Assembly (NCBI GenBank): GCA_903642325.1
Contig: CAHJWM010000014.1
Span: forward strand, 1-64,000
DNA length: 64,000 nucleotides
Reading direction: 5' to 3'
DNA from: Myxococcales bacterium
Lineage (GTDB): Bacteria > Myxococcota_A > Polyangia > Polyangiales > Polyangiaceae
Positions 1 through 64,000 of the stretch are shown one piece after another (within the stretch, counting starts at the first letter, position 1; each line of letters begins with the position of its first letter). Below the pieces are notes generated by a model. It saw nothing but the letters and a program-made list of their open reading frames with translations. It did not search any database and was not told where the DNA came from. The position numbers and the translations under genes are program-made.

Positions 1-28
1 CCGCCACCCGCCACCCGCCACCCGCCGC
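1..28. repeat. Short tandem heptamer repeat at the window edge
   Basis: The first 21 bases are three perfect copies of CCGCCAC, followed by one degenerate copy. The array touches the left edge, so its true length is unknown. It lies downstream of the EAL gene, which is on the minus strand and ends at base 90. No function can be assigned; it may be a simple-sequence spacer between genes. Confidence 0.7.
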
Positions 29-89
29 AAAACTTGATCACTCGCGATTCGCGGCTTTCGCAGTCGAAGTCCCACCGCTCGGCCGTGAG

Positions 90-965
90 TCACCGCTTGT
101 CCGCTCGCGGTTTGTTTTTGAGCGGCCAGGTCGGCTTGGGCATCGGAAAGGCTGGGCGCGCGAAAAGATAACCTTGGCCATACTGGGCGCCAGTGTCGAT
201 GACGGCGGAGAGCTCGTCTTCCGTTTCGATTCCCTCGGCCACGACGCGAGCGCCCAATTCGCGACACAGCGATACGACTTGGCGAACCAACACCTGCTGA
301 CGGACGCTCTTCTCGATTCCGCGCACCAGCGCGAGATCTAGTTTCACCACATGCGGCTCTAGATCGATGATTCGCTTTAGGTTCGAGTGCCCCGCACCGA
401 AGTCGTCGACGACCAGGAACGCGCCGCTCCGCGAGCAAATTTCCTTGAGTACATTTACGCACAAAGAAAAGTACGTGAACGCAGCCGACTCGGTGATCTC
501 TAGGTAGACGGGGCGGTCGTGAAAAAAGAGCGGATCATCGGGCCGGACCAGCCAGCCCTCGCCCAGCTCGTGCGGATGCAAGTTCACGAACAATGGGGCG
601 TCAGTGCAGCGAGCAAAGGCAACCTCGCGCACCTTTCTGCCCAGACTTCCGCAGCAAAGTTCTTCTTGTGCCCGCTCGAACAGTCGCACGGGGTCTTTGA
701 ATTCCGGCCACTTGCAACGCGTGAGGGCCTCGAACGCAAAACAGCCGCCATGGGTGAGGTCTACGATGGGCTGGAACACGACGTCGAGATCGCTGGCCGT
801 GAGGTCGCGGATACTGGCAGCCGGCCGGCGTCGCGCATCAACCGGAGCCGGGCGCGACCTCGGTTGAATAATTGTAGGCGCAGCGTCCGGACTGATCACG
901 CTCGGCGGCCGGCAGGTCACAGCGTGGTGAATGGCTGCGGACGCCGGATGCTTTGAACGTGACAT
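90..965 (-). CDS. EAL-domain cyclic-di-GMP phosphodiesterase
   Basis: A 291-aa cytoplasmic protein made almost entirely of one EAL domain, which hydrolyses c-di-GMP to pGpG. The first ~50 residues are Pro/Arg-rich and show no sensor domain. The catalytic motifs I looked for are present: E79-A80-L81, N128 in NLHP, E156 and E159 in LEITES, DDFGAG at 187-192, K208 and D210 in VKLD, E244 in VAEGIE, and QGYLFARP near the end. It is therefore predicted to be active. The frame stays open upstream into the preceding Omp85 gene, but that part is shadow sequence; the ATG at 965 lies 107 bases after the end of that gene. A PilZ c-di-GMP receptor is also encoded in the window (34886-35287). Confidence 0.88.
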   Translation of the reverse strand: MSRSKHPASAAIHHAVTCRPPSVISPDAAPTIIQPRSRPAPVDARRRPAASIRDLTASDLDVVFQPIVDLTHGGCFAFEALTRCKWPEFKDPVRLFERAQEELCCGSLGRKVREVAFARCTDAPLFVNLHPHELGEGWLVRPDDPLFFHDRPVYLEITESAAFTYFSLCVNVLKEICSRSGAFLVVDDFGAGHSNLKRIIDLEPHVVKLDLALVRGIEKSVRQQVLVRQVVSLCRELGARVVAEGIETEDELSAVIDTGAQYGQGYLFARPAFPMPKPTWPLKNKPRADKR

Positions 966-1072
966 GGCCCGATGTTCAGGAACGGCACCGGACGCGCCGC
1001 CATAAGCGGAAACAGTCAAAACCTTGTTGGATCGAGGAGAGTCGCGGCAAGACCATCCGAGACAGCTCGAGC

Positions 1073-4000
1073 TCAGAACAGTCCGATACTGAAATGGAAG
1101 GCGCCGATGTCTTCCCAGTAGCGCTGGTTGTCTCGCTTTGGGAAAAGGTCGTCGAGCACGCGGTCCACGTTGAAGCCGTAATCGAAGACCAATGGGCCAA
1201 TCGGCGTGGCTATTCGCAACCCCGTCCCCACCGCATAGCGCAAGTCGAGCGGCCGAACGCGGGTAGGATCGGTCCAAAGGTTGCCGGCGTCGACGAACAG
1301 CGCCGTTTCCACGCTGCTTCCCACTGGAATGCGCAACTCCGCACGCGGGTTTACGAAGATGTCGCCGCCGCGGATCACGATGTCGTTCAAGACCAAACCC
1401 GAGCTCGGATTCAGCAGGCGCTGCGCGATGTCTTGCGGCACAAGCGAATCTTGTAAGAACCCGCGCAGCGAATCGACGCCGCCCATGAAAAATAGTCGAT
1501 CGGGGTAGGTCTGCGAGCCCGAGATCAGGTGCTGAATCACCCCCCAACGAAAGCTCATTGCCAGGGCTAGGCCCTTGTCGTTCAGGCGCACGTAGCCACC
1601 CAGACGGTTCGTGTAGCGGAGAAAGTCGCTCGGAACCGACTGAAAAGGATCGATCAACGCCCTACCTGCCGTGACTGGCTCCGCTCCACCGCAGCCCGTG
1701 TCCTGTGAGGCGTTGCTATCGAGCGGGTTTGCGTGAACGTGCTCGACGCTCGCGGAAATGAACGTCCCACTGGTGGCGTCGAGCGGGTTGTCGCGTCGAT
1801 CCCAAGTCACCGACAGGCGCTGCGCAAGCGCGATCGAGACGCCCTGGGGGACACGGAACAGTGCCTGCTGCTGAGGATGGTTCTGCAAATAACATTTGAG
1901 TGCATCTTTCTGATCGTTGCCGAAGATCTGCGCGTAATTGCGTTCGAGCGAGGCGCCCAGCTGAACCGAGACGCGACGGTCGGGGCGAAACGACAGCGTG
2001 ACGATGCCCGCATCCTTGCTGATTCCGTAGTCGCGAGCGTTGTCGCGCACGTCCACGCCTTCCACGCTGAGCCGAAACAGCGGTCCGAGCCCGATATTCG
2101 GGAACTCTATGGTCGCGGTATCGCGGCGCTCGAGCCGCTCGCCGACGTGCAGCTCGTTGTACTTCTGCTGTACGTCATTCTCGAGAATGAATGCAGTCGG
2201 TAGGTAACCGAGCTGAGAGCGTAAAGTCAGCAGGATCGCTTGCCCGCCGAGATTTCTGTGGCCGTACTCGAAAGAAACGCGGAAGCCTTCGCCGGTGCTG
2301 AAACCAGGGCGTACGTCCAAGTATTGCGGCACCCTCTCTTCGAGTTGGATCACGACCACCTTTTCACGTGCCGGAACGTAGGCGTCTTCGAAGCCAACGT
2401 TGATGCTCGAAAAGACGCCCAGCGTGGCCAAACGCTCCTCGGTCTTTCGCACCAGGCTGCGCTCGTAGAGGCCCCCTTGGCGGAGCGCGATCCGGCTTCG
2501 GATCAAGCTCTCACTCGTGCGCTCCGCTCCCCGGATCACGATCCTCGAGACCCTCACCGGTTCGCGCTCGCTGACGATGAAGCGCACGCGGGCCCGCGTG
2601 TGATCGAGCGATAGATCCAACGCGGTTTCGAGCTCGGCAAAGGCGAAGCCCCGTTCAGCGTACTCGCCTAGGACGCTGCGTCGTGCCCTTTCGATTTCGA
2701 CCTGAGAAAGCGCCGTACCGAGCGGAAGCTCGACGACTTTCTGCAAATCCTTCGAGGCGATTTCGCGGTTGCCCTCGAAGCTCAGATCGTAGAGCGTGGC
2801 GCGCGGCCCGAGCTTGATCGGTATGTGCAGTACCAGGGAGGGCTCGCACTGCACACCGCGCTTGGCATCGGCAAGGCAGGACAGCGTGGGATCGATGGGC
2901 GCTTCCTCCAGCGGCAAACCGATGCGGTCGTAGCGGCACTCGGTGGCCGGTCGGCGCGCTGGGCCGAGAGGAATGCAGCGGCCGGCGGGTGAGCGCGCTC
3001 TACACGCACGCCTCAGCATCTGAACGGGGCCGACGCTTGCCGACAAGAAGCCCTCGGAGCGATACAAATCTTGGAGATGCTTGATCGCCCGATCGTAGAC
3101 GTCGGGCGCATATACGGACCATGGGCTCGACTGCTCCGGAGCGGGTCGCGCGCCGGTGTCCGAGCTCGACCCGAGGAGCTCATCGACGACCGCCGGATCG
3201 ACCGCGTCGAATACGCGTCCGTTGGGCAGCTCGGCCAAAAAGCTGTCGATCTCACTGCCGACTTCCTCGGCTGTGCGCTCACCGGTCAAGCACGGGTATT
3301 CGCGCGCTGCGACGTGCACGAGCCCCCCCTCGCGGATTTCGAACAGAACGTCCTGTACCGCGTCGCTCGCCGCGCCGCGCTCCGAGTAACCCACCACCAC
3401 GTCCAAAAACCCTCGCTCTCGATAAAACTTGGCGATTCGCTCGACCAAGGCCGAAGGCGACGGATCGCTTGCGCTCTGAGCGTCGAGCACGTTCTCCAGG
3501 CGGTCGGAGTCGAAGTGACGATTGCCCTCGAACCGAAAGCGAACTCTGGCGTAAGCATGGATCAGCACGCGCAGCTCACTCACGGCGCTGCCGGACACGG
3601 AGTGCGATACCTGAGCGCGCTGAAAGCCGCGCGCTTTCAGATCGGTTTCGAGCGCGCGGTCCGCGTCCGCGAGCGCATCCTCGCTGGCGCGATCACCGAC
3701 CCCCACCGCGTAGCCGGCCAAGGCGTCGGCCATACCCACGGCCTCTGGATCTGGCCAAACGGCAAAGCTTCGTTTAGCGACGGTGCGCGGCGAGCCGGGC
3801 GTGACATCTATCGTCAGGACTACGGCCGAAGGATCATCGGTGTCCAGGGCCTGCACTAAGACCTCTGCGCGTTCGTACCCACGGCGGACGAATAGCGCCC
3901 GAACGCGGGCCTGCATGGCCCGCAACTCGGCTCCCGTGAGGGCGCCGCCCTCGTGGGCATCTGCCGCTCGTCGTACCTCTTCCGCATCGAGAGGGCCGGA

Positions 4001-4387
4001 CGCAACGCGTACACGCGTGATCAAACGGCGCGGCTCGACGGTCAGCACGAGCCGAGCCCCATGGCCGTCGGCTTCGACGCTCGCGCGCAGATTCGCGTAT
4101 TGGCCGGTGTCTCCTAGCTCTTCTAACGCGCGTCTAACCAAATCGGTCGTCAGCAGCTGACCCACGCGCGCATGCACGAGGCTAGGCTTCGTCGCCCAAC
4201 GTCCCCCTTCGGTCACGAAAACGATACGGGTGATCGGCTTTCCGAGCCAGGCGGATAAGTCCGGCGGAGCGTGCAGCAGTAATGCCGCGTCGCCCTCAGC
4301 GGCACGGGCGGCACGGGGCGCCGTCGTCGAGATGCTCGCAAGAATGGCGGCCAGCACCCAACGCAAGGGTATCTGTGCGAGCCGCAT
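1073..4387 (-). CDS. Omp85-family outer-membrane assembly protein (BamA/TamA-like)
   Basis: An 1104-aa protein with an N-terminal signal peptide (hydrophobic segment about residues 10-29). A long periplasmic region of POTRA-like repeats follows, and then a C-terminal 16-strand-type barrel. The barrel carries the family signature GGVDSLRGF, and the protein ends in Phe, as is usual for BAM substrates. At 1104 residues it is longer than classical BamA (~800 aa), which fits extra POTRA units or insertions; a Cys-containing insertion lies around residues 450-520. Members fold or insert outer-membrane proteins (BamA) or act in translocation (TamA). With no bamD, ompH or tamB neighbour I cannot choose between them. 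The EAL gene follows 107 bases downstream on the same strand. Confidence 0.88.
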   Translation of the reverse strand: MRLAQIPLRWVLAAILASISTTAPRAARAAEGDAALLLHAPPDLSAWLGKPITRIVFVTEGGRWATKPSLVHARVGQLLTTDLVRRALEELGDTGQYANLRASVEADGHGARLVLTVEPRRLITRVRVASGPLDAEEVRRAADAHEGGALTGAELRAMQARVRALFVRRGYERAEVLVQALDTDDPSAVVLTIDVTPGSPRTVAKRSFAVWPDPEAVGMADALAGYAVGVGDRASEDALADADRALETDLKARGFQRAQVSHSVSGSAVSELRVLIHAYARVRFRFEGNRHFDSDRLENVLDAQSASDPSPSALVERIAKFYRERGFLDVVVGYSERGAASDAVQDVLFEIREGGLVHVAAREYPCLTGERTAEEVGSEIDSFLAELPNGRVFDAVDPAVVDELLGSSSDTGARPAPEQSSPWSVYAPDVYDRAIKHLQDLYRSEGFLSASVGPVQMLRRACRARSPAGRCIPLGPARRPATECRYDRIGLPLEEAPIDPTLSCLADAKRGVQCEPSLVLHIPIKLGPRATLYDLSFEGNREIASKDLQKVVELPLGTALSQVEIERARRSVLGEYAERGFAFAELETALDLSLDHTRARVRFIVSEREPVRVSRIVIRGAERTSESLIRSRIALRQGGLYERSLVRKTEERLATLGVFSSINVGFEDAYVPAREKVVVIQLEERVPQYLDVRPGFSTGEGFRVSFEYGHRNLGGQAILLTLRSQLGYLPTAFILENDVQQKYNELHVGERLERRDTATIEFPNIGLGPLFRLSVEGVDVRDNARDYGISKDAGIVTLSFRPDRRVSVQLGASLERNYAQIFGNDQKDALKCYLQNHPQQQALFRVPQGVSIALAQRLSVTWDRRDNPLDATSGTFISASVEHVHANPLDSNASQDTGCGGAEPVTAGRALIDPFQSVPSDFLRYTNRLGGYVRLNDKGLALAMSFRWGVIQHLISGSQTYPDRLFFMGGVDSLRGFLQDSLVPQDIAQRLLNPSSGLVLNDIVIRGGDIFVNPRAELRIPVGSSVETALFVDAGNLWTDPTRVRPLDLRYAVGTGLRIATPIGPLVFDYGFNVDRVLDDLFPKRDNQRYWEDIGAFHFSIGLF

Positions 4388-4453
4388 GCGGGCTGTCTTA
4401 CACCAATCTCGCGCGAAACTGTTGGCAGGAGGCGCCGCCTCTACTATCCGGCC

Positions 4454-5713
4454 ATGGTCATGGCGCCCCGAGCCCGCGCAGTCACGAAGCCGAAAGCGGC
4501 CCCAAAAAAGAGACGCTGGGCGCGCCTGGCCCTACTGGTAGTGGCTTGTGCCGTGCTCATCTTGGCGCTCGCATGGTCAGCCGTGCATCACTTCGACTGG
4601 GCGGGGCCGCTCATCGCCAACGCGCTGAGGGAGGTCGGTGGCGCCAACAATGTGGCCAAGCTCGAGGACACGGTGTACGGCCTCGAAGATCGCGTCAACA
4701 AGCTACTCAAGAAGAACGAGCCCCCGAAAGCGTATTGGAATGTACCGCGCGCGGCGCCTGCCGCCCCTTCTGCCAGCGCGGCTAGCGCCAGTGCTCGTAT
4801 GGTGGGTCGACCCTTTGCGCTGAAAAATCCCGGACCGGCGCTGAAGGAGTGGTCCGCGCCGGGCGACGGGGAATGGGTTCAGGTGCCTGACCCGCGCTTT
4901 CCCGAAGATCAACCGCGCATGTTGAAGACGCTCCTTCATCCCGACAAAGGACGTTCCTGGGCCGAGGTGTTCGTCGTCGCGATCGATCTCGGAAGCATCG
5001 AGCTTTTTCCGGTCGTGGGCACACAGGAACCACAGCCGGACTCGGATGAGGCCAAGCGCTACCTACGAGAGGGCAAGATCCCAAGCGCGAGTCAGCCAAC
5101 CCTCATGGCGGCATTCAATGGTGGGTTCATGACCGAGCACGGCGGCTACGGCATGAAGCTCGACGGCACGACCATTGCCAAGCCCAAAGCGCGTGCCTGC
5201 ACCATTGCCTCGTTCAAAGACGGCTCCCTGCGCATCGCCAGCTGGCCGGAGCTTTCGAGCTCCGAAAGCGAGATGATCTGGTATCGGCAAACGCCCGAGT
5301 GCATGTGGGAGAACGATAAGCTGCACGCGGGTCTGCAAGCCGGCGCGGGCCTGAAAAAATGGGGCTCCACCGTAGACGGCGAGACCGTGATTCGGCGCTC
5401 GGGCATCGGGCTGAACGCCGAGCGCACCGTGCTGTTCGTTGCGATCACCAATCACACCTCGGCCCGCGTTCTAGCTGAGGGCCTCCACCATGCGGGCGCG
5501 ACCGACGTGGCACAGCTGGACGTCAATTGGTCCTATCCGAAGTTCGTGACCTTCGAGCCCATCGGACGGAGCAACGTGCTGCATCCGGTGCCGCTCGCGC
5601 CCGGCTTCGAATATTCCGACGACGAGTATTTGCGAAAAAAGGAGAAGCGCGACTTCTTCTATATCTTGCGCAAAGCGCCGGGCTCGTCGAGACCAGGGAC
5701 TGCGCAGCCTTGA
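4454..5713 (+). CDS. Phosphodiester glycosidase family protein (NAGPA-like), membrane-anchored
   Basis: A 419-aa protein. A basic N-terminus is followed by one transmembrane segment (about residues 25-45), then a coiled or Ala/Pro/Ser-rich linker to residue ~115, then a domain of the phosphodiester glycosidase (NAGPA/DUF2233) type. Recognition rests on the FNGGFM motif and the conserved block RSGIGLNAE...VAITNHT...QLDVNWSY. The family cleaves or binds phosphodiester-linked sugars and is often exported; here it should act at the periplasmic face of the inner membrane. The substrate is unknown. ATGs at 4454 and 4460 are both possible starts. It is divergent from the Omp85 gene with 66 bases between, and is followed by a G-loop hairpin (5776-5823). 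Confidence 0.8.
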   Translation: MVMAPRARAVTKPKAAPKKRRWARLALLVVACAVLILALAWSAVHHFDWAGPLIANALREVGGANNVAKLEDTVYGLEDRVNKLLKKNEPPKAYWNVPRAAPAAPSASAASASARMVGRPFALKNPGPALKEWSAPGDGEWVQVPDPRFPEDQPRMLKTLLHPDKGRSWAEVFVVAIDLGSIELFPVVGTQEPQPDSDEAKRYLREGKIPSASQPTLMAAFNGGFMTEHGGYGMKLDGTTIAKPKARACTIASFKDGSLRIASWPELSSSESEMIWYRQTPECMWENDKLHAGLQAGAGLKKWGSTVDGETVIRRSGIGLNAERTVLFVAITNHTSARVLAEGLHHAGATDVAQLDVNWSYPKFVTFEPIGRSNVLHPVPLAPGFEYSDDEYLRKKEKRDFFYILRKAPGSSRPGTAQP

Positions 5714-5775
5714 GTCTGAGCGAGCCCAGCACGCTGACCCGGCGCGCAAGAATTCAAGGCGGCGCACCCACAAAA

Positions 5776-5823
5776 GTGGAAACCCCTGCGGGCCGGGGGG
5801 GACAGCCACGTCAGGGGATCCAC
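5776..5823 (+). other. Intergenic hairpin with G-rich conserved loop (copy A)
   Basis: Left arm 5776-5788 (GTGGAAACCCCTG) pairs with right arm 5812-5823 (CAGGGGATCCAC), with one bulge. The 23-base loop holds GGGCCG7ACAGCC. The same loop core recurs in a second hairpin at 38046-38096 whose stem is unrelated. It lies 62 bases after the phosphodiester glycosidase gene and is not followed by a T-run, so a classical intrinsic terminator is unlikely. Confidence 0.6.
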
Positions 5824-5969
5824 ATGGAGGATTGATCAGCGCGGCGGGTTTCGCAAGCCGCTCGGGTGACACATGCCTAAGGCTCGTCGGCAAAATCGCG
5901 GCTTTTGCGGCAAGATCGCGTGCGGGCGGAGTTCCACAGGAGGACGCCGGCGGGAGCTATACTGGCGCC

Positions 5970-6845
5970 GTGCCTGAGCTTCCGGAGGTCGAGGTCACGC
6001 GGCGCCGACTCGCCCCGCTCCTCGTCGGGCGAACGATTGCCAGCGTAGAGACCACGAAGGACAGCTACTTCTTTTTGACTAAACCCCCCACGCTCCAACT
6101 GCGCCTAGTGGGACGCACGGTCCGGCAACTGAATCGTCACGGCAAATACCTGCTCGCCGAGCTAGACGACGGAGACCGACTGCTGCTCCACCTCGGCATG
6201 ACCGGGCAGCTCTTTTCGTCCGCCGTCACCAGCCCGCGCCTGTTCTCCGCGAAGACTCGTAGCTCGCTCACACGGGAAGGGCCGCCCGAATTCAAGGCGG
6301 ACAAGCACACGCACCTCTGCTTGCATTTCACGGACGGCGGGCCTTCCGTGCTGTTTCGCGACGTGCGGAAGTTCGGCAAGGTGCTGTTGCTGAAGTCAGG
6401 CATCGAGGATCGGCGCCTAGGTAAGCTCGGCGTGGACGCCCTGCGCGCCACGGGCCGGGCGCTGTTCGCGGCCGCGCGCGCGCGCAAGGTTCCGATCAAG
6501 ACGCTCTTGCTCGATCAAGCGGTGATTGCCGGCATCGGTAATATCTACGCGGACGAAGCTCTGTTCTTGGCAAGCGTCCGGCCGGGGCGAAGCGCGCGGC
6601 GGGTCACCGCCTCGGAATGCGATCGCATCGTCGCCGCGGCCAAGCGCGTCATGAAGCGCTCGATCGTGACCGGCGGCTCGAGCATCAGCGACTACGTCTC
6701 ACCCGACGGCTCCGATGGTGGCTATCAAAAGGAACGCAGAGTGTACGCGCGTAAAGGGCTCCCGTGCTTGGTTTGCGGGACGCTCATTCGGCGCGTGGTG
6801 ATCGCCACGCGCTCCACGCACTATTGCCCCGCATGTCAGGTGTAG
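5970..6845 (+). CDS. mutM: Formamidopyrimidine-DNA glycosylase (Fpg/MutM)
   Basis: A 291-aa bifunctional base-excision repair enzyme that removes 8-oxoguanine and FaPy lesions and nicks the abasic site. The GTG at 5970 gives the invariant N-terminus MPELPEVE, in which processed Pro2 is the nucleophile and Glu3 the acid; the open frame extends further upstream but is not coding there. A Lys in HGKYLL matches the catalytic Lys57 region, the helix-two-turn-helix IAGIGNIYADEAL is intact, and the C-terminal zinc finger has CxxC...CxxC cysteines (CLVC and CPAC). An insertion of about 20 residues follows the LGMTGQL block. rpiA follows after 34 bases and is probably cotranscribed. Confidence 0.95.
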   Translation: MPELPEVEVTRRRLAPLLVGRTIASVETTKDSYFFLTKPPTLQLRLVGRTVRQLNRHGKYLLAELDDGDRLLLHLGMTGQLFSSAVTSPRLFSAKTRSSLTREGPPEFKADKHTHLCLHFTDGGPSVLFRDVRKFGKVLLLKSGIEDRRLGKLGVDALRATGRALFAAARARKVPIKTLLLDQAVIAGIGNIYADEALFLASVRPGRSARRVTASECDRIVAAAKRVMKRSIVTGGSSISDYVSPDGSDGGYQKERRVYARKGLPCLVCGTLIRRVVIATRSTHYCPACQV

Positions 6846-6879
6846 CCAGCATTCAGGCAATGATACGCTGGGCGGCCCC

Positions 6880-7560
6880 ATGAACGACGATGAAGCCAAA
6901 AAGCGGGCGGCCCTAGCGGCCCTCGAGCTGCTCCCCCAAACCGGAGTTTTGGGCCTCGGCACCGGCTCCACCACGCGGTTTTTCATCGAGGCAGTTGGCG
7001 CGCTGGTACGCGCCGGGCGGCGCTTCAGCTGCGTGCCCACGAGCCAACAAAGCCGCGCGCTGGCCGCCGCGTGCGGCATTCCACTGCTCGACGACGCCGG
7101 GCCCTGGAGCATCGATTTGTGCGTCGACGGCGCGGACGAAGTGAGCGACAGCCTCGACCTGATCAAAGGTGGCGGAGCCGCTCACACGCGGGAGAAGATC
7201 GTCAATTTTGCATCCAAGAAGAATGCCATCATCGTGGATGCCTCGAAGCTCAGCACGCGGCTCGGTGAAAAACGAGCCGTACCCATCGAAGTGTTGAAGT
7301 TCGCGCACGGCACGACGCGCCACGCTCTCGAGCAGTTCGGCGCGCCCACACTGCGGGTACGCGATGGCGGTCCCGTACTGACGGACGCCGGCAACTACGT
7401 GTACGACCTAACCGTTGCGCCGCTCGACGATCCTCGCGCCTTCGATGGCCTGCTCAAAGGCGTGCCGGGCGTGGTCGAAACCGGCTTGTTCTGCGCGCGC
7501 GCGGACTACGTAGTGGTGGCCGAAGCTCAGACCGTACGCATGCTTTCACGACAAATGTGA
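6880..7560 (+). CDS. rpiA: Ribose-5-phosphate isomerase A
   Basis: A 226-aa cytosolic enzyme of the non-oxidative pentose phosphate pathway that interconverts ribose-5-phosphate and ribulose-5-phosphate. Diagnostic features are the phosphate-binding loop GLGTGSTT near residue 25, the catalytic-region motif DGADEV near residue 84, and KGGGAAHTREK with the catalytic Glu/Lys. The length matches the family (~220 aa). The ATG at 6880 fits the usual start. It sits 34 bases after mutM and 40 bases before the PDZ protein gene, all on the plus strand. Confidence 0.95.
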   Translation: MNDDEAKKRAALAALELLPQTGVLGLGTGSTTRFFIEAVGALVRAGRRFSCVPTSQQSRALAAACGIPLLDDAGPWSIDLCVDGADEVSDSLDLIKGGGAAHTREKIVNFASKKNAIIVDASKLSTRLGEKRAVPIEVLKFAHGTTRHALEQFGAPTLRVRDGGPVLTDAGNYVYDLTVAPLDDPRAFDGLLKGVPGVVETGLFCARADYVVVAEAQTVRMLSRQM

Positions 7561-7600
7561 AGGCGGCGCCGCGTGGTCGGTTTGGCGCTAAGCTTCACCG

Positions 7601-8821
7601 GTGAAAGCACGAACGCTTCTCTTCTCGGTTGCCCTCGGCCCGTCACTGGCGATTCCTGGCCAAGTCCATGCGGCGCCCACGGCGCCGAGCGCCGTAGCGC
7701 CCGTAACCCCGCCGCCTGCACCGAAGCCGCCCGCCTCGAGAGCGGCCTCGTCCCCCGCTCCAGTACCGGTTACGCCGGCGGCCGCGGGCTCGTCCGCGCC
7801 TGCTTCTGCGGCCGCGTCCGCGAAGCTCAAGCCCGAAGCCAAGCTGCCTCCAGCGAAGACGGCCCTGGAAACGGCCTTGCTAGGAACGGTGCGTCTAGAG
7901 CGCGCGGGCAGACCGATCGGCATCGGTACGCTGCTGAGCGGAGACGGTCGGATCTTGACCGCGCTCTCGCCGCTCACGCACGGAAATCAGATCGACGCAC
8001 GCTACGCCGAAGGACAGCTCGTTCACGTCAAGATTGGTTTCTCCGACCGCGGCTGGGATCTAGCGCTGCTCATCCCGGACGGAGACGCGCAGCACGCCGG
8101 CTTGAAAGCGTCACGCGATCCGGCCCCGACCCCTGGTAGCAAGCTACACGCCGTGAGCATTTCGAATAACAAGCTCGTCACTTCGGAGCTCGTCATAAAA
8201 GGCTGGAGCACACTGCGCGGCGGCGATAGCGCTCAGCTGATCGATGCACTAGAGCTGCCGTTCGCTCCCAAAGCCATCGACATCGGCGCGCCGCTTTTGG
8301 ACGACAAGGGCGAGGTCGTCGCTGTCATTGCGCGCGCTTGCTCCGCCAGGGACAAGGCGGGCTGCACGCTGTTGCCGTATGGCGCGCCGGTCAGCGCCAT
8401 TCGCAGTTTCCTGCGCAGCGTGCCGGTGCGCCGCGGCCCCTGGCTCGGCCTAGAGGTCGTGTCCGTCGACGCCGGGATTGCACGCGGGGTGCGGGTCGCA
8501 GCGCTCGCGAACGAGGGCCCTGCGTGGAACGCCGGTCTACGCGCGGGTCCGCCCGGTACGGCGGACGTCGTGATCGCCGTCGACGGCACGCCCGTCAGCA
8601 CCAGTGAAGCGTTCTCGGACGCGGTCGAAGCCCACGCGCCGAGCGTGCCGCTCCGCTTGCTGCTGCTCTCCGGCGGTCGCTACCGCGAGGTCGCGCTCAG
8701 CATGAGCGATAAGCCGGATGTAGGTATGCAGGGTCGCGAGGACCGAGTGATTCAGTCCAATAAAGCGCCCCCTTGGCCCCGTCCCCTGCCGCCGAGCGCG
8801 CCGCCGAGCCCTCATCGCTGA
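7601..8821 (+). CDS. Secreted PDZ protein with degenerate trypsin-like (DegP/HtrA-type) domain
   Basis: A 406-aa protein. The signal peptide is cleaved near VHA-APT (residue 24). An Ala/Pro/Ser-rich linker runs to ~85, a chymotrypsin-fold domain spans about 90-265, and a PDZ domain about 280-370. The fold is suggested by the order GTL.SGDGRILT, DLALL and GAPLLDDKGEVVAVI. However, the residues expected for catalysis are not conserved: the TNxHV histidine position reads as Ser, and the GNSGGP serine position reads as Ile; only the Asp of DLALL remains. I infer a non-proteolytic binding protein of the periplasm. The start is GTG at 7601; no strong ribosome-binding site is visible. It is followed by a PP2C phosphatase gene. 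Confidence 0.72.
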   Translation: MKARTLLFSVALGPSLAIPGQVHAAPTAPSAVAPVTPPPAPKPPASRAASSPAPVPVTPAAAGSSAPASAAASAKLKPEAKLPPAKTALETALLGTVRLERAGRPIGIGTLLSGDGRILTALSPLTHGNQIDARYAEGQLVHVKIGFSDRGWDLALLIPDGDAQHAGLKASRDPAPTPGSKLHAVSISNNKLVTSELVIKGWSTLRGGDSAQLIDALELPFAPKAIDIGAPLLDDKGEVVAVIARACSARDKAGCTLLPYGAPVSAIRSFLRSVPVRRGPWLGLEVVSVDAGIARGVRVAALANEGPAWNAGLRAGPPGTADVVIAVDGTPVSTSEAFSDAVEAHAPSVPLRLLLLSGGRYREVALSMSDKPDVGMQGREDRVIQSNKAPPWPRPLPPSAPPSPHR

Positions 8822-8922
8822 TTCACTAATTCTAGGAAATCATTGACAGAAGGGGCAGAGGCCGTGGAAGATCGCGATTCTCCTTACCCGGGCTCTGGCC
8901 CGCTCTTCCCCGGAATGTACGC

Positions 8923-9696
8923 GTGAATCGGCCCCTGCGTATCGAAGTCGCTGGCCAAACGGACGTCGGCCGCAAACGCTCTCACAACGAGGACAACTTC
9001 GCGATCATGGCGGAGTACGGTCTGTACGTCGTCGCAGACGGCATGGGCGGTCACGCCTCGGGCGAGGTCGCATCGAAAATGGCCGTCGATACGCTGCAAG
9101 AGTTTTTTGCCGCCACCGCCGACGACCCCGAACGCACCTGGCCGTACAAGATGGACCGCGGCAAAGGCTACGAAGAAAACCGGCTCATCACCGGCATCAA
9201 GTTGTGCAATCTGCGCATCTACGAGCAGGCGCAACGAAACGCCAAGCAACGCGGCATGGGCACTACGCTTGCAGCGTTGTTCGCGGTGGAAGACGGTGTG
9301 TACGTCGCCCACGTCGGTGACAGCCGCGTCTACCGCATTCGCGACGGCTCACTCGAGCAGCTGACCGAAGACCACTCGTTACTGAATGATTACAAAAAGA
9401 TGAAGCGCCTGAGTGAGGAAGAAATCGCGAACTTCCCTCACAAAAACGTGATCGTGCGCGCGCTGGGCATGAAAGACACGGTGAAAGTCGACACCCGCTT
9501 CGAAGCGCCGCGTGCCGGCGACTGCGTCGTGCTTTGTAGCGACGGCCTGTGCGGTCCGGTCACGGACGAAGACATTTTGAAGATCGTCACGACCTCGCCG
9601 GACCTGCCCACCGCGACGCACCGCTTGATCGAGGGCGCCAATGAGAACGGGGGCCCCGACAACATCACCTGCGTCGTCGCGCGCTGGATCCAGTAA
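8923..9696 (+). CDS. PP2C-family Ser/Thr protein phosphatase (PrpC/Stp1-like)
   Basis: A 257-aa cytosolic metal-dependent phosphatase. The motif series is complete: RSHNEDNF, VADGMGGHASGE (metal-binding Asp and Gly), GMGTTLAALF, AHVGDSRVYR, LTEDHSLL, CSDGLCGPV and GGPDNITCVV. It would reverse phosphorylation by Hanks-type kinases; the large kinase at 27997-32403 is the only such kinase in this window, and no pairing is implied by distance. The start is GTG at 8923, because the upstream ATG at 8915 is out of frame and stops at once. The gene is convergent with the HxlR gene, with an inverted repeat in between. Confidence 0.92.
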   Translation: MNRPLRIEVAGQTDVGRKRSHNEDNFAIMAEYGLYVVADGMGGHASGEVASKMAVDTLQEFFAATADDPERTWPYKMDRGKGYEENRLITGIKLCNLRIYEQAQRNAKQRGMGTTLAALFAVEDGVYVAHVGDSRVYRIRDGSLEQLTEDHSLLNDYKKMKRLSEEEIANFPHKNVIVRALGMKDTVKVDTRFEAPRAGDCVVLCSDGLCGPVTDEDILKIVTTSPDLPTATHRLIEGANENGGPDNITCVVARWIQ

Positions 9697-9719
9697 CCAC
9701 ATTGCGGGCATTTTTTAAT

Positions 9720-9742
9720 GGTCACGCTGCGCGCCCGTGACC
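9720..9742. terminator. Inverted repeat between convergent PP2C and HxlR genes
   Basis: GGTCACG (9720-9726) and CGTGACC (9736-9742) form a perfect 7-bp stem with a 9-base loop, midway between two convergent genes. A T-run lies just before it on the plus strand (9711-9716), not after it, so it is not a canonical intrinsic terminator in that direction. A role at both gene ends is plausible but unproven. Confidence 0.35.
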
Positions 9743-9799
9743 GGCGCAGCCTTCGGCGGCCGATCCTGCCCTCCCCTGCACCCCCGAGGTAGGCGGCGC

Positions 9800-10141
9800 T
9801 CACGCTCGGCGAGCGCGCGCCTTTGGCGGGCTCAGCTCACGGCCCCAACGCTGAATAGCCTCAGCGACGTCACCGAAGCCGCGGCCTTGGTCCGTGAGCT
9901 CATACGAAACGCGCACCGGCGGACCCGGCTCCACATGGCGCTGAACCAGACCCCGCGCTTCGAGGTCCTTCAAGCGCGCAGATAGCACCTTGGTGCCCAG
10001 GCCCACCGCGGCCTCACCGAGCTCACCGAAGCGCCGCGGGCCGGCTTGCAGGGCGGTGAGAATCATCGCGCTCCAAGGGCGCCCGAGAACCTCGGCGGCT
10101 AGCTTGAACGCGTGACACTTGCAGTCGACCGTCTTGGCCAT
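9800..10141 (-). CDS. HxlR/MarR-type winged-helix regulator
   Basis: A 113-aa HxlR-family DNA-binding protein. The family shows in the conserved helices GRPWSAMILTAL, RRFGELGEAA..., LSARLKDLEARGLVQRHV and the wing VSYELTDQG. HxlR proteins are dimers, and members such as YodB and HypR sense electrophiles or disulfide stress through an N-terminal Cys. This protein has Cys7 and Cys9 in an equivalent place, so redox sensing is a reasonable inference. The gene is divergent from a 69-aa Cys-tailed peptide gene; the 153-base gap holds a palindrome and phased GAAAG repeats, which probably make up its operator. Confidence 0.9.
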   Translation of the reverse strand: MAKTVDCKCHAFKLAAEVLGRPWSAMILTALQAGPRRFGELGEAAVGLGTKVLSARLKDLEARGLVQRHVEPGPPVRVSYELTDQGRGFGDVAEAIQRWGRELSPPKARARRA

Positions 10142-10162
10142 ACCCAGAGTGTAACCACGTTA

Positions 10163-10215
10163 CTTTCTAAAAGAAAGCGACTTATTAAAAGAAAGCCGCT
10201 TGACGAAAGAAACCG
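10163..10215. promoter_or_regulatory. Probable HxlR operator: palindrome plus 18-bp-phased repeats
   Basis: CTTTCT (10163-10168), AAA, AGAAAG (10172-10177) form a perfect 6-3-6 palindrome, 21 bases upstream of the hxlR-type start codon. The block TAAAAGAAAGC starting at 10168 is repeated at 10186, and in weaker form (CGAAAGAAACC) at 10204, giving an exact 18-bp period. TTGACG at 10200-10205 could be a -35 element for the plus-strand peptide gene, although no good -10 follows. This AT-rich block stands out from its GC-rich surroundings. Confidence 0.6.
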
Positions 10216-10294
10216 AGCCCCCCAGGTTCTGAGTGCGGGCTCGAAGAAGAACCCGGCGCCACCCCTGGCGCGCTCTCGAAGAAAGGACATCCCA

Positions 10295-10504
10295 ATGGCA
10301 TTCTCCCTGGCCCCCCTGCTCATCCATAGCGATTCCGTACCGGCCGAGGCTCGTGAGGCCCTGCGCGCCATCAGCGCCGCCCCGGTCGAGGAGCGAAAGT
10401 CTGCGCTTCGTTCGGTGGCCCGCCTGCTGTACGCGGAGACCGCCATCGACTGCAGCGACGCGCTGGAGTTGGTCGGCCTTCAAAACAACTGCGGCTGCGG
10501 CTGA
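10295..10504 (+). CDS. 69-aa Cys-tailed small protein, divergent from HxlR regulator
   Basis: I do not recognise this protein. The ATG at 10295 has a good ribosome-binding site (GAAAGGA about 8 bases upstream); the open frame continues upstream, but only through the regulatory region. The N-terminal ~50 residues look like amphipathic helices (Ala, Glu, Arg and Leu rich). The protein ends in NNCGCG, with a further Cys in IDCSDALEL, so three cysteines lie in the last 18 residues. The HxlR-type regulator on the other strand and the shared operator suggest it is the regulated target. It could be a thiol or metal-binding stress peptide, or a leader/core peptide of the RiPP kind; no modifying enzyme is adjacent. 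Confidence 0.65.
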   Translation: MAFSLAPLLIHSDSVPAEAREALRAISAAPVEERKSALRSVARLLYAETAIDCSDALELVGLQNNCGCG

Positions 10505-10808
10505 CTCCTCAGCGGCCGACGGTGTCATTGAGTGCGATTCTGCTGGCTCGCGTGGCGACGCGGAACGACTCGCGCGAGATGATTGCGCCCCGACGGCTCG
10601 GTCGGTTGACCCGAGCGTCGGCCGCGTAGCCGTCGACCGCGGCGACCCGCTGAAGGAGTGCGGGCTCTACCGCGGATGGTGCGGCGCGCACGCAAAGGCT
10701 CGTGCCAGACGCTCTCCAAGCGTGGCGTAGCCCGTGTTGGCGCAGAGCGAAGTGCGAGCTGCGACGCCGAAGGCTGCGCCGTTCGCGTGGCGCTCGCTGA
10801 CCATCAAG
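10505..10808. other. Intergenic stretch, no convincing gene
   Basis: These 304 bases lie between the Cys-tailed peptide gene and the end of the sigma-partner gene. Short open frames of about 60 codons exist on the minus strand but lack a ribosome-binding site and family features. GC-rich inverted segments around 10617-10650 may form local structure. I see no terminator with a T-run. Confidence 0.5.
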
Positions 10809-11135
10809 TCATCTCGGAATGATCTGAACCGGCGCAGGTTGGTTCCTCACTGGCTCTGGGTCACCAACGAGCGGGCTGAGCAGCGCGTAGCTGACCCCAA
10901 GCACGGCAAGCATCAGCAGGCTGGTGATGAGGTACGTGTTCAGCGGTGGGTGTTTGGCGGTGCTCCAGCCGTCTGCATAGAATTTGCCGCCGCTTCGCTC
11001 GCGAATTTTCTTTTGGACGCCGGCCAGCACGTCCGGCGCGGGCGTGTCTTCATGCAGGGCGCCACGCAGGAGAGAGCGGAAAGATTCCTCGGGCTCGGTA
11101 TCGCCGCGGAGCTCTTTTTGGCGGGGGTCGGTCAT
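10809..11135 (-). CDS. Small membrane protein, probable anti-sigma partner of the ECF sigma factor
   Basis: A 108-aa protein. The first ~60 residues are hydrophilic and charged, one transmembrane helix lies near residues 70-90 (TYLITSLLMLAVLGVSYALL), and a short Pro-rich tail follows. Its ATG overlaps the TGA of the sigma gene (ATGA, 11132-11135), so the two are translationally coupled. Position, size and topology fit a membrane anti-sigma factor. It lacks the HxxxCxxC zinc motif of the common ZAS class, so recognition rests on context only. A longer open frame exists, but it reads through the sigma gene in another frame and is not used. Confidence 0.7.
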   Translation of the reverse strand: MTDPRQKELRGDTEPEESFRSLLRGALHEDTPAPDVLAGVQKKIRERSGGKFYADGWSTAKHPPLNTYLITSLLMLAVLGVSYALLSPLVGDPEPVRNQPAPVQIIPR

Positions 11136-11740
11136 GAAATTTTCTCTCCCATTTTCCGTTCCACACTCAGCTTGAGCATGCCGCGGGCGCGGTGCAGCCG
11201 GCTTTTCACCGTGCCTTCGGGCAGACCCGTGATCTCGGATAGCTCCTCGTAGCTGAGGTCTTCCAAGTCGCGCAAAATGAGCACCTCGCGGAAGTCCGGC
11301 TCGAGCTCGGCGATGCAAAGCTGAACGGCGCGCTCCAGCTGATAGCCCTCCAGCAAGCGGTCAGGCTGTGCCACATCGCCGAACGTCACTCCCTTGGCTT
11401 CGTCGAGCGTGGCACGCTCAGCGACCGGCTCGAGCTCGTCCTCGCCCTCGGTGTGGCGGCGCGCCAAGTACTTCATCCTGTTTTTGCAGAGATTGACGCT
11501 AACGCGGTAGATCCAGGTGCTGAGCTTCGAGTCCCCGCGAAAGGTGGTGATGGCCTTGAAGATTTGGACGAAGACCTCCTGCGCCATGTCCTCGGCCTCG
11601 TCCCGACGACCGAGCATTCGCAGCAGCAGCCGGAACACGCGCGCCTCGTACAGCTCGACCAGCTCGTTGAAGGCGCGCTCGTCGCGCCGAGCCAAGCGCT
11701 CGATGAACTTACGCTCGCTTTGGTCTTCTGCGTTGGGCAC
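11132..11740 (-). CDS. ECF-family RNA polymerase sigma factor (RpoE-like)
   Basis: A 202-aa sigma-70 factor of the extracytoplasmic function type. Region 2 is clear (ELYEARVFRLLLRMLG, AEDMAQEVFVQIFKAI, FRGDSKLSTWIYRVSVN), followed by a ~40-residue acidic linker and region 4 (EVLILRDLEDLSYEELSEI, GTVKSRLHRAR). It directs transcription of stress or envelope genes. The coupled downstream gene encodes a membrane protein that may hold it inactive. A possible self-recognised promoter and a very stable leader hairpin lie upstream (11766-11839), which would fit autoregulation. Confidence 0.92.
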   Translation of the reverse strand: MPNAEDQSERKFIERLARRDERAFNELVELYEARVFRLLLRMLGRRDEAEDMAQEVFVQIFKAITTFRGDSKLSTWIYRVSVNLCKNRMKYLARRHTEGEDELEPVAERATLDEAKGVTFGDVAQPDRLLEGYQLERAVQLCIAELEPDFREVLILRDLEDLSYEELSEITGLPEGTVKSRLHRARGMLKLSVERKMGEKIS

Positions 11741-11765
11741 GCCACTCCGAAGCTAGACCGGATGT

Positions 11766-11785
11766 GCGCGGGCGTCTGCCCGCGC
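11766..11785 (-). other. Stable 8-bp hairpin in the leader of the sigma-factor gene
   Basis: GCGCGGGC (11766-11773), a GTCT loop on the plus strand, and GCCCGCGC (11778-11785) form a perfect all-GC 8-bp stem-tetraloop. It ends 26 bases upstream of the sigma-factor ATG, so it would lie in the 5' leader of the mRNA. It could affect translation or mRNA stability; no T-run follows in either direction. Confidence 0.5.
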
Positions 11786-11810
11786 TACCTCGTCGGTCTG
11801 CCATTGCTCA

Positions 11811-11839
11811 GATCGACACCGGTGTTGCCGCTAGGTTCC
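11811..11839 (-). promoter_or_regulatory. Possible ECF-type promoter for the sigma operon
   Basis: Read on the minus strand, GGAACC (11839-11834) is followed after 17 bases by TCGATC (11816-11811). The GGAAC-type -35 is the hallmark of RpoE-like promoters, and the spacing is acceptable. Transcription would start about 60-65 bases before the ATG. This is pattern matching only. Confidence 0.3.
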
Positions 11840-11967
11840 AAGCGCGCCTGCGGAACCGCTGCCCGCAGGTCTATAAATCTTCAGCCGCGCTCTGAACTGG
11901 TCGCGCTCGTTGCCGCGGGGCGCGCGCCGGATGGCGTGGAGAAAACTGCTGGAATAGGAAGGGAGAG

Positions 11968-12038
11968 TTCCCGCACATGGATTCGAACCACGATTCAGGG
12001 ATTCAAAGTCCCTTGTCCTGCCTTTAGACGATGCGGGA
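11968..12038 (-). tRNA. tRNA-Gln (anticodon TTG)
   Basis: The minus strand folds as a complete cloverleaf. The acceptor arms are TCCCGCA and TGCGGGA; the D stem is GTCT/GGAC with GG in the loop; the anticodon stem is AGGGA/TCCCT with loop CTTTGAA (anticodon TTG); the variable loop is GAAT; the T stem is CGTGG/CCATG with loop TTCGAAT. The discriminator is A, and CCA is not encoded. The length is 71 bases. It lies between hemE and the sigma operon on the same strand. Confidence 0.93.
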
Positions 12039-12104
12039 AGGAGGCCGGTGTCTTTTTGTCGGCTCGGGCCGGCAAGTCAACCGCCGAGCGACAGCCGCCA
12101 CGCG

Positions 12105-13136
12105 CTAGGCGCGTTTTGTGCGCTCGTGCACCAGATCGACCACGAATTTCACGGCATCCGGATCGGTCTCGGGCAAGATGCCGTGGCCGAGGTTGAAGAT
12201 GTAACCCGAGGCGCCCTTGGCCCGCCGCAGAATGTCGTCGACACGGCGCGTGAGCAGCTCGCGCGGCGCGCTGAGCAACAGCGGGTCCAAATTGCCCTGC
12301 ACGGCTACGTCCGTGCCCAGCAGGGCGATGGCCTGATCCATGGGCGTGCGCCAGTCCACACCGAGGACGGTGCCGCCCGCTCGCTTCTGGAGCGGCAACA
12401 GCGTGGCCGTGTCCGTCCCGAAGTGAATGACGGGCACGCCGGTCTGTTCGAGATCCGACAGGATGCGCTGCACGTGCGGCAGGATGAACTCTTCGTAGTC
12501 CGTCGGCGACAGCGAACCGACCCAAGAATCGAATAACTGCACCGCGTTGGCGCCGGCGATGATCTGAGCCCGCAAGTAGCGCCGCACGACCTCGGAGAAC
12601 TTGCTCATCAGCAAGTGCCAGGTGTCCGGATCGTTGTACATCATGCGCTTGGTGAGCGCGTAATTCGAGCTCTTGCCGCCTTCGATCAAGTAGCTTGCGA
12701 GCGTGAAGGGCGCCCCCGCGAAGCCGATCAGTGGCGTCTTTCCGTCGAGCTCGCGGCGGATCATCTTGATCGCATCGAGCACGTAGCCGAGGCCATCTTC
12801 CGGCTCGATCACCCGCAGGGCGTCGACGGCCGCGCGGTCGCGAACCGGGTGGTGGATGACCGGGCCTTCCCCCTTCGCAAACTCGAAGGGTGCGCCCATG
12901 GGTTCGAGCGGCAGCAAAATGTCGGCGAACAGAATGGCCGCGTCCACCCGGTGCGCGTTGACCGGTTGCAGCGTGACCTGCGTCGCGAGCTCCGGGTTCT
13001 TGCACAGCTCGAGCAGCGTGTACTTGGCGCGGAGCGCGCGGTACTCGGGCATGTAACGGCCCGCCTGACGCATGAACCAGACCGGCGTTGCATCGACGGG
13101 CTCACGACGACAAGCCCGTAAGAATCTATCCCACAT
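12105..13136 (-). CDS. hemE: Uroporphyrinogen decarboxylase
   Basis: A 343-aa cytosolic enzyme that decarboxylates the four acetate side chains of uroporphyrinogen III to give coproporphyrinogen III in heme synthesis. Both family signatures are present: PVWFMRQAGRY near residue 18, with the substrate-binding Arg, and GFAGAPFTLASYLIEG near residue 140. FDSWVG and GHGILPETDP near the C-terminus are also conserved, and the length is typical. A ccmE gene lies 7 bases upstream on the same strand, so the two are probably cotranscribed; this joins heme synthesis with heme delivery for cytochrome c. Confidence 0.96.
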   Translation of the reverse strand: MWDRFLRACRREPVDATPVWFMRQAGRYMPEYRALRAKYTLLELCKNPELATQVTLQPVNAHRVDAAILFADILLPLEPMGAPFEFAKGEGPVIHHPVRDRAAVDALRVIEPEDGLGYVLDAIKMIRRELDGKTPLIGFAGAPFTLASYLIEGGKSSNYALTKRMMYNDPDTWHLLMSKFSEVVRRYLRAQIIAGANAVQLFDSWVGSLSPTDYEEFILPHVQRILSDLEQTGVPVIHFGTDTATLLPLQKRAGGTVLGVDWRTPMDQAIALLGTDVAVQGNLDPLLLSAPRELLTRRVDDILRRAKGASGYIFNLGHGILPETDPDAVKFVVDLVHERTKRA

Positions 13137-13143
13137 CTTTTGC

Positions 13144-13698
13144 TTATAGCGCCTGCGACATGGCGGCGTGCGGAGCTTGCTCGCCGCCCTTCTGGCGCTC
13201 TTTCATCTCGTACTTCGACGGGCACTTGGCCATGATGTTCGAGGCCTCGAAGTGTCCGGAGTCAGTGAGCTTGCCCTCGGCCGTCACCGACACATCCATC
13301 CCCGGCATGTCGCGAAAGGTGTCAGGCACGATGCACTGAGCGTAGTGCACGGGCAAAATGACGCCCTTCTTCTCGATTCGAAAGCGGTACTCGCAGGGTT
13401 GGTCGCGACGGACCAAGCTGCCTTTGACGAGCGTGCCCTCGACGCGCACGGCACGGTCTTCGAATTTCACTTTGTCTCGAACCAGGTCGTCCACACCCTT
13501 GGAATACACGGCCGAGCCTTTGAAGCTCGTAAAGACCAGGGCTAAGATGCCGCCGCTCATCACCAGAAGGCCAATCAATAGGCCAATATTGCCTTTTCGT
13601 CGTGGGCCCGTCGGCGCTGGCGCGGGAGAAAAAGCCGGGCGCGGGGGCTCGCCAACGGCAGCAACCGCTCGTTCCAGCTCTTTGTCGAGGTCGCTCAT
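13144..13698 (-). CDS. ccmE: Cytochrome c maturation heme chaperone CcmE, CXXXY variant
   Basis: A 184-aa membrane-anchored periplasmic protein that carries heme to the apocytochrome c ligation machinery. It has a ~36-residue cytoplasmic Pro/Ala-rich tail, one transmembrane helix (about 37-57), then the OB-fold with VRVEGTLVKGSL, YRFRIEKKG and the VPDTFRD block. The heme-attachment motif reads C159-PSK-Y163, where the classical protein has His in HxxxY. CXXXY CcmE variants are known from archaea and some deltaproteobacteria-like lineages. The start at 13698 is preferred; a GTG at 13728 would add ten residues. No other ccm gene lies in the window. hemE follows after 7 bases. Confidence 0.87.
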   Translation of the reverse strand: MSDLDKELERAVAAVGEPPRPAFSPAPAPTGPRRKGNIGLLIGLLVMSGGILALVFTSFKGSAVYSKGVDDLVRDKVKFEDRAVRVEGTLVKGSLVRRDQPCEYRFRIEKKGVILPVHYAQCIVPDTFRDMPGMDVSVTAEGKLTDSGHFEASNIMAKCPSKYEMKERQKGGEQAPHAAMSQAL

Positions 13699-13743
13699 GT
13701 TCGAGAAGCCTAGCCCCCCGATGCCCACCGGTCCACCGCTTCC

Positions 13744-14208
13744 CTAGACACGCCGGGGCAATGCGAGCCGCGCGCCCGCGAACGCCGCACCGGCCCCGAA
13801 AGCCATCATCACGACGAGCGCGCTCAGGGCTACCACGACCGGCGAAAGAGAGCCTCCGAGCGCGGCGAGCGCCCAGGCTCCGAAAGCGCCGAGCGCGCCC
13901 GACAGGGCCGCCTCGCGCGCCTTGGCCTTACCACCGAAGCGGCCCACGAGAGCGCCGGCGCCCGCGCACGCGCCAAAAAAAGAGACCGCAACTGGCAGCG
14001 CGCCGAGGACGATTCGAGTGGCACCGCTTTGTTGGCGTAGCGCGGTTTGGCTCAGGGCCGATCCGAGCCAGACCCCGAGTAGCGACAGCGGCAGGAACAA
14101 CGTGAGCACCAAGCCAGCGCCGATCAATATCCACTGCCAACGCGGCCTCCGCGCCGCCGCCGCGTCATCGGTATCTTGGTTTTGCAAGACAGTCAGCCGG
14201 CGCACCAT
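13744..14208 (-). CDS. Small integral membrane protein, four predicted helices
   Basis: A 154-aa hydrophobic protein I do not recognise. After a basic, Asp-rich N-terminus (~28 residues) come about four transmembrane segments (roughly 30-50, 63-85, 98-116 and 120-145), rich in Ala and Gly. The possible starts at 14208 (MVRRL) and 14223 (MLHKL) both collide with the start of the divergent outer-membrane protein gene, so the two genes have no intergenic space. A much longer open frame to 14493 runs through that other gene and is rejected. Located 45 bases upstream of ccmE on the same strand, it may belong to the ccmE-hemE transcript. Confidence 0.65.
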   Translation of the reverse strand: MVRRLTVLQNQDTDDAAAARRPRWQWILIGAGLVLTLFLPLSLLGVWLGSALSQTALRQQSGATRIVLGALPVAVSFFGACAGAGALVGRFGGKAKAREAALSGALGAFGAWALAALGGSLSPVVVALSALVVMMAFGAGAAFAGARLALPRRV

Positions 14209-14995
14209 GAGTTTGTGCAGCATGGCGCCGATCGCGAGCGCGTGCCTAGCCTCGTGTAGCTGGGTCCAGCCGGCGTTCGCCGATGACGTGCCATCGAGCA
14301 CGAGCCCGCCTCCGTATGCGGCCTGGCACAGCGACACGCCCCACGAGCCCCCGCCGCGCATCGCGCTCGCTAACGCGCCCGGTCCCGAGCTGCCGGGCCC
14401 TGCGTACGAGCCTCGTCCGTTCGAGCTCACGCCGGAATTATTACTGGGCTTCGCAAACTGCGCGGACGGCTCAGCGAGCGATGCGCGCTGCACCGGGCTC
14501 GCTCCGGGCCCGGGCCTAGGCGCAACTGCCCTGTGGCGGGTGTCCCCCTACTTTGCCTTTGGCGCCGCCGTCGCCGAGCAGGGGTTTCGCTTTAGCCCCG
14601 CGTCCGCCACGGGTCTGCATCAGGCCAGGGCGCGCGGCGGGTTTTACGGCCTGCTCGGGCGCGTCTACTTCTTCGATCACGGCTTGGTCGAACCGTACCT
14701 CGAGCTCGGCATCGGCGGCGGCTCTCTCGGCACGAGCGCGCGCGAAGCAGACGGCATTCGCTACGACGAGACGGCGGGCGGAGGCGCGCTCCGCGTCGGC
14801 GGGGCCGTAGAGTTTTTTCTGAGCCGGCACGTGCGCGTGGGGCCGGCCTTCGATTGGACGCGGTTCGAGCTCTTGCATCTGCGGCGTTGCAGCAGCTCGG
14901 GCTGCAGCGGGCTCGACGAAGGCGACTACAGCCACGGCACGGGCTTTACGAGTCTTTCGTTGCGGGTCACGCTCGCATTGGGCGCGGGGCTGTAA
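14207..14995 (+). CDS. Outer-membrane beta-barrel-like protein
   Basis: A 262-aa secreted protein. The N-terminal hydrophobic stretch ends in AFA-DD (residues ~26-29), a good signal-peptidase site, although the n-region lacks positive charge. A Pro-rich segment of ~45 residues is followed by repeated amphipathic beta strands with alternating hydrophobic and glycine residues (PYFAFGAAV, RGGFYGLLGRVYFF, PYLELGIGGGSLG, LRVGGAVEFFLSRHVRVG), and the last strand ends the protein. This fits a small 8-strand-type barrel. A Cys-pair loop (CSSSGC) lies near residue 236. The gene shares its start-codon region with the minus-strand membrane protein gene. Confidence 0.65.
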   Translation: MSLCSMAPIASACLASCSWVQPAFADDVPSSTSPPPYAAWHSDTPHEPPPRIALANAPGPELPGPAYEPRPFELTPELLLGFANCADGSASDARCTGLAPGPGLGATALWRVSPYFAFGAAVAEQGFRFSPASATGLHQARARGGFYGLLGRVYFFDHGLVEPYLELGIGGGSLGTSAREADGIRYDETAGGGALRVGGAVEFFLSRHVRVGPAFDWTRFELLHLRRCSSSGCSGLDEGDYSHGTGFTSLSLRVTLALGAGL

Positions 14996-15020
14996 AGCAG
15001 TTGGTATAGAGTGCCACGGC

Positions 15021-16319
15021 ATGCGCGAGCTCGAGCCCGTTTCGTTCGACCGCACGCTGCGGGCCGCCGCACTCGAGCTGGAGCGGCGCGCGAAAACGGG
15101 CGAGGCGCTGAATGACGCGCTCCCCCCCCAGTTGCTCGACGCGGAGACGCTGCACTGGCTCCGCGAATCGCGCACCAAAGATCCATTGGCGGCCGCACTC
15201 GAGCGTTGGCTCTTACGGCTGCGAGAGCAGGTGGAGCTCGATCCGCAGCGCCGCGAGCTCGGCCGCGCGTACCGCGTAGAGCGACACGAGATCAGCGAGC
15301 CGGAGGGCGCACTCTTACCGCTGACGGCGATGCTCGCCTTGAGCTTGGCGCGCCGGCGCGAACGGGCGGCGTATCTTCGCAGCTTCTTCGCCTGCGCGGC
15401 GGCCGTCGCCGATCGCGTGCGCAGGCTGTGGGAGGAGCGCCTGATGTTCGCCGAACGCTTGGGTACGTCGCTCGATTCCTTCGAGGTCGCCTCGGCCGCG
15501 CTCGAGCCGGCCGCGCTGGCGTTCGTCGAGGCCAGCCGCGGCGCGTTCGAAAGCCTCGAAGTGCAGGGGCCGGAACGGCTCGTGACCAGCGCGCTCGCCG
15601 AGAGCGCCGATGAAGGTTGGCCCGCGCGGCTCACCGCGCGAACCACGCTCGATCTGTTGGGCGATCGAACTTGGGTCCACGGCCTGCGCCTGCGCCCATT
15701 TCCGCTGCCCACCGCCCACGGGGCGGGCAGCTTCTCGTTGGCGTTGAACAACGCGGGGCGCGCGATCTCGGATGCCGGGAACGCGCTGCGCTCACCCTTC
15801 GTGCTCGCAACCGACGTCTTCGATCTGCACCGCAACCGTCTCGGAGCTCTGCTTGGCATGCTGCCTCTCTCGGCTTCTTTCGCGACGCGGCAGCTGGGCG
15901 TGAGCCCGAGCCGTGTACGCGATCAGCAGCGTACGCTGGCGCGTGCGGCGTTGGTCGAGCTACGCGTGGCGGCATTCCGGGTACGGCTGCGAGGGCTGTT
16001 CGCGCTCGGCCCGAAGGCGATCGCCAACGAGCTGCCCGAGCTCAGCCATGGCGCCCTCGGCTTCGAGTTGCCGGCTTCAGTTGCGGGCGCCTTCATTCGC
16101 GTTAGACCGCGCGACTCGCAACGCTTCGCCGGTGCCCTGCTCGCGTCGTCTCGGCATGAGACGCTCGTGAACGAGTACGACGAAGACTGGTTCCGAAACC
16201 CCCGCGCCATCAGCGAGCTGCGAGCAGAGCTCGACCAACCAGACCCGAGCGAACCCGACGACTTGGCGCTGAGCACGGGGGCCGCGGCGTTTCTGGCGCG
16301 GCTAGGCGCCCTCCTGTGA
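15021..16319 (+). CDS. Uncharacterised 432-aa protein
   Basis: I do not recognise a family. The protein is soluble, rich in Leu, Ala, Arg and Glu, and mostly alpha-helical in character, with no signal peptide, no membrane segment and no cysteine-rich motif. A central block (about residues 205-300) is richer in Trp, His and aromatic residues (RTWVHGLRLRPFPLPTAHG, VFDLHRNRLG). Codon use has strong third-position GC, as in real genes here, while the long minus-strand frame over it is Ser/Arg low complexity. The ATG at 15021 lies 25 bases after the outer-membrane protein gene, so cotranscription is likely. It is convergent with the next barrel gene. Confidence 0.7.
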   Translation: MRELEPVSFDRTLRAAALELERRAKTGEALNDALPPQLLDAETLHWLRESRTKDPLAAALERWLLRLREQVELDPQRRELGRAYRVERHEISEPEGALLPLTAMLALSLARRRERAAYLRSFFACAAAVADRVRRLWEERLMFAERLGTSLDSFEVASAALEPAALAFVEASRGAFESLEVQGPERLVTSALAESADEGWPARLTARTTLDLLGDRTWVHGLRLRPFPLPTAHGAGSFSLALNNAGRAISDAGNALRSPFVLATDVFDLHRNRLGALLGMLPLSASFATRQLGVSPSRVRDQQRTLARAALVELRVAAFRVRLRGLFALGPKAIANELPELSHGALGFELPASVAGAFIRVRPRDSQRFAGALLASSRHETLVNEYDEDWFRNPRAISELRAELDQPDPSEPDDLALSTGAAAFLARLGALL

Positions 16320-16332
16320 GCGTTGTTTTTCG

Positions 16333-17361
16333 CTAAAAAGAGTCGTTTTCGCCCTGTGACAGGCCACCCGCGTCCAGGTGATAGCTGAAGCCAAAGACGA
16401 TCGCCGTCACCCGGTCGCCGCTGACCACTCGTCGAAACGCGAGCTCGGCACCAAAGCTCGTGTCCACATAACCAATGCCGCCACTGACGGAGTGATTCTT
16501 CGCGCCGTCGTCGTAGCGATATCCGGCCCGCAGCGGAAAGTGGTCACCAAGCAGCACCTCACCGCCGCCCATGGCGCGCAAAGTGGTCCGATCCCAGGTG
16601 GTGAAGTCCGCCGCGACGTCCGCCTCGAGACTGAACAGCTCCTTTCCGAAGCCGATGCCGCCGCCGAGCCCCATGGGTTGAAACCCAGTGCCGGGATTAT
16701 TCAGGTTGGTACCGACGATGGCCAACGATAATCCCTCGGTGGGCTTGATGGTTGCGCCGGCATCGAAGGCGAAGCCACGCACGATGTGCTGATCAGACAG
16801 GCCGCCGGAGGCCGCGCTCGCGCCGAGCGGCCCCGTACCGCTCTGGCTGAGCGTCAAATAGCGGCCGGCCACGCCCAGATAGAACGAGTCGGAAAACGGA
16901 TACGACAACGCGAAGCGGATGTCGGTCCACTTACGATTGATCCCGTCGGTGTCCTGCGTGTTGTACGTGGCACCGATCCCGCCGGCGACGCGCGCGCTCG
17001 AACCAACCGAATCCACGGCCGCGGCGCCGTAGCTTTGACGCTTCGATTCCGGCCAAATTTGAGCCAAAGCAGCCAGATGGTAAACCCGCGCCGCCGACAT
17101 GTTTGCGGGGTTGTCGAAGAGCGCTTCCGTGGAGCTGCTCAAGGCTCGCGTTGCTCCGTTCGTGGCCGTGAGCCGCGGCGTCTCGATCTCTTGATAGTTG
17201 TAACCGACCTCGGGCCTAACCGTGCTCTTGTCGGCACGAGCGTGCCGCGTCAACGCCGAGCTCGCGGCGCACGTAAGCACGGCGAGCGCGAAGCGCGTTC
17301 GATGACGCGATTCGAATCGACGAGGATCCGCTCGCACGTGCTTCAGGCAAACGCTTTCCAT
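16333..17361 (-). CDS. Outer-membrane barrel protein (PorV/FadL-like fold), hypothetical
   Basis: A 342-aa exported protein with a long basic N-terminus and a hydrophobic segment ending near ARA-DK (residue ~44). The mature part has repeated barrel strands with Gly and aromatic residues, for example ARVAGGIGATYN, FYLGVAGRYLTLSQ, GLGGGIGFGKELFSLEADVAADF, FPLRAGYRYDDG and SFGAELAFRRV. An early NPANMS motif resembles the DNPAN/NPA element of the FadL and PorV-type families. The substrate is unknown. A 573-base gene-free region, probably the replication or dnaA control region, lies upstream of it. Confidence 0.65.
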   Translation of the reverse strand: MESVCLKHVRADPRRFESRHRTRFALAVLTCAASSALTRHARADKSTVRPEVGYNYQEIETPRLTATNGATRALSSSTEALFDNPANMSAARVYHLAALAQIWPESKRQSYGAAAVDSVGSSARVAGGIGATYNTQDTDGINRKWTDIRFALSYPFSDSFYLGVAGRYLTLSQSGTGPLGASAASGGLSDQHIVRGFAFDAGATIKPTEGLSLAIVGTNLNNPGTGFQPMGLGGGIGFGKELFSLEADVAADFTTWDRTTLRAMGGGEVLLGDHFPLRAGYRYDDGAKNHSVSGGIGYVDTSFGAELAFRRVVSGDRVTAIVFGFSYHLDAGGLSQGENDSF

Positions 17362-17934
17362 CTCGCTGCTGTCGGCATCGACTTAACCTTCTAAGACGGC
17401 GCAGGCCAACTTTCGTACTCCGGGTGCCCACGACGATGAGCGGCCGTTCGGCCAAGCGGCGCAAAAAACTTTCTCGAAACTTTTCCGCCGTTGCCTCTTG
17501 ACGCCCCAAACACCGAAAGTTTGCGTGCGCAAAACATGACCGCGCGCGCGCTTTACTGGATTCCCTTTTTTGTCTGCGAGGTTACTGAGCGCGCGAAAAT
17601 GTAAGTCGCGGCAATTCAGCGAAGTGACCGGAGGCTCGTGTTACGATTCAGCGTCATTTTGCGGCCTTTGGCGTTTTGGAAATCTTGGGATTGAACTTTG
17701 AATGAGGTCAGTGCTAGCTGCCCTACCGTTGTCGCTCGGAGCTCCCACTCCGAAAGTCGAGAGAGTCGAGCGCGGCGGTTCGGTCTGGGATGGAGAACCT
17801 CGAACTCAGTGCCGCCCCCAAAGTCGAATCGTTTACTCCCTGGTTGGGGCTCCGGTAATGACCGGACAATTCCGGGTAGCTTCCAAGGCTCTTCCTATCC
17901 ACAGACCTGTGGATAAGTTGGGGAATTCCAGTTC
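17362..17934 (+). promoter_or_regulatory. dnaA upstream region, candidate oriC or autoregulatory site
   Basis: A 573-base stretch with no gene, less GC-rich than its flanks in parts (runs of A or T around 17465-17490, 17560-17575 and 17650-17700). From left to right it holds a 6-bp hairpin TCGGAG/CTCCGA (17736-17753), three CCGG sites at an exact 10-bp spacing (17852, 17862, 17872), and a DnaA-box palindrome (17895-17916) 18 bases before the dnaA start codon. Only two good DnaA boxes were seen, which favours dnaA autoregulation; oriC is possible, since in many bacteria it adjoins dnaA. dnaN and gyrB are not adjacent. Confidence 0.5.
17895..17916. promoter_or_regulatory. Inverted pair of DnaA boxes
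   Basis: CTATCCACA (17895-17903, one mismatch to TTATCCACA) faces a perfect TGTGGATAA (17908-17916). Together they make a perfect 9-bp inverted repeat TATCCACAG-AC-CTGTGGATA (17896-17915). The pair ends 18 bases before the dnaA GTG, a position suited to DnaA repression of its own gene. Confidence 0.8.
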
Positions 17935-19404
17935 GTGACCATCGAAACCCCTCAAGTTCAGACTTTGCACGCGGATCATCCCGCCCCGCCTGGTGAACGC
18001 CTGTGGACAGACGCCTTGGAGCAGACGCGGAGCCGTTCTCCTGCCTCCTTCGAGCAGTGGTTTTCGAGTGTGCAGTATGACGGGTTCGAGAACCGCGTGC
18101 TCGCACTCACCGCCCGCGATGAGTTCGTGCGTGACTGGGTCAAAGCCCACTTCATACCGGACTTGCTGGGCCATCTTGCCCGCCTTGCGGGGGAGGCGAA
18201 CCAAGCCAACCTGCGCGTGAAATGGAGCATCTCGAACCGACTCGAACGCCCGGTCTGCCAGGCGCGGCGTCGCACCTCGGAGCCGCCGCCGCCATCGGCC
18301 ACGCACGGCTCGGGCAACACGGTTGGCCGCCCACGCTCCGAACGCCCATCGCGCTACTCGCGCGCGCAGCTCACCGCTGCCCTCAATCCCAAGCACACTT
18401 TTCCGAACTTCGTGGTCGGGCCGTCCAACGAGCTGGCACATGCCGCAGCCTTTGCCTCCGCCGGTGGAGGCGGCCCGCGCTACAACCCGCTCTTCATCGC
18501 AGGCGGCACGGGGCTCGGCAAGACGCACTTGATGCACGCCATCGCTCACAAGGTGCTGGATGAGCGTCCGGACTCGCGCATCGTGTACGTGTCCGCCGAG
18601 CACTTCACGAACGAGTTCATCGAGGCGCTGCAGCATCACAAGATGGATGAGTTTCGCTCGCGCTATCGCACGGACTGCGACTTGCTGCTCGTAGACGACA
18701 TTCAGTTCTTGGCCGGTCGCGAGCAGACGCAAGAAGAGTTTTTTCACACGTTCAATGCGCTCCACGATGCGGATCGGCCGATCATCGTCACTAGTGATAA
18801 GTACCCGCAGCAGCTTCAGCGCATGCCCGAGCGCTTGGTGTCGCGTTTTACTTCCGGCTTGGTCGCCGATATCCAGACCCCGCAGCTCGAAACGCGCGTG
18901 GCCATCGTGCGTAAAAAGGCCGAGCTCGAGGGCATCGAGCTCTCGGACGAAGTGGCGGTGATGCTTGCGCAAAGCGTGCAAAGCAACGTGCGTGAGCTAG
19001 AAGGAGCGCTTATCCGCTTGGCGGCCAAGTCCTCGCTCACCGGCCGCCTGATCGATGAGGAGTTCACGCTCGGTGAGCTCGCGATGGTTTCACCGCGTCG
19101 GCCCGAGCTGATGAGCGTGGAGGACATTCAGCGCGCCGTGTGTGGTCACTTTCGCCTGTCCAACACCGACCTGCTGAGTAAAGACCGTCACAAGAGCGTC
19201 GCTTTTGCGCGCCAGGTCGCTATGTACCTTTGCCGGCAACGCTTGAAGTGCAGCTTCCCCGAGCTAGGCCGCGCTTTTGGCAACCGCGACCACACGACCG
19301 TGATGAGCGCAGTGCGCCGCGTCGAAGCGCTCCGGCAGCGCGACCCGCAAGTGAACATGCATCTGGAAGCGATCGAGCAACGCTTGGCATCCTCGGAAAG
19401 TTGA
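17935..19404 (+). CDS. dnaA: Chromosomal replication initiator protein DnaA
   Basis: A 489-aa initiator that binds DnaA boxes and melts oriC. Domain I is at about residues 15-100, followed by a Pro/Arg-rich domain II to ~140. The AAA+ domain III carries Walker A GGTGLGKT (190-197), Walker B D254-D255 in LLLVDDIQFLAG, and sensor/Arg-finger segments (IIVTSDK, RLVSRFTSGLV). Domain IV ends with the DnaA signature helix-turn-helix (HKSVAFARQVAMYLCR...FGNRDHTTVMSAV). The start is GTG at 17935, directly behind the DnaA-box palindrome, so autoregulation is likely. The usual dnaN neighbour is absent; the next gene is a convergent lipoprotein. Confidence 0.97.
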   Translation: MTIETPQVQTLHADHPAPPGERLWTDALEQTRSRSPASFEQWFSSVQYDGFENRVLALTARDEFVRDWVKAHFIPDLLGHLARLAGEANQANLRVKWSISNRLERPVCQARRRTSEPPPPSATHGSGNTVGRPRSERPSRYSRAQLTAALNPKHTFPNFVVGPSNELAHAAAFASAGGGGPRYNPLFIAGGTGLGKTHLMHAIAHKVLDERPDSRIVYVSAEHFTNEFIEALQHHKMDEFRSRYRTDCDLLLVDDIQFLAGREQTQEEFFHTFNALHDADRPIIVTSDKYPQQLQRMPERLVSRFTSGLVADIQTPQLETRVAIVRKKAELEGIELSDEVAVMLAQSVQSNVRELEGALIRLAAKSSLTGRLIDEEFTLGELAMVSPRRPELMSVEDIQRAVCGHFRLSNTDLLSKDRHKSVAFARQVAMYLCRQRLKCSFPELGRAFGNRDHTTVMSAVRRVEALRQRDPQVNMHLEAIEQRLASSES

Positions 19405-19476
19405 GCCAGCGCGCGGCGAGCTCGGCGCTAGTGCTCGTGCCGCGCTACGTCGGATAACGTCGCATCAGTCGTGTGC

Positions 19477-20115
19477 TCAAAGCTTCGAGCTTTCGAGCGG
19501 CATTCTCGCAGCGGGAGACGCCTCGAAAAGCGGCGACGTCGCGACTTCAGGCAGTGGTACCGGCGGCGGCATGCGCGACTCCGGAAAGGCGCCGAGCGAC
19601 ATGCCGATGCGCACGGCAATGGCGTCGATGACTTCACTTGCGCCCGCGCCGAGCGGCGCCCCATAGGCAAAGTCGGCGCGGCTGCGCGAGGCGACGCCCT
19701 GGCCGTCCAATAATTGGCCATCTCGCTCGAGCCGCCAGGTACCCTTCACGCCGGCGGACCAGCCGGGACCCTTGGCGTCGGGGGGCAGGGCTTCGAGAAG
19801 GAGGTCGACTCGAAGCAGGTAGTCCCCCGTCGGAATGACTCGAGGAGCCGCCGCGACGCCCGGGAAGCTCATCCAAAGCGAACGCGCGAGAGCACTTTGT
19901 ACGGTACTGCGTAAATGCTCGAAGCACAGGAGGCGGCGGTCCTCGGGCGCCACGCAAGCGCTTTCCGGCATCTCATCGGCGATGGCAATCCACAGTTTAT
20001 TGGCGTGTAAAACACTGGGTGCAAGCGGTGGAAGCTCAGCCGTGTGGAGCGGCGCGTGGTGCTCGAGATCACAGCCGCCGAGCCAAACCAGCAGACCCCC
20101 GAGGGTCGCGCGCAT
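19477..20115 (-). CDS. Putative lipoprotein of unknown function
   Basis: A 212-aa protein. The ATG at 20115 gives MRATLGGLLVWLGGC, a short signal with a lipobox ending at Cys15; the open frame continues 24 codons further upstream but with no signal character. The mature part has mixed alpha/beta content with a Cys pair region (SACVAPEDRRLLCFEH) and a beta-rich segment (GDYLLRVDLLLEAL, VKGTWRLERDGQLLDG). The tail is Pro/Met/Ala-rich. No family was recognised. It is convergent with dnaA and divergent from a small conserved gene. Confidence 0.65.
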   Translation of the reverse strand: MRATLGGLLVWLGGCDLEHHAPLHTAELPPLAPSVLHANKLWIAIADEMPESACVAPEDRRLLCFEHLRSTVQSALARSLWMSFPGVAAAPRVIPTGDYLLRVDLLLEALPPDAKGPGWSAGVKGTWRLERDGQLLDGQGVASRSRADFAYGAPLGAGASEVIDAIAVRIGMSLGAFPESRMPPPVPLPEVATSPLFEASPAARMPLESSKL

Positions 20116-20298
20116 AGCAATGCAGCGCGCGTTCGAAAAGAAAATCATGTCCCGAAACTTTATCGGAAGCGCCGGAGCGACCAGCAACTTTCCGGCAGAG
20201 TTTCCGAACCTGGCACACGACGGCCGCGTGGGTGAAACCGGGCTCGAGTTAGGATCCCGCTAATCCCGTTCGCAAAAAACACCCGAGAAAGGCCACGG

Positions 20299-20505
20299 AT
20301 GGCTTCGTTGAAACACATTCACCAAATCATGAACGAGCGCGCGCTCGTGCGGCTCGCCGACGGACGCACCGGGAAGATCCTGCGTGTCGACACGCTGTTT
20401 CCCGATCACGAGGTCAAGATCACGGTCTGGACGTCCGACCATGTGCGCCCGCTCTTGGCCAAGGTGGAGCGCTTGGAGCTCAAGGACGTCCTCGGCGTCG
20501 CTTAG
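20299..20505 (+). CDS. 68-aa conserved-looking small protein
   Basis: A small soluble basic protein I cannot assign to a named family. It has a good ribosome-binding site (GAGAAAGG about 7 bases before the ATG at 20299) and normal codon use. The sequence suggests a compact SH3- or Tudor-like beta fold (RALVRLADGRTGKILRV, HEVKITVWTS), which could bind nucleic acid or protein. It is convergent with dnaK, only 4 bases apart. Confidence 0.6.
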   Translation: MASLKHIHQIMNERALVRLADGRTGKILRVDTLFPDHEVKITVWTSDHVRPLLAKVERLELKDVLGVA

Positions 20506-20509
20506 AGCA

Positions 20510-22354
20510 CTACACGCCCGGCTCGACCTCGGACGTCGCGTACATGGCCTCGGCGATTTCGAAGGTCGCATTTTCGAGCGTGGAATAAGCCGCCCGCATT
20601 GCGTCCAAGTTGGCGCCGGTCTCCAGCATCTTTTTCAAGACCAAAACCTCTTGCTTCACCCGCTCGAGCTTCTCCGGCGAAAGCAGGTCGGCGTAGCCAT
20701 CCAACGCCTGCTCGGTGGTGTAAATCAGCGTCTCGCCTTGGTTGCGCATCTCCGCCAGATCACGACGCAACTGGTCGGTGTCTTTGAAGCGTTCTCCCTC
20801 CTGCACGAGCAGGTCCACCTCGGCCTGATTCAGACCGCTGGTGGCCGTGACACTGACGGCTTGACTGCGACCAGTGCCTAGATCGCGCGCTTCCACCGAG
20901 AGGATGCCGTTGGCGTCGATTGCAAAAGTCACTTTGACCTTGGGCACGCCGCGCGGCGCGGGCGGGATCCCCGTCAGCTCGAAGCGGGCTAGGCTGCGAT
21001 TGTCCTGCGCCATCTCGCGCTCGCCCTGCAGCACCTGAATCGGCACGAACGACTGATTGTCGACACTGGTCGTGAAGACCTCGCTCTTTTCCGTCGGCAC
21101 GGTGGTGTTGCGCGGGATGAGCTTGGTGAACACCCCGCCGCCGGTCTCGACGCCGATGGACAGCGGTGTCACGTCGAGGAGCAGGACCTCGTCGATGGCT
21201 CCGGACAGGGCTCCGCCCTGGATCGCTGCACCAACCGACACAACTTCGTCGGGGTTGACCCCCTTGTGCGGGTCTTTACCGAAAAACTCGCGTACGGCTT
21301 TTTGCACCGCGGGCATGCGCGTCATGCCGCCCACCAGCACGATCTGCCCGATCCCGGATGGCGAAATCTTCGCGTCGGCCAGTACGCTCTTGCAAGCCAC
21401 GATCGTGCGGTCGACGAGGTCTCGAGTCAATATCTCGAGCTCGCTCCGCTTCATGGTGCGCTCGAGATGCAGGGGCCCCGCCGACCCCGACGCAATGAAG
21501 GGGATGTTCACCTCTGTCTCCAAGGACGAGCTGAGCTCGTGCTTGGCCTTTTCTGCCGCCTCACGCAGGCGCTGGAGCGCGGTGCGCTCCTTGCGTAAGT
21601 CGACGTCGTGCTGCGCTTTGAACTCCTCACTCAGTTTGTCGATGATGCGCGCATCGAAATCTTCGCCGCCCAAGTGCGTGTCGCCACCAGTGGCCTTTAC
21701 ATTGAATACGCCGCCCGAAATTTCGAGCACCGAGATGTCGAACGTCCCCCCACCCAAGTCGTAAACTGCGATGACCTCCGCCTTTGTCTTGTCGAGGCCG
21801 TACGCGAGCGCGGCGGCGGTAGGCTCGTTCAAGATGCGCTTCACCTCGAGCCCGGCGATCCTACCGGCATCTTTCGTAGCCTGGCGTTCAGCGTCGTCGA
21901 AATACGCAGGCACGGTGATCACCGCTTCGGTCACCGGCTCGCCCAGGTAGCTCTCCGCCACCTGCTTCATCGCGGCCAAGATCATGCTGGATATTTCCGG
22001 CGGCGAGAGCTTCTTGTTCTGGACGAGCACCCTGGCGTCGCCATTTTCGGCCTCGACGATGCGGTAGGCGACCGCGTCCTTTTGGCGCTGCACCGAGCCT
22101 GCCGAAAACTTTTGGCCCATCAGGCGCTTGACCGCTTGAATGGTATTTTCAGGGTTGGTCGTGGCTTGACGCTTGGCTACCTGACCCACGAGGCGCTCGC
22201 CCTTTGGCGTGAAGCCGACCACGCTCGGCGTGGTTCGCGCGCCCTCACCATTCGCGATGACTTTGACCTCGGGTTGGCCTGCCGCGTTGGTTCCTTCGAG
22301 AACCGAGACGCAGGAGTTGGTCGTGCCGAGATCGATGCCGATGATTTTCCCCAT
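20510..22354 (-). CDS. dnaK: Chaperone protein DnaK (Hsp70)
   Basis: A 614-aa Hsp70 ATPase that folds and protects proteins with DnaJ and GrpE. The N-terminal signature GIDLGTTNSCV, the second ATPase signature YDLGGGTFDISVLE, the third VLVGGMTRMPAVQ and the substrate-binding domain with LSIGVETGGGVFTKLI are all present. It is about 20-25 residues shorter than E. coli DnaK: the disordered Gly-rich tail and the terminal EEVK-like motif are missing, and the protein ends in EVEPGV. grpE lies 148 bases upstream on the same strand. dnaJ is about 13 kb away on the other strand, so the classic grpE-dnaK-dnaJ order is broken. No CIRCE element was seen. Confidence 0.96.
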   Translation of the reverse strand: MGKIIGIDLGTTNSCVSVLEGTNAAGQPEVKVIANGEGARTTPSVVGFTPKGERLVGQVAKRQATTNPENTIQAVKRLMGQKFSAGSVQRQKDAVAYRIVEAENGDARVLVQNKKLSPPEISSMILAAMKQVAESYLGEPVTEAVITVPAYFDDAERQATKDAGRIAGLEVKRILNEPTAAALAYGLDKTKAEVIAVYDLGGGTFDISVLEISGGVFNVKATGGDTHLGGEDFDARIIDKLSEEFKAQHDVDLRKERTALQRLREAAEKAKHELSSSLETEVNIPFIASGSAGPLHLERTMKRSELEILTRDLVDRTIVACKSVLADAKISPSGIGQIVLVGGMTRMPAVQKAVREFFGKDPHKGVNPDEVVSVGAAIQGGALSGAIDEVLLLDVTPLSIGVETGGGVFTKLIPRNTTVPTEKSEVFTTSVDNQSFVPIQVLQGEREMAQDNRSLARFELTGIPPAPRGVPKVKVTFAIDANGILSVEARDLGTGRSQAVSVTATSGLNQAEVDLLVQEGERFKDTDQLRRDLAEMRNQGETLIYTTEQALDGYADLLSPEKLERVKQEVLVLKKMLETGANLDAMRAAYSTLENATFEIAEAMYATSEVEPGV

Positions 22355-22502
22355 GCGCTATCTGGTGAGCATAGCGTGCGCGGGACTGGGCATAAAGGGT
22401 ACGCGGCGCGACGATGTATGTAGGTCCTATGCCTACGAGATGCCGGGCTACGGCCGCCCTCCGCGAATGGCCGCCACCGCGCGGAGCCTCCGCTCTGGCT
22501 TG

Positions 22503-23030
22503 CTAATTCGCCTTGGCCTTCGCGACGACTACGATCGCGGGTCGGACCAGCTTATCGCCCTGAACATAACCGGCTTGGACTTCGTGGATCACGGTGCCCG
22601 GCGGATGATCGGCGGTTTCGAATTGCTGGACGGCTTCATGGAACGCGGGGTCGAAGGCCTCCCCTTGGGCTTTGATGCGTTCGATGCCGATCTTGGAAAG
22701 CGTGTCGAGGAACTGGCGCTTGACGAGAGCGATGCCGTCCGCCAACGCCTTCACATCGGTCGCGGTCTCCGCGTGAGCGGTCGCGCGCTCCAGATTATCG
22801 AACACGGGTAGCAAGTCTTTGATCAAATCCTCTCGCGCTCGCTTTTCAGTGTCGGCGAGCTCACGGCGCGAGCGCTTGCGGAAATTGTCGAAATCCGCGG
22901 CAGTGCGCAGCAACTGGTCGCGCAATTTGGAAACTTCAGTCTTGGATGCTTCCAGCGGATCGACCTCCGCTGCGGCTACGGGTTGCTCGGCTTCGGGCGG
23001 CGATTCGGAGATGGGGGATTCGTCGGACAC
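22503..23030 (-). CDS. grpE: Nucleotide exchange factor GrpE
   Basis: A 175-aa cochaperone that releases ADP from DnaK. After an acidic N-terminus of ~30 residues comes the long coiled-coil region (about 30-95, including [18 protein letters not shown]), then the four-helix/beta-wing domain with [10 protein letters not shown] near residue 126 and the closing strand [21 protein letters not shown]. Length and motifs are standard. It is the first gene of a grpE-dnaK pair. Confidence 0.95.
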
Positions 23031-23099
23031 GGCGCGCGGATTATAGTCACTCGGCTTCTGTTCGCTATGCCGAAGCGTCCGAGCCCAGCTAATTGCGGG

Positions 23100-24224
23100 C
23101 TATTGCCGGAGGGAGCGCGCTTCCGGAGGGGCGTCCACGCAGGGCGCCTGACGGAGCGCGGTGAGGAGCCCACCGGAGCTGTGCGCGATGGGATCGCGGG
23201 CGCTCGGGTTCGGGGCAAACCAGGTATCGATGCCACCCGGCAAAACCCAGAAGTGGTCGGCTGACGGCAGGGGCACGTAGCTGGGCTCGCCGAGCCGCTC
23301 CTCCCCGTAGCCCGTCGTCTCCAGCCAGAAACAGGTGTCGTCTGCGGCAAAGGCGAATAAATGCACGGCGCCCGAGTGAAAATCGACCTCCACGCGAGCC
23401 AGCGCGGCGCCGTCCACCGCGGACGAGACCGATAGCCAATGAGCGCCGGCTGGTACGCGCAGCAGTGCGCCGGCGGCAGGGCTTTCGTTGCTCGTGGGAT
23501 CGACTGCGCTCAAGCGCTGGCCATCGAGCGCAACTTCGATCCGCACCGCGCCGAGATTGATGATGCGGAGAAGGGGGTGGTAGACGAAAAAAGACAAGCA
23601 TGCGGCGCCAACGCCGAGCACGGGCCCAGCGCTCAGCCATGGCGAGCTTACGCGCTCATCGAGCGGCTCGGCCGTGAGCTCGGCTTCGTTCAGTTGCGCC
23701 ACGCGCTCGGCGTAACTAAGTGCCGCGCACCACAGCCTGCCGCTCGTCGACCAGCGCACGGCCGCGCCCCGCGCGCTGTGCGGAAGGCTCATTGGACGCG
23801 CCGGCAAGCAGAGCAGCCCGAACGGCAGAAGCGAGAACGCGATCACGCTCGAAATCAGACCGAGCAGCCCGAGCCTGGGCGCCACCAGTGGCAGGGCCGC
23901 TGCGCCGGCCAAGGCCAAAAGGAGCGATGAAAGTGCAAGCGACAGCACCCGCGTGGAGGCGCTCGCCTGATGCTCGGCGCATTCATCACAATAGCCAACT
24001 GATGATGAAACGCCGCCTTCGCGCGCTAGCGCGACACGATGGGTCGCGATGCCCGCGCAGCATGCGCACTCTTCAGGCAGCCGGATGGGTACGTCGCTGC
24101 GTGCGATCGGCAGGCCAACGCTCGCGCCCGCGAGCACGGACCGACGGCGAGCGCGTATGGCCAAACGGTACCGCAAAAGTGCTTGCTCCACGTCTGGTCT
24201 TGCATTGCGTGTGAGGGGCCGCAA
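23100..24224 (-). CDS. Membrane protein with N-terminal Cys-pair (zinc-ribbon-like) motif
   Basis: A 374-aa protein not recognised by family. It has two closely spaced cysteine pairs near residues 53-83 (CACC and YCDEC), which suggests a metal-binding knuckle. Two or three hydrophobic segments follow around 92-140, with another near 200-222. A large C-terminal extracytoplasmic beta-rich domain carries residues such as CFWLETTGYGEE. The longest frame starts with TTG at 24224; GTG at 24191 is an alternative, and the true start is unclear. The gene is divergent from the helicase gene, 14 bases apart. Confidence 0.6.
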   Translation of the reverse strand: MRPLTRNARPDVEQALLRYRLAIRARRRSVLAGASVGLPIARSDVPIRLPEECACCAGIATHRVALAREGGVSSSVGYCDECAEHQASASTRVLSLALSSLLLALAGAAALPLVAPRLGLLGLISSVIAFSLLPFGLLCLPARPMSLPHSARGAAVRWSTSGRLWCAALSYAERVAQLNEAELTAEPLDERVSSPWLSAGPVLGVGAACLSFFVYHPLLRIINLGAVRIEVALDGQRLSAVDPTSNESPAAGALLRVPAGAHWLSVSSAVDGAALARVEVDFHSGAVHLFAFAADDTCFWLETTGYGEERLGEPSYVPLPSADHFWVLPGGIDTWFAPNPSARDPIAHSSGGLLTALRQAPCVDAPPEARSLRQ

Positions 24225-24238
24225 GGTTAGCGAAGAAC

Positions 24239-26434
24239 GTGGCCATGGCTCCCGAGCTCAACGAACCTCAGCGGCAAGCCGTGACGCACGGCGAAGGGCC
24301 GTTGCTCGTATTCGCTGGCGCTGGCAGTGGCAAGACGCGCACGATCATTTATCGCATTGCGAACCTACTTGCCTCCGGGGTCCCACCCTATCGAATTTTG
24401 GCCGTGACCTTCACCAACAAAGCAGCTGGCGAGATGAAGTCTCGACTCTCCGAGTTGGCCGGCCCGGAGGTGGCGCGGGACGTGTGGGTCGGCACCTTTC
24501 ACGCGGTGTGCGCAAAGCTGCTTCGTCGCTACGCGGAAGAGGTCGGGCTGAAGCGAAATTTCATCATTTACGATGATTCGGACCAGAAGGCGGTGCTCAC
24601 GCGCGTCGTGCGCGAGCTCAATCTGTCGGACCAAGAATATCCACCCAAACTGATGTCGTCCCTGATCAGCAAAGAAAAGCGGGAGGGCCGTGGGCCAGAC
24701 GAGGTCAAGGGGGACGCGGGCTTCAACGACTCCTTGCCCGCAATTTATGTGCGTTATCAAAAGGCGTTGCTCCTCTCCAACGCCGTCGATTTCGACGACT
24801 TGCTTCTTCTCATGGCCCGCATCGCGGAAAACCTCGAAGGCCACGCGGGAGAGGAGCTGAGAAATCGCTTCCAGTACGTGCTCGTGGACGAGTTTCAAGA
24901 CACGAACCTCATTCAGTACCGGTTGATCCGGGCGCTCAGTGCGCGGCGGCGTAACCTATGTGTGGTCGGCGACGACGATCAGTCGATCTACCGTTGGCGC
25001 GGCGCCGATGTCCGCTTGATCCGTAGCTTCCGTCGAGATTTCTCCGACGCAGTCGTGATCAAGCTGGAGCAAAACTACCGCTCCACCAGCAACATCGTGC
25101 GGGCCGCCCTGGGCGTCATCGAAGCTGCCGACGTGCGTGAGCCGAAGAAGCTGTGGACCGAGCAAGCGGCGGGCGAAAAGGTCAAGGTCCGCCTCGTTCG
25201 TGACGAGCGGGAGGAAGCCGCGTTCGTCGTGCGTACGATCAAGGCCGAGATGGCGCGTGGGGTGAGTCCCGAGCAGATGGCGGTGTTCTATCGAGTCCAC
25301 GCCCAGTCGCGCACGCTCGAAGAAGCCTTCCGCGCGGCGAATCAACCCTACAAGATCGTCGGCGGCATGAAGTTTTTCGACCGTGCGGAGGTCAAGGACT
25401 TGCTGGCCTATCTGCGCCTCATCGACAACCCCATGAGCGACACGGACCTAGTGCGAGTGGTCAACACTCCGGCGCGCGGCATCGGCAACAAGACCGTCGA
25501 GCACTTGTTGAATGTGGCCTCGGAAAGCGCGCTGAGCGCGTACGACGCGATTGACGCGGTGACGCGCGCCGCCGAGCTCGGCAGCCCAGCGCGTAGGAAG
25601 CTCGCCGCGTTCAAGGCGCTGCTAGAAGGCCTACGAGAAGAGGCCAAGGCCTTGTCACCCCACGCACTCGCTGGGCGCGTACTGGAGGTCACCGGCTACC
25701 GGGATCAACTGATCAAGGACGACACCGCGGAAAGCGACGCTCGCCTCGGCAATCTGGAGGAAATGGTCGGCTCCATCGCCGAGTACGAGCACGAGCTCGG
25801 CGATCAGGCGGAAGCCACGTTGTCCGGCTACTTGGAGCGCGTTTCGCTCGTCAACGCGACGGACGCCCTAGAAGGTGCCCCCACCGTGTCGCTGATGACC
25901 GTGCACAGCGCCAAGGGTTTGGAGTTTCGCGCCGTCTTCCTGACTGGCATGGAGGAAGAGATCTTCCCTTACAGCCGCGTGAGCCACGAGGAGCCGGAAG
26001 AAATCGACGAGGAGCGCCGCTTGGCGTACGTCGCGATTACGCGCGCTCGCGAGCGTCTGTACATCAGCCACGCCGGCTCGCGTACCCTGTTCGGCAAAAC
26101 GCGGTACGCGTCGCCGAGCCGATTTCTACGCGATTTGCCCGCCGATACCGTGCCCCGCGAGGGCACAGCCTGGCCCGCGGCTCCGTATGCCACGCCGTAT
26201 CAAGCTCCGCGGGCCGCCTTGCCCGTCGGGACCCGCGTCGTCGAGCGCGAAGCAGAGTACGACAGCCAAGTCGGCGAAGGCGTGCAGGTCCGTCCCGGGT
26301 CGCGCGTGTATCACAAGCAATTCGGGGAAGGAGTGGTCGAGCGCGTCGAGCTCGGCAGCGCACCGACGGTCGTGGCCAAGTTCAAGGAACACGGCACGCG
26401 CCGCATTCACGCGAAATTCTTGGAATACGAATGA
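24239..26434 (+). CDS. pcrA: ATP-dependent DNA helicase, UvrD/PcrA type
   Basis: A 731-aa superfamily 1A 3'-5' helicase acting in nucleotide-excision and replication-linked repair. All motifs are visible: I AGAGSGKT, Ia TFTNKAAGEM, II VLVDEFQDTN, III GDDDQSIYRWRGA, IV LEQNYRST, V TVHSAKGLEFRAVFL and VI AYVAITRAR. The last ~55 residues form a Tudor-like C-terminal domain (VYHKQFGEGVVERV), as in PcrA/UvrD that bind RNA polymerase. Two starts are possible: GTG at 24239 or ATG at 24245 (MAPELN); the second is the more typical one. The symbol is by similarity to the PcrA subgroup; uvrD is an equal name. Confidence 0.93.
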   Translation: MAMAPELNEPQRQAVTHGEGPLLVFAGAGSGKTRTIIYRIANLLASGVPPYRILAVTFTNKAAGEMKSRLSELAGPEVARDVWVGTFHAVCAKLLRRYAEEVGLKRNFIIYDDSDQKAVLTRVVRELNLSDQEYPPKLMSSLISKEKREGRGPDEVKGDAGFNDSLPAIYVRYQKALLLSNAVDFDDLLLLMARIAENLEGHAGEELRNRFQYVLVDEFQDTNLIQYRLIRALSARRRNLCVVGDDDQSIYRWRGADVRLIRSFRRDFSDAVVIKLEQNYRSTSNIVRAALGVIEAADVREPKKLWTEQAAGEKVKVRLVRDEREEAAFVVRTIKAEMARGVSPEQMAVFYRVHAQSRTLEEAFRAANQPYKIVGGMKFFDRAEVKDLLAYLRLIDNPMSDTDLVRVVNTPARGIGNKTVEHLLNVASESALSAYDAIDAVTRAAELGSPARRKLAAFKALLEGLREEAKALSPHALAGRVLEVTGYRDQLIKDDTAESDARLGNLEEMVGSIAEYEHELGDQAEATLSGYLERVSLVNATDALEGAPTVSLMTVHSAKGLEFRAVFLTGMEEEIFPYSRVSHEEPEEIDEERRLAYVAITRARERLYISHAGSRTLFGKTRYASPSRFLRDLPADTVPREGTAWPAAPYATPYQAPRAALPVGTRVVEREAEYDSQVGEGVQVRPGSRVYHKQFGEGVVERVELGSAPTVVAKFKEHGTRRIHAKFLEYE

Positions 26435-26480
26435 CGCGCGCTGGCGGCCGAAGCGCGCGTCCCTCCGTCCCTCGCAAGCG

Positions 26481-27527
26481 CTAGCCGGGGGTACCGGTCG
26501 GCGCGGGTGTCCCCTTGAGCGCGCTGTCGATCTGCGCGGACACCGTCTCGAAGCTGGTAGGATTCGCCACGCGCGCGCCGTTGATGAACATGGTGGGCGT
26601 TCCCTGCACGGCCACGCTCTCACCGAGCTTCACGTCCGAGTCGACCTCGGAGGCGTAGGTCTTGCTGTCCAGGGCCTTTTTGAATTCGACGACGTTCAAA
26701 CCGGCGTCCTTGGCAAAACCTTCCAGGCCCGGTCGGGTCAGCTGGGTCTGGTTTTGAAACAGCTTGTCGTGGAACTGCCAAAATTTGCCCTGCGCATTGG
26801 CAGCTAGGGCTGCCTCCGCCGCGGTTCGCGCGTTCTCGTGCATCGGCAAAGGAAACTGCCGGAAAACGAAGTGAATTTTATCGCTGTATTTTTCCTTCAC
26901 CTGATCGACGACGGTCGCGGCCTTGCCGCAGTAGGGGCACTGGAAGTCCGAGAACTCGACCACCGTGACTTTGGCATTCTGCGGCCCGAAAGACGGGCCC
27001 TTGCTGTTGCCGATGGAGGCCGCGACCTCCGCGCTGAGCGGCTGATTTGCGACTTCCATTTTCTTCAAGTCGGCAATGATCTCGGGCAAGTGGTCCATCA
27101 TGGATTTACAGCGAGAGGCGGGAAACTGTTTGGTCTGCGTCTTGACCATGTTGCACGTCTCGCTCGTGGGACCGACTGCGCCGCAAAGCTTGCCAACCAG
27201 CTCCTCACATGCCTTGCCGGCCGCGCCGAGCTTTTGCACCGAATAGGCGATGTCCTTGAGGCCGACCGTGCACGCGTCAGGGGAGAGGACGTCGGCGCTG
27301 GTGGTGAGCGCACCGCACGCTTCCGAATCCTTACCCGCCTTCTCGCACAGCGCGGCTGCGTACTTTTGGCAGGGGCCAGATGCGTTGGTGGCGAGTGCCG
27401 CGGAGCCCGACACGGCGGGCGACGGAACGACGTTGCGGTGCGACTTGGGCTTGTTGCAGCCCGCGCCGAGAGCAAGCGCGATCGCCGCTAGGCCGAGCCA
27501 GGCTTCGGGGTTCTTGAGTGGGAACAT
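26481..27527 (-). CDS. DsbA/thioredoxin-fold lipoprotein with duplicated 4-Cys module
   Basis: A 348-aa lipoprotein. The ATG at 27527 has AAAGG upstream and gives a signal peptide ending in the lipobox LGAGC (Cys24). Residues 53-86 and 107-140 are two copies of one Cys pattern, C-x7-C-x9-C-x14-C. The DsbA domain follows, with the active site CPYC at 197-200 (FSDFQCPYCGK) and the cis-Pro loop VQGTPTMF near residue 307. The C-terminus is Thr/Pro-rich. The fold belongs to the DsbA/DsbG/BdbD thiol oxidoreductase group that forms or repairs disulfides in the cell envelope. The role of the 4-Cys modules is unknown; they may be its own substrate or a metal or redox relay. Confidence 0.85.
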   Translation of the reverse strand: MFPLKNPEAWLGLAAIALALGAGCNKPKSHRNVVPSPAVSGSAALATNASGPCQKYAAALCEKAGKDSEACGALTTSADVLSPDACTVGLKDIAYSVQKLGAAGKACEELVGKLCGAVGPTSETCNMVKTQTKQFPASRCKSMMDHLPEIIADLKKMEVANQPLSAEVAASIGNSKGPSFGPQNAKVTVVEFSDFQCPYCGKAATVVDQVKEKYSDKIHFVFRQFPLPMHENARTAAEAALAANAQGKFWQFHDKLFQNQTQLTRPGLEGFAKDAGLNVVEFKKALDSKTYASEVDSDVKLGESVAVQGTPTMFINGARVANPTSFETVSAQIDSALKGTPAPTGTPG

Positions 27528-27655
27528 GATTGGACCTTTCAGCTCAGCAGGTAGAGCCACCCCGAGCAGGGCGCGGTGTAGCAGCTTCAAGGCACTTCGT
27601 CACGGTATGCGCGGCGAAACCCTCATTGGCGTTGACTCGCGGGGCCGTCCAGCAA

Positions 27656-27982
27656 ATGGCTTCCGTCATGAACAAGCGGCTCGCCATGCTCGAAAAACTC
27701 ACGTCTTCTGCGCAAGCGGACTCGTTCGCGTTCTATTGCCTCGCCCTGGAGTACCGCAAAGAAGGACGGGTAGAGGACGCCGTGCAGAGCTTCGAGACGC
27801 TACGCGGGCGGGATGCCGAGTACTTACCGATGTACCTGATGGCAGGACAGCTGCTCCGCGAAGCCACGCGGCCGGCGGATGCCTCGGCCTGGCTCAAACA
27901 AGGCATCGAGCTCGCCAAACAAAAAAGCGATTCGAAGGCCTTGGGAGAGCTGGAATCCGAACTGGCGCAGGTCGAGGGGTGA
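27656..27982 (+). CDS. Small TPR-repeat protein
   Basis: A 108-aa protein that looks like about three tetratricopeptide helices: FAFYCLALEYRKEGRVEDAVQSFE, PMYLMAGQLLREATRPADASAWLKQG, and a C-terminal helix KALGELESELAQ. TPRs mediate protein-protein contact. The ATG at 27656 (MASVMNKR) is preferred; the frame opens further upstream in the promoter region of the divergent DsbA lipoprotein gene without coding character. It ends 14 bases before the end of the convergent giant kinase gene, which also contains TPRs. Confidence 0.75.
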   Translation: MASVMNKRLAMLEKLTSSAQADSFAFYCLALEYRKEGRVEDAVQSFETLRGRDAEYLPMYLMAGQLLREATRPADASAWLKQGIELAKQKSDSKALGELESELAQVEG

Positions 27983-27996
27983 GGCGAGCGCGCGCG

Positions 27997-30900
27997 CTAA
28001 CGCGTTGGATTCAAGGGATTTTCTATCACGCGCGCCGCGTCACTTAGTGCTTCGGGGGTGAGCAAGGCTTGCACGATTCGGCGCTCCACGAACGAATGAC
28101 GAAACAACGGGTCGCGGATGTGCTCGAGCAGGGAGCGCGCGTAGCGCGCGGCGCGCTCCCTCATCTCGACGGCTTGCGGCGAGCGCGCCACGCGCAGCGT
28201 CTCGCAACCCAAAGAACGCGTGGCCAGCCCGTACTCGGAACCCTGGAGGGTGTCGATCGCGCCAAGCGCAGTGGTCGCCAAGAGTATTGCCGTGTGCTCT
28301 TCGCCCATATCCACACGCGCGCGCGCCTCGATGGCCATGGCATAAAAGTGGAACGCAACGTATGCCTGCGCTTCGGCGGCTTGGCGCGCGTCGAAGGCAT
28401 GCATGACGGCTCGGGCGTGGTCGCCGCGCACACGCGCCAAGAGCGCCCGCAAGATCTTTTCATGCACGGAGTCGAAGGCACTCCCCGTGACGGCCGTTAA
28501 CGCCCCCGCGTCCCCAACCAGCGTGTCGGCCCCGTCCAAATCCCCGTACTCGATCAATATCTCTGCCATCGAAAGCAAAGTGTCGGCGCGCGAATCACGG
28601 TCGCCATAGCGTTCGTGCGCGTCGCGTGCCCGCCGCAGGTAGGCGAGCCCGCGCTCGAGATCCCCGAGGCTCGCGTAGCATTCGCCGATCGTACTGAGTG
28701 TCTTGGCTATTTGGAAACGACCGCCGATCGCAAGATCGATGCGGATCGCGTCTAGCGCCAGTGCGATGCCGTCTTCGAAGCGCCCCAGCACGAGGAGCGC
28801 GTAAGCGAGCGAGTTCTTGGCGCGCGCTTCCATGCGGCGCGCGCCCGCTTGTCGGAACACGGCGATCGCTTCCGCTTGCGCCTCGACGGCTTCGTGCACG
28901 CGGCCGACCCGGCGCAACAAGGTGCCGCGCAAGCGCAACGACTCGGCGCGCAAGCGGGCCGGCACGCCCTTGCCCTCGGCCGTGTTGAGCGCGCGGTCGA
29001 CGGCCGCCAATGCGCCCTGCATGTCACCGATATCGTGTAAAATCTCGGCCATCAGCGTGCGCGCCTGCACTTCCAAAACGGGGGAGGCGGCCTGGGTCGC
29101 CACGACCTCGCCGCGCTTGACGGAGCTCAAGGCCTTGGACAAGTGGCCCGAATCGAGCTCGAACTGCGCCGTGCGAAGCAAGGTGGTGGCGGCCCATTGC
29201 GCGCTCTTCGACAAGCGCGCGAGCGCGCGCAACTTGCTCAAGTGGCCACGCCGTTCGCGCCAACGACCCTGATTGCGACAGATGGACTCCAGCGCCTCGT
29301 GCGCTTCCATCAGCCGCGCGTCGCCGTCGTTCACTAGCGCGATGACGCGACGATAACAGCGCTTGGCCAGCTGCGTCTGATAGCTCGAGCGCGCCGCGTC
29401 CGCCGCTTCTAGATAAAAGCGCGCCGCGGCGTCCCGCGCGTTGCCGCGCGCCAAATGGCGCGCGACGATGGCGGCGGTAAGACCCTTGCTCAAAGGCGTG
29501 TCGGCCAGATGCTCGCCTAGTCGTCGATGCATGCGCACCCTACGTCGACGGTCGAGGGCACGGTAAGCGACGTCGCGCGTCAACGGATGACGAACGTCTA
29601 TGGCGTCTGCCTTCAACTCGCACAGGCCCCGGGCGGAAAGCCGCGCCACGGCGTCGGCCGGATCCTCGGCGCCGATCGAAAGCAAGTCGGCCATGGCGAG
29701 CGGGCCGCCTGCGACGGCCAACCACTCAATCACTGCGTGCTCGGCCACGGGCAGCTCGTTCAGTCGGTCGGCGATCAGCTGCTCGAGCGTAGACGGCAAA
29801 GACAGGCTGGCGTCGCCGATCCGTTCGACTTGAACGAGCTCCTGCTGTCCCTCACGCTCGCGAATCGCGAGCAGGCCGCGTTCTAGGAGTGCGTCCACCA
29901 TTTCGAGCAGGAAAAAGGGATTTCCGCCGGCACGCGGCAAGAGATCTGCGCACACTTGCCGTACGCCCTGGCTGACGCCCAGACGGGTCTGCAAGAGACG
30001 CAGCTGATGCTCCGCGCTCAGCCCCTTCAGCTCGACTCGCACCAAACCTTCGATGTACCCGGAGACTCGGTCTTCGGGTCGAGTCAACAAAATGACCAGC
30101 ACGCTCAGCGGCTCTGCGCGACGCAGAAACTCGATGATTAGATCGAGGCTCGGCCGGTCACTCCATTGCAGTCCGTCCAGGGCAACGACCAGCGGGGCGT
30201 CCATCGCGGCGCGCGCGAAAAACCGTCGCATGCCCAGGGCGATCAACTGACGTGTTTCTGCAACGTCCGCGTCGTCTACGGTCTGACGGACGCGCCCGGT
30301 TGCAAGCTCCGCCATGCGCAGGACCACTTCCTGGCCCTCTTGCTCGTCGGCGAATTCTCCGAAAGCTTCGTTGATCTGGGCGCGCGCTTGCTCGAAAGGT
30401 TGATCGACGCGCGTACCCGTGAGCTCACGAATCCACTCGCTGATCGTCGCAAATGGCACCTCACTGAGCGCCGGCGAAGATTCGACCCGCAAGACGCGCG
30501 CGTCGGGCGGCAGCGCATTCAAGAACGCGGCCAAAAGCGCGGTCTTTCCGATGCCCATTTCGCCGTACACGACGCGGGCAGACACCTGCCCCGGGGTCTG
30601 CGCAGATCCCACGACGCCGTAGTAAGCGGCGTGCAAGTCGGCAAGCTCGGCGTCGCGACCGATCAGATCACTCGGGGCCCGGGCCATCTCGTCGAGCTTC
30701 TCTTGCCGGGTGTGCGGTCGAAGCAACGCATAGATGCGCATGTCCTGGGGCAAGCTGAGGCGCTCTGCATCTTCGATTTTGATCGTTGGAGCATCGCCCC
30801 AAACGAAATCGCGACGCACGAGTCGATACAGACCGCCAGCGACCCAGCTGACCCCAGGCGGAGCGTGATCCCCTAGCAAATCGGCTAAGTGATTGGCGGG

Positions 30901-32403
30901 CTCTTGCAGCGCATGTTGAATCAAGTGACCGGCGCGATCACGTTCGCCGGTTGCGATACCGCGCACGATGCCGACGCTCGCCGATAGATCGACGGGCAAG
31001 TCTTCGGACGCACCCCGGATCACTTCGTGAACGTCGATCGCGAGCCAGACCGCATCCAAGGGCGCCCGCGCTGGGTTGGCCATGAGACCCACTAAAGCGC
31101 GGGCGGCCGTCGCGAACTTATCAGACTGCGCGTCGCCGTTCGACGGTACGTCCCACGCAAAGCGCGCGCCGCGCCGGAAGGCGACCTCGCCCAAAGTTCC
31201 TCGCAGTTGGTCGAGCACTCGCGATGCTTGCGCGCGCCCCACGCTGGTCGCGAGCTGATCGATGCCATGCAACCGCAGGGTCACGACTGCGACGTGGCGC
31301 ACCTCTCGACCCACGTGGCCGCGCAGCGCTCGACCGGGGCCGGTGCTTTCGTCGTCGCCGCCGGCCGTGCCAACGATGTGGGCCACGGAGGCCAAGTCGT
31401 CGATGGCCTCGCTGAATGGGGACTCACTCGGCACGTCGGAGCCTGCCACGCCGGGTGAGGTATGCTCACGCGTCGCAAGCTCCGAGAGCACCGTCTCGAG
31501 CACATGGGAATCGACCAATTGCTGCTTCTGAAAGAGGGCGCGACTGATCGCCGCAGCCATGTCGCGTGCAGTTTGAAAGCGCTGGTCCGGGTTCTTGGCC
31601 AGCGCCCGCATCACGACCTCCTCGAGCTCCGACGGCAAGTCACGTACGTACGTGCTCGGGGGCTCGATCTGACCGGCACGTACCGCCTCCAGCAGTTCTT
31701 GTCCTTCGGCGGCGCCGTGCAGCGGGCGCGCCGTCAAGAGCTCATGAAACACGACTCCGAGCGAATAGATATCGGTCCGTCGCGACACGCGTTCGGCACG
31801 TGCCTGCTCGGGCGACATATACGCCGTTTTACCCTTCAACACGCCCGGCTCTTCGCGGAACAAGTTGGCCGAAGCAATGCCGAAATCAGCGATTTTCACG
31901 CCGCCGTCGAAACTCATCAAGATATTTTGCGGCGACACGTCCCGGTGCACGATATCGATCGGCTTACCGGCCTCGTCCTTGCGCTCGTGCGCGTAGTGCA
32001 AGCCCTTGGCTACCTCGGCGATGATGTAAGCGGCTACGTAGGGGGGAATGCGTTGGCCCTTGGCTTGCGCCGAGCGCGTCAGCTTACGCAGATCAGGACC
32101 CTCTACGTACTCCATGCTGAGCAGCTGACCTTCGTCACCGTAATCCTGGAAATCGTAAACTTGCACGATGTTGGGGTGGTTCAGCCGAGTCGCTAGCTGA
32201 GCCTCTTCTGCGAACATGGTGCGAAAACGCCGGGAAGACCCGTAGGCCGGCAGGATGCGCTTCAGCACCAGTAGCTTGAACGTGTCCTCCGCCCCGCGCT
32301 TCTTGGCCAGGAACACCTCTGCCATGCCGCCTGCCCCCAAGCGACGAATGATCTCGAAGTCGGCTAAGCGTTTCGGTGTCGGGCGGTTGGGTGTGTCGGT
32401 CAT
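27997..32403 (-). CDS. Giant Ser/Thr protein kinase with pseudo-cyclase, AAA ATPase and TPR domains
   Basis: A 1468-aa cytosolic signalling protein. The order is: a Hanks-type kinase (about 15-300; glycine loop LGAGGMAEV, catalytic HRDVSPQN, DFG in ADFGIA, APE region YMSPEQ); a region resembling the class III cyclase fold (about 355-550, ending in EPANHLADLLGDHAPPG...GGLYRLV), whose metal-binding Asp positions are not conserved; an AAA/STAND-type ATPase (about 560-850; Walker A GEMGIGKTA); a long alpha-helical region of TPR-like repeats to the C-terminus. This layout is known from myxobacterial PknK/cyclase-ATPase-TPR proteins. The ATG at 32403 is chosen; a start at 32421 would add six residues. 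Ligand and targets are unknown. Confidence 0.9.
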   Translation of the reverse strand: MTDTPNRPTPKRLADFEIIRRLGAGGMAEVFLAKKRGAEDTFKLLVLKRILPAYGSSRRFRTMFAEEAQLATRLNHPNIVQVYDFQDYGDEGQLLSMEYVEGPDLRKLTRSAQAKGQRIPPYVAAYIIAEVAKGLHYAHERKDEAGKPIDIVHRDVSPQNILMSFDGGVKIADFGIASANLFREEPGVLKGKTAYMSPEQARAERVSRRTDIYSLGVVFHELLTARPLHGAAEGQELLEAVRAGQIEPPSTYVRDLPSELEEVVMRALAKNPDQRFQTARDMAAAISRALFQKQQLVDSHVLETVLSELATREHTSPGVAGSDVPSESPFSEAIDDLASVAHIVGTAGGDDESTGPGRALRGHVGREVRHVAVVTLRLHGIDQLATSVGRAQASRVLDQLRGTLGEVAFRRGARFAWDVPSNGDAQSDKFATAARALVGLMANPARAPLDAVWLAIDVHEVIRGASEDLPVDLSASVGIVRGIATGERDRAGHLIQHALQEPANHLADLLGDHAPPGVSWVAGGLYRLVRRDFVWGDAPTIKIEDAERLSLPQDMRIYALLRPHTRQEKLDEMARAPSDLIGRDAELADLHAAYYGVVGSAQTPGQVSARVVYGEMGIGKTALLAAFLNALPPDARVLRVESSPALSEVPFATISEWIRELTGTRVDQPFEQARAQINEAFGEFADEQEGQEVVLRMAELATGRVRQTVDDADVAETRQLIALGMRRFFARAAMDAPLVVALDGLQWSDRPSLDLIIEFLRRAEPLSVLVILLTRPEDRVSGYIEGLVRVELKGLSAEHQLRLLQTRLGVSQGVRQVCADLLPRAGGNPFFLLEMVDALLERGLLAIREREGQQELVQVERIGDASLSLPSTLEQLIADRLNELPVAEHAVIEWLAVAGGPLAMADLLSIGAEDPADAVARLSARGLCELKADAIDVRHPLTRDVAYRALDRRRRVRMHRRLGEHLADTPLSKGLTAAIVARHLARGNARDAAARFYLEAADAARSSYQTQLAKRCYRRVIALVNDGDARLMEAHEALESICRNQGRWRERRGHLSKLRALARLSKSAQWAATTLLRTAQFELDSGHLSKALSSVKRGEVVATQAASPVLEVQARTLMAEILHDIGDMQGALAAVDRALNTAEGKGVPARLRAESLRLRGTLLRRVGRVHEAVEAQAEAIAVFRQAGARRMEARAKNSLAYALLVLGRFEDGIALALDAIRIDLAIGGRFQIAKTLSTIGECYASLGDLERGLAYLRRARDAHERYGDRDSRADTLLSMAEILIEYGDLDGADTLVGDAGALTAVTGSAFDSVHEKILRALLARVRGDHARAVMHAFDARQAAEAQAYVAFHFYAMAIEARARVDMGEEHTAILLATTALGAIDTLQGSEYGLATRSLGCETLRVARSPQAVEMRERAARYARSLLEHIRDPLFRHSFVERRIVQALLTPEALSDAARVIENPLNPTR

Positions 32404-32564
32404 TTTCGAAGCAGGCGGCAACGCGATATCGGACCAACGAGCGCGGCCGGCCTTATCCTTCGGCTCCGGGCCGCTCCACGCACGTTAGCCTTTTATTCGA
32501 GCCGTTTCGAGCGTTCTGACGCCTGGCGTGCAGAGCCTTACCTCCGCGGTATAGACTTTCAGCG

Positions 32565-34823
32565 ATGCTCTGGTCCGAACCGCGCGGCTCTCGATCCTCT
32601 CATTGGCGGTTGCGGCTGACTCTCGGCCTGAGCCTGAGCCTTCTGGCGGTTGGGTGCGCCGGTCACGAACCGAACGCCAACTCACCGCGTGCGACGATCG
32701 AGGGCCGCGCTCTAACGATCCCGACGGTGGACGACGCTGGGTTCGCGGAAGCCGCTTATCGCGTCCTCGTCACCGACGACAGCTCCGCACGACGCTCAGG
32801 CTCGTTGATCGGCGTAGTACGGAGGCAGATGCTGCGAGCCAAGGCTCGCTTCGATGCAGGCCAACGGGAGGCGGGGCTGAATGCGCTAACGGGCGCGTTC
32901 TATCTGATGCGCGCGGGCGAATTCCGAAGTGAGGCGCTCGACGGCGCGGACGGTCCGGATGGCGCGCTCAGCGCGGGAGCGGCGGAGGTCTCTCGGCTGG
33001 GTGAGGAGGGTTATGCCTTCACGCTCTACACCATGCTGCGAGACAAGCTGCCGAAAGGCCCCGAGCGCGCGGAAGTCGAAGCGCATCTGGATGCCCTGGC
33101 GCGCTTCTCGCGGGCGACCCACGGCGCAGGACCAATGCAGGCTGCCAGTGCGGATTTGCGTGCGGCCGTGCAACGCTCGCTGATCGAGTCGCAGAGGCCC
33201 GCCCTCGACGCGGCCGGCGACCGCGCCATCGCGTGGCTGAAGCGGGCGCTCGCGTCGAACGCCGGCGATTCGCCGATCAACTCCAACGCCGACCGCGACG
33301 AAGCTTTCGAGGCGTACCGTGCGCTGCGCGGCGGCGGTTACACGCTGATCGCCCTTTATCTCAGGCATGGTGACGCTCGCGGCGTGCTCGGAGCGGCGGA
33401 CAAGGCCGACCTAGGCCGCGTCATCGCCCCCGAGCTGCGCGACCGATTGGAGCGCGCCGCGGACGGTGGCGACGCGGACGCCTGGTCCGATTTGTATCAC
33501 TTCTTCGATTCGGCGTCGCACGCCGCGGACGCCGAGGGTCTGCTCGATCACACGCTGATGGAAGCCGCGACGTGGGGGGCGGCGGTGTCATTGTTCCGTG
33601 CCGAGCCAGGCACCCTGCGCGGCGCGGCGCCGCTCGCCACGGAGCTCGCGAATTACGGCATGGCGGAGGTCATACCGGTCGTGTTGACCCCCGCGGTCCT
33701 GAAGCAGGCGTCCCCCGAGAGCCTGAGCTTTGCGCTGGGTCTCGTGGGTAAAGCGCTGGTCGGCGAAGACGAGCTCGATCAACTGTCGAGCGCGCGGCGC
33801 ACTTTCGAGAATGCCAAGCCGTTGCTCGATTTGGCCGAGACCAAGCCTTATCTGGGCAAGGTAAACCCGAGTAGTGCCCGCCTTCAGTACGTGATGGGTG
33901 CCCTCGAAACGCGACACGGCGATCTGGCCCGGGCGCTGCCCTTGGTACAGGCGGCGACCCGCCGCGAACCCACGTTGGAGACGCTGATGACGCTTGGCGC
34001 GATCGAACGCCAAAAGGACCATGCCGCCGCGCTGACCACGCTCGCGCAGGCGGTGGAGCTGGCTAAAGTCGAAAATAACCCCTTGGCCGAGACCGACGCG
34101 CTGAACATGAAGTTCGAGGTCTATCGCGACCACGGCGACGCCGAGCATGCGGCGAGCACGCTCGACGCGGCTTTGGGGCGCGCTCTGGATGCGCAACGCA
34201 CTGCGCGCACCGGCGGCGCCGCGTTGGCCCGCTCGGAACGGCTTCTGGCTCGCATCCTCGAACACTACGACGATCCGCGGGCAACTCGGCGGGCGACCGA
34301 GCGCGCCTACGACGCCAGCTCCGATCAAGCGCAGCTCACGGCCACCGTCTTGGACTCGGCCCGTCGCGCGCTCACCCATGCCGACCTCGTGGCCGCGCGT
34401 CGCGCAACGCAGCGCGCGGTCGCGGCTGGCTTGGGCAGTGACGATTTGGTTTACGTCGCGCTCTGGCTGCAACTGGTCGAAAAGAAGCTCAACGTGCCGA
34501 GCGACGGCACGGTGGAAGAAGCGTACGCGGGCGTGGACGACAATTCAGGCTGGCCCGCGCGGCTCCGCGCCTGGGCGCGCGGCAAGCTCTCGGATCAGGA
34601 TCTCGCCGCGTCCGCGCGCAGCGCGTCCGAACGCACCGAAGCTACCTTCTATGCCGCCATGCTCAAGCAGCAGCTCGGAGCTGACTCGTTCAAAGACCTA
34701 GAGCGCGTAGCGGAGAGCCCTGCCATCGACCTCGTCGAGGTCACTATCGCGCGAGATTTATTGGCCATGCGCAGCAAGAGCGCGTTCGATTACAAGCTGC
34801 CACCGGGCGTGAAGTTGCCGTGA
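32565..34823 (+). CDS. TPR-rich lipoprotein, hypothetical
   Basis: A 752-aa lipoprotein. The basic N-terminus and hydrophobic stretch end in the lipobox LAVGC (Cys31). The rest is almost all helical, with many Ala-rich 30-40-residue repeats of the TPR kind (for example SSARLQYVMGALETRHGDLARALPL, ETLMTLGAIERQKDHAAALTTLAQAVELA, PLAETDALNMKFEVYRDHGDAEHAASTLDAAL). It may be a scaffold at the outer membrane or periplasm. Divergent from the giant kinase (161 bases between). No closer family is recognised. Confidence 0.72.
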   Translation: MLWSEPRGSRSSHWRLRLTLGLSLSLLAVGCAGHEPNANSPRATIEGRALTIPTVDDAGFAEAAYRVLVTDDSSARRSGSLIGVVRRQMLRAKARFDAGQREAGLNALTGAFYLMRAGEFRSEALDGADGPDGALSAGAAEVSRLGEEGYAFTLYTMLRDKLPKGPERAEVEAHLDALARFSRATHGAGPMQAASADLRAAVQRSLIESQRPALDAAGDRAIAWLKRALASNAGDSPINSNADRDEAFEAYRALRGGGYTLIALYLRHGDARGVLGAADKADLGRVIAPELRDRLERAADGGDADAWSDLYHFFDSASHAADAEGLLDHTLMEAATWGAAVSLFRAEPGTLRGAAPLATELANYGMAEVIPVVLTPAVLKQASPESLSFALGLVGKALVGEDELDQLSSARRTFENAKPLLDLAETKPYLGKVNPSSARLQYVMGALETRHGDLARALPLVQAATRREPTLETLMTLGAIERQKDHAAALTTLAQAVELAKVENNPLAETDALNMKFEVYRDHGDAEHAASTLDAALGRALDAQRTARTGGAALARSERLLARILEHYDDPRATRRATERAYDASSDQAQLTATVLDSARRALTHADLVAARRATQRAVAAGLGSDDLVYVALWLQLVEKKLNVPSDGTVEEAYAGVDDNSGWPARLRAWARGKLSDQDLAASARSASERTEATFYAAMLKQQLGADSFKDLERVAESPAIDLVEVTIARDLLAMRSKSAFDYKLPPGVKLP

Positions 34824-34885
34824 TCCGAGGTGCTGCGTCATAAATGTGATCGCCCATCCATGCCTCTAGAGTCAGCGTGTTTTGC

Positions 34886-35287
34886 TCAGCCACGGGGCGC
34901 GCGGCCGAGCAATTTCTCGACCAGGCGCGGCCCCAATTCGCTGACCATCATCCGCTCGACCGCGGACTCCTTATCGTCGCGCTCACCTGGCGCGTATTGG
35001 AACTCGATGCCCATTCCGGACGGGTTCGCGCGCGTAGCTTCGGCGACCGGCGTCGTCCAGATGACCTTTCCGCGTAACCGTAGCGGGTCAGCCAGACTCG
35101 GCACGCCGAGCGCGAAAACGAAGTCCGTTCCGACCGGCAGTGGCTTGTCGGTGGCAATGAAGGTGCCGCCGCGCGAGATGTTCTTGGTGTAGTCGGCAAA
35201 AAAGGTATTGAGCCGCTTGTAGTCCACCTTGAGCTCGATCGCTGCCCGGACGCCGTAGCGCCGGTCGCTCTTGTCATCTGCGCTCAT
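34886..35287 (-). CDS. PilZ-domain protein (myxobacterial type)
   Basis: A 133-aa single-domain PilZ protein. The c-di-GMP-binding elements are present: the Arg motif RRYGVR near the start and NISRGG near residue 37 in place of D/NxSxxG, followed by beta strands (LRLRGKVIWT and GMGIEFQY). This short form, with the ending conserved around MMVSELGPRLVEKLL, matches the PilZ group common in Myxococcota. It would sense c-di-GMP and regulate motility or envelope functions. The ATG at 35287 is chosen; the longer frame reads into the divergent dnaJ region. dnaJ starts 85 bases away on the other strand. Confidence 0.85.
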   Translation of the reverse strand: MSADDKSDRRYGVRAAIELKVDYKRLNTFFADYTKNISRGGTFIATDKPLPVGTDFVFALGVPSLADPLRLRGKVIWTTPVAEATRANPSGMGIEFQYAPGERDDKESAVERMMVSELGPRLVEKLLGRAPRG

Positions 35288-35372
35288 CGCTTCCGAGGCT
35301 AGTATTGCGCGCCCCGCCGGCCAAGTAGTGAGCAAACCGGGAATCGCCGGAGGAAAATGCTACACCCGCCGA

Positions 35373-36461
35373 GTGCGCGACCCCTACGAGGTGCTCGGAG
35401 TAGGCCGGGAAGCATCCGAAGCCGAGATCAAGGCAGCCTTCCGTCGGCTGGCGGCAATTCATCATCCCGACAAGAATCCCGGGGATGCGGGCGCGGTAAC
35501 GCGCTTCAAAGAAGCAAACCTTGCTCATCAAATCCTCGCGGACAAGGACAAGCGCGCGGCGTTCGACCGCTATGGCGAAGCCGCGTTCAGACCAGGCGGC
35601 GGTGGCGGCATAGATTTTAGCGACTTGGCCCGCTTCGACGACTTGTTCGGCGATCTATTGGGCGCATTCGGAATTCGCACCGGCGACCGCGGCGACATTC
35701 GCAAAGATTTGGAGCTGAGCTTCGAAGAAGCCGCGCTCGGCTGCGAGCGTGAAGTGAGTTACGAGCGGTCGGACACCTGCGAGGCATGCGCCGGTCGCGG
35801 TGCCGAACCCGGCACTCCCGTGGAAACCTGTTCGGCCTGCAACGGGCGTGGCAAGGTCCGTTTTCAGCAAGCGTTGTTTCCGATTGCAGTGGAGAGGCCC
35901 TGCTCGCGCTGTCGCGGCACCGGGCAGGTCGTCCTCACGCCGTGTCGCGTGTGTAGTGGCCGTGGCTTAGCCAAAGCCGAACGCACCCTTGCCGTGGAGA
36001 TCCCTGCCGGGATCGAGGACGCCGCGACGCGCACCGTCAATCAAGCGGGTAATCGTGTTCGCATCGACAAGCCGCCCGGCAATCTGGAGCTCGTGATCCG
36101 GGTCGGCACGCATCAGTTCTTCAGACGCGTGGGCGATGACATCGTTTGCAAGGTGCCCATCAGCTTCGCGCAGGCGGCATTGGGCGGCGAGATCGACGTG
36201 CCGAGCTTGGCCGGACGGCTAAAGGTACGCGTGCCACCCTCGACCCAGCCGGGCGCTATTCTGCGCGTGCGCGGCAAAGGGTTTCCGTATCGCATCCGAG
36301 GCGGGCGCGGCGACCAACTGGTCGAGGTCGCGGTGGAGGTCCCTTCCCATTTGAGCGATCGAGCACGCGAGTTGATCGAGGAGCTCGGCCACGAGCTCGG
36401 CGAGGACGTATCGCCGCAGCAGCACAGCTTCATGGAGAAACTGCGAGGTCTCTTTGATTGA
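35373..36461 (+). CDS. dnaJ: Chaperone protein DnaJ
   Basis: A 362-aa Hsp40 cochaperone that stimulates DnaK ATPase and presents substrates. The J domain (residues 1-65) has HHPDKN, the HPD motif; a short Gly/Phe region follows (RPGGGGGIDF); the zinc-binding domain has four CxxCxGxG-type repeats (CEACAGRG, CSACNGRG, CSRCRGTG, CRVCSGRG); the C-terminal substrate-binding beta domains complete the type I layout. The start is GTG at 35373, so the first residue is the one before RDPYEVLGV; the open frame extends upstream without J-domain sequence. It overlaps the HAD gene by 8 bases, and proC follows. Confidence 0.94.
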   Translation: MRDPYEVLGVGREASEAEIKAAFRRLAAIHHPDKNPGDAGAVTRFKEANLAHQILADKDKRAAFDRYGEAAFRPGGGGGIDFSDLARFDDLFGDLLGAFGIRTGDRGDIRKDLELSFEEAALGCEREVSYERSDTCEACAGRGAEPGTPVETCSACNGRGKVRFQQALFPIAVERPCSRCRGTGQVVLTPCRVCSGRGLAKAERTLAVEIPAGIEDAATRTVNQAGNRVRIDKPPGNLELVIRVGTHQFFRRVGDDIVCKVPISFAQAALGGEIDVPSLAGRLKVRVPPSTQPGAILRVRGKGFPYRIRGGRGDQLVEVAVEVPSHLSDRARELIEELGHELGEDVSPQQHSFMEKLRGLFD

Positions 36462-37170
36462 AGCCGCGCGAGCCGTCACCTTCGACTTCGGGCAAACTTT
36501 GGCCGAGCTCGATTACGATTTTTTGGCGCGGCGGGCGCGCGAGCTCGGCGCGGTGATTGACCCCGTCTCGGCGCGCGCCGCGACCGTCCGCGCATGGAGC
36601 GCGTACGGCGCGGCCAAGGCGCTCGGACACGCGCGGGCCTGGCAAGTGATGATGTTGGAAATTCTGCGCGGCGGAGGCGTGCGACCCACAGGCGGCCAAG
36701 CGAGCCCGGAACACGCTGAACAGCTCGTGCGCCGGCTCTGGGCGGCCCAGCCCGAGCAGAATCTGTGGCGACGACCGATCACCGGCATGTTCGAGCTGGT
36801 CTCGAAGCTCGGCGCGCAGGGTATCCCGGTCGGCATCGTCTCGAACTCCGAGGGCCGGCTTGCCGAGCTCGTGGCCGAGCTGGGCAAAACCCCGCTGTTT
36901 CGCGTGATCGTCGACTCCGGTCGGCTTGGTATCGACAAGCCGGACCGGCGCATTTTCGAGCACGCGGCACGTAAGCTCGCGGTCTCGATTTCGGATTTAG
37001 TGCACGTGGGTGACGCGTGGGAGGCGGACGTGATCGGCGCGCGTGCGGCCGGGGCACGAGCAATCTGGTTTTCGCCCAGCGATGATCGCGTGTTGCCCGA
37101 CGGGGTCGTCGCCTGCGGAGATGCGCTTGAGCTCACGCACGCTCTGGCCGCGCTAGGCCTCGGCACGTAG
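36454..37170 (+). CDS. HAD-superfamily hydrolase
   Basis: A 238-aa haloacid dehalogenase-fold phosphatase-like protein. Motif I is FDFGQTL, where the usual DxDxT has Gly at the second Asp. Motif II is the Ser in GIVSNSEG, motif III the Lys in GIDKPDRRIF, and motif IV GDAWEADVIGA. The cap region is the helical C1 type (about residues 20-90). A DxG variant of motif I occurs in some active HADs (FDLGN-type), so activity is not excluded. The TTG start at 36454 overlaps the dnaJ end by 8 bases, so it is translationally coupled; proC begins 15 bases later. The substrate is unknown. Confidence 0.82.
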   Translation: MIEAARAVTFDFGQTLAELDYDFLARRARELGAVIDPVSARAATVRAWSAYGAAKALGHARAWQVMMLEILRGGGVRPTGGQASPEHAEQLVRRLWAAQPEQNLWRRPITGMFELVSKLGAQGIPVGIVSNSEGRLAELVAELGKTPLFRVIVDSGRLGIDKPDRRIFEHAARKLAVSISDLVHVGDAWEADVIGARAAGARAIWFSPSDDRVLPDGVVACGDALELTHALAALGLGT

Positions 37171-37185
37171 TAACGTAGAGCTTCG

Positions 37186-38043
37186 ATGCAGAACCGCAAA
37201 ATAGGGATGCTCGGGGCCGGCAACATGGCGACCGCCTTGGTGCGTGGCCTGTTGTCGTCCAAAAGCCTGGTGCCGGATCAGATCCGAAGCAGTGATGTGC
37301 GCGCCGAGCCCTTGAGCGAGCTCGAGCGCGCTTACGGCATCAAGACCACGACGGATAACCGCGAGCTCTTGGCTTGGGCCAACGTCGTCGTGCTCGCCGT
37401 GAAGCCTCAAGTCATTGACCGCGTGCTGGACGAGGTTGCGGCTGGCTTGGACCCGGACGCGCTCGTTATCTCGGTGGCCGCGGGCGTGTCGATTCGCGCC
37501 ATCGAAGCGCGTCTGCCAGCGGGGGTCCGCGTGCTACGAGCGATGCCGAACACGGCGGCGATGGCCCTTGCGGGGGCGACCGGTGTAGCTCCGGGCGCGC
37601 GCGCAACGCCCGCAGACGTGCACTTCACCAAGGCGCTGTTCGATGCCATCGGGCGTACCGTGGTTCTGGACGAGGCCCTGATCGACGCCGTGACCGGGCT
37701 TTCCGGTAGCGGGCCCGCGTACATCCTGTTGATCATCGAAGCTTTGACAGACGGCGGAGTGAAAGTCGGACTACCACGCGAAATTGCGCTCTTGCTAGCG
37801 GCCCAGACGGTGTACGGCTCCGCCAAGTTGCTACTCGAAACGGGCCAGCATCCCGGTCGGCTGAAGGATATGGTCACGAGTCCCGGGGGGACGACCATTG
37901 CCGGTTTGCACGTGCTCGAGAGCCGCGGCTTACGCGGGGCATTGATTGACGCCGTCGAGGTCGCGACCCAGCGCGCCGCCGAGCTCGGTGAAGCGATGGC
38001 CGCCAAACTAGACACGCTGAAGCCAGTGGACGTGGCGCGATGA
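37186..38043 (+). CDS. proC: Pyrroline-5-carboxylate reductase
   Basis: A 285-aa NAD(P)H-dependent enzyme that makes proline from pyrroline-5-carboxylate. The Rossmann fold starts with IGMLGAGNMATALVRGL; the family signature appears as AVTGLSGSGPAYILLIIEAL...GGVKVGLPR near residue 160, and the conserved RAMPNTAA and VTSPGGTTIAGL motifs are present. Length and motifs are typical. It is the last gene of a dnaJ-HAD-proC run, and a strong hairpin begins 3 bases after its stop. Confidence 0.94.
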   Translation: MQNRKIGMLGAGNMATALVRGLLSSKSLVPDQIRSSDVRAEPLSELERAYGIKTTTDNRELLAWANVVVLAVKPQVIDRVLDEVAAGLDPDALVISVAAGVSIRAIEARLPAGVRVLRAMPNTAAMALAGATGVAPGARATPADVHFTKALFDAIGRTVVLDEALIDAVTGLSGSGPAYILLIIEALTDGGVKVGLPREIALLLAAQTVYGSAKLLLETGQHPGRLKDMVTSPGGTTIAGLHVLESRGLRGALIDAVEVATQRAAELGEAMAAKLDTLKPVDVAR

Positions 38044-38045
38044 TA

Positions 38046-38096
38046 GTGTCCGCGCAAAGGGGCCGGGGGGGGGACAGCCTCGCTCTGCGCGGACAC
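38046..38096 (+). other. Intergenic hairpin with G-rich conserved loop (copy B)
   Basis: GTGTCCGCGCA (38046-38056) and TGCGCGGACAC (38086-38096) are perfect 11-bp arms. The 29-base loop contains GGGCCG9ACAGCC, the same core found in the hairpin at 5776-5823. It begins 3 bases after the proC stop codon. It could end transcription of the dnaJ-HAD-proC run, but no T-run follows. Confidence 0.65.
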
Positions 38097-38304
38097 GTAG
38101 TCATTAGCAGCCGGCTCTGACAGACGCAAATGATCTGGCGCGCAAAACTAAAGATATTGGCCGTTTTTCGGCACGGGTAGTTATGTCACTGATGCTCGTC
38201 ACCTTCTTTCAAATCTGAAAGGGCAATGACGATCGCATCTCCGGGCGAGACACATTGAGACACCTCAGCGTCGGTCCCGAGTAGAGCGCTGCGAAATGGC
38301 AGAG
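38097..38304. other. Intergenic remainder between proC and the beta-propeller lipoprotein
   Basis: About 200 bases with no gene. The stretch 38105-38215 is AT-richer than its surroundings. Nothing further is recognised. Confidence 0.4.
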
Positions 38305-41301
38305 CTAGGGACGTGAGCAGCTGTAGCCAACACGTCGACCGAGAGGCCGGCGCTCCGTGACCGTCAGCGGGATGGCCTGCTTCGCCGTGGTCGCATCGGC
38401 GAATGACGAGGCTAACTCCGCGCTTCGCTTGCTCGGGCTGTCCGTTTCGGCCGCCAATGCGCGGGTGCACAGCCCGCGCGCGGACCAGACAAACTGGCCT
38501 TCGAGGCGGCGCACGCTCAGCTCCTCCGGGGGCCTCGAGAAACGAAGCGTGGGCTCCAACGTGGGCGAGCCGCTCAGGAGAAAGCCCTGCTCATCGCCCG
38601 CGCAAGGCTCCGGCACCTCGGCCAAGTCGATTGGGCTGCGATAGAACGGGGCCCTTACCGTGAACGATTTTGCATCAATCGGATAGAGGTACCAGCCTCG
38701 AGCAATGACCCAGACGGCGAGCTCTTCGCGGTCGAGGCTGCGAACCAAAAACACGGAGCCTTGGTCGCGAGAAACGTCCGGATAAGCGGCCAAACGATCG
38801 ACACGGTTACCCGCGATGCGGGTCAACGTGAACGCACGATTGTCATCGAACGAGCCCGCGTACCAGGCGTCGCCGAGCTTTGCCACGCTGTTCAACATGC
38901 CCAATCCGAGACGCGCGGCGTTCGGGATGCGAGTCACTGTCTTGCCTTCCTCGAACAACAGCAGATCGAGCAGGCCGCGCGCGCTCGTGAGCACCGCCGC
39001 CGCGCGCTGTCCCGTTTCCAGGACCGCACGCCACGAGGTCGGGGTGCCGCTGCTGTCCAGGCCCATGGCCTCCGCCGCCATGTTCGCATCCGGCCATTGA
39101 CTGCGCATGATGGCGCTTTGAAAAGCGGCGTGGCTGAGGTCGAAGCGATCGAACGCGCGCAACTGCGTGTGCCCAACACGGCCCCAATCCGCGCCGAGCT
39201 CGCCCCACGCATAAGCGTGTAGGGCGGCCGCTTCCGAATCGCTGCCCGCCGCGTCGAAGCCCACCTCTCCCGCGGCCAGCTTTGGTGCGGGAGCTTCGAA
39301 GAAAGCCGTCCAGGGAGCCACCGCGTTGTCCTCCGAACGGCCTGAGCTGCGGGCGCGCGTGCTGACCGGCAACGCCGGCTCACTCACCTGCCCGGTCGCC
39401 TCGCAGCGCAGCCGCCAGCGCCCGCCACCTGCTTCCGGGAGCGGCGTGAAGCTCGGCAGCGCTGCAATCGGCAAGCGGGGGGCCGCGCTGCCGTTCTTCC
39501 AGCCCACGCGCACGAAGCCATCAAAAGCGCAACCGACCTCACTACACCCTTGCCAACGCGCATCGTCGCGCAGCTCACGAGTCGCGTCGAACTCCGACGG
39601 CAAGTCGACGGCGCTCCACTCGAATCCACCATCCGTGCTTTCGATGGCGCGGCCCGTACGTCCAACAATCAGCGCGCGTACCCCCGATAAGAGCGCGCGA
39701 TCGATACTGCTCTCGGGCGCACCCACGGTCACGGTGCCATCGAGGGCAACCCGCACGCCAGCGAACGGCTCCGAGCCGACGACCCAGCCGGCAAGCCCAC
39801 CACTCGAGCGCTCGACCACGCCGTCGAGCCATAAGCCCTTCTCGAGCAAGGCGACGCCCGGCACGTCTTTCTGCCATTTGAGCGGGCGGCGTTGCTCCTC
39901 GCCAGATCGCTCGATCAACGAGAGAAATCCCTGAGCGCCAAGCCTTGGCGGAACGATCACCGCTACGCGCCCGTCCGCCAAGGCCGTGACGCGCTCGGCA
40001 CCGAGGTCGCCTCGCACGCGGATCTCACGAAAGGCGCCGTCGGCGTCAGCAATGCAGTACGCGCCGCCGACCCTCGGACCCACGGCACCACAGCTGCCGC
40101 GAATGACGAGCGCGCCGTTGCCACTCGCAGACACGTAGCGCGCGCCGGCAAACGCCCTCACCGGTTGTAAGCGAAACGGCGGGGTGAAGGCGTAAAGCAT
40201 CGTTTGCCCGCTGCCCTCGTCGTTGCACACGAACCCGAAGCCGCGGCCATAAGCCAACGCGTTGCAATCCCCCGCCCCCGCGTACGCTTGGTCGACCACC
40301 TCCAGCAATTCCCCGTCGCTCGCGCGCACGCGCACTAGTTTGCCGGCGCTTGCCATGACGAGCGAGCCTTTCGCGCCGCGGAAACCCCGCAAAACGGCGA
40401 GCTTCAGCCCCTGTTGTCCGCCGAGCCCTTGCTGACTGGGCGCCTGTCCGTTCGGTTGCACCGCCGCCCGTAGTGCCTGGGCGACCTCGGTCTCGCGCAT
40501 CGCGACCGGGGCTTCTGGCGCATCGCGCCGCGTGATCCTACCGTCCGCGTCCAACGCTTGCGACCCATCGGGACCAGACATTCGAAGCTCACCATCCTCC
40601 ACCGCAATGGTGCGGACGGAGCCGGAAAGCGGACGCCAGGCCCCGCCGGCGTCGAAGGTGACTAGAGTGCCGCGGAAAGGCACTTGCACAGCGCCGAACC
40701 AGCCGTCGACGAAAGCCATTTTGCCGTAACTGGGAGATGCCGGGAGAGCGCCGAGCCCGAGCCCGGTGCCATGCTCGGCGTCGAGCGCGATCAAACGCTC
40801 AGGGTGCCGCGATATCACGTACAAGCGGTCGAACCCGGCGACCACTTGCTCGGCCTCGAAGTCGATGCGCGCGAAGGGCGTGAGGCTCCCCGTGAAGGTT
40901 GCGGCACGGAAGAAGAGGGTCGCGCTCGAGGACAACACGTAAAAAAGGAACCCGCCACCGAGGCGACTCGGCAGCTCGAGCGACTGCGCGCCGCGCGCTA
41001 CCGGTAGATACTCCTGCGCTTGTTCGAGCGCGCCACTTGGCCGCGCCAGCACCCGCAACCCATACGCAATTAGGCGCTCACTGCCGTCTCGGTCTTCGCC
41101 TACGGAGAGCGTTGCCGCGCCGTCGAGTGGCGGGAACAAGCGCGGGGAAGCCTCTTCGACGGACGAAACCGGCGAGTGCTGACTCAGCTCGCGCGGCGAC
41201 GACTTCGAGCCCGAAGGCGACGGCGCGAGGGGACGCGGGGCACACGCCAAAAGCTGCGCGGCGGCTGCTACTAGCCAGAAATAGCAGGCCGGCTTGGACA
41301 T
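38305..41301 (-). CDS. Large beta-propeller-like lipoprotein
   Basis: A 998-aa lipoprotein. The ATG at 41301 gives MSKPACYFWLVAAAAQLLAC with the lipobox LLAC (Cys20); a longer frame exists upstream without a better signal. The mature protein is beta-rich over its whole length, with many short strand repeats. One clear Asp-box lies near residue 570 (STDGGFEW), with several Asp-box-like or degenerate repeats. This fits a chain of beta-propeller blades, as found in surface lipoproteins and in sialidase- or BNR-like proteins. Cysteines are scattered, some in pairs that may form disulfides. Function is unknown. It is divergent from thyX with 49 bases between. Confidence 0.7.
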   Translation of the reverse strand: MSKPACYFWLVAAAAQLLACAPRPLAPSPSGSKSSPRELSQHSPVSSVEEASPRLFPPLDGAATLSVGEDRDGSERLIAYGLRVLARPSGALEQAQEYLPVARGAQSLELPSRLGGGFLFYVLSSSATLFFRAATFTGSLTPFARIDFEAEQVVAGFDRLYVISRHPERLIALDAEHGTGLGLGALPASPSYGKMAFVDGWFGAVQVPFRGTLVTFDAGGAWRPLSGSVRTIAVEDGELRMSGPDGSQALDADGRITRRDAPEAPVAMRETEVAQALRAAVQPNGQAPSQQGLGGQQGLKLAVLRGFRGAKGSLVMASAGKLVRVRASDGELLEVVDQAYAGAGDCNALAYGRGFGFVCNDEGSGQTMLYAFTPPFRLQPVRAFAGARYVSASGNGALVIRGSCGAVGPRVGGAYCIADADGAFREIRVRGDLGAERVTALADGRVAVIVPPRLGAQGFLSLIERSGEEQRRPLKWQKDVPGVALLEKGLWLDGVVERSSGGLAGWVVGSEPFAGVRVALDGTVTVGAPESSIDRALLSGVRALIVGRTGRAIESTDGGFEWSAVDLPSEFDATRELRDDARWQGCSEVGCAFDGFVRVGWKNGSAAPRLPIAALPSFTPLPEAGGGRWRLRCEATGQVSEPALPVSTRARSSGRSEDNAVAPWTAFFEAPAPKLAAGEVGFDAAGSDSEAAALHAYAWGELGADWGRVGHTQLRAFDRFDLSHAAFQSAIMRSQWPDANMAAEAMGLDSSGTPTSWRAVLETGQRAAAVLTSARGLLDLLLFEEGKTVTRIPNAARLGLGMLNSVAKLGDAWYAGSFDDNRAFTLTRIAGNRVDRLAAYPDVSRDQGSVFLVRSLDREELAVWVIARGWYLYPIDAKSFTVRAPFYRSPIDLAEVPEPCAGDEQGFLLSGSPTLEPTLRFSRPPEELSVRRLEGQFVWSARGLCTRALAAETDSPSKRSAELASSFADATTAKQAIPLTVTERRPLGRRVGYSCSRP

Positions 41302-41350
41302 CGCTTTTAGCGTAGCGCCTCGGCGGGGGCCCGCGTAGTCATAAGCCCAA

Positions 41351-42346
41351 ATGAGTGAAACGCGGCGCCCCACGACGGCTTCGGCAGAAGAGATCCTCGG
41401 CTTGTATTTTCCGGTTCTCGACCACGGCTTCGTATCGCTCGTGGACTACATGGGAACGGACGAATCGATCGAGCGCGCAGCTCGCGTGAGTTATGGGTAC
41501 GGCACGCGGCAGACCAGTCAAACTAGGGGTTTGATCCGCTATTTGCGCCGGCACATGCACACCACGCCCAGCGAGATGATCGAGCTCAAGTTTCACTGCT
41601 CCATGCCCATGTTCATCGCTCGGCAATGGATTCGCCACCGCTCGGCCAACGTGAACGAGTACAGCGGGCGATACTCGCTGATGCCGATGCTGTTTTACAC
41701 GCCCGCCGAAGACCAGCTTCAGACCCAGAGCAAGCAGAACAATCAAGGGCGGAGCGGCAGCGCGGTGACGCCTGAAAAGTATGCGGAAGCGGTCGAACGC
41801 TGGACGGAGATTCGGCAAAAAAGCCGCTCCGCCTACGAGTGGATGACGCTCGAGGACATGGCCCGAGAGCTCGCGCGCATCGATCTTCCACTCTCTACGT
41901 ACACGCAGTGGTATTGGAAGATCGACCTGCACAATCTGCTCCACTTTCTCAAGCTGCGCGTCGACCCCCACGCGCAATGGGAGATTCAAGAGTACGGCCG
42001 AGTGATGGCAGGCATGCTAAAGCGCGTCGCCCCGCTCAGCTACGAGGCGTGGATCGATTATGACGTCTGCGGTGACCGGTTGAGCCGGATGGATCTGGAC
42101 GCGCTCCGGCGCCTGATCGGCGTCGACGACGCGTCCCTGCGCTCGCGCGACGGCGTCAGCTTGGACGGTGCCGCGCTCTCCGAGCTCGGGTTGGCCAAGC
42201 GCGAAGCCGCCGAGCTTTTACAGAAGCTCGCGGCTCGCGCCGTGCCGGACTTCGAGCTCGACCTGTCACGCGCCAGCTCGGCGGAGGCGTTTGCCGAGCG
42301 CTTTGCCCTGGCCGTGCCGAAGGTCGACGGAACGTCGCTGCCCTGA
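41351..42346 (+). CDS. thyX: FAD-dependent thymidylate synthase ThyX
   Basis: A 331-aa flavin-dependent enzyme that converts dUMP to dTMP using methylenetetrahydrofolate and NADPH. The ThyX motif RHR...S is at residues 95-107 ([13 protein letters not shown]), with FAD- and dUMP-binding segments such as [13 protein letters not shown] around residue 70. It is longer than many ThyX (~230-250 aa), mainly through ~80 extra C-terminal residues, Ala- and Leu-rich, which seem lineage-specific. No thyA is present here. A strong hairpin follows the stop codon, and nadA begins 61 bases later. Confidence 0.93.
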
Positions 42347-42349
42347 AGC

Positions 42350-42370
42350 GCCGCCCGGCGCCCGGGTGGC
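42350..42370 (+). terminator. GC-rich hairpin after thyX
   Basis: GCCGCCCG (42350-42357) pairs with CGGGTGGC (42363-42370), with one G-T wobble and a 5-base loop, starting 4 bases after the thyX stop codon. There is no T-run, so it is at most a weak or Rho-linked terminator, or a 3' end stabiliser. Confidence 0.4.
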
Positions 42371-42407
42371 GTCGCCAGCAATTGAGCCTTATACCGAGAG
42401 TGTGCTC

Positions 42408-43367
42408 ATGGGCTCCCCCGCCACGACCCTCACCGCGGATCTGTCCACCCTTGATTTAGACGCCGAGATTCGGCGTCTGAAACGAGAGCGAAATGCGGTG
42501 ATCCTGGCTCACTACTATCAGGATAGTGAGATACAGGACTTGGCGGACGTGATCGGCGATTCGCTGCAGCTCGCGCAAGCCGCCCAGAGAACCACGGCGG
42601 ATGTGATCCTGTTCGCGGGCGTGCATTTCATGGCGGAAACCGCCAAGATTTTGAATCCGCAGCGCATCGTGCTCGTGCCCGATATGAAGGCGGGCTGCTC
42701 GCTCGCCGACGGTTGCCCCGTCGACCGCTTCAAGGCCTGGAAGGCGCGCCACCCGGACTCCGTGGTCGTCAGCTACATCAACTGCTCCGCGGCCGTAAAA
42801 GCGGAGAGCGATTACATCGTCACCTCCAGCAACGCGGTCAAAATCGTGCAGGCGATCCCGCGGGAAAAGAAGATCCTCTTTGCACCCGACAAAAACCTGG
42901 GGCGGTGGGTCATGAAACAAACCGGGCGCGAGCTCGTGCTCTGGCAGGGTAGCTGCATCGTGCACGAGACGTTCAGCTTGCGTAAGCTGGAAGGCATTCG
43001 CCTGGCGCATCCCGCGGCCAAGGTGATCGCGCACCCGGAGTGCGAAGAGCCGTTGCTCGATCGCGCCGACTTCATCGGCTCCACCGCCGCGCTCCTGCGA
43101 TTCGTAGAAAATGACAACGGGCGCGAGTTCATCGTCGTCACCGAGCCCGGCATTTTGCACCAAATGCAAAAGCGCGCCCCGGGCAAGCTGCTCATCCCCG
43201 CTCCACCGCTTGCGAGCTGCGCCTGCAATGAGTGCCCATTCATGCGTCTCAACACGCCGGAAAAAGTGTACCTCGCGCTGCGCGACCTGCAGCCGCGATT
43301 GGAAATGGCAGAGGAGCTCCGCGCACGGGCTCAGTTGCCCATCGATCGCATGTTGGCGCTCAGCTGA
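42408..43367 (+). CDS. nadA: Quinolinate synthase NadA
   Basis: A 319-aa 4Fe-4S enzyme that condenses iminoaspartate with dihydroxyacetone phosphate to quinolinate in NAD synthesis. The start motif [21 protein letters not shown], the cluster region with [30 protein letters not shown] and [14 protein letters not shown] supply the conserved cysteines. The ATG at 42408 (MGSPATT) is used, because upstream frame extension runs through the thyX end. nadB and nadC are not in the window. It is convergent with the sulfatase gene, 4 bases apart. Confidence 0.95.
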
Positions 43368-43371
43368 TCGG

Positions 43372-45426
43372 CTACTTCTTCGCAATGCCCTGCCCGGGCA
43401 AGCGCCCATACGCGCGTTCTGCGAGCATCGCTAATTCGCCGCACTCAGTCAGCGGCAAATTGCGCGTCTCCAGCGGATCTCGAGCGACGTCGTGGCACTT
43501 CCAGCCCTCGTCCCAGGCGCGAGATTCGACCTTCATATTGCGCTGCATGATGCCCCAGTTTTCGAACGCACAGCTCCACACTCCGGCGCAGTTGGTCATC
43601 AGCAGCGGCTGGTCGCTGACGGCCGGCCCAAGTAAGCTGTGACCAATCATGTGTGAGGCATACGCGGCGATGTGCGGATCGCCGCTCACCCCCATCAAAT
43701 CCAAAATCGTAGGCGCCAGATCGACGTGATAAAGATACGCGGACTGCTTGCTGGTGAGCGCCTTCAGCTCACTGTCCGTGAGTGTGCCGGGGGGAGCATC
43801 GATCCATGCTGGAACATGAATCTCTTCATCGAACAGACTGAAGGTGTGGCCCATCTGGCCGTGCTCGCGGAACGCCTCCGCGTGGTCGCTCGTGTACAAC
43901 ACGACCGTGCGTTTGCCCGCCTCGGTAGAGCGCAGATAGGCGAGCATCTTGGCGAGGTGGAGGTCTTCTTGGTAAACCGCGTTTTGGTAATAGTTTCTGA
44001 AATACGGGCTGTCCTCCAAAGCTTTGCTCGTCGTGGCAGGCTGGAAGGGCTGGGGCTCGGCGGGGTCGACGTAATACGGGTAATGAACGTTCGACAGCTG
44101 CACGACGGCCAAGAACGGTTCGCGCAGCGCACCGAGCTCGCGTTCCACGCGATCGGCGAGTAAGCCCTCGGGAGCCCCCATGTCTAGGTCCGCGGTGGGA
44201 TCCATGTCCGTGGCGCTGAAGAACTTGCTCACGCCCAGGTTCTTCACCCACAAGCGCGCGTTGCCGAACAGCATGTTCTGGCTCGTCCAAAACGCCGTGT
44301 CGAAACCGGCGGCACGCGCATAATCGAAAATCAACGGCCAGGTATGCAAGTCGTTGCGTGATTCGGTTGGGCCCAGGCCCGACCAAAGTACGGCCAACGA
44401 AACTGCGGTCGTCGAGTCCATCGAGCGCATTTGTGGCAGAGGAATGCGGTTCGGAAACAGCCGATTGGTCGCCGTAGTGCGCCGGCAATTGGGCTCGTAT
44501 GCAATGCAGGTGGCATCCGCGCGCACGCTCTCCAAAATCACGAACAGCACGTTTCGCTTGGGGGTCGCTCGCGGATGCAGCACGGGGACCGGCATCGATT
44601 CGCGTGCTCGTGGACGCATCTGATTCGACTGTTCGGTGAAGCCAAACTCGGTAGCGAGCAGCCCGCCGACCGCATTCAGATACAGAACATCCGGAGGGGC
44701 CGCTTGCAAATGTCGGTACTGCGCGGGGAGGAAGAAGCTCGCGCAGAGCAGCGCCGGTGCCGCATAGCCACTCAACTGCGAACGAAAGCGCTGCGGACGC
44801 AGCCAACCTCTGCCCGTCCAAAGCAGAGCTAGTGCGATGCAAGCGGGCGGCAATTTTGCGCGTATATAATTGCCATAATCGGCTTGCAGTTGATTGATGA
44901 TGCTGTCTTTGAAGTTTGTCGCGAAGAGCGACACATCCAGGTTCAGGTAGGCATTGTACTGGCTATAAAAATAGCTCTGGCCTCCTACCGAGAACGTGAA
45001 TGCGACGACGAACAGCGCGGCCGCGAGCCAGCGAAGCGCACCCTGTCGGCGCGACGCCGCGTGCAGGAGCACTCCCCACAGCACGCTGCTTTCGACGAGC
45101 GACGCGCAATAAAGTGCTCGATGCCAACCGTCTAGGCTGGCCAGGCGCGTGCTGCGACGCGCCAAATCCATGCCCAGCACGGTGGCGCTCGGCAGTAAAA
45201 GTAGAAGCGAGACGAAGGAACGACGGAGCCGCGCCCAACGCCGGAGTCGCGCCAAGCGGTTGGAGGCCGAAAGCGCGACGGGAAGCGCGGCGGAGTCGAG
45301 CTCTGTTTTTGGGCCGCCGAGCACGTGGCCCCCCACTGTAACCCAATCGCTCGCTCCGAGAAGCTGTCTCAGGCGCACGCAGCCAGGCGCCGCCCGCTGA
45401 CGCGAGGTCAGCCCGCTCGGCTGCAA
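43372..45426 (-). CDS. Sulfatase-superfamily membrane enzyme (LtaS/EptA-like topology)
   Basis: About 655-684 aa. Around five transmembrane helices (roughly residues 68-88, 104-124, 130-150, 190-207 and 220-240) are followed by a periplasmic alkaline-phosphatase/sulfatase domain. Metal and catalytic elements are visible: LESVRAD with the metal-binding Glu, a Thr in MDSTTAVSLA in the nucleophile region, and YTSDHAEAFREHGQMGH with Asp, His and His. This combination is typical of LTA synthase and of phosphoethanolamine transferases that modify lipid headgroups or glycans, but the substrate cannot be told. The start is unclear: TTG at 45426 is the longest, GTG at 45336 and 45324 are others; 45324 has a G-run upstream. 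Confidence 0.8.
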   Translation of the reverse strand: MQPSGLTSRQRAAPGCVRLRQLLGASDWVTVGGHVLGGPKTELDSAALPVALSASNRLARLRRWARLRRSFVSLLLLLPSATVLGMDLARRSTRLASLDGWHRALYCASLVESSVLWGVLLHAASRRQGALRWLAAALFVVAFTFSVGGQSYFYSQYNAYLNLDVSLFATNFKDSIINQLQADYGNYIRAKLPPACIALALLWTGRGWLRPQRFRSQLSGYAAPALLCASFFLPAQYRHLQAAPPDVLYLNAVGGLLATEFGFTEQSNQMRPRARESMPVPVLHPRATPKRNVLFVILESVRADATCIAYEPNCRRTTATNRLFPNRIPLPQMRSMDSTTAVSLAVLWSGLGPTESRNDLHTWPLIFDYARAAGFDTAFWTSQNMLFGNARLWVKNLGVSKFFSATDMDPTADLDMGAPEGLLADRVERELGALREPFLAVVQLSNVHYPYYVDPAEPQPFQPATTSKALEDSPYFRNYYQNAVYQEDLHLAKMLAYLRSTEAGKRTVVLYTSDHAEAFREHGQMGHTFSLFDEEIHVPAWIDAPPGTLTDSELKALTSKQSAYLYHVDLAPTILDLMGVSGDPHIAAYASHMIGHSLLGPAVSDQPLLMTNCAGVWSCAFENWGIMQRNMKVESRAWDEGWKCHDVARDPLETRNLPLTECGELAMLAERAYGRLPGQGIAKK

Positions 45427-45513
45427 TGGGCCAGAGCCGCGCCGAATTCGCGCTTTTGCCGGATTTGTTTGGGCCGGCTCAAGTCAGCTCGGAAACGTCC
45501 GTTCCTGTCTTGC

Positions 45514-46527
45514 ATGGGACCGCGACGCCTCGTGACGCTCTGCTCGGCTTTGTCGATAGCCGCCGCCGCCTGCAGCCAGCCTGCGCCGACGGTGGCACCC
45601 GAAACCGCGCTACGCTCGCACAAGCCCAAGGAGGGTAAGAGCAGCCACGCCGACAAGGCGAGCGACGACGCCAAGACGGACGAAGCCAAAGCCGACGAGA
45701 CGCCGCAGAAGTACAGTGTTCCTTTCGCGTGGGAGAGCTCGAAAGCCGAGCCGCTGGCGCTCACTCGCGCCTTCTTGAGGGAGGCCTTCGAAGACAACAA
45801 GGCCTACATGGAGCACGGTCCGAAGTTCTTCTCCGCCTTCGCCGACGCCGAGCTACCTCGCGCCACCGTGGTGACCTGTTCCGATTCGCGGGTGCAACCA
45901 CAGGGCTGGGACGAGACGAGCGAGAACGACGACTACACCGTTCGAAATTTCGGCAATCAACTGGCCGGCAACGAGGGCTCAATCGAATTCGGGGTGGAGC
46001 ACCTGAACACGCCGTTACTGTTGATCATCGGTCACACGGGCTGCGAGGCCGTAAAGGCCGCTTCGGGCGACACCTCCAAGTTGAGCAAGCCGCTGCAAGC
46101 GCAACTCAAGACTTTGCAGATCCCACGCCCGTCGCAAGGCAAGAACGAGAACCAAGCCTGGGCGGAGGGCGTCATCGCCAACGTGCACAATCAAGTTGCG
46201 AGCGCCCTCAAGCGCTACGGTAAGCGGGTGCAGAGCGGCTCGTTGACCGTGGTCGGCGCGGTGTTCGATTTTCGGGACGATCTGGGTCAAGGGCCGGGCA
46301 AGTTGATCATCGTCGACGTCAACGGCAATGGTGAAGCGGAGCGCATGGACGCCTTCATGTCGGCCGTCAATGGCAGCAGCGGCGACGGACACGCCCTTAA
46401 AAAGACGGCTAAGAAGGAGCTACAAACGCCGGAGGAGATCGCGCGTTCTCTGGCGCAGATGCCGGGCATCGTGACCCGAGAGGTCGCCTCCGCGTTCGAC
46501 GACTCGCCTAGCGCTCGGCCACGCTAG
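45514..46527 (+). CDS. Lipoprotein beta-carbonic anhydrase
   Basis: A 337-aa zinc enzyme of the beta class that hydrates CO2 to bicarbonate. The ATG at 45514 gives MGPRRLVTLCSALSIAAAAC, a signal peptide with a lipobox at Cys20, followed by a Lys/Asp/Ala-rich linker to ~68. Zinc and active-site residues are Cys122, Asp124 and Arg126 (CSDSRV) and His174 and Cys177 (GHTGC), with the typical NFGNQLAG after the first set. Beta-class enzymes are usually cytosolic, so the lipoprotein form predicts a periplasmic or outer-membrane location. It is divergent from the sulfatase gene and convergent with mlaE. Confidence 0.87.
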   Translation: MGPRRLVTLCSALSIAAAACSQPAPTVAPETALRSHKPKEGKSSHADKASDDAKTDEAKADETPQKYSVPFAWESSKAEPLALTRAFLREAFEDNKAYMEHGPKFFSAFADAELPRATVVTCSDSRVQPQGWDETSENDDYTVRNFGNQLAGNEGSIEFGVEHLNTPLLLIIGHTGCEAVKAASGDTSKLSKPLQAQLKTLQIPRPSQGKNENQAWAEGVIANVHNQVASALKRYGKRVQSGSLTVVGAVFDFRDDLGQGPGKLIIVDVNGNGEAERMDAFMSAVNGSSGDGHALKKTAKKELQTPEEIARSLAQMPGIVTREVASAFDDSPSARPR

Positions 46528-46530
46528 CGC

Positions 46531-47352
46531 TCAGCCCGCTGGGTTACCCAAGAGCAACGTCGTGAGCAAGTAATTCGCGATTAAGATCGAAACCGCGCTG
46601 TGCACCACTGCGCGCGTCGTCGCGTCACCGACCCCCCGCGCCCCGCCCGAAGCATGATAGCCGCGCGTACAAGAGATGGCGGAGATCAAAAACCCGAACA
46701 CGGCGGCCTTGATCAGACCCATGTAGAAATCGCTCGGCAGCAAGTGCTTCTCTATATTCGACACGAATGTGCCCGGGTCGACGCCCAACCATTGCACCGA
46801 GACCAGCCACGCGCCGCCCATGCCGACGCACGTGTACAGGATGCACAAGAGCGGCATCATCAACACCGCGCCGAGCAAGCGCGGTGAGAGCAAATATTGA
46901 ACCGGGCTCACGGCCATGGTGACCAAGGCATCAATCTGCTCGGTGACGCGCATATTGCCGAGCTCCGCGGCCATGGCACTGCCCGCCCGCGCGGCGACCA
47001 TTAGCGCCGAAAACACGGGGGCGATTTCTTCGGTGAGTGACTTGGCGACGACCAGGCCAACCACGCCCTCGGCGCCGAACTCGCGCAGGCTGTGAGTGGT
47101 TTGCAAGGCGAGTACCATGCCACTGAAAATTCCGGTCAAGGCCACGATGAAGACCGATTCGACGCCGATGAACTCCATGGCTTCCAGGAGCTGGCCAAAG
47201 CGGTACGGCGGGCGAATCAGCCACGTCAGCGTCTGACCAGTGAGGGCTAGTACCGAGCCCACCATCTCGAACACCGACACGAACGGGCCGGTCAGCGCTG
47301 CCCATGGGCTACGCGCCTCGACTTCGGAAGATTCAGCGTCGGCCACGGTCAA
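46531..47352 (-). CDS. mlaE: MlaE-family lipid ABC transporter permease
   Basis: A 273-aa integral membrane protein of the MlaE/YrbE family, which with MlaF ATPase and MlaD forms an inner-membrane complex moving phospholipids between inner and outer membrane. Family features are LTGIFSGMVLALQTTHSLREFGAE near residue 73, LTEEIAPVFSALMVAARAGSAMAAELG, and the late PSDFYMGLIKAAVFGFLISAISCTRGY block. The N-terminal ~30 residues are acidic and cytoplasmic. Its start overlaps the tsaE stop by 4 bases (ATGA), so it is translationally coupled. mlaF and mlaD are not adjacent. Confidence 0.9.
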   Translation of the reverse strand: MTVADAESSEVEARSPWAALTGPFVSVFEMVGSVLALTGQTLTWLIRPPYRFGQLLEAMEFIGVESVFIVALTGIFSGMVLALQTTHSLREFGAEGVVGLVVAKSLTEEIAPVFSALMVAARAGSAMAAELGNMRVTEQIDALVTMAVSPVQYLLSPRLLGAVLMMPLLCILYTCVGMGGAWLVSVQWLGVDPGTFVSNIEKHLLPSDFYMGLIKAAVFGFLISAISCTRGYHASGGARGVGDATTRAVVHSAVSILIANYLLTTLLLGNPAG

Positions 47353-47819
47353 GTCTTAGCACCGAGCCCACGAACGATGGCGGCCGAACGACGCCCAGTG
47401 CCCGAAACGGCCATCTTTCGAGGATCGAGCGATAGAGTGAGCACGAGCGCGTCGCCGCCAAGCAATTCTAGATACGGCTCGCCCCACTCCACGAGCAATA
47501 TCCGGCCATCGTCTCTCTGTGCGTCGAGGCCCAGCTGCTGCACCTGCGCCGGCCCCGACAATCGATACAAATCAGCGTGCGAGAGCGGCGGGGTAGTCTC
47601 GTGCTCGTGAACTAGAATAAAAGTAGGGCTTGGAACGCGTTCCGAGGGCGCTAGTCCGAGCGCGCGGCACAGCGCGCGCGCAAAGAACGTCTTGCCCGAT
47701 CCGAGCGGCCCACTCAGGATCAAGAGGTCGCTTGCTTCGAGTAGAGGCGCGAGTTGCTGCGCGAGCCGCTGCGTCGCGCGGCGAGTCGGCAGGTCGAAGA
47801 TCAGTTCCGGAGTTTGCAC
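47349..47819 (-). CDS. tsaE: tRNA threonylcarbamoyladenosine biosynthesis ATPase TsaE
   Basis: A 156-aa P-loop ATPase that, with TsaB, TsaC and TsaD, makes the t6A modification at position 37 of ANN-reading tRNAs. Walker A GPLGSGKTFFARAL starts near residue 37; SPTFILVHEHE, HADLYRL and LVEWGEP are the conserved later motifs. The length matches. It ends in a 4-base overlap with mlaE and begins 9 bases after the LpoA-like lipoprotein gene, so the three form one transcript. Confidence 0.93.
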   Translation of the reverse strand: MQTPELIFDLPTRRATQRLAQQLAPLLEASDLLILSGPLGSGKTFFARALCRALGLAPSERVPSPTFILVHEHETTPPLSHADLYRLSGPAQVQQLGLDAQRDDGRILLVEWGEPYLELLGGDALVLTLSLDPRKMAVSGTGRRSAAIVRGLGAKT

Positions 47820-47828
47820 GGCGCTTTT

Positions 47829-49652
47829 CTAGCGCGGTGTCGAGCTTGGAGACAGTATCGTGAGTGTGCGGCGGAGCAGGTGGTCCTCGGAGAACCTGCG
47901 CGAGTCGCTGGTCCAAAGCGCCGCTTCGGCAGTCGCCAAAGAGCGCTCGGCTCGGCCGTGCAGCTCGCGCACTGCGCGGCCATCGTCCACCCGGCCGTCG
48001 GGGAATTCCGCGAGCGCGCGTTCCGAGAGCAAGGCGGCGTCATGACCCAACGCTTCGTACCAATCGATTGGCGGTAAAGCCGCGTTTTCGTCCACTGGGC
48101 TACGGGCCACGCTCGGGAAGGGGCCTGCTCCCAACGCAAAGCGCGCACGCGGCGCGTCGGCGGCAAATTCGTAATCGCTCGCCTCGAGGCCGAGGACGAG
48201 CCAGGGGGCAAACGAGGCGGCGCGCAGATCTCGCGTCACCTCGCTGGCACACGCGGCAGAGCCGAGCACGAGCACGGCAGAGACTCGCGCACGGCGCCAG
48301 TCTTCGACCGCGAAGCGCGGGCCGCCAGCGTTGATCAGTGACGAGTCGCAGTCTTGCCCGCCGCGGCCCACCCGCGCAACGCGCACCAAATTGCGCCGGG
48401 CGAGCTCCACATCGATCGCTGCCTGTTCGCGCTCGGAGCTCTCACCGAGCACGTAGGCATGGCGGAATTGACTAATAGGCGAGCGTGGCGCGTGCACGAG
48501 CAGCACGGCGATCTCGTGCTCGTCCGCGAAGCGGGCCGCGACCTCTGCCGAGTCCTCGTTCATGCCCGCGACGAGCAGCGCGACGCCCTCGGCCGCTAGC
48601 TCTCGCAGCGCTTCCACCGTGGAGCCCGCATCATCATGTGCAACCAACCGCACTCCACCAGGTTTCTTCGCCGCCTCCGGCAAACCGAGGCCCTTGGTTA
48701 AGCCGGCGGCCAGGCTCGCCGAACGTCGGCGATCGTCCGAGCTGCCAAGCGCAAAGGCGACGCCGATCGAACGGCCCAAGATCAGTGGCACGCTCGGCCC
48801 GCCTCCGGCGATCTCGGCCAAGGCTGAGCCGCTCGCGCTGGAGCGCAGGGCGGCGGGTGCGGAGTCGAGCAGGCGCCGGGCGAGGTCGGCGTCTTTCTCG
48901 CGTATGGCAATGGTCACGAGCTGCTCACGGAGCATTTTTCTAAGCCAGTCGCGCGCGCTCGAAAATGCGCCGTCATTGGGAGAGGCGAGCTCGAAGCGCG
49001 CCAGATTTTGGGCCAATTCCCGCTTTGGCGCCTGTCTGAAAAGCTCCTGAACGGTGGCCTGGAGCGAGCCCCGCGCCTCGAGCGGAGCTTCGGCGAGAAG
49101 CTCCTCTGCAGCCTGCAACGCACGGCCGAAGCGGTCAGCGGCAGCTGCTGCGCGCAGACGCAACTCACTGAATACGAGGCGCTCGTCCGGGTCGACGATC
49201 TTGCCGGCGAGCGGGTCGAGCAGGTTCCAGGCGGCGTTCGGCTCGTTCCCACGAAGCAAAGCGTAAGCCTCAGCAACGCGGGCAAAGTCGTGCACCGATC
49301 CTGACTGTTCCACGACCGCCGCCAAGAACGCGTGCGCCTCGGGCAACGAAGCGCGGCTCACGCTATCGAAAGCGAGCAGCACGCGCACCATGTCGCCCGG
49401 CTCGCTTTGGGGGAAGCGACCGAGGAACGCGCGGAGCTCCGGGTCGAGGGCGAGTCGCTCCTCGGCATTGGCGGAGAACCATGCCCCGCGAAGCGCGCGA
49501 AATCGAGCCTGCTCTTGGGCGCTCGCGGACAGAACTGCTTCGGGCTGCCCCACGTTCCCGCGGGCGTGACGGCACGAGGGCAGCGAAACGAGCGTCAAAA
49601 ATGCGAGTAATGCCCGCGGCGAATGTGGACGGTACTTCGAGGCGGTTGGCAT
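47829..49652 (-). CDS. LpoA/LppC-like lipoprotein (TPR-like plus periplasmic-binding fold)
   Basis: A 607-aa lipoprotein. The ATG at 49652 gives a signal peptide ending in the lipobox SLPSC (Cys27); the longer frame to 49775 lies over the divergent gene start and is rejected. The N-terminal ~260 residues look like TPR-type helices. From about residue 270 the protein resembles a type 1 periplasmic-binding domain (GRSIGVAFALGSSDD, GVRLVAHDDAGSTVEALRELAAEGVALLVAGMNED, AAFADEHEIAVLLV), the layout of LpoA/LppC, which activate penicillin-binding protein 1A at the outer membrane. The assignment is by domain order; peptidoglycan function is inference. It leads the tsaE-mlaE operon. Confidence 0.75.
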   Translation of the reverse strand: MPTASKYRPHSPRALLAFLTLVSLPSCRHARGNVGQPEAVLSASAQEQARFRALRGAWFSANAEERLALDPELRAFLGRFPQSEPGDMVRVLLAFDSVSRASLPEAHAFLAAVVEQSGSVHDFARVAEAYALLRGNEPNAAWNLLDPLAGKIVDPDERLVFSELRLRAAAAADRFGRALQAAEELLAEAPLEARGSLQATVQELFRQAPKRELAQNLARFELASPNDGAFSSARDWLRKMLREQLVTIAIREKDADLARRLLDSAPAALRSSASGSALAEIAGGGPSVPLILGRSIGVAFALGSSDDRRRSASLAAGLTKGLGLPEAAKKPGGVRLVAHDDAGSTVEALRELAAEGVALLVAGMNEDSAEVAARFADEHEIAVLLVHAPRSPISQFRHAYVLGESSEREQAAIDVELARRNLVRVARVGRGGQDCDSSLINAGGPRFAVEDWRRARVSAVLVLGSAACASEVTRDLRAASFAPWLVLGLEASDYEFAADAPRARFALGAGPFPSVARSPVDENAALPPIDWYEALGHDAALLSERALAEFPDGRVDDGRAVRELHGRAERSLATAEAALWTSDSRRFSEDHLLRRTLTILSPSSTPR

Positions 49653-49663
49653 ATGCTGAGCCC

Positions 49664-50332
49664 GTGTCGCTAGAGGGTGATGCGCGCTCGGAGCGCCAGT
49701 CAAGCTCCGAAGGCTCCGCGCCGATGGCTTGGCTCGCGCGAACGCGCCGCTTTGCGCGGCCGGCGTTTGCCGCATTTTTGCTTTGGCACCTCAGCTGCCA
49801 AGCGTTGCGCGCCCACAGCGACGCAGCGCGCGCTCTGCCGGGTTTGGAGCTCGGGCGGTGGCTCGTCCTCTCCTTGTTGGGCTTGGTTTGGCTGCCCTTC
49901 GGTGTATTCGCGCTCGGCGAGCTTGCTCGCCTAGTAAAGACGTCGCGCAGCGAGCGCTCCTCGGTACAGGCGGCAACGGCGCGGGCGCTCGCCTTTGCCG
50001 AGCAGCTTGCGCTTCTGATCTTGATGCCCTTTACGATCCTCCACGTGGCAGAGACGGCCTGGCCACTGGTTTCCGGAAGCGTGGCCGAAAGTGACGTGCG
50101 CCCCGAGCTGATCGTGCTCTTGTCGAGCACGGTCAATGGTCTACCCGTACGCGCGATCGCGTACCTCTGCGCCGTCGGCGCCGCGTCGTACTACGCCGCG
50201 CGCCAGGCTCGCGCCGCATTGGGGGCGGCTAAGCCAAGCGTCGCTCGCGGGCTCGTGGCATTGGGGGTACTCGCCTACTTGCTCGGGTGCTACGCGGTCA
50301 TTCGCTGCGCTAGCGGCGAGATCTTTCCGTGA
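49664..50332 (+). CDS. Small multi-helix membrane protein, unknown
   Basis: A 222-aa protein from GTG at 49664, or 202 aa from ATG at 49724. About five hydrophobic segments appear (roughly residues 33-50, 60-80, 108-125, 155-172 and 190-210). A His in ILHVAETAW and a few Arg-rich loops recall small cytochrome b or SdhC-type anchors, but no heme-ligand pair is certain. The start codon is 11 bases from the divergent LpoA-like gene, so promoters overlap. The next gene follows in the same direction after 21 bases. Function is unknown. Confidence 0.6.
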   Translation: MSLEGDARSERQSSSEGSAPMAWLARTRRFARPAFAAFLLWHLSCQALRAHSDAARALPGLELGRWLVLSLLGLVWLPFGVFALGELARLVKTSRSERSSVQAATARALAFAEQLALLILMPFTILHVAETAWPLVSGSVAESDVRPELIVLLSSTVNGLPVRAIAYLCAVGAASYYAARQARAALGAAKPSVARGLVALGVLAYLLGCYAVIRCASGEIFP

Positions 50333-50353
50333 GGGCATGCTAAAGGCGGGGCC

Positions 50354-50788
50354 ATGCCGCGGTGCTATTTGCTGACTCTGGCCAGCTCCTCGAGCGTCGA
50401 TCAGCAGTCCAACAACGTCTCCCTGTTCAACGTCGTGGAACAAATCAATCTGCCGCGCGGCGTAGAACCGCCGCCCGGCGCGCTGTTGCCGATGGAGATT
50501 CACGCTTATTTTCAGCTCGAGCCGGGTGAGCTGAATCAACGATTGGAGCTGCGTTTCGCGCTCGTGGCCAGCACCGGGCTCGAAGCGTTGACCGACCCGT
50601 ATCAGCACAAGTCGTCCACGCTGCGTTATCGCACACGCACCATGGGTATGCCGGTTCCCCCGATCGAAGGCAATTATCAATTGCGCGTGGATTCACGTCC
50701 TGCGGGGAGCGAACACTGGGCGCGGGACGCGCTGGCCTGGCCTCTGATCGTGGCGCTGTCGGAGCCGCGCCCTGCCGTCACGCACTAG
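50354..50788 (+). CDS. Conserved-looking 144-aa hypothetical protein
   Basis: A small soluble protein. It begins MPRCYLLTLASSSSVDQQ with no signal peptide, followed by SLFNVVEQINLP and alternating beta strands (MEIHAYFQLEPGELNQRLELRFALV, GNYQLRVDSR), which suggests a compact beta-sandwich. It resembles small beta proteins of unknown function that start with a Cys-containing beta strand; no named family can be given with confidence. It lies 21 bases after the membrane protein gene, probably one transcript. Confidence 0.6.
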   Translation: MPRCYLLTLASSSSVDQQSNNVSLFNVVEQINLPRGVEPPPGALLPMEIHAYFQLEPGELNQRLELRFALVASTGLEALTDPYQHKSSTLRYRTRTMGMPVPPIEGNYQLRVDSRPAGSEHWARDALAWPLIVALSEPRPAVTH

Positions 50789-50801
50789 CGCCGATCCGGC
50801 T

Positions 50802-51554
50802 TCACTTGCAGGCACATTTCGTCTGCGAATCGACCGAGCACGTCGCAATTGAATACACCCCGCTGAGTGCGCTGCCCGTCGGCCCACCATACTGATCGAT
50901 GACCGGGCGACAGGTAGCGTTCGTGTAACAGGCCAGGTCCTGACAGCCGGTTTTTTGGACGCATGTTAAAATCTGCGTGCACCCGACGTTCGAAAGACAG
51001 CTCGCGAGCTGCGACGAGCACGCGTTACACAGACATTTGTCACAGGCGTCGCTCGCAATGGACACGCACGCAGCGACGATCGCGCCGGTGCCCCCAGCGC
51101 CGATACCTCCAAACCCAGCCACGTTGGACGCGCCGCCACCGGACGTTCCGCCGACGCCTGGCATTCCACCGACGCCTGGCGTTCCACCGACGCCCGGCGT
51201 CCCACCGACGCCTGTCATTCCGCCGACGCCCGGCGTCCCACCGACGCCTGTCATTCCGCCGACGCTCGGCATTCCGCCGACGCTTGGCATTCCGCCGGTC
51301 GCCGGCGCGCCGCCCTCGGGCGCGCCGGCGACATTGGCCGCACCGCCGAAGCCCGAAACCCCGCTGCTGACTCCAACGCCGGCTTTGCCACCGCCGCGCC
51401 TGCCGCCAACCCCGGTTGTCCCGCCGTTACCAGCGCCGCCGGACGAGCTCAACTGACCCGGCCCGTCCTGATTATTATACAAGGAATCAGTGCGGCCCCC
51501 GCAGCCCGAGAACGCGAGCAAACCGAGTAACAGATACGCAGTGCCGCGAATCAT
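50802..51554 (-). CDS. Gly-rich repeat lipoprotein with Cys-rich C-terminal domain
   Basis: A 250-aa lipoprotein. The lipobox FSGC gives Cys18. Residues about 25-165 are Gly-rich and include eight copies of a six-residue unit of the type GG[MT]x[GS]V, encoded by an 18-nt tandem repeat. The C-terminal ~90 residues hold many cysteines (for example CDKCLCNAC, CLSNVGC, CKACK-like endings), probably disulfide-bonded. Similar Gly-rich plus Cys-rich lipoproteins are common in Polyangiales and are taken to be surface proteins. The repeat number may vary between strains. Confidence 0.8.
   Translation of the reverse strand: MIRGTAYLLLGLLAFSGCGGRTDSLYNNQDGPGQLSSSGGAGNGGTTGVGGRRGGGKAGVGVSSGVSGFGGAANVAGAPEGGAPATGGMPSVGGMPSVGGMTGVGGTPGVGGMTGVGGTPGVGGTPGVGGMPGVGGTSGGGASNVAGFGGIGAGGTGAIVAACVSIASDACDKCLCNACSSQLASCLSNVGCTQILTCVQKTGCQDLACYTNATCRPVIDQYGGPTGSALSGVYSIATCSVDSQTKCACK
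51151..51294 (-). repeat. 18-nt tandem repeat, eight units, inside the Gly-rich lipoprotein gene
   Basis: Eight consecutive 18-base units of the type CCGACGCCTGGCATTCCA (plus-strand reading) span 144 bases exactly. Units 3 and 5 are identical, and units 4 and 6 are identical, so a 36-base pair was duplicated recently. Length change by whole units keeps the reading frame. Confidence 0.95.
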
Positions 51555-51769
51555 CGTTCAGAAAGGATACGCGGTTTCCCTCACTGCGCCAGAAGTAGGG
51601 GCCGGCGCCGCAATCGGCTCATCAGCAGCCTCACCTGCAAAGCCGACGGCTTCGAACCGCACGACACAATTCCAGCCTCGCCGTGGTTTGGCGATGAGCT
51701 CAAGAGGCGCAAAACGCCGCTCCACCCCCGACGCTGAATGTTAGCGTCCGCCGAGTGGAGGTAACGCCC
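51555..51769. other. Divergent promoter region
   Basis: 215 bases between the minus-strand lipoprotein gene and the plus-strand MYXO-CTERM gene. It should hold promoters for both. No clear operator or hairpin was seen. Confidence 0.35.
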
Positions 51770-52606
51770 TTGTCGATTCGCATGCCCGTATCTGTCCGCT
51801 GGTCGTTCGTCATCGCGCTGATCCTGGTCAGCCTCGCAGCCGCTGGCCTCGCCAGCGCGGCCGGTCGCGCCGAGTGGAAGGGCAAGACCTTCAAAGAACG
51901 CGATGACAAGGCGTGGCGCCTCGAGGTGGCGATCTACCTACCGCACGCGCCCGACGTGCCGCACGTGCCCATGAAGTTCGAGTTCCAACCCGAGGTCTAC
52001 TACGAACGCGATATGATAGACGGCGACAAGCTCGTCGAGCATAAAGTGCCGCTCGAAAATCGTCAGGCGCTGATCGAAAGCGTCGATGTCGGTTTCTTGG
52101 ACTCGGGCAGCGGAAAGATCGAATCGCGCACGCGCTTCACGTTCAAGCTGACGCGCGCGCACGGCTACGAGGCGGGCGAGTACAAAGTGACTATTCACGA
52201 CGGCCGCAACGACCAAGCCGTCGGTGGCCCCACCACACTGATTTTCGACGGTGATAACGAGGTCATCGATCGGCGAGCGATGGTCTTCAGCGGCGGGGAG
52301 AAGAAAAAGAAGGCGGACGCGCCCAAAACGGACGCCGACGACAAGGCCTCCGCGGGAGACAAAAAGACCGAATCGGATTCGGCCGATCGAGAGAGCGCGG
52401 CTTCGGCCGCCGACGCAGAGGCGGACAAGGCTCAAGAAAAGCCGAGTGAAGAGCAGGGTACGATCAAGGAAAAGCCTGGCGGCTGCGGTTGCCGGTTGGC
52501 TGACGCCGGTCCGAACCGCGGCGCAGGCGAAGCGCTCGCCGGATGCGCGCTTGCCGCGGCCGTGCTGAGCCGGCGCCGCACGCGCCGCTCGAGCTTAGCC
52601 CGATAA
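51770..52606 (+). CDS. Secreted protein with MYXO-CTERM sorting tail
   Basis: A 278-aa exported protein. The start is taken as TTG at 51770, because GGAGGT lies 7 bases before it; GTG at 51755 would put that site inside the gene, and ATG at 51782 is too far from it. The signal peptide (VRWSFVIALILVSLAAAGLASA) precedes a beta domain to ~residue 165 (KAWRLEVAIYL, KFEFQPEVYYERDM), a long Lys/Asp/Ala/Glu-rich disordered linker, and a terminal tail with GGCGCRL, a hydrophobic Ala/Leu stretch and SRRRTRRS. That tail is the MYXO-CTERM pattern, by which a myxosortase processes and anchors surface proteins. It overlaps the convergent aminotransferase gene by 12 bases. Confidence 0.78.
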   Translation: MSIRMPVSVRWSFVIALILVSLAAAGLASAAGRAEWKGKTFKERDDKAWRLEVAIYLPHAPDVPHVPMKFEFQPEVYYERDMIDGDKLVEHKVPLENRQALIESVDVGFLDSGSGKIESRTRFTFKLTRAHGYEAGEYKVTIHDGRNDQAVGGPTTLIFDGDNEVIDRRAMVFSGGEKKKKADAPKTDADDKASAGDKKTESDSADRESAASAADAEADKAQEKPSEEQGTIKEKPGGCGCRLADAGPNRGAGEALAGCALAAAVLSRRRTRRSSLAR

Positions 52607-53764
52607 ATTGCGCACGCGCTCCGCGATCAGCGCGATACCGAGCGCAAACGTAGACTCGTCGGTGATCAAGCTCAGCACCAGTAGCGCGCCTTCGGAAAAG
52701 TCGTAGAAAAATCCGGGCTGAGTCAGCACGCCGTCCTGTTCGAGTAACAGCAGCGCCCACGCGCCGTCCTCGAACAGTGCCGGTAGGCGCAGCGTCGCAT
52801 ACCAGCCCCCTTCCAGGAATAATGGGTGTGCCGCAGAGTCACGGAACGCCGTACACAGCGCGGCGAAGTTTCGACGAATGCGGGCGTTCAGCGCCGCCGT
52901 CACGCCGGCGCGCGTGGACAAGATTGCCGGCAACGCCCACTGCACTGGCGTGTTGGGCGACAAGAAGGTGTCGGCCACCAGCTCCAGCCTCGACAGGGCG
53001 GCGGCCAGCGGAGCGGCCGGCCCAGCCGCGCCCAACCAGGCCAATTTCAGCTGCGGCAGTGCGGCCATCTTGGACAGGCCGCCGAGCGCAAATGCCAAGA
53101 CGTCGTCCGTTCGCAACACGGACCCGGCCCGGCGCACGTCGGGCTCGAGGGCAAAGTCTGCAAACACTTCGTCCGAGATCAGCGGTAATCCAAAGCTCTC
53201 GAGCCGCGTCAGCTCGTTTTGCTTCAAGAACGAACCGGTGGGGTTATTGGGGCTCACGAGCACGATGGCGCGCGTGCGCGGTCCAATACCGCGCGCCACG
53301 GAATCGAAATCGATATGCCACGCGCCGTCATAAGCTAGCCGGTACGGCACCGCCACCACGCTTTCAAGCGTCAACAAGTGCTCGAACAAGGGGTAGCTCG
53401 GCTGAGGAATCAAGACCTCGTCGCCCGGATCGCACAATAGCTTCAACAGAAAAGCGTACGCTTCGCTCGTGCTCGAGGTGAGCACAATTCGCTCGATCGA
53501 CACTTCGCAGCCGGCCCCGCGCATCAGTCCTTGAACGGCCGAGCGCGCGCTGGGCAATCCAAACGACGAGGGCTCGTACACCAAAGACCGTGGGTCACTC
53601 AGCGCGGAAAGCAAGCCGGGCCCCTCGTACGGGAGATCGGTCAGCGTCGGGTTGGACTGAGTTAGATCACACACGCCCAGGCCGGCGGCGCGCCGCTGCC
53701 GAAGCGCGCGGGAAAGCTGGTTGGGCTCGGCCTCGTGCGCGGTACGCCGCGAAAACATGGCCAT
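52595..53764 (-). CDS. Class I/II PLP-dependent aminotransferase
   Basis: A 389-aa aspartate-aminotransferase-fold enzyme. Fold type I features are QSNPTLTDLPY near the start, SSTSEAYAFLLKLLCDPGDEVLIPQPSYPLFEH, SPNNPTGSFL, the ISDEVFADFAL Asp that binds the pyridine N, and the Schiff-base Lys in GGLSKMAALPQLKLAWLG. The C-terminal domain is complete. The substrate is unknown; alanine or aromatic aminotransferase is plausible. The ATG at 53764 (MAMFSRRTAH) or the one at 53758 is taken; the open frame upstream reads into the promoter region of ilvE. It is convergent with the MYXO-CTERM gene and divergent from ilvE. Confidence 0.88.
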   Translation of the reverse strand: MAMFSRRTAHEAEPNQLSRALRQRRAAGLGVCDLTQSNPTLTDLPYEGPGLLSALSDPRSLVYEPSSFGLPSARSAVQGLMRGAGCEVSIERIVLTSSTSEAYAFLLKLLCDPGDEVLIPQPSYPLFEHLLTLESVVAVPYRLAYDGAWHIDFDSVARGIGPRTRAIVLVSPNNPTGSFLKQNELTRLESFGLPLISDEVFADFALEPDVRRAGSVLRTDDVLAFALGGLSKMAALPQLKLAWLGAAGPAAPLAAALSRLELVADTFLSPNTPVQWALPAILSTRAGVTAALNARIRRNFAALCTAFRDSAAHPLFLEGGWYATLRLPALFEDGAWALLLLEQDGVLTQPGFFYDFSEGALLVLSLITDESTFALGIALIAERVRNLSG

Positions 53765-53835
53765 CCTCGGCTCGAAAAGGTAGCGCAGTTCGCGGCCCGC
53801 CTTGACCTGATTGATCTCTCTGTGTCGAATGCGCC

Positions 53836-54822
53836 ATGGCACTCGAATGGCCGAACTTCGATGGCGTACCCGAGGACGATTCACTGACCTCCTCACGCCC
53901 GCGCGGCCAGAAGCTCGCACGTTTTCTGTGGTGGGACGGTGAGATACGCGAATCGGACGAGCTAAGCGTACACTATTACGCGAACGCGCTGCACTACGGC
54001 ACCGCCGTCTTCGAGGGCATCCGGGTTTACCCGACGCGACGAGGCGCCGTACTGGTCAGATTGCGCGAGCACATCGAACGGCTGCTGTCGTCCGCGCGCC
54101 TGTACGGTATGAAGGTCCCGTTCAGCGCGGACGAGCTCACACGCGCGGCGATCGAGGTCACCCGGCGCAATGGCACTCAAAATGGGTACCTGCGCCCGCT
54201 GGCCTATTTCGCAGAAGGGCCGATAGACCTCCGTCCGAAGAAAGAGTGCCAAGTCCGAGCGTTCATTGCCGTGCGCGAGCTCGGCACGTTCCTCGGTGAA
54301 GATGCGTTACGGAACGGCGTACGCATCATGATTTCCAGTTGGCGTAAATTCCACCACACCATGCTGCCAACCATGGCCAAAGCCAGCGGCCACTATGCCA
54401 ACAGCGTGCTTGCCGCACACGAAGCGCTCGATCACGGCTTCGACGACGCGATCCTGCTCAACCAAGACGGCACGGTGGCGAGCGCAACGGGGCAGAACGT
54501 ATTCTTCGCGAAAGCCGGTATGCTGTTCACGAATGACGAGACTTCGTCGATCGTGCCCGGCATCACGCGCGACTGCATCTTGGACCTAGCCCGCGAGCAT
54601 CAGGTTCCCATCACCATACGCGCGTTTACGCGGGAGGACTTGATGCGTGCGGATGAGGTCTTTTTTACGGGCACCGCCGCCGAGGTGACACCCGTCCGTG
54701 AGCTCGATGGCACGGTTTTCAAGACCGGCAAGAAGACGCTCGGAGCGTTTTTTCAACGTGCCTACCTGCGCGCCGTGACCGGAAAAGACGAGTCGCGCGC
54801 CGCCTGGCTAACGCGCATCTAG
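53836..54822 (+). CDS. ilvE: Branched-chain amino acid aminotransferase
   Basis: A 328-aa fold-type IV PLP enzyme that transfers amino groups between 2-oxoglutarate and leucine, isoleucine or valine. Visible motifs are LSVHYYANALHYGTAVFEGIRVY, YLRPLAYF, the Lys-bearing segment TMAKASGHYANSVLAAHEAL, LLNQDGTVASATGQNVFF, PGITRDCILDLA and EVFFTGTAAEVTPV. All key residues of the group are present and the length is normal. It is divergent from another PLP aminotransferase 71 bases away. Confidence 0.95.
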   Translation: MALEWPNFDGVPEDDSLTSSRPRGQKLARFLWWDGEIRESDELSVHYYANALHYGTAVFEGIRVYPTRRGAVLVRLREHIERLLSSARLYGMKVPFSADELTRAAIEVTRRNGTQNGYLRPLAYFAEGPIDLRPKKECQVRAFIAVRELGTFLGEDALRNGVRIMISSWRKFHHTMLPTMAKASGHYANSVLAAHEALDHGFDDAILLNQDGTVASATGQNVFFAKAGMLFTNDETSSIVPGITRDCILDLAREHQVPITIRAFTREDLMRADEVFFTGTAAEVTPVRELDGTVFKTGKKTLGAFFQRAYLRAVTGKDESRAAWLTRI

Positions 54823-54952
54823 CCGCAAACCGTGGCATGTCGCGGTCCCTCGCACTCGAACGCAGGCAGGGGCCAAAAATCGGTCTCGAGAATTGTTTTC
54901 GCGCGCATCGCTGCCGATTTTAGGCCGATCCGGACGCGAGCGGCGAGGGGCT

Positions 54953-57900
54953 TCAGTCCGGCAAGGCCTCGGGATCCAATTCCAGCACGGGCGTGTCGAG
55001 CTTGGTGCGCCGCATGACCTCGTTCACCAGTGAAGGAAAGTGACTGGCCGCGTAGGTTGCCGCGGTGGACGCGCCAACTGCGGTAGCCCAACCGAGGGGG
55101 CCGACTGGACGACAACCGAGCAAGTGACTCAAACCCGGCGTTTGCACGATGCCCGCGAGCAACGCGGCCGAGGTCAGGCTCGTGATCAGAACCGGTCGAC
55201 TGAAACGCCCCGAGACCAGCGTTTGACCGAGTTGAGATCCAACTAGCGCCAGCAGCCCAATCGTATTGGCGTTGGCTCGCGTGCCGGTGAAACGCCCGAT
55301 CACCCATGCCGAGCTGGCCCCCAAGGTAGTGACGACGGCACGAGCCGCGATCTCGCGGTTGAGCGCTTTTCCGAGGGACGCCTCCGGGCCTTCTTCAGCC
55401 AGCGAGCTCAACGCCGCGGCGGACGGCGGACGGAGCGCGATAGCCATTGCCGGTGCCACGTCCGTGAGCAAGTTCACGAGCAGAAGCTGACGAGCGTTCA
55501 ACGGAGGGCGACCGCTGATCAGGCCGGCTCCGAGCGTGAAGCCAATTTCGCCCAGATTTCCTCCGATCAGAATGGACACGGCGTCCCGCACCGACGCCCA
55601 CATCGCCCGGCCCTCGATCACGGCTACCACCAGCGTTTCGATGCGCTCGTCGGTGAGCACGATGTCGGCGGCGGCCCGCGCCGCGGAGGTGCTGCCCTCA
55701 CCGATGGCGATGCCCACATTCGACAGGCGGATTGCCGGAGCGTCGTTGGCTCCGTCGCCGACCATGGCCACGACGCGGCCAGCGCGCTGCAGTGCCCTCA
55801 CCACACGCACCTTCTGAGCGGGCGTGACCCGGGCAAATACGCCAATGGCTTTGATTCGGCGATCGAGCTGGTCGTCCGTCAGGTCCGTCAGCTCGCTGCC
55901 GCTGATCACGGCGCGGCCGTCGAGCAAATGGACCTCGTGTGCAACGGCCTCCGCCGTGCTCGGGTGATCGCCGGTCAGCATCACTACTTCCACGCCGGCC
56001 GCCCGCAGATCAGAAACCGCCTGCGCCGACGAAGACCGTACGGGATCGCTGAAGGCGATGAAGCCGCGAAACATCATCCCTTCCAGCCGGCTCAAGTCGG
56101 ACGCGTCCTGCGGCACGGATTCGCGCTCGGCCACCGCCAGCACGCGCAAGCCACGTCGGCCGAATTCGCGCGCCTTGGCCAGTAATTCAGCGCGGAGCGC
56201 GCGATCGAGCGGGATGCGCTCGGCGCCGCGCCGCCAGTGCTCGGCCATCGGGATGATCGCTTCTGGCGAGCCCTTGACCGCCACCAACGAGCGCTCGGCC
56301 GAACGATAGCGCACCGCCTGGTAAGCGCGCCCGGCCGCGAACGGCAGCTCGTCATCGCGCGCCATGCCCTGCTCGTGGGCCGTGATTTCACGCGCGGCGC
56401 CGGCACGCGTCAGCGCCGCGTCCGTCGGGTCTTGTGCGGTAGGTCCCAGACGCAGGTCGGGCGCGGCGCGGAGCGCGGCACCGAGCACGCTCCTGCCCGT
56501 GTCTGATAGCGCCGCGATCGCCGTCATGTCCTCGCCGTCCGACACGAAGCTCAGCTCGACGCGGCCCTCGGTCAGCGTGCCAGTCTTGTCGATACACAAG
56601 ACATCGACGCGCCCGAGCGCTTCGATGCTGCGCGCGTTGCGCACGAGCGCGCCGTGCTTCGATAGCCGGTCGGCCGCCGCGAGCTGGGCCGCCGTAGCCA
56701 AAAGGGGTAGGCCTTCGGGCACCGACGCCACCGCCAAGCTCACGCCCGTGCCCACGAGGTCTTCTAGCTTTCGCCCGCGCAAGAGGCCCGCCCCGATCAC
56801 CCCGATGCCCGCGCCCAACGCGATCGGACCGGTCAGGTTAATCAGGGACTTCATTCGTCTTTCGACGCCGCCACGGCTGGGATCGCGTTTGGATGCGCTC
56901 GACCCGCGGCGTGCCTCGGTCTCATCACCGATGGCGACCACCACGGCCGTGGCGCGCCCGGCCGCCAGCGCCGTACCCTCGAACAGCATCGAGCTGCGAT
57001 CGGCTACATGGGGCTCGAACGAGGTTGCCACGCTCTTTTTCACAGGCAACGACTCGCCGGTCAGACTCGAGGCGTCGACCTCGAGCGACTCGGCTTCGAT
57101 CAGACGGCAGTCTGCCGGCACGACGTCGCCCGCCGCCAACACGATCACGTCACCGCGCACGAGCTCGCTGGCGTCCACCTCGTTCAGCTCTGCACCGCGG
57201 CGAACGAGGGCGCGCCGACGCGCCCCGCGTGACAGTTCCCGGATTCGACGCTCGGTGCGAAAGCGTTGAACGCCGCCGATCACCGAGTTGAGTACGACCA
57301 CGCCGCCCACCATGGCCGCGTCGCCGAAAGAGCCCACGGCAGCCGACAGGCCGGCGCCGGCGGCGAGCAATGGTGCCAGCGGGTTGAAAAGCTCGTCCGT
57401 AATGTTTTCTCCGAGCTCGGCCACGGCGGAGCGGCGGGCCAGCGGTCGGTGACGGCGGCTGAGAGCGTCCCGGCGCAGCAGGCCCTCGCGCGAGGTAGCG
57501 AGCTTTTTCAACACGCCCTCGGCTTCGAGGGCGTGCCAAGGAGTGCGGTCTCGGGGCGCGGGCAGCGCGCGGCGCGCAAGCTTCACCGACCCGCGCACGC
57601 CGTTCAACATCGAGATCACGGAGGCAGCGTTGACGACCGCGATCACCCGCCGACCGGTCAGCGGCAAGACGCCGCCCGCCGAGACGAGTGCGCCCAGCGT
57701 AGCCGCGCCCAGCGCGATGTTTACGCTTTGCTTGGATACTTGGCGCGCGACTACGCAGGCATGAATCAAGAAGCGCACGTCCGATAAATCATCGCGGCAG
57801 ATGATATGCGCGCCCCAGGGCGTCACTTCCCCCTCGCGCATCAGACCGATGGCGCAGTCGGCCGCTGCCAAGCCTTTGGAAGCGCCCGTACCAACCACGC

Positions 57901-59350
57901 AGACCGTGCGCCCTTCACGCTGCAAGCGGCGGATCCCGCGCACGAAGCCATGGCCTTCGGGCACGGTATCGTCGGCGGCGATGCCTTGCAGGACGGCTTC
58001 GTCGTTGGAAGCGATCACCACGCGCATTTGGGCTTCGTGGGCCGCCGCGATCAGCTCGTCTATTCCGGTCTGGGGGATCAGATCGACTTCGGCGGCAGCC
58101 ACGAGAGCACTGCCGTGCATCAAGCCGAAGACGATGCCACCGCGAGCCCCCAAGCCCGGAGTATGTTGAGAAAGCTCCGGGGGCACGGCTACGTCGAGCA
58201 CGCCGAGCGGCGCGAGCGTATAGTCGCCCGCACGCCTGAGATCGATCGGCCGCTCCACGTCGAGCAACTGACCAATCACGCGCCGGGCTTCCACCTCGTC
58301 GCCCTCACCGGTGACCACCACGTTGCGGATTTCGAGTCGGTCGCGCGCCACTAAGTCTCCCTGCAGGACCAAGCAGTCGATGCGGTCGAGCTTGCGGAGG
58401 GCCTCTGGGTTCACGACCAAGGTTTGACGCTTGGAGAGCGCGCGACCGAGGTCCGCCGCAAAGGCATCACGACCCAGCCGCGCGGGCGTCGGTAAACCAC
58501 CGAACAGCGCTGCCACCGCGCGTTGGACGCTGCGCGTGCTCAAAAAGCTCACCGCAAAGCCCCCGAGCGAGACGACCCAGGCTCGGTCAGCGTACTCCTC
58601 GATTGGCCCGCGCGGCAGCGCGCGGGGCCGGGCCTCGGGCAGGACCTCGTCCAGACGATGTTCGACCTGCGACTGGCACAACTCGGCCTCGCGCTGTGCC
58701 CAGATCCGTGAGCGCGATTCAGCCTCGGCAAGCAGGGTCAGTTTGTGCAAGCCCTCCACGAACGCGCTGCCTGGCCGTTGCGCCGCGCCCTGCGCCACGG
58801 CCGCGGCCACGTGCAGCATCAGTTCGGCTCGGAGCGGGCCGAGCCGCTCCTCGGCCACACGGCGCAGGCGATCCGTCGACTGCACGACTGCAACCAACGC
58901 CGCGAGTGTGCCGCCCACGCGCGAGGCCGGAATCGGCGAAAACCTCAAGCCCAAGCCCACGACCACGCCTAAGCTATCCGCCAGGAGCCCGAGTCTCAGG
59001 CGCTCCGCCGTCTCGCGATCCGCGGGGTGCTCCCACGGCTCGTCGCGAAATGGCGCCTCTTGCACGTCGGCTATGCGCTCGGCCGCCTCCACGACCTCCA
59101 CTAGCTCGGGCAGCGTGAAGGCGTCTGGCTCGAACGATACGATCACCCGTCGGGAGTGGGGATTGATTTCGACCCATTCGACCCGCGTGAGCAACTTGAA
59201 GCCGAGCTCGGTCTGACGAGCGAACGTCGCAAGCTCGCTCGCCGACAGCTCGCGGAATTCGATGTGCGCGCGCGTGCGGCCGATCCAGGAACGGCGTGAG
59301 CGCTCGGAAAGGAGCCGACGGAGCGACCCGAACAAGCCTGAGACTCCCAT
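54953..59350 (-). CDS. Giant tandem P-type ATPase (CtpH/CtpI-like), N-terminal half degenerate
   Basis: A 1465-aa membrane cation transporter. The N-terminal ~620 residues look like an inactive P-type half: a metal-binding-like ferredoxin fold without CxxC (about 28-90), a DKTGTLT-like place near residue 328 that reads LQGDLVARD, and a degenerate GDGxND region. The C-terminal half is complete: TGES at 764-767, the ion-site motif PEGLP at 878-882, the phosphorylated Asp921 in DKTGTLT, GDGANDAP with Asp1199, and NLLTD near the end. PEGLP resembles P2-type (Ca2+-like) pumps. The arrangement matches mycobacterial CtpH/CtpI. The transported ion is unknown. The start at 59350 lies 4 bases after the pip gene. 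Confidence 0.9.
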   Translation of the reverse strand: MGVSGLFGSLRRLLSERSRRSWIGRTRAHIEFRELSASELATFARQTELGFKLLTRVEWVEINPHSRRVIVSFEPDAFTLPELVEVVEAAERIADVQEAPFRDEPWEHPADRETAERLRLGLLADSLGVVVGLGLRFSPIPASRVGGTLAALVAVVQSTDRLRRVAEERLGPLRAELMLHVAAAVAQGAAQRPGSAFVEGLHKLTLLAEAESRSRIWAQREAELCQSQVEHRLDEVLPEARPRALPRGPIEEYADRAWVVSLGGFAVSFLSTRSVQRAVAALFGGLPTPARLGRDAFAADLGRALSKRQTLVVNPEALRKLDRIDCLVLQGDLVARDRLEIRNVVVTGEGDEVEARRVIGQLLDVERPIDLRRAGDYTLAPLGVLDVAVPPELSQHTPGLGARGGIVFGLMHGSALVAAAEVDLIPQTGIDELIAAAHEAQMRVVIASNDEAVLQGIAADDTVPEGHGFVRGIRRLQREGRTVCVVGTGASKGLAAADCAIGLMREGEVTPWGAHIICRDDLSDVRFLIHACVVARQVSKQSVNIALGAATLGALVSAGGVLPLTGRRVIAVVNAASVISMLNGVRGSVKLARRALPAPRDRTPWHALEAEGVLKKLATSREGLLRRDALSRRHRPLARRSAVAELGENITDELFNPLAPLLAAGAGLSAAVGSFGDAAMVGGVVVLNSVIGGVQRFRTERRIRELSRGARRRALVRRGAELNEVDASELVRGDVIVLAAGDVVPADCRLIEAESLEVDASSLTGESLPVKKSVATSFEPHVADRSSMLFEGTALAAGRATAVVVAIGDETEARRGSSASKRDPSRGGVERRMKSLINLTGPIALGAGIGVIGAGLLRGRKLEDLVGTGVSLAVASVPEGLPLLATAAQLAAADRLSKHGALVRNARSIEALGRVDVLCIDKTGTLTEGRVELSFVSDGEDMTAIAALSDTGRSVLGAALRAAPDLRLGPTAQDPTDAALTRAGAAREITAHEQGMARDDELPFAAGRAYQAVRYRSAERSLVAVKGSPEAIIPMAEHWRRGAERIPLDRALRAELLAKAREFGRRGLRVLAVAERESVPQDASDLSRLEGMMFRGFIAFSDPVRSSSAQAVSDLRAAGVEVVMLTGDHPSTAEAVAHEVHLLDGRAVISGSELTDLTDDQLDRRIKAIGVFARVTPAQKVRVVRALQRAGRVVAMVGDGANDAPAIRLSNVGIAIGEGSTSAARAAADIVLTDERIETLVVAVIEGRAMWASVRDAVSILIGGNLGEIGFTLGAGLISGRPPLNARQLLLVNLLTDVAPAMAIALRPPSAAALSSLAEEGPEASLGKALNREIAARAVVTTLGASSAWVIGRFTGTRANANTIGLLALVGSQLGQTLVSGRFSRPVLITSLTSAALLAGIVQTPGLSHLLGCRPVGPLGWATAVGASTAATYAASHFPSLVNEVMRRTKLDTPVLELDPEALPD

Positions 59351-59354
59351 CCGG

Positions 59355-60308
59355 TCAGCTTCCCGCAAAGCGGTCGGTTGCGGAAATCAATTCGTGCACC
59401 GTACCGAGCTCGTACGCGGAATGTCCGGAATCGGGTACGACACGGAAGTCGGCTTCGGGAAACGCGCGAGACAGCTCCCAAGCACTCTTCAGTGGGCAGA
59501 CTACGTCGTATCGACCTTGAATGATCACGGTCGGAATATTGCGGAGGCGCGTGACGTCATCGAGCAGCTGGTTCTCGTGCGCGAGAAAGCCGCGGTGCAC
59601 GAAGTAGTGGCACTCGATGCGAGCGAACGCGAGACTGAACTCGTCGCCGGCGCAGCTCTTGATGTACTCGTCGTCCTGCAGCAGATTGCTCGTGCTCGCT
59701 TCCCACACGCTCCACGCGCGCGCGGCTTCCTGACGCACGAACGCATTTTCGGAAGTGAGGCGGCGGTGATAAGCCGAGATCAGGTCACCACGCTCGGCCA
59801 ACGGAATGACCGCCAAATATTTTTGCCATGCGTCGGGGAATAGCAAGCTAGTCCCGTGCTGATAAAACCACTCGAGCTCCCAGCGCCGCAATAAAAAGAT
59901 GCCGCGCAGCACGAGCTCCGTCACGCGCGACGGGTGCGTTTCCGCGTACGCGAGCCCGAGTGAGCTGCCCCATGAGCCACCGAACACGAGCCAACTGTCG
60001 ATGCCCAAGTGTAAGCGTAGCGCCTCGATATCCGATACCAAGTGCCACGTCGTATTGTCTACCAATGAGGCGTGCGGCTTGCTCTTGCCGCAGCCCCGTT
60101 GGTCGAAGAGCACGATGCGATATTTTTCGGGGTCGAAGAAGCGACGCTGCCTCGGGCTCGTGCCTCCACCCGGTCCACCGTGCAGCAGTACCGCCGGCTT
60201 GCCGCGTGGGTTACCCGACTCCTCGAAGTAGATCGAGTGCTCCGGCGACACGTCCAGGTAGCCGGCACGGTAGGGCTGAATCTCGGGGTAGAACGTGCGC
60301 CGGCTCAT
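59355..60308 (-). CDS. pip: Proline iminopeptidase
   Basis: A 317-aa alpha/beta hydrolase of peptidase family S33 that removes N-terminal Pro from peptides. The oxyanion motif HGGPGGG near residue 43, FDQRGCGKS, the nucleophile elbow GGSWGS near residue 111, the catalytic Asp region GRYDVVCP and the late His in DSGHSAYE are all present. The length is that of the bacterial enzyme. It lies directly upstream of the P-type ATPase (4 bases), so the two may share a transcript. Confidence 0.93.
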   Translation of the reverse strand: MSRRTFYPEIQPYRAGYLDVSPEHSIYFEESGNPRGKPAVLLHGGPGGGTSPRQRRFFDPEKYRIVLFDQRGCGKSKPHASLVDNTTWHLVSDIEALRLHLGIDSWLVFGGSWGSSLGLAYAETHPSRVTELVLRGIFLLRRWELEWFYQHGTSLLFPDAWQKYLAVIPLAERGDLISAYHRRLTSENAFVRQEAARAWSVWEASTSNLLQDDEYIKSCAGDEFSLAFARIECHYFVHRGFLAHENQLLDDVTRLRNIPTVIIQGRYDVVCPLKSAWELSRAFPEADFRVVPDSGHSAYELGTVHELISATDRFAGS

Positions 60309-60463
60309 GGTCGATAACGAAGCTCGATTCTAGCGCTAGAAGACTGATGTTCTTCGAGAATATCCAAGCGGCCCGCGATCGGCTCGCCGCAACACGATTA
60401 GGTTAGGAGACGGCGCGATGGCCTACAAGTGCGGCCCCCCTCGACAAATGATAGGCAGCGGCG

Positions 60464-61264
60464 GTGGACGAACCGATCGAGAGCTCCGCCGCGTCCCCGC
60501 CGGCCAATGACCTCACCCTGTTGGTGCAAGCCGCGCAGCGTGGGCTGCGCCGAGACGTGCAGGCTCTGCTCGACCGGCTTGCGCAGGGCGAGCTTATCAT
60601 CCCGTTGGCGCGAAATATCGCGGGCACCGTGGAGGGCCAGCGCTTGGATATCGACGCCGGCGAGGTGAAGCTAGTGCCGCACATGCTGCTCGATGAAGAT
60701 GGCAATCACTACGCCGCCTTGTTCACCCACCCCGCCCTGATGGAGCCCATGACCCGCCAGCTCGACTGGAAAACCGACGATGGCGAGCTGAAGTTTTGCA
60801 CCGTGCCGGCGCTGTTCGCGTTGGATATGGCGCTGGAGGTGGTCGACGGCGTGCACGTGCACGGCTTGGTCCTGAACGCGGGCTCTCAATACGAGCTCGC
60901 GCTGCGACGGGAGGAGCTCGCAAGCTTGACCAACGGCAAAGCCATTCCGCTCGTGGGCTACGTGCAAGCGCTGCCCCCTGACGAAACGGAGCAGACGCTG
61001 GTGGCCGAAGGCGGTCCGCCCGCATCCACCGACCTGACCCAGGCCATCGAACAGTGCCTCGCCGAGCTACCAGTAGTGGAGGGTTACGCGCTCCTCCGCA
61101 CCTTCAACGCCGAGCGCGATCTCGAACCGCATCCAACCCTCAAGCTTGCCACGCTTGCGCCGGAGAGCGAGCTACCGCTAATCGCTCAGAAAATGATCGA
61201 AGCCATCGGCAAACACCTGCCCGCGCCGGGTTACATCGACATCGTCTTCGATCGAATCGAATGA
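60464..61264 (+). CDS. SseB-like protein
   Basis: A 266-aa soluble protein with two domains. The first (about 20-150) has the SseB N-terminal pattern (GELIIPLARN, HYAALFTHPALMEP, VHVHGLVLNAGSQYELAL), and the second (about 185-266) the SseB C-terminal pattern (PVVEGYALLRTFNAERD...GYIDIVFDRIE). SseB is linked to sulfur/sulfotransferase-type enzymes or to secretion regulation in some bacteria, so the function here is open. The start is GTG at 60464. The TGA overlaps the ATG of the acyltransferase gene by 4 bases (ATGA), so they are translationally coupled. Confidence 0.82.
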   Translation: MDEPIESSAASPPANDLTLLVQAAQRGLRRDVQALLDRLAQGELIIPLARNIAGTVEGQRLDIDAGEVKLVPHMLLDEDGNHYAALFTHPALMEPMTRQLDWKTDDGELKFCTVPALFALDMALEVVDGVHVHGLVLNAGSQYELALRREELASLTNGKAIPLVGYVQALPPDETEQTLVAEGGPPASTDLTQAIEQCLAELPVVEGYALLRTFNAERDLEPHPTLKLATLAPESELPLIAQKMIEAIGKHLPAPGYIDIVFDRIE

Positions 61265-62163
61265 CGACGCCCCCGTCGAACTTGGCGACGTCCGGGCCGA
61301 ACGTCGAGCCCGCTAGCACTCGGCCTGACCTCGTGCAGAGTGGCAAAAAGCGACTGAGCTGGCTGGAGCGCACGCTGATCGGTGTCGTGCGCCGAACTTT
61401 CGAGCCCGGGCCGTTCAGCCGCGCCGTGCAGTACGGACAGCGTACGGTGGGCTGCGGCTGGATCCACGTCTGTACCAGGCACTTGCGTCAGGTTCACGGC
61501 TTCGATCGCCTGCCGCCGCTCGATCCGAAACAGAGCTACATTCTGGTCGCCAACCACCGCAGCTTCTTCGACCTTTACGTGGTGTTCGGGGATCTGGTGC
61601 ACCGTGGGCTCAAGCACCGCATCGTGTTCCCCGTGCGCGCCAAGTTTTTTTACGATAATCCGTTGGGGCTACTGGTGAATGGCCTGATGAGCTTTTTCGC
61701 CATGTATCCGCCGCTGTTTCGCGAGCGCAAAAAGGCGCTCATGAACCCGCTCGCACTCGAGGAGCTGGCGTTCTTGCTACGGCGCGGCGGGATGTTCGCC
61801 GGCATCCACCCGGAAGGTACGCGCAAGCGGGACGACGATCCGTACACGTTCCTGCCCGCCCAGCGGGGCGTCGGAAAGGTGATACAGGACGCGCGCGTGC
61901 CGGTGATTCCCGTGTTCATCAATGGCCTGTTGAACGACCTCAAACGACAAGTGCTGAGCAACTTCGACCGCACCGGGCAAGACATCCTGGTCGTCTTCGG
62001 CGCGCCGGTGGATTTCGGCGACCTACTCGACCAAGGCAAAAGCCCCAAGGTGCACCAAGCCATCGCGGACCGCGTCATGGAGGCGGTTCGAGAGCTCGGC
62101 CAAGAAGAACGCGCGCTGCGCAAAGCGGCCCCCGGTGAAGGCTCGCTCGTCGTCGAACGATAG
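61261..62163 (+). CDS. 1-acyl-sn-glycerol-3-phosphate acyltransferase family protein
   Basis: A 300-aa PlsC-type acyltransferase that would acylate lysophosphatidic acid or a related lipid at the inner membrane. The catalytic HxxxxD is NHRSFFD near residue 98, and the substrate-binding block is GIHPEGTRKR near residue 181. Hydrophobic segments flank them. The N-terminal ~30 residues are Thr/Pro-rich. The ATG at 61261 is fixed by the 4-base overlap with the SseB-like gene. Confidence 0.88.
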   Translation: MTTPPSNLATSGPNVEPASTRPDLVQSGKKRLSWLERTLIGVVRRTFEPGPFSRAVQYGQRTVGCGWIHVCTRHLRQVHGFDRLPPLDPKQSYILVANHRSFFDLYVVFGDLVHRGLKHRIVFPVRAKFFYDNPLGLLVNGLMSFFAMYPPLFRERKKALMNPLALEELAFLLRRGGMFAGIHPEGTRKRDDDPYTFLPAQRGVGKVIQDARVPVIPVFINGLLNDLKRQVLSNFDRTGQDILVVFGAPVDFGDLLDQGKSPKVHQAIADRVMEAVRELGQEERALRKAAPGEGSLVVER

Positions 62164-62240
62164 CGCCTCGCGCCCAGCGAGAAATCACGCGAGCGCGGCC
62201 CCCGCTTCCTGGCTATCGTGACCGGCGGCCGAGCTCCGCG

Positions 62241-64000
62241 TCAGAGCCAAGGATTCACGGTCGAGCGCGGCCGATCGCCGGCAGCGTGCCTCGACACGCG
62301 CACGACGACATGCACGAGGCACAGGCCGCATAAGAAAAAAAGCCCGTAGCCCAGCGAAACGCGCGCGGCCGCGATGAGTGGACTTTGCCCGGCGAATGCC
62401 CAAATGTAATTGGCCATCAGCAGGAACGCGGCGCCAGGCAACGCGTACTGAACGCCGAGCTTCGCTACCTCTTCCACACGCACCTGGCCGGTCGCGAAAC
62501 GAAGCACCAATACGCAGCTCATCACCAAGATGGCCTTCGCCTGAAACAGCAGTGCCGCCGTCACCTGCAACCACGCGCCAGCGGCTTCATCGGACGCCGC
62601 AAAGCCCGGCACCCGCGGGCCACCCAAGAAAACGAGCGAGATCACGCCGCTGACCAAAATCAGGTGACTCCACTCGGCAAGAGTAGTGCGGGCTTGACGC
62701 TGCTCGGTCGTCGCCGAGTCGGCGAGCGCCGCGCGGAGCGCGCCGGGCGTGCGCGACAACACCGGGACCAAACCCAAGAGCAACAGGACCAGGACCGCCA
62801 GCGACATTGGGCTCGAGAACGCGAACCACTGCCAGGGCCATCCGCCTTGCGCGGCCAGAATGTCGTCCGAACGCAGGCTACCCGACAGCATTACGGCGCA
62901 GGCCATAGCGACCAACACAGGCGATTGAAACAGCGCGCACGACAGAACGTGCCGAAGCCCGCGCGGCAGTGAGAAGCGCCGCCCGCGCTCCCGCCCGCCC
63001 ACGACGAGCGCCGTGGCGCAGAGGGCGGTGAGAGAGCCCAAGAATAAGGCCGGCAAATCCAGCTCGCGGGCCCAAATCGTGCGTCTCATGGCCAAGAGCG
63101 TGAGCCAGGCGCTGTCCGCAATCAGCACGAAATAGGGTAGCGGCGAGGTCGGCAACTCGCGCAGCAGAGTCCGTGCGAAACCCAATGGCTCGAGCCCTTG
63201 GCGCGCGGAGCGATAGAACGGGGGCTTGTCGCTATCGCGGAGTCGCGTCGCCAACTGCGCCTCGAACCAGCACAAGGCGCGCCCGAGCGGTGAAGTGAGC
63301 AACAAGAGCGCCGCCACGGCGAAGCCGAGCAGGGTGGCCGCAGGTACCAGCTCCGACGGCGAGCCCGGTTGGAAACCCGCCACGTCGAGCGCGAAAGTTG
63401 CCGGCGCCGTTTCGTCACCTCGGCGCACGTTGACATGCGAAAGACGGGCGCGGGGCGGAGGAATCAGGTCGGAAGCACCGGTCAAACGCAGCCCGTCGAG
63501 CTCCAAGAGCGCATCCCCCGGCAGCAAGCCGGCGCGCGCGGCCCGGCCCGCGGGGTCGAGGCTATCCACCAAGAGCACGTCGCGCTCCTCGGAGCGCGCG
63601 ACGACCATACCCGCGAATTCAGCAAAGCGTGTCGCCTCCGCCTCGTGCGCCGCCAACGCAGTCTTCGAGATTGATACTGGATTCACGTCCAAGACCACGC
63701 CTTCGAGGGTCCCGCGCACGGCTGGCGCCCCGCTCTCACGCGCGGCAAAGGAAGCGCTCGTGGCGCCACGAAAGGTCGCGTGCACGGCGTCTCCCGCACC
63801 GCAAAACTCGCGCGCTAGCTCCGCGCTCACCGTGACCGAAATCGAATGCGGTTCGGTTACCGCCGCCGTGGCCACGATCGTGACGTCGCGCAAGGGCGAT
63901 TGACCTGGGCGAAACACATCGCCGTGAAAGTTGAGCTTTGCCGGGCGCCCTTCGGGGAAGCCCGAGCCGTTCAGCGTCAAGCGATCACCGACCTCCAGCG
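62241..64000 (-). CDS. Ig-like/PDZ domain fused to a NuoH-like (complex I subunit 1) membrane domain, partial at the window edge
   Basis: The frame is still open at base 64000, so the N-terminus lies outside; ~586 residues are visible. From the N-terminal side: an IPT/Ig-like strand set (GDRLTLNGSGFPEG and following), a PDZ-like domain around VDSLDPAGRAARAGLLPGD, then about eight hydrophobic helices. The membrane part resembles NuoH: AGAWLQVTAALLFQAKAILVM, VEEVAKLGVQYALPG and LAEWSHLILVSG match its late helices. The conserved loop NRAPFDLPEAE reads SRTPGALRAAL, so the Asp and Glu residues are lost. HyfC/EchB-like hydrogenase subunits belong to the same family and are alternatives. It is convergent with the acyltransferase gene. 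Confidence 0.72.
   Translation of the reverse strand, partial: LEVGDRLTLNGSGFPEGRPAKLNFHGDVFRPGQSPLRDVTIVATAAVTEPHSISVTVSAELAREFCGAGDAVHATFRGATSASFAARESGAPAVRGTLEGVVLDVNPVSISKTALAAHEAEATRFAEFAGMVVARSEERDVLLVDSLDPAGRAARAGLLPGDALLELDGLRLTGASDLIPPPRARLSHVNVRRGDETAPATFALDVAGFQPGSPSELVPAATLLGFAVAALLLLTSPLGRALCWFEAQLATRLRDSDKPPFYRSARQGLEPLGFARTLLRELPTSPLPYFVLIADSAWLTLLAMRRTIWARELDLPALFLGSLTALCATALVVGGRERGRRFSLPRGLRHVLSCALFQSPVLVAMACAVMLSGSLRSDDILAAQGGWPWQWFAFSSPMSLAVLVLLLLGLVPVLSRTPGALRAALADSATTEQRQARTTLAEWSHLILVSGVISLVFLGGPRVPGFAASDEAAGAWLQVTAALLFQAKAILVMSCVLVLRFATGQVRVEEVAKLGVQYALPGAAFLLMANYIWAFAGQSPLIAAARVSLGYGLFFLCGLCLVHVVVRVSRHAAGDRPRSTVNPWL

Follow-up and report, generated by a model that had tools for sequence, protein, structure and literature searches.

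The membrane subunits of complex I are usually regarded as strictly energetic. One such subunit is known to be reused outside complex I, in the DAB2 complex (DabA-DabB; PMC13144422). The nuo clusters of Anaeromyxobacter have been described as ordinary (PMC2330069), and the main text of a paper on microbial PDZ proteins (PMC6411480) does not mention NADH dehydrogenase. In the literature searched, we found no description of a NuoH with a PDZ or lipoprotein head, nor of an H/L/M remnant of complex I in myxobacteria; the statement in the initial annotation of the present locus that no complex I subunit of such layout had been described agrees with this search.

The gene considered here, H*, lies at the end of the window, by which we mean the whole stretch of 64,000 nucleotides analysed. 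The window is located on contig 14 (C14) of the draft genome of a Myxococcales bacterium (G000, hereafter the window genome; 5.83 Mb, 140 contigs, 98.97% complete).

Layout of H* and its family

H* is read from the minus strand, with its stop at 62241. Its 5′ end lies beyond base 64000, the open frame extending to C14:64580, with start candidates at C14:64112, 64145 and 64229. Its features are the following:

62241..64000, minus strand: H*, decayed headed NuoH-like gene, 585 of about 600-660 residues inside the window
63669..63998, minus strand: predicted Ig-like beta sandwich of the head (model residues 1-110; AlphaFold2)
63384..63665, minus strand: PDZ domain and leading helix (model residues 112-205; Pfam profile, AlphaFold2, alignment)
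62280..63359, minus strand: membrane domain with NuoH/ND1 fold (model residues 214-573; PF00146, AlphaFold2, Foldseek, VIA-align)
62724..62756, minus strand: former acidic loop between TM5 and TM6, SRTPGALRAAL (sequence; alignment column table)
62244..62255, minus strand: C-terminal NPWL (sequence motif comparison)

The AlphaFold2 model of H* (pLDDT 75, pTM 0.56, 9 sequences) consists of a beta sandwich, a PDZ-like domain and a helical bundle, the membrane part having the NuoH fold that the initial annotation had proposed. Pfam NADHdh matches this membrane half with 58 bits (E 1.3e-15; curated cut-off 27), all PDB matches listed for the model by Foldseek are complex I subunit 1 (E from 6e-7), and VIA-align superposes the model on solved ND1/NuoH structures with Z up to 17 over 253-294 residues. 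The VIA-align matches are confined to the membrane part (model residues 211-546), so that structure search gave no fold for the head. Among PDB profiles, chloroplast NdhA matches best, followed by the PDZ domains of DegP and of the Aquifex S2P. In the tree, the headed H proteins form a single clade (support 100/100) separate from other NuoH, and HycD and HyfC of E. coli branch outside the NuoH clade to which this family belongs; the HyfC-like identity also suggested for H* is therefore abandoned. Because the decayed sequences form long branches in the trees, the order in which they are placed is unsafe.

Alignment with NuoH shows that H* has 7 of the 25 conserved charged residues, compared with 23-24 in its intact relatives. 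The acidic loop NRAPFDLPEAE is replaced by SRTPGALRAAL, as had been read from the sequence: R209 and P211 are retained, and D213, E216, E218, E220 and E228 are lost (E. coli numbering). The quinone-site and proton-entry residues are gone from H*. In E. coli NuoH, E71 and E228 are required for activity (PMC9696053). Among the decayed forms E71 is retained in 6/16 and E228 in 0/16, H* itself having an equivalent of E71 and lacking E228. K274 and R286, together with the periplasmic Q183, G258, G259 and P263, are retained in nearly all decayed forms. Beyond the eight helices of NuoH, H* has an extra C-terminal helix and the terminal NPWL, where all 19 intact relatives examined have H-[LV]-N-P-F-[LI], and most decayed forms N-P-x-[LI]. 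This N-P-F-[LI]/NPWL tail resembles a PDZ ligand, though it is probably on the cytoplasmic side.

The family has a constant layout in the alignments, with a hydrophobic stretch, an invariant Cys, a beta domain, a PDZ domain and the membrane domain. In H* the likely lipobox Cys, which follows the hydrophobic stretch upstream of the head, is encoded at C14:64056-64058, outside the window. This arrangement suggests that the H proteins are likely lipoproteins, whose heads would lie on the periplasmic side. PDZ_6 matches H* alone weakly (E 0.0029) and is matched by 14/14 heads of the family alignment (best E 4.6e-9); the Gly of the carboxylate loop is invariant in the family (EFAGMVV in H*). None of the 14 heads matches a Pfam TIG/IPT profile. 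The PDZ domain announced by the initial annotation thus stands; its IPT domain is not confirmed by profile, the AlphaFold2 model predicting an Ig-like beta sandwich in this part of the head.

Orthologues and the second complex I of relatives

Searched with the whole H* protein, 33 of 39 related genomes yield relatives, and the head alignment is matched, in a few cases weakly, in 153/153 genomes of the order (Polyangiales-like; Polyangiaceae MAGs). A scan of genome contigs with the five closer heads as query, the wider head-only alignment being too diverse, gave 8 loci; loci similar to H* come from Polyangiaceae and Myxococcales MAGs. The headed protein is single-copy among orthologues across the order, and a PHB_acc_N regulator, a sigma factor and an anti-sigma factor adjoin its gene in most family genomes. 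Since the orthologues have the same layout and mostly the same neighbours, an assembly error or chimera, the caveat attached to the fusion when it was first noticed, is ruled out. No conserved partner gene was found beside H* in the window's genus. Likewise, the further complex I- or hydrogenase-like subunits sought past base 64000 did not materialize, no complex I or hydrogenase gene being present in the 17-kb locus that reaches beyond this point.

Several other genes of the region were recorded. Divergent from H*, C14:63847-66226 holds genes for a SUKH/SMI1-like protein, a PHB-accumulation regulator and a sigma factor, whose order is conserved across most of the family. At 54953-59368, on the minus strand, lies a P-type ATPase-like ORF of 1471 aa with a DKTGT motif and a long N-terminal half. 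An ORF of 669 aa in the locus of the H* contig (L004:9376-11385) contains three DsbA-like thioredoxin segments in a row (CPFC three times).

On contig 43 the window genome carries an ordinary nuo cluster, which includes a NuoH distinct from H*. Its one NuoD and one LMN set both belong to this ordinary complex I (complex I-1), which has its own NuoH and is retained in nearly every genome examined; no NuoB/C/D/I partner beyond complex I-1 was found in the window genome. The ordinary NuoH (C43:11626-13410; L005:8626-10410; 594 aa) has about 200 residues with several hydrophobic stretches between a GPNR motif and GLLHPAADGLK, and a similarly long NuoH1 is present in many family genomes.

Of 80 family genomes, 20 encode an intact headed NuoH, scoring 369-388 bits with NADHdh. 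Eighteen of the 20 also have a second NuoD with a non-hydrogenase score; in the remaining two, G138 and G139, an extra L/M/N set is present and no second NuoD was found in the assemblies. Among the other 60 family genomes, a second NuoD of this type was confirmed only in G113 (Fisher p 1e-14), the x-type of NuoD being checked by tree in four genomes, and the remaining second NuoDs belong to genomes with a stand-alone NuoH2. The second complex of G010, G012, G022 and G023 has ABCD at one locus and LMN at another, joined by IJK in two cases, and neither H nor E, F or G was found beside the x-type ABCD or LMN loci of these four genomes. As no other NuoH is left for the second complex, the headed NuoH is taken as its H, and the place of the intact headed protein in a second complex I of 11 subunits (complex I-x), as its subunit H, is well supported. 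The "different partner complex" imagined in the initial annotation can thus be recognised in an evolutionary sense, as complex I-x of relatives, but this complex is absent from the window genome itself. In G010 (intact; L065:11078-12796) and in G021 (decayed; L072:6811-8583), the gene immediately downstream of headed NuoH encodes a zinc-ribbon protein whose YbjN-like match is weak.

Two further subunits of complex I-x carry additions. The x-type NuoM begins with a signal peptide followed by an N-terminal domain with a weak Ig-like match, and the x-type NuoL has an insert of 116-220 residues between TM6 and TM7, after E. coli residue 194, which neither E. coli nor the other complex type has. 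The NuoL insert would be periplasmic if the usual topology (N-terminus out) holds, and the added domains of H, L and M are probably all periplasmic.

The other type is a different second complex with a stand-alone NuoH2, found in G020, G031, G081, G088, G094 and G096. It forms a separate clade for H, L and M, and is not clearly separate for D. NuoH2 was considered as a source of H* and is ruled out by its position in another clade. This 11-subunit complex (L079, L111, L112, L113; L085-L087 in G020) is encoded in one operon or split, depending on the genome, and coexists with a decayed headed NuoH.

Loss of complex I-x and selection on the remaining subunits

A tree built from three neighbour genes requires 5 changes of the intact state and nests the decayed forms of G084, G112, G147 and G021+G133 among intact forms. 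In these four lineages ABCD and N are gone, no second NuoD was found, and H is retained together with decayed L and M subunits (L* and M*). Of these, G084 has a closed genome; L-M-N is intact in its close relative G142. Judged from this tree, the second complex was lost several times; four supported pairs speak for the independence of the losses, a number at which the sign test does not reach significance (p 0.125). Complex I-x retains the proton-path residues E144, K229, K342 and K399 of NuoL and E144, K234, K265 and E407 of NuoM, most of which have disappeared from L* and M*. H*, L* and M* are in tandem in G017, G020, G088, G094, G114 and G127, and on separate contigs in G031. Neither L* nor M* was found in six genomes of the window's genus (the window genome and five congeners), an absence that is not absolute for the window genome because its assembly is in 140 contigs. 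We read the window genome as the end state of the loss, in which H alone is left without the rest of the second complex.

Residues are not retained evenly in what remains. For columns invariant in the intact forms, retention in the decayed forms is highest in the periplasmic loops (64%), lower in the helices (46%) and lowest in the cytoplasmic loops (30%; Mann-Whitney p 6e-7, regions delimited by approximate E. coli boundaries). In six decayed pairs dN/dS ranges from 0.05 to 0.55 in head and membrane part alike (NG86; dS above 1 in some pairs), with values of 0.05-0.07 in one pair of congeners, and on these sequence comparisons purifying selection acts on the H* form. The head is more constrained than the membrane part in 4 of the 6 decayed pairs; the intact pairs have a membrane part constrained as much as the head, or more, and this part is at least as constrained as the head in the pair G020/G094, which has L* and M*.

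Function of H* and known systems

Any explanation of H* has to accommodate its computed fold and orthology, the match between intactness and complex I-x genes, the loss of residues, the periplasmic bias and the purifying selection. The origin of H* from complex I-x is well supported, and H* is probably an orphaned, decayed subunit H of this complex, retained as a periplasmic scaffold or adaptor. The ancestral complex I-x would have had 11 subunits (ABCD, H, IJKLMN) without the NADH module, its H bearing a lipid-anchored Ig-like and PDZ head, its M an N-terminal domain and its L an insert between TM6 and TM7. After each loss of the complex, the headed subunits would have remained and shed quinone-site and proton-path residues, H being the sole headed subunit remaining in the window's genus. 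Held by the lipid anchor and 8-9 helices, the head would sit on the periplasmic side of the inner membrane, and its PDZ groove may bind the C-terminal tail of an envelope partner. H* would thereby serve as a scaffold or adaptor, with no electron or proton transfer.

The retained periplasmic surface, which is the best conserved, would also suit an accessory or assembly factor of complex I-1, a decayed paralogue docking on the membrane arm and tethering envelope proteins by its PDZ domain. Complex I-1 is available in nearly every genome examined and a NuoH fold could dock at the place of NuoH, but the face that would contact NuoB, NuoD and NuoI, the cytoplasmic one, is the most eroded. Since the contact sites E71 and E228, both needed in E. 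coli (PMC9696053), are kept in 6/16 and 0/16 cases, and gene order shows no nuo link for H*, we regard such a role as unlikely. The energy-coupling device of the initial annotation would be a still working subunit with another partner, whose bundle carries protons or another ion via changed residues and is gated by the head. Purifying selection on the membrane part, its constraint at least equal to that of the head in G020/G094 and the six residues listed above that nearly all decayed forms retain speak for it. However, the quinone-site and proton-entry residues and the acidic relay are lost, the 7 charged residues left are not complemented by any alternative charge set conserved among all decayed forms, the proton-path Glu and Lys of L* and M* are mostly eroded, and the window genome offers no NuoB/C/D/I partner beyond complex I-1; this proposal is accordingly quite improbable. 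That H* is a neutral relic, a slowly decaying pseudogene without function, would agree with the progressive loss of conserved residues and partners and with a membrane part that varies much between genera. It is very hard to reconcile with an open frame, a head and a C-terminal motif retained across the order, and with dN/dS well below 1 for both parts in all six decayed pairs and at 0.05-0.07 in one pair of congeners, and we consider it highly improbable.

Returning to the scaffold, we lean towards a broader history in which some myxobacterial complex I evolved a periplasmic crown, formed by Ig and PDZ on H, by an Ig-like domain on M and by an insert in L, that served a purpose of its own. 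After several independent losses of the enzyme, the three crown-bearing subunits would have been kept as a non-pumping platform, and finally H alone as an envelope scaffold. If true, this history would provide a clear example from nature of a proton pump put to new use as a scaffold, with headed subunits that outlive their enzyme repeatedly. The graded series from intact through partly to wholly decayed forms would allow the order in which quinone-site and proton-path residues are lost to be traced, and it would suggest that in these predatory, social bacteria of the soil respiration and the cell envelope are connected in a way so far unexplored.

The closest described relative, NuoH/Nqo8/ND1 of complex I, has the same membrane fold and tree position as H*, and the intact headed forms keep nearly all of its conserved charged residues. 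In contrast to it, H* adds a likely lipid-anchored Ig-like and PDZ head, a C-terminal helix and the NPWL tail, has lost its quinone-site and proton-entry residues, and is encoded alone. The 11-subunit complexes I without NADH module (cyanobacterial/chloroplast NDH-1, archaeal Fpo type) have the same set ABCD, H and IJKLMN, no EFG being found at x-type loci, but the x-type genes are scattered over several loci and their H, L and M have added, probably periplasmic, domains. The hydrogenase subunits HycD/HyfC/EchB belong to the same superfamily as H*; those of E. coli (HycD, HyfC) nevertheless stand outside the NuoH clade of the headed family, and H* has no hydrogenase genes nearby. DAB and like complexes combine a NuoL-like subunit with a partner enzyme, whereas here H, L and M, or H alone, have eroded proton paths, added heads and no recognised enzyme partner. 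The PDZ domain of H* resembles the HtrA/S2P type of DegP/DegS and site-2 proteases, but H* has no protease domain and carries its PDZ on a membrane bundle derived from complex I. Compared with these systems, the H/L/M remnant would come close to a new kind of object, and the intact headed form is a new variant of complex I.
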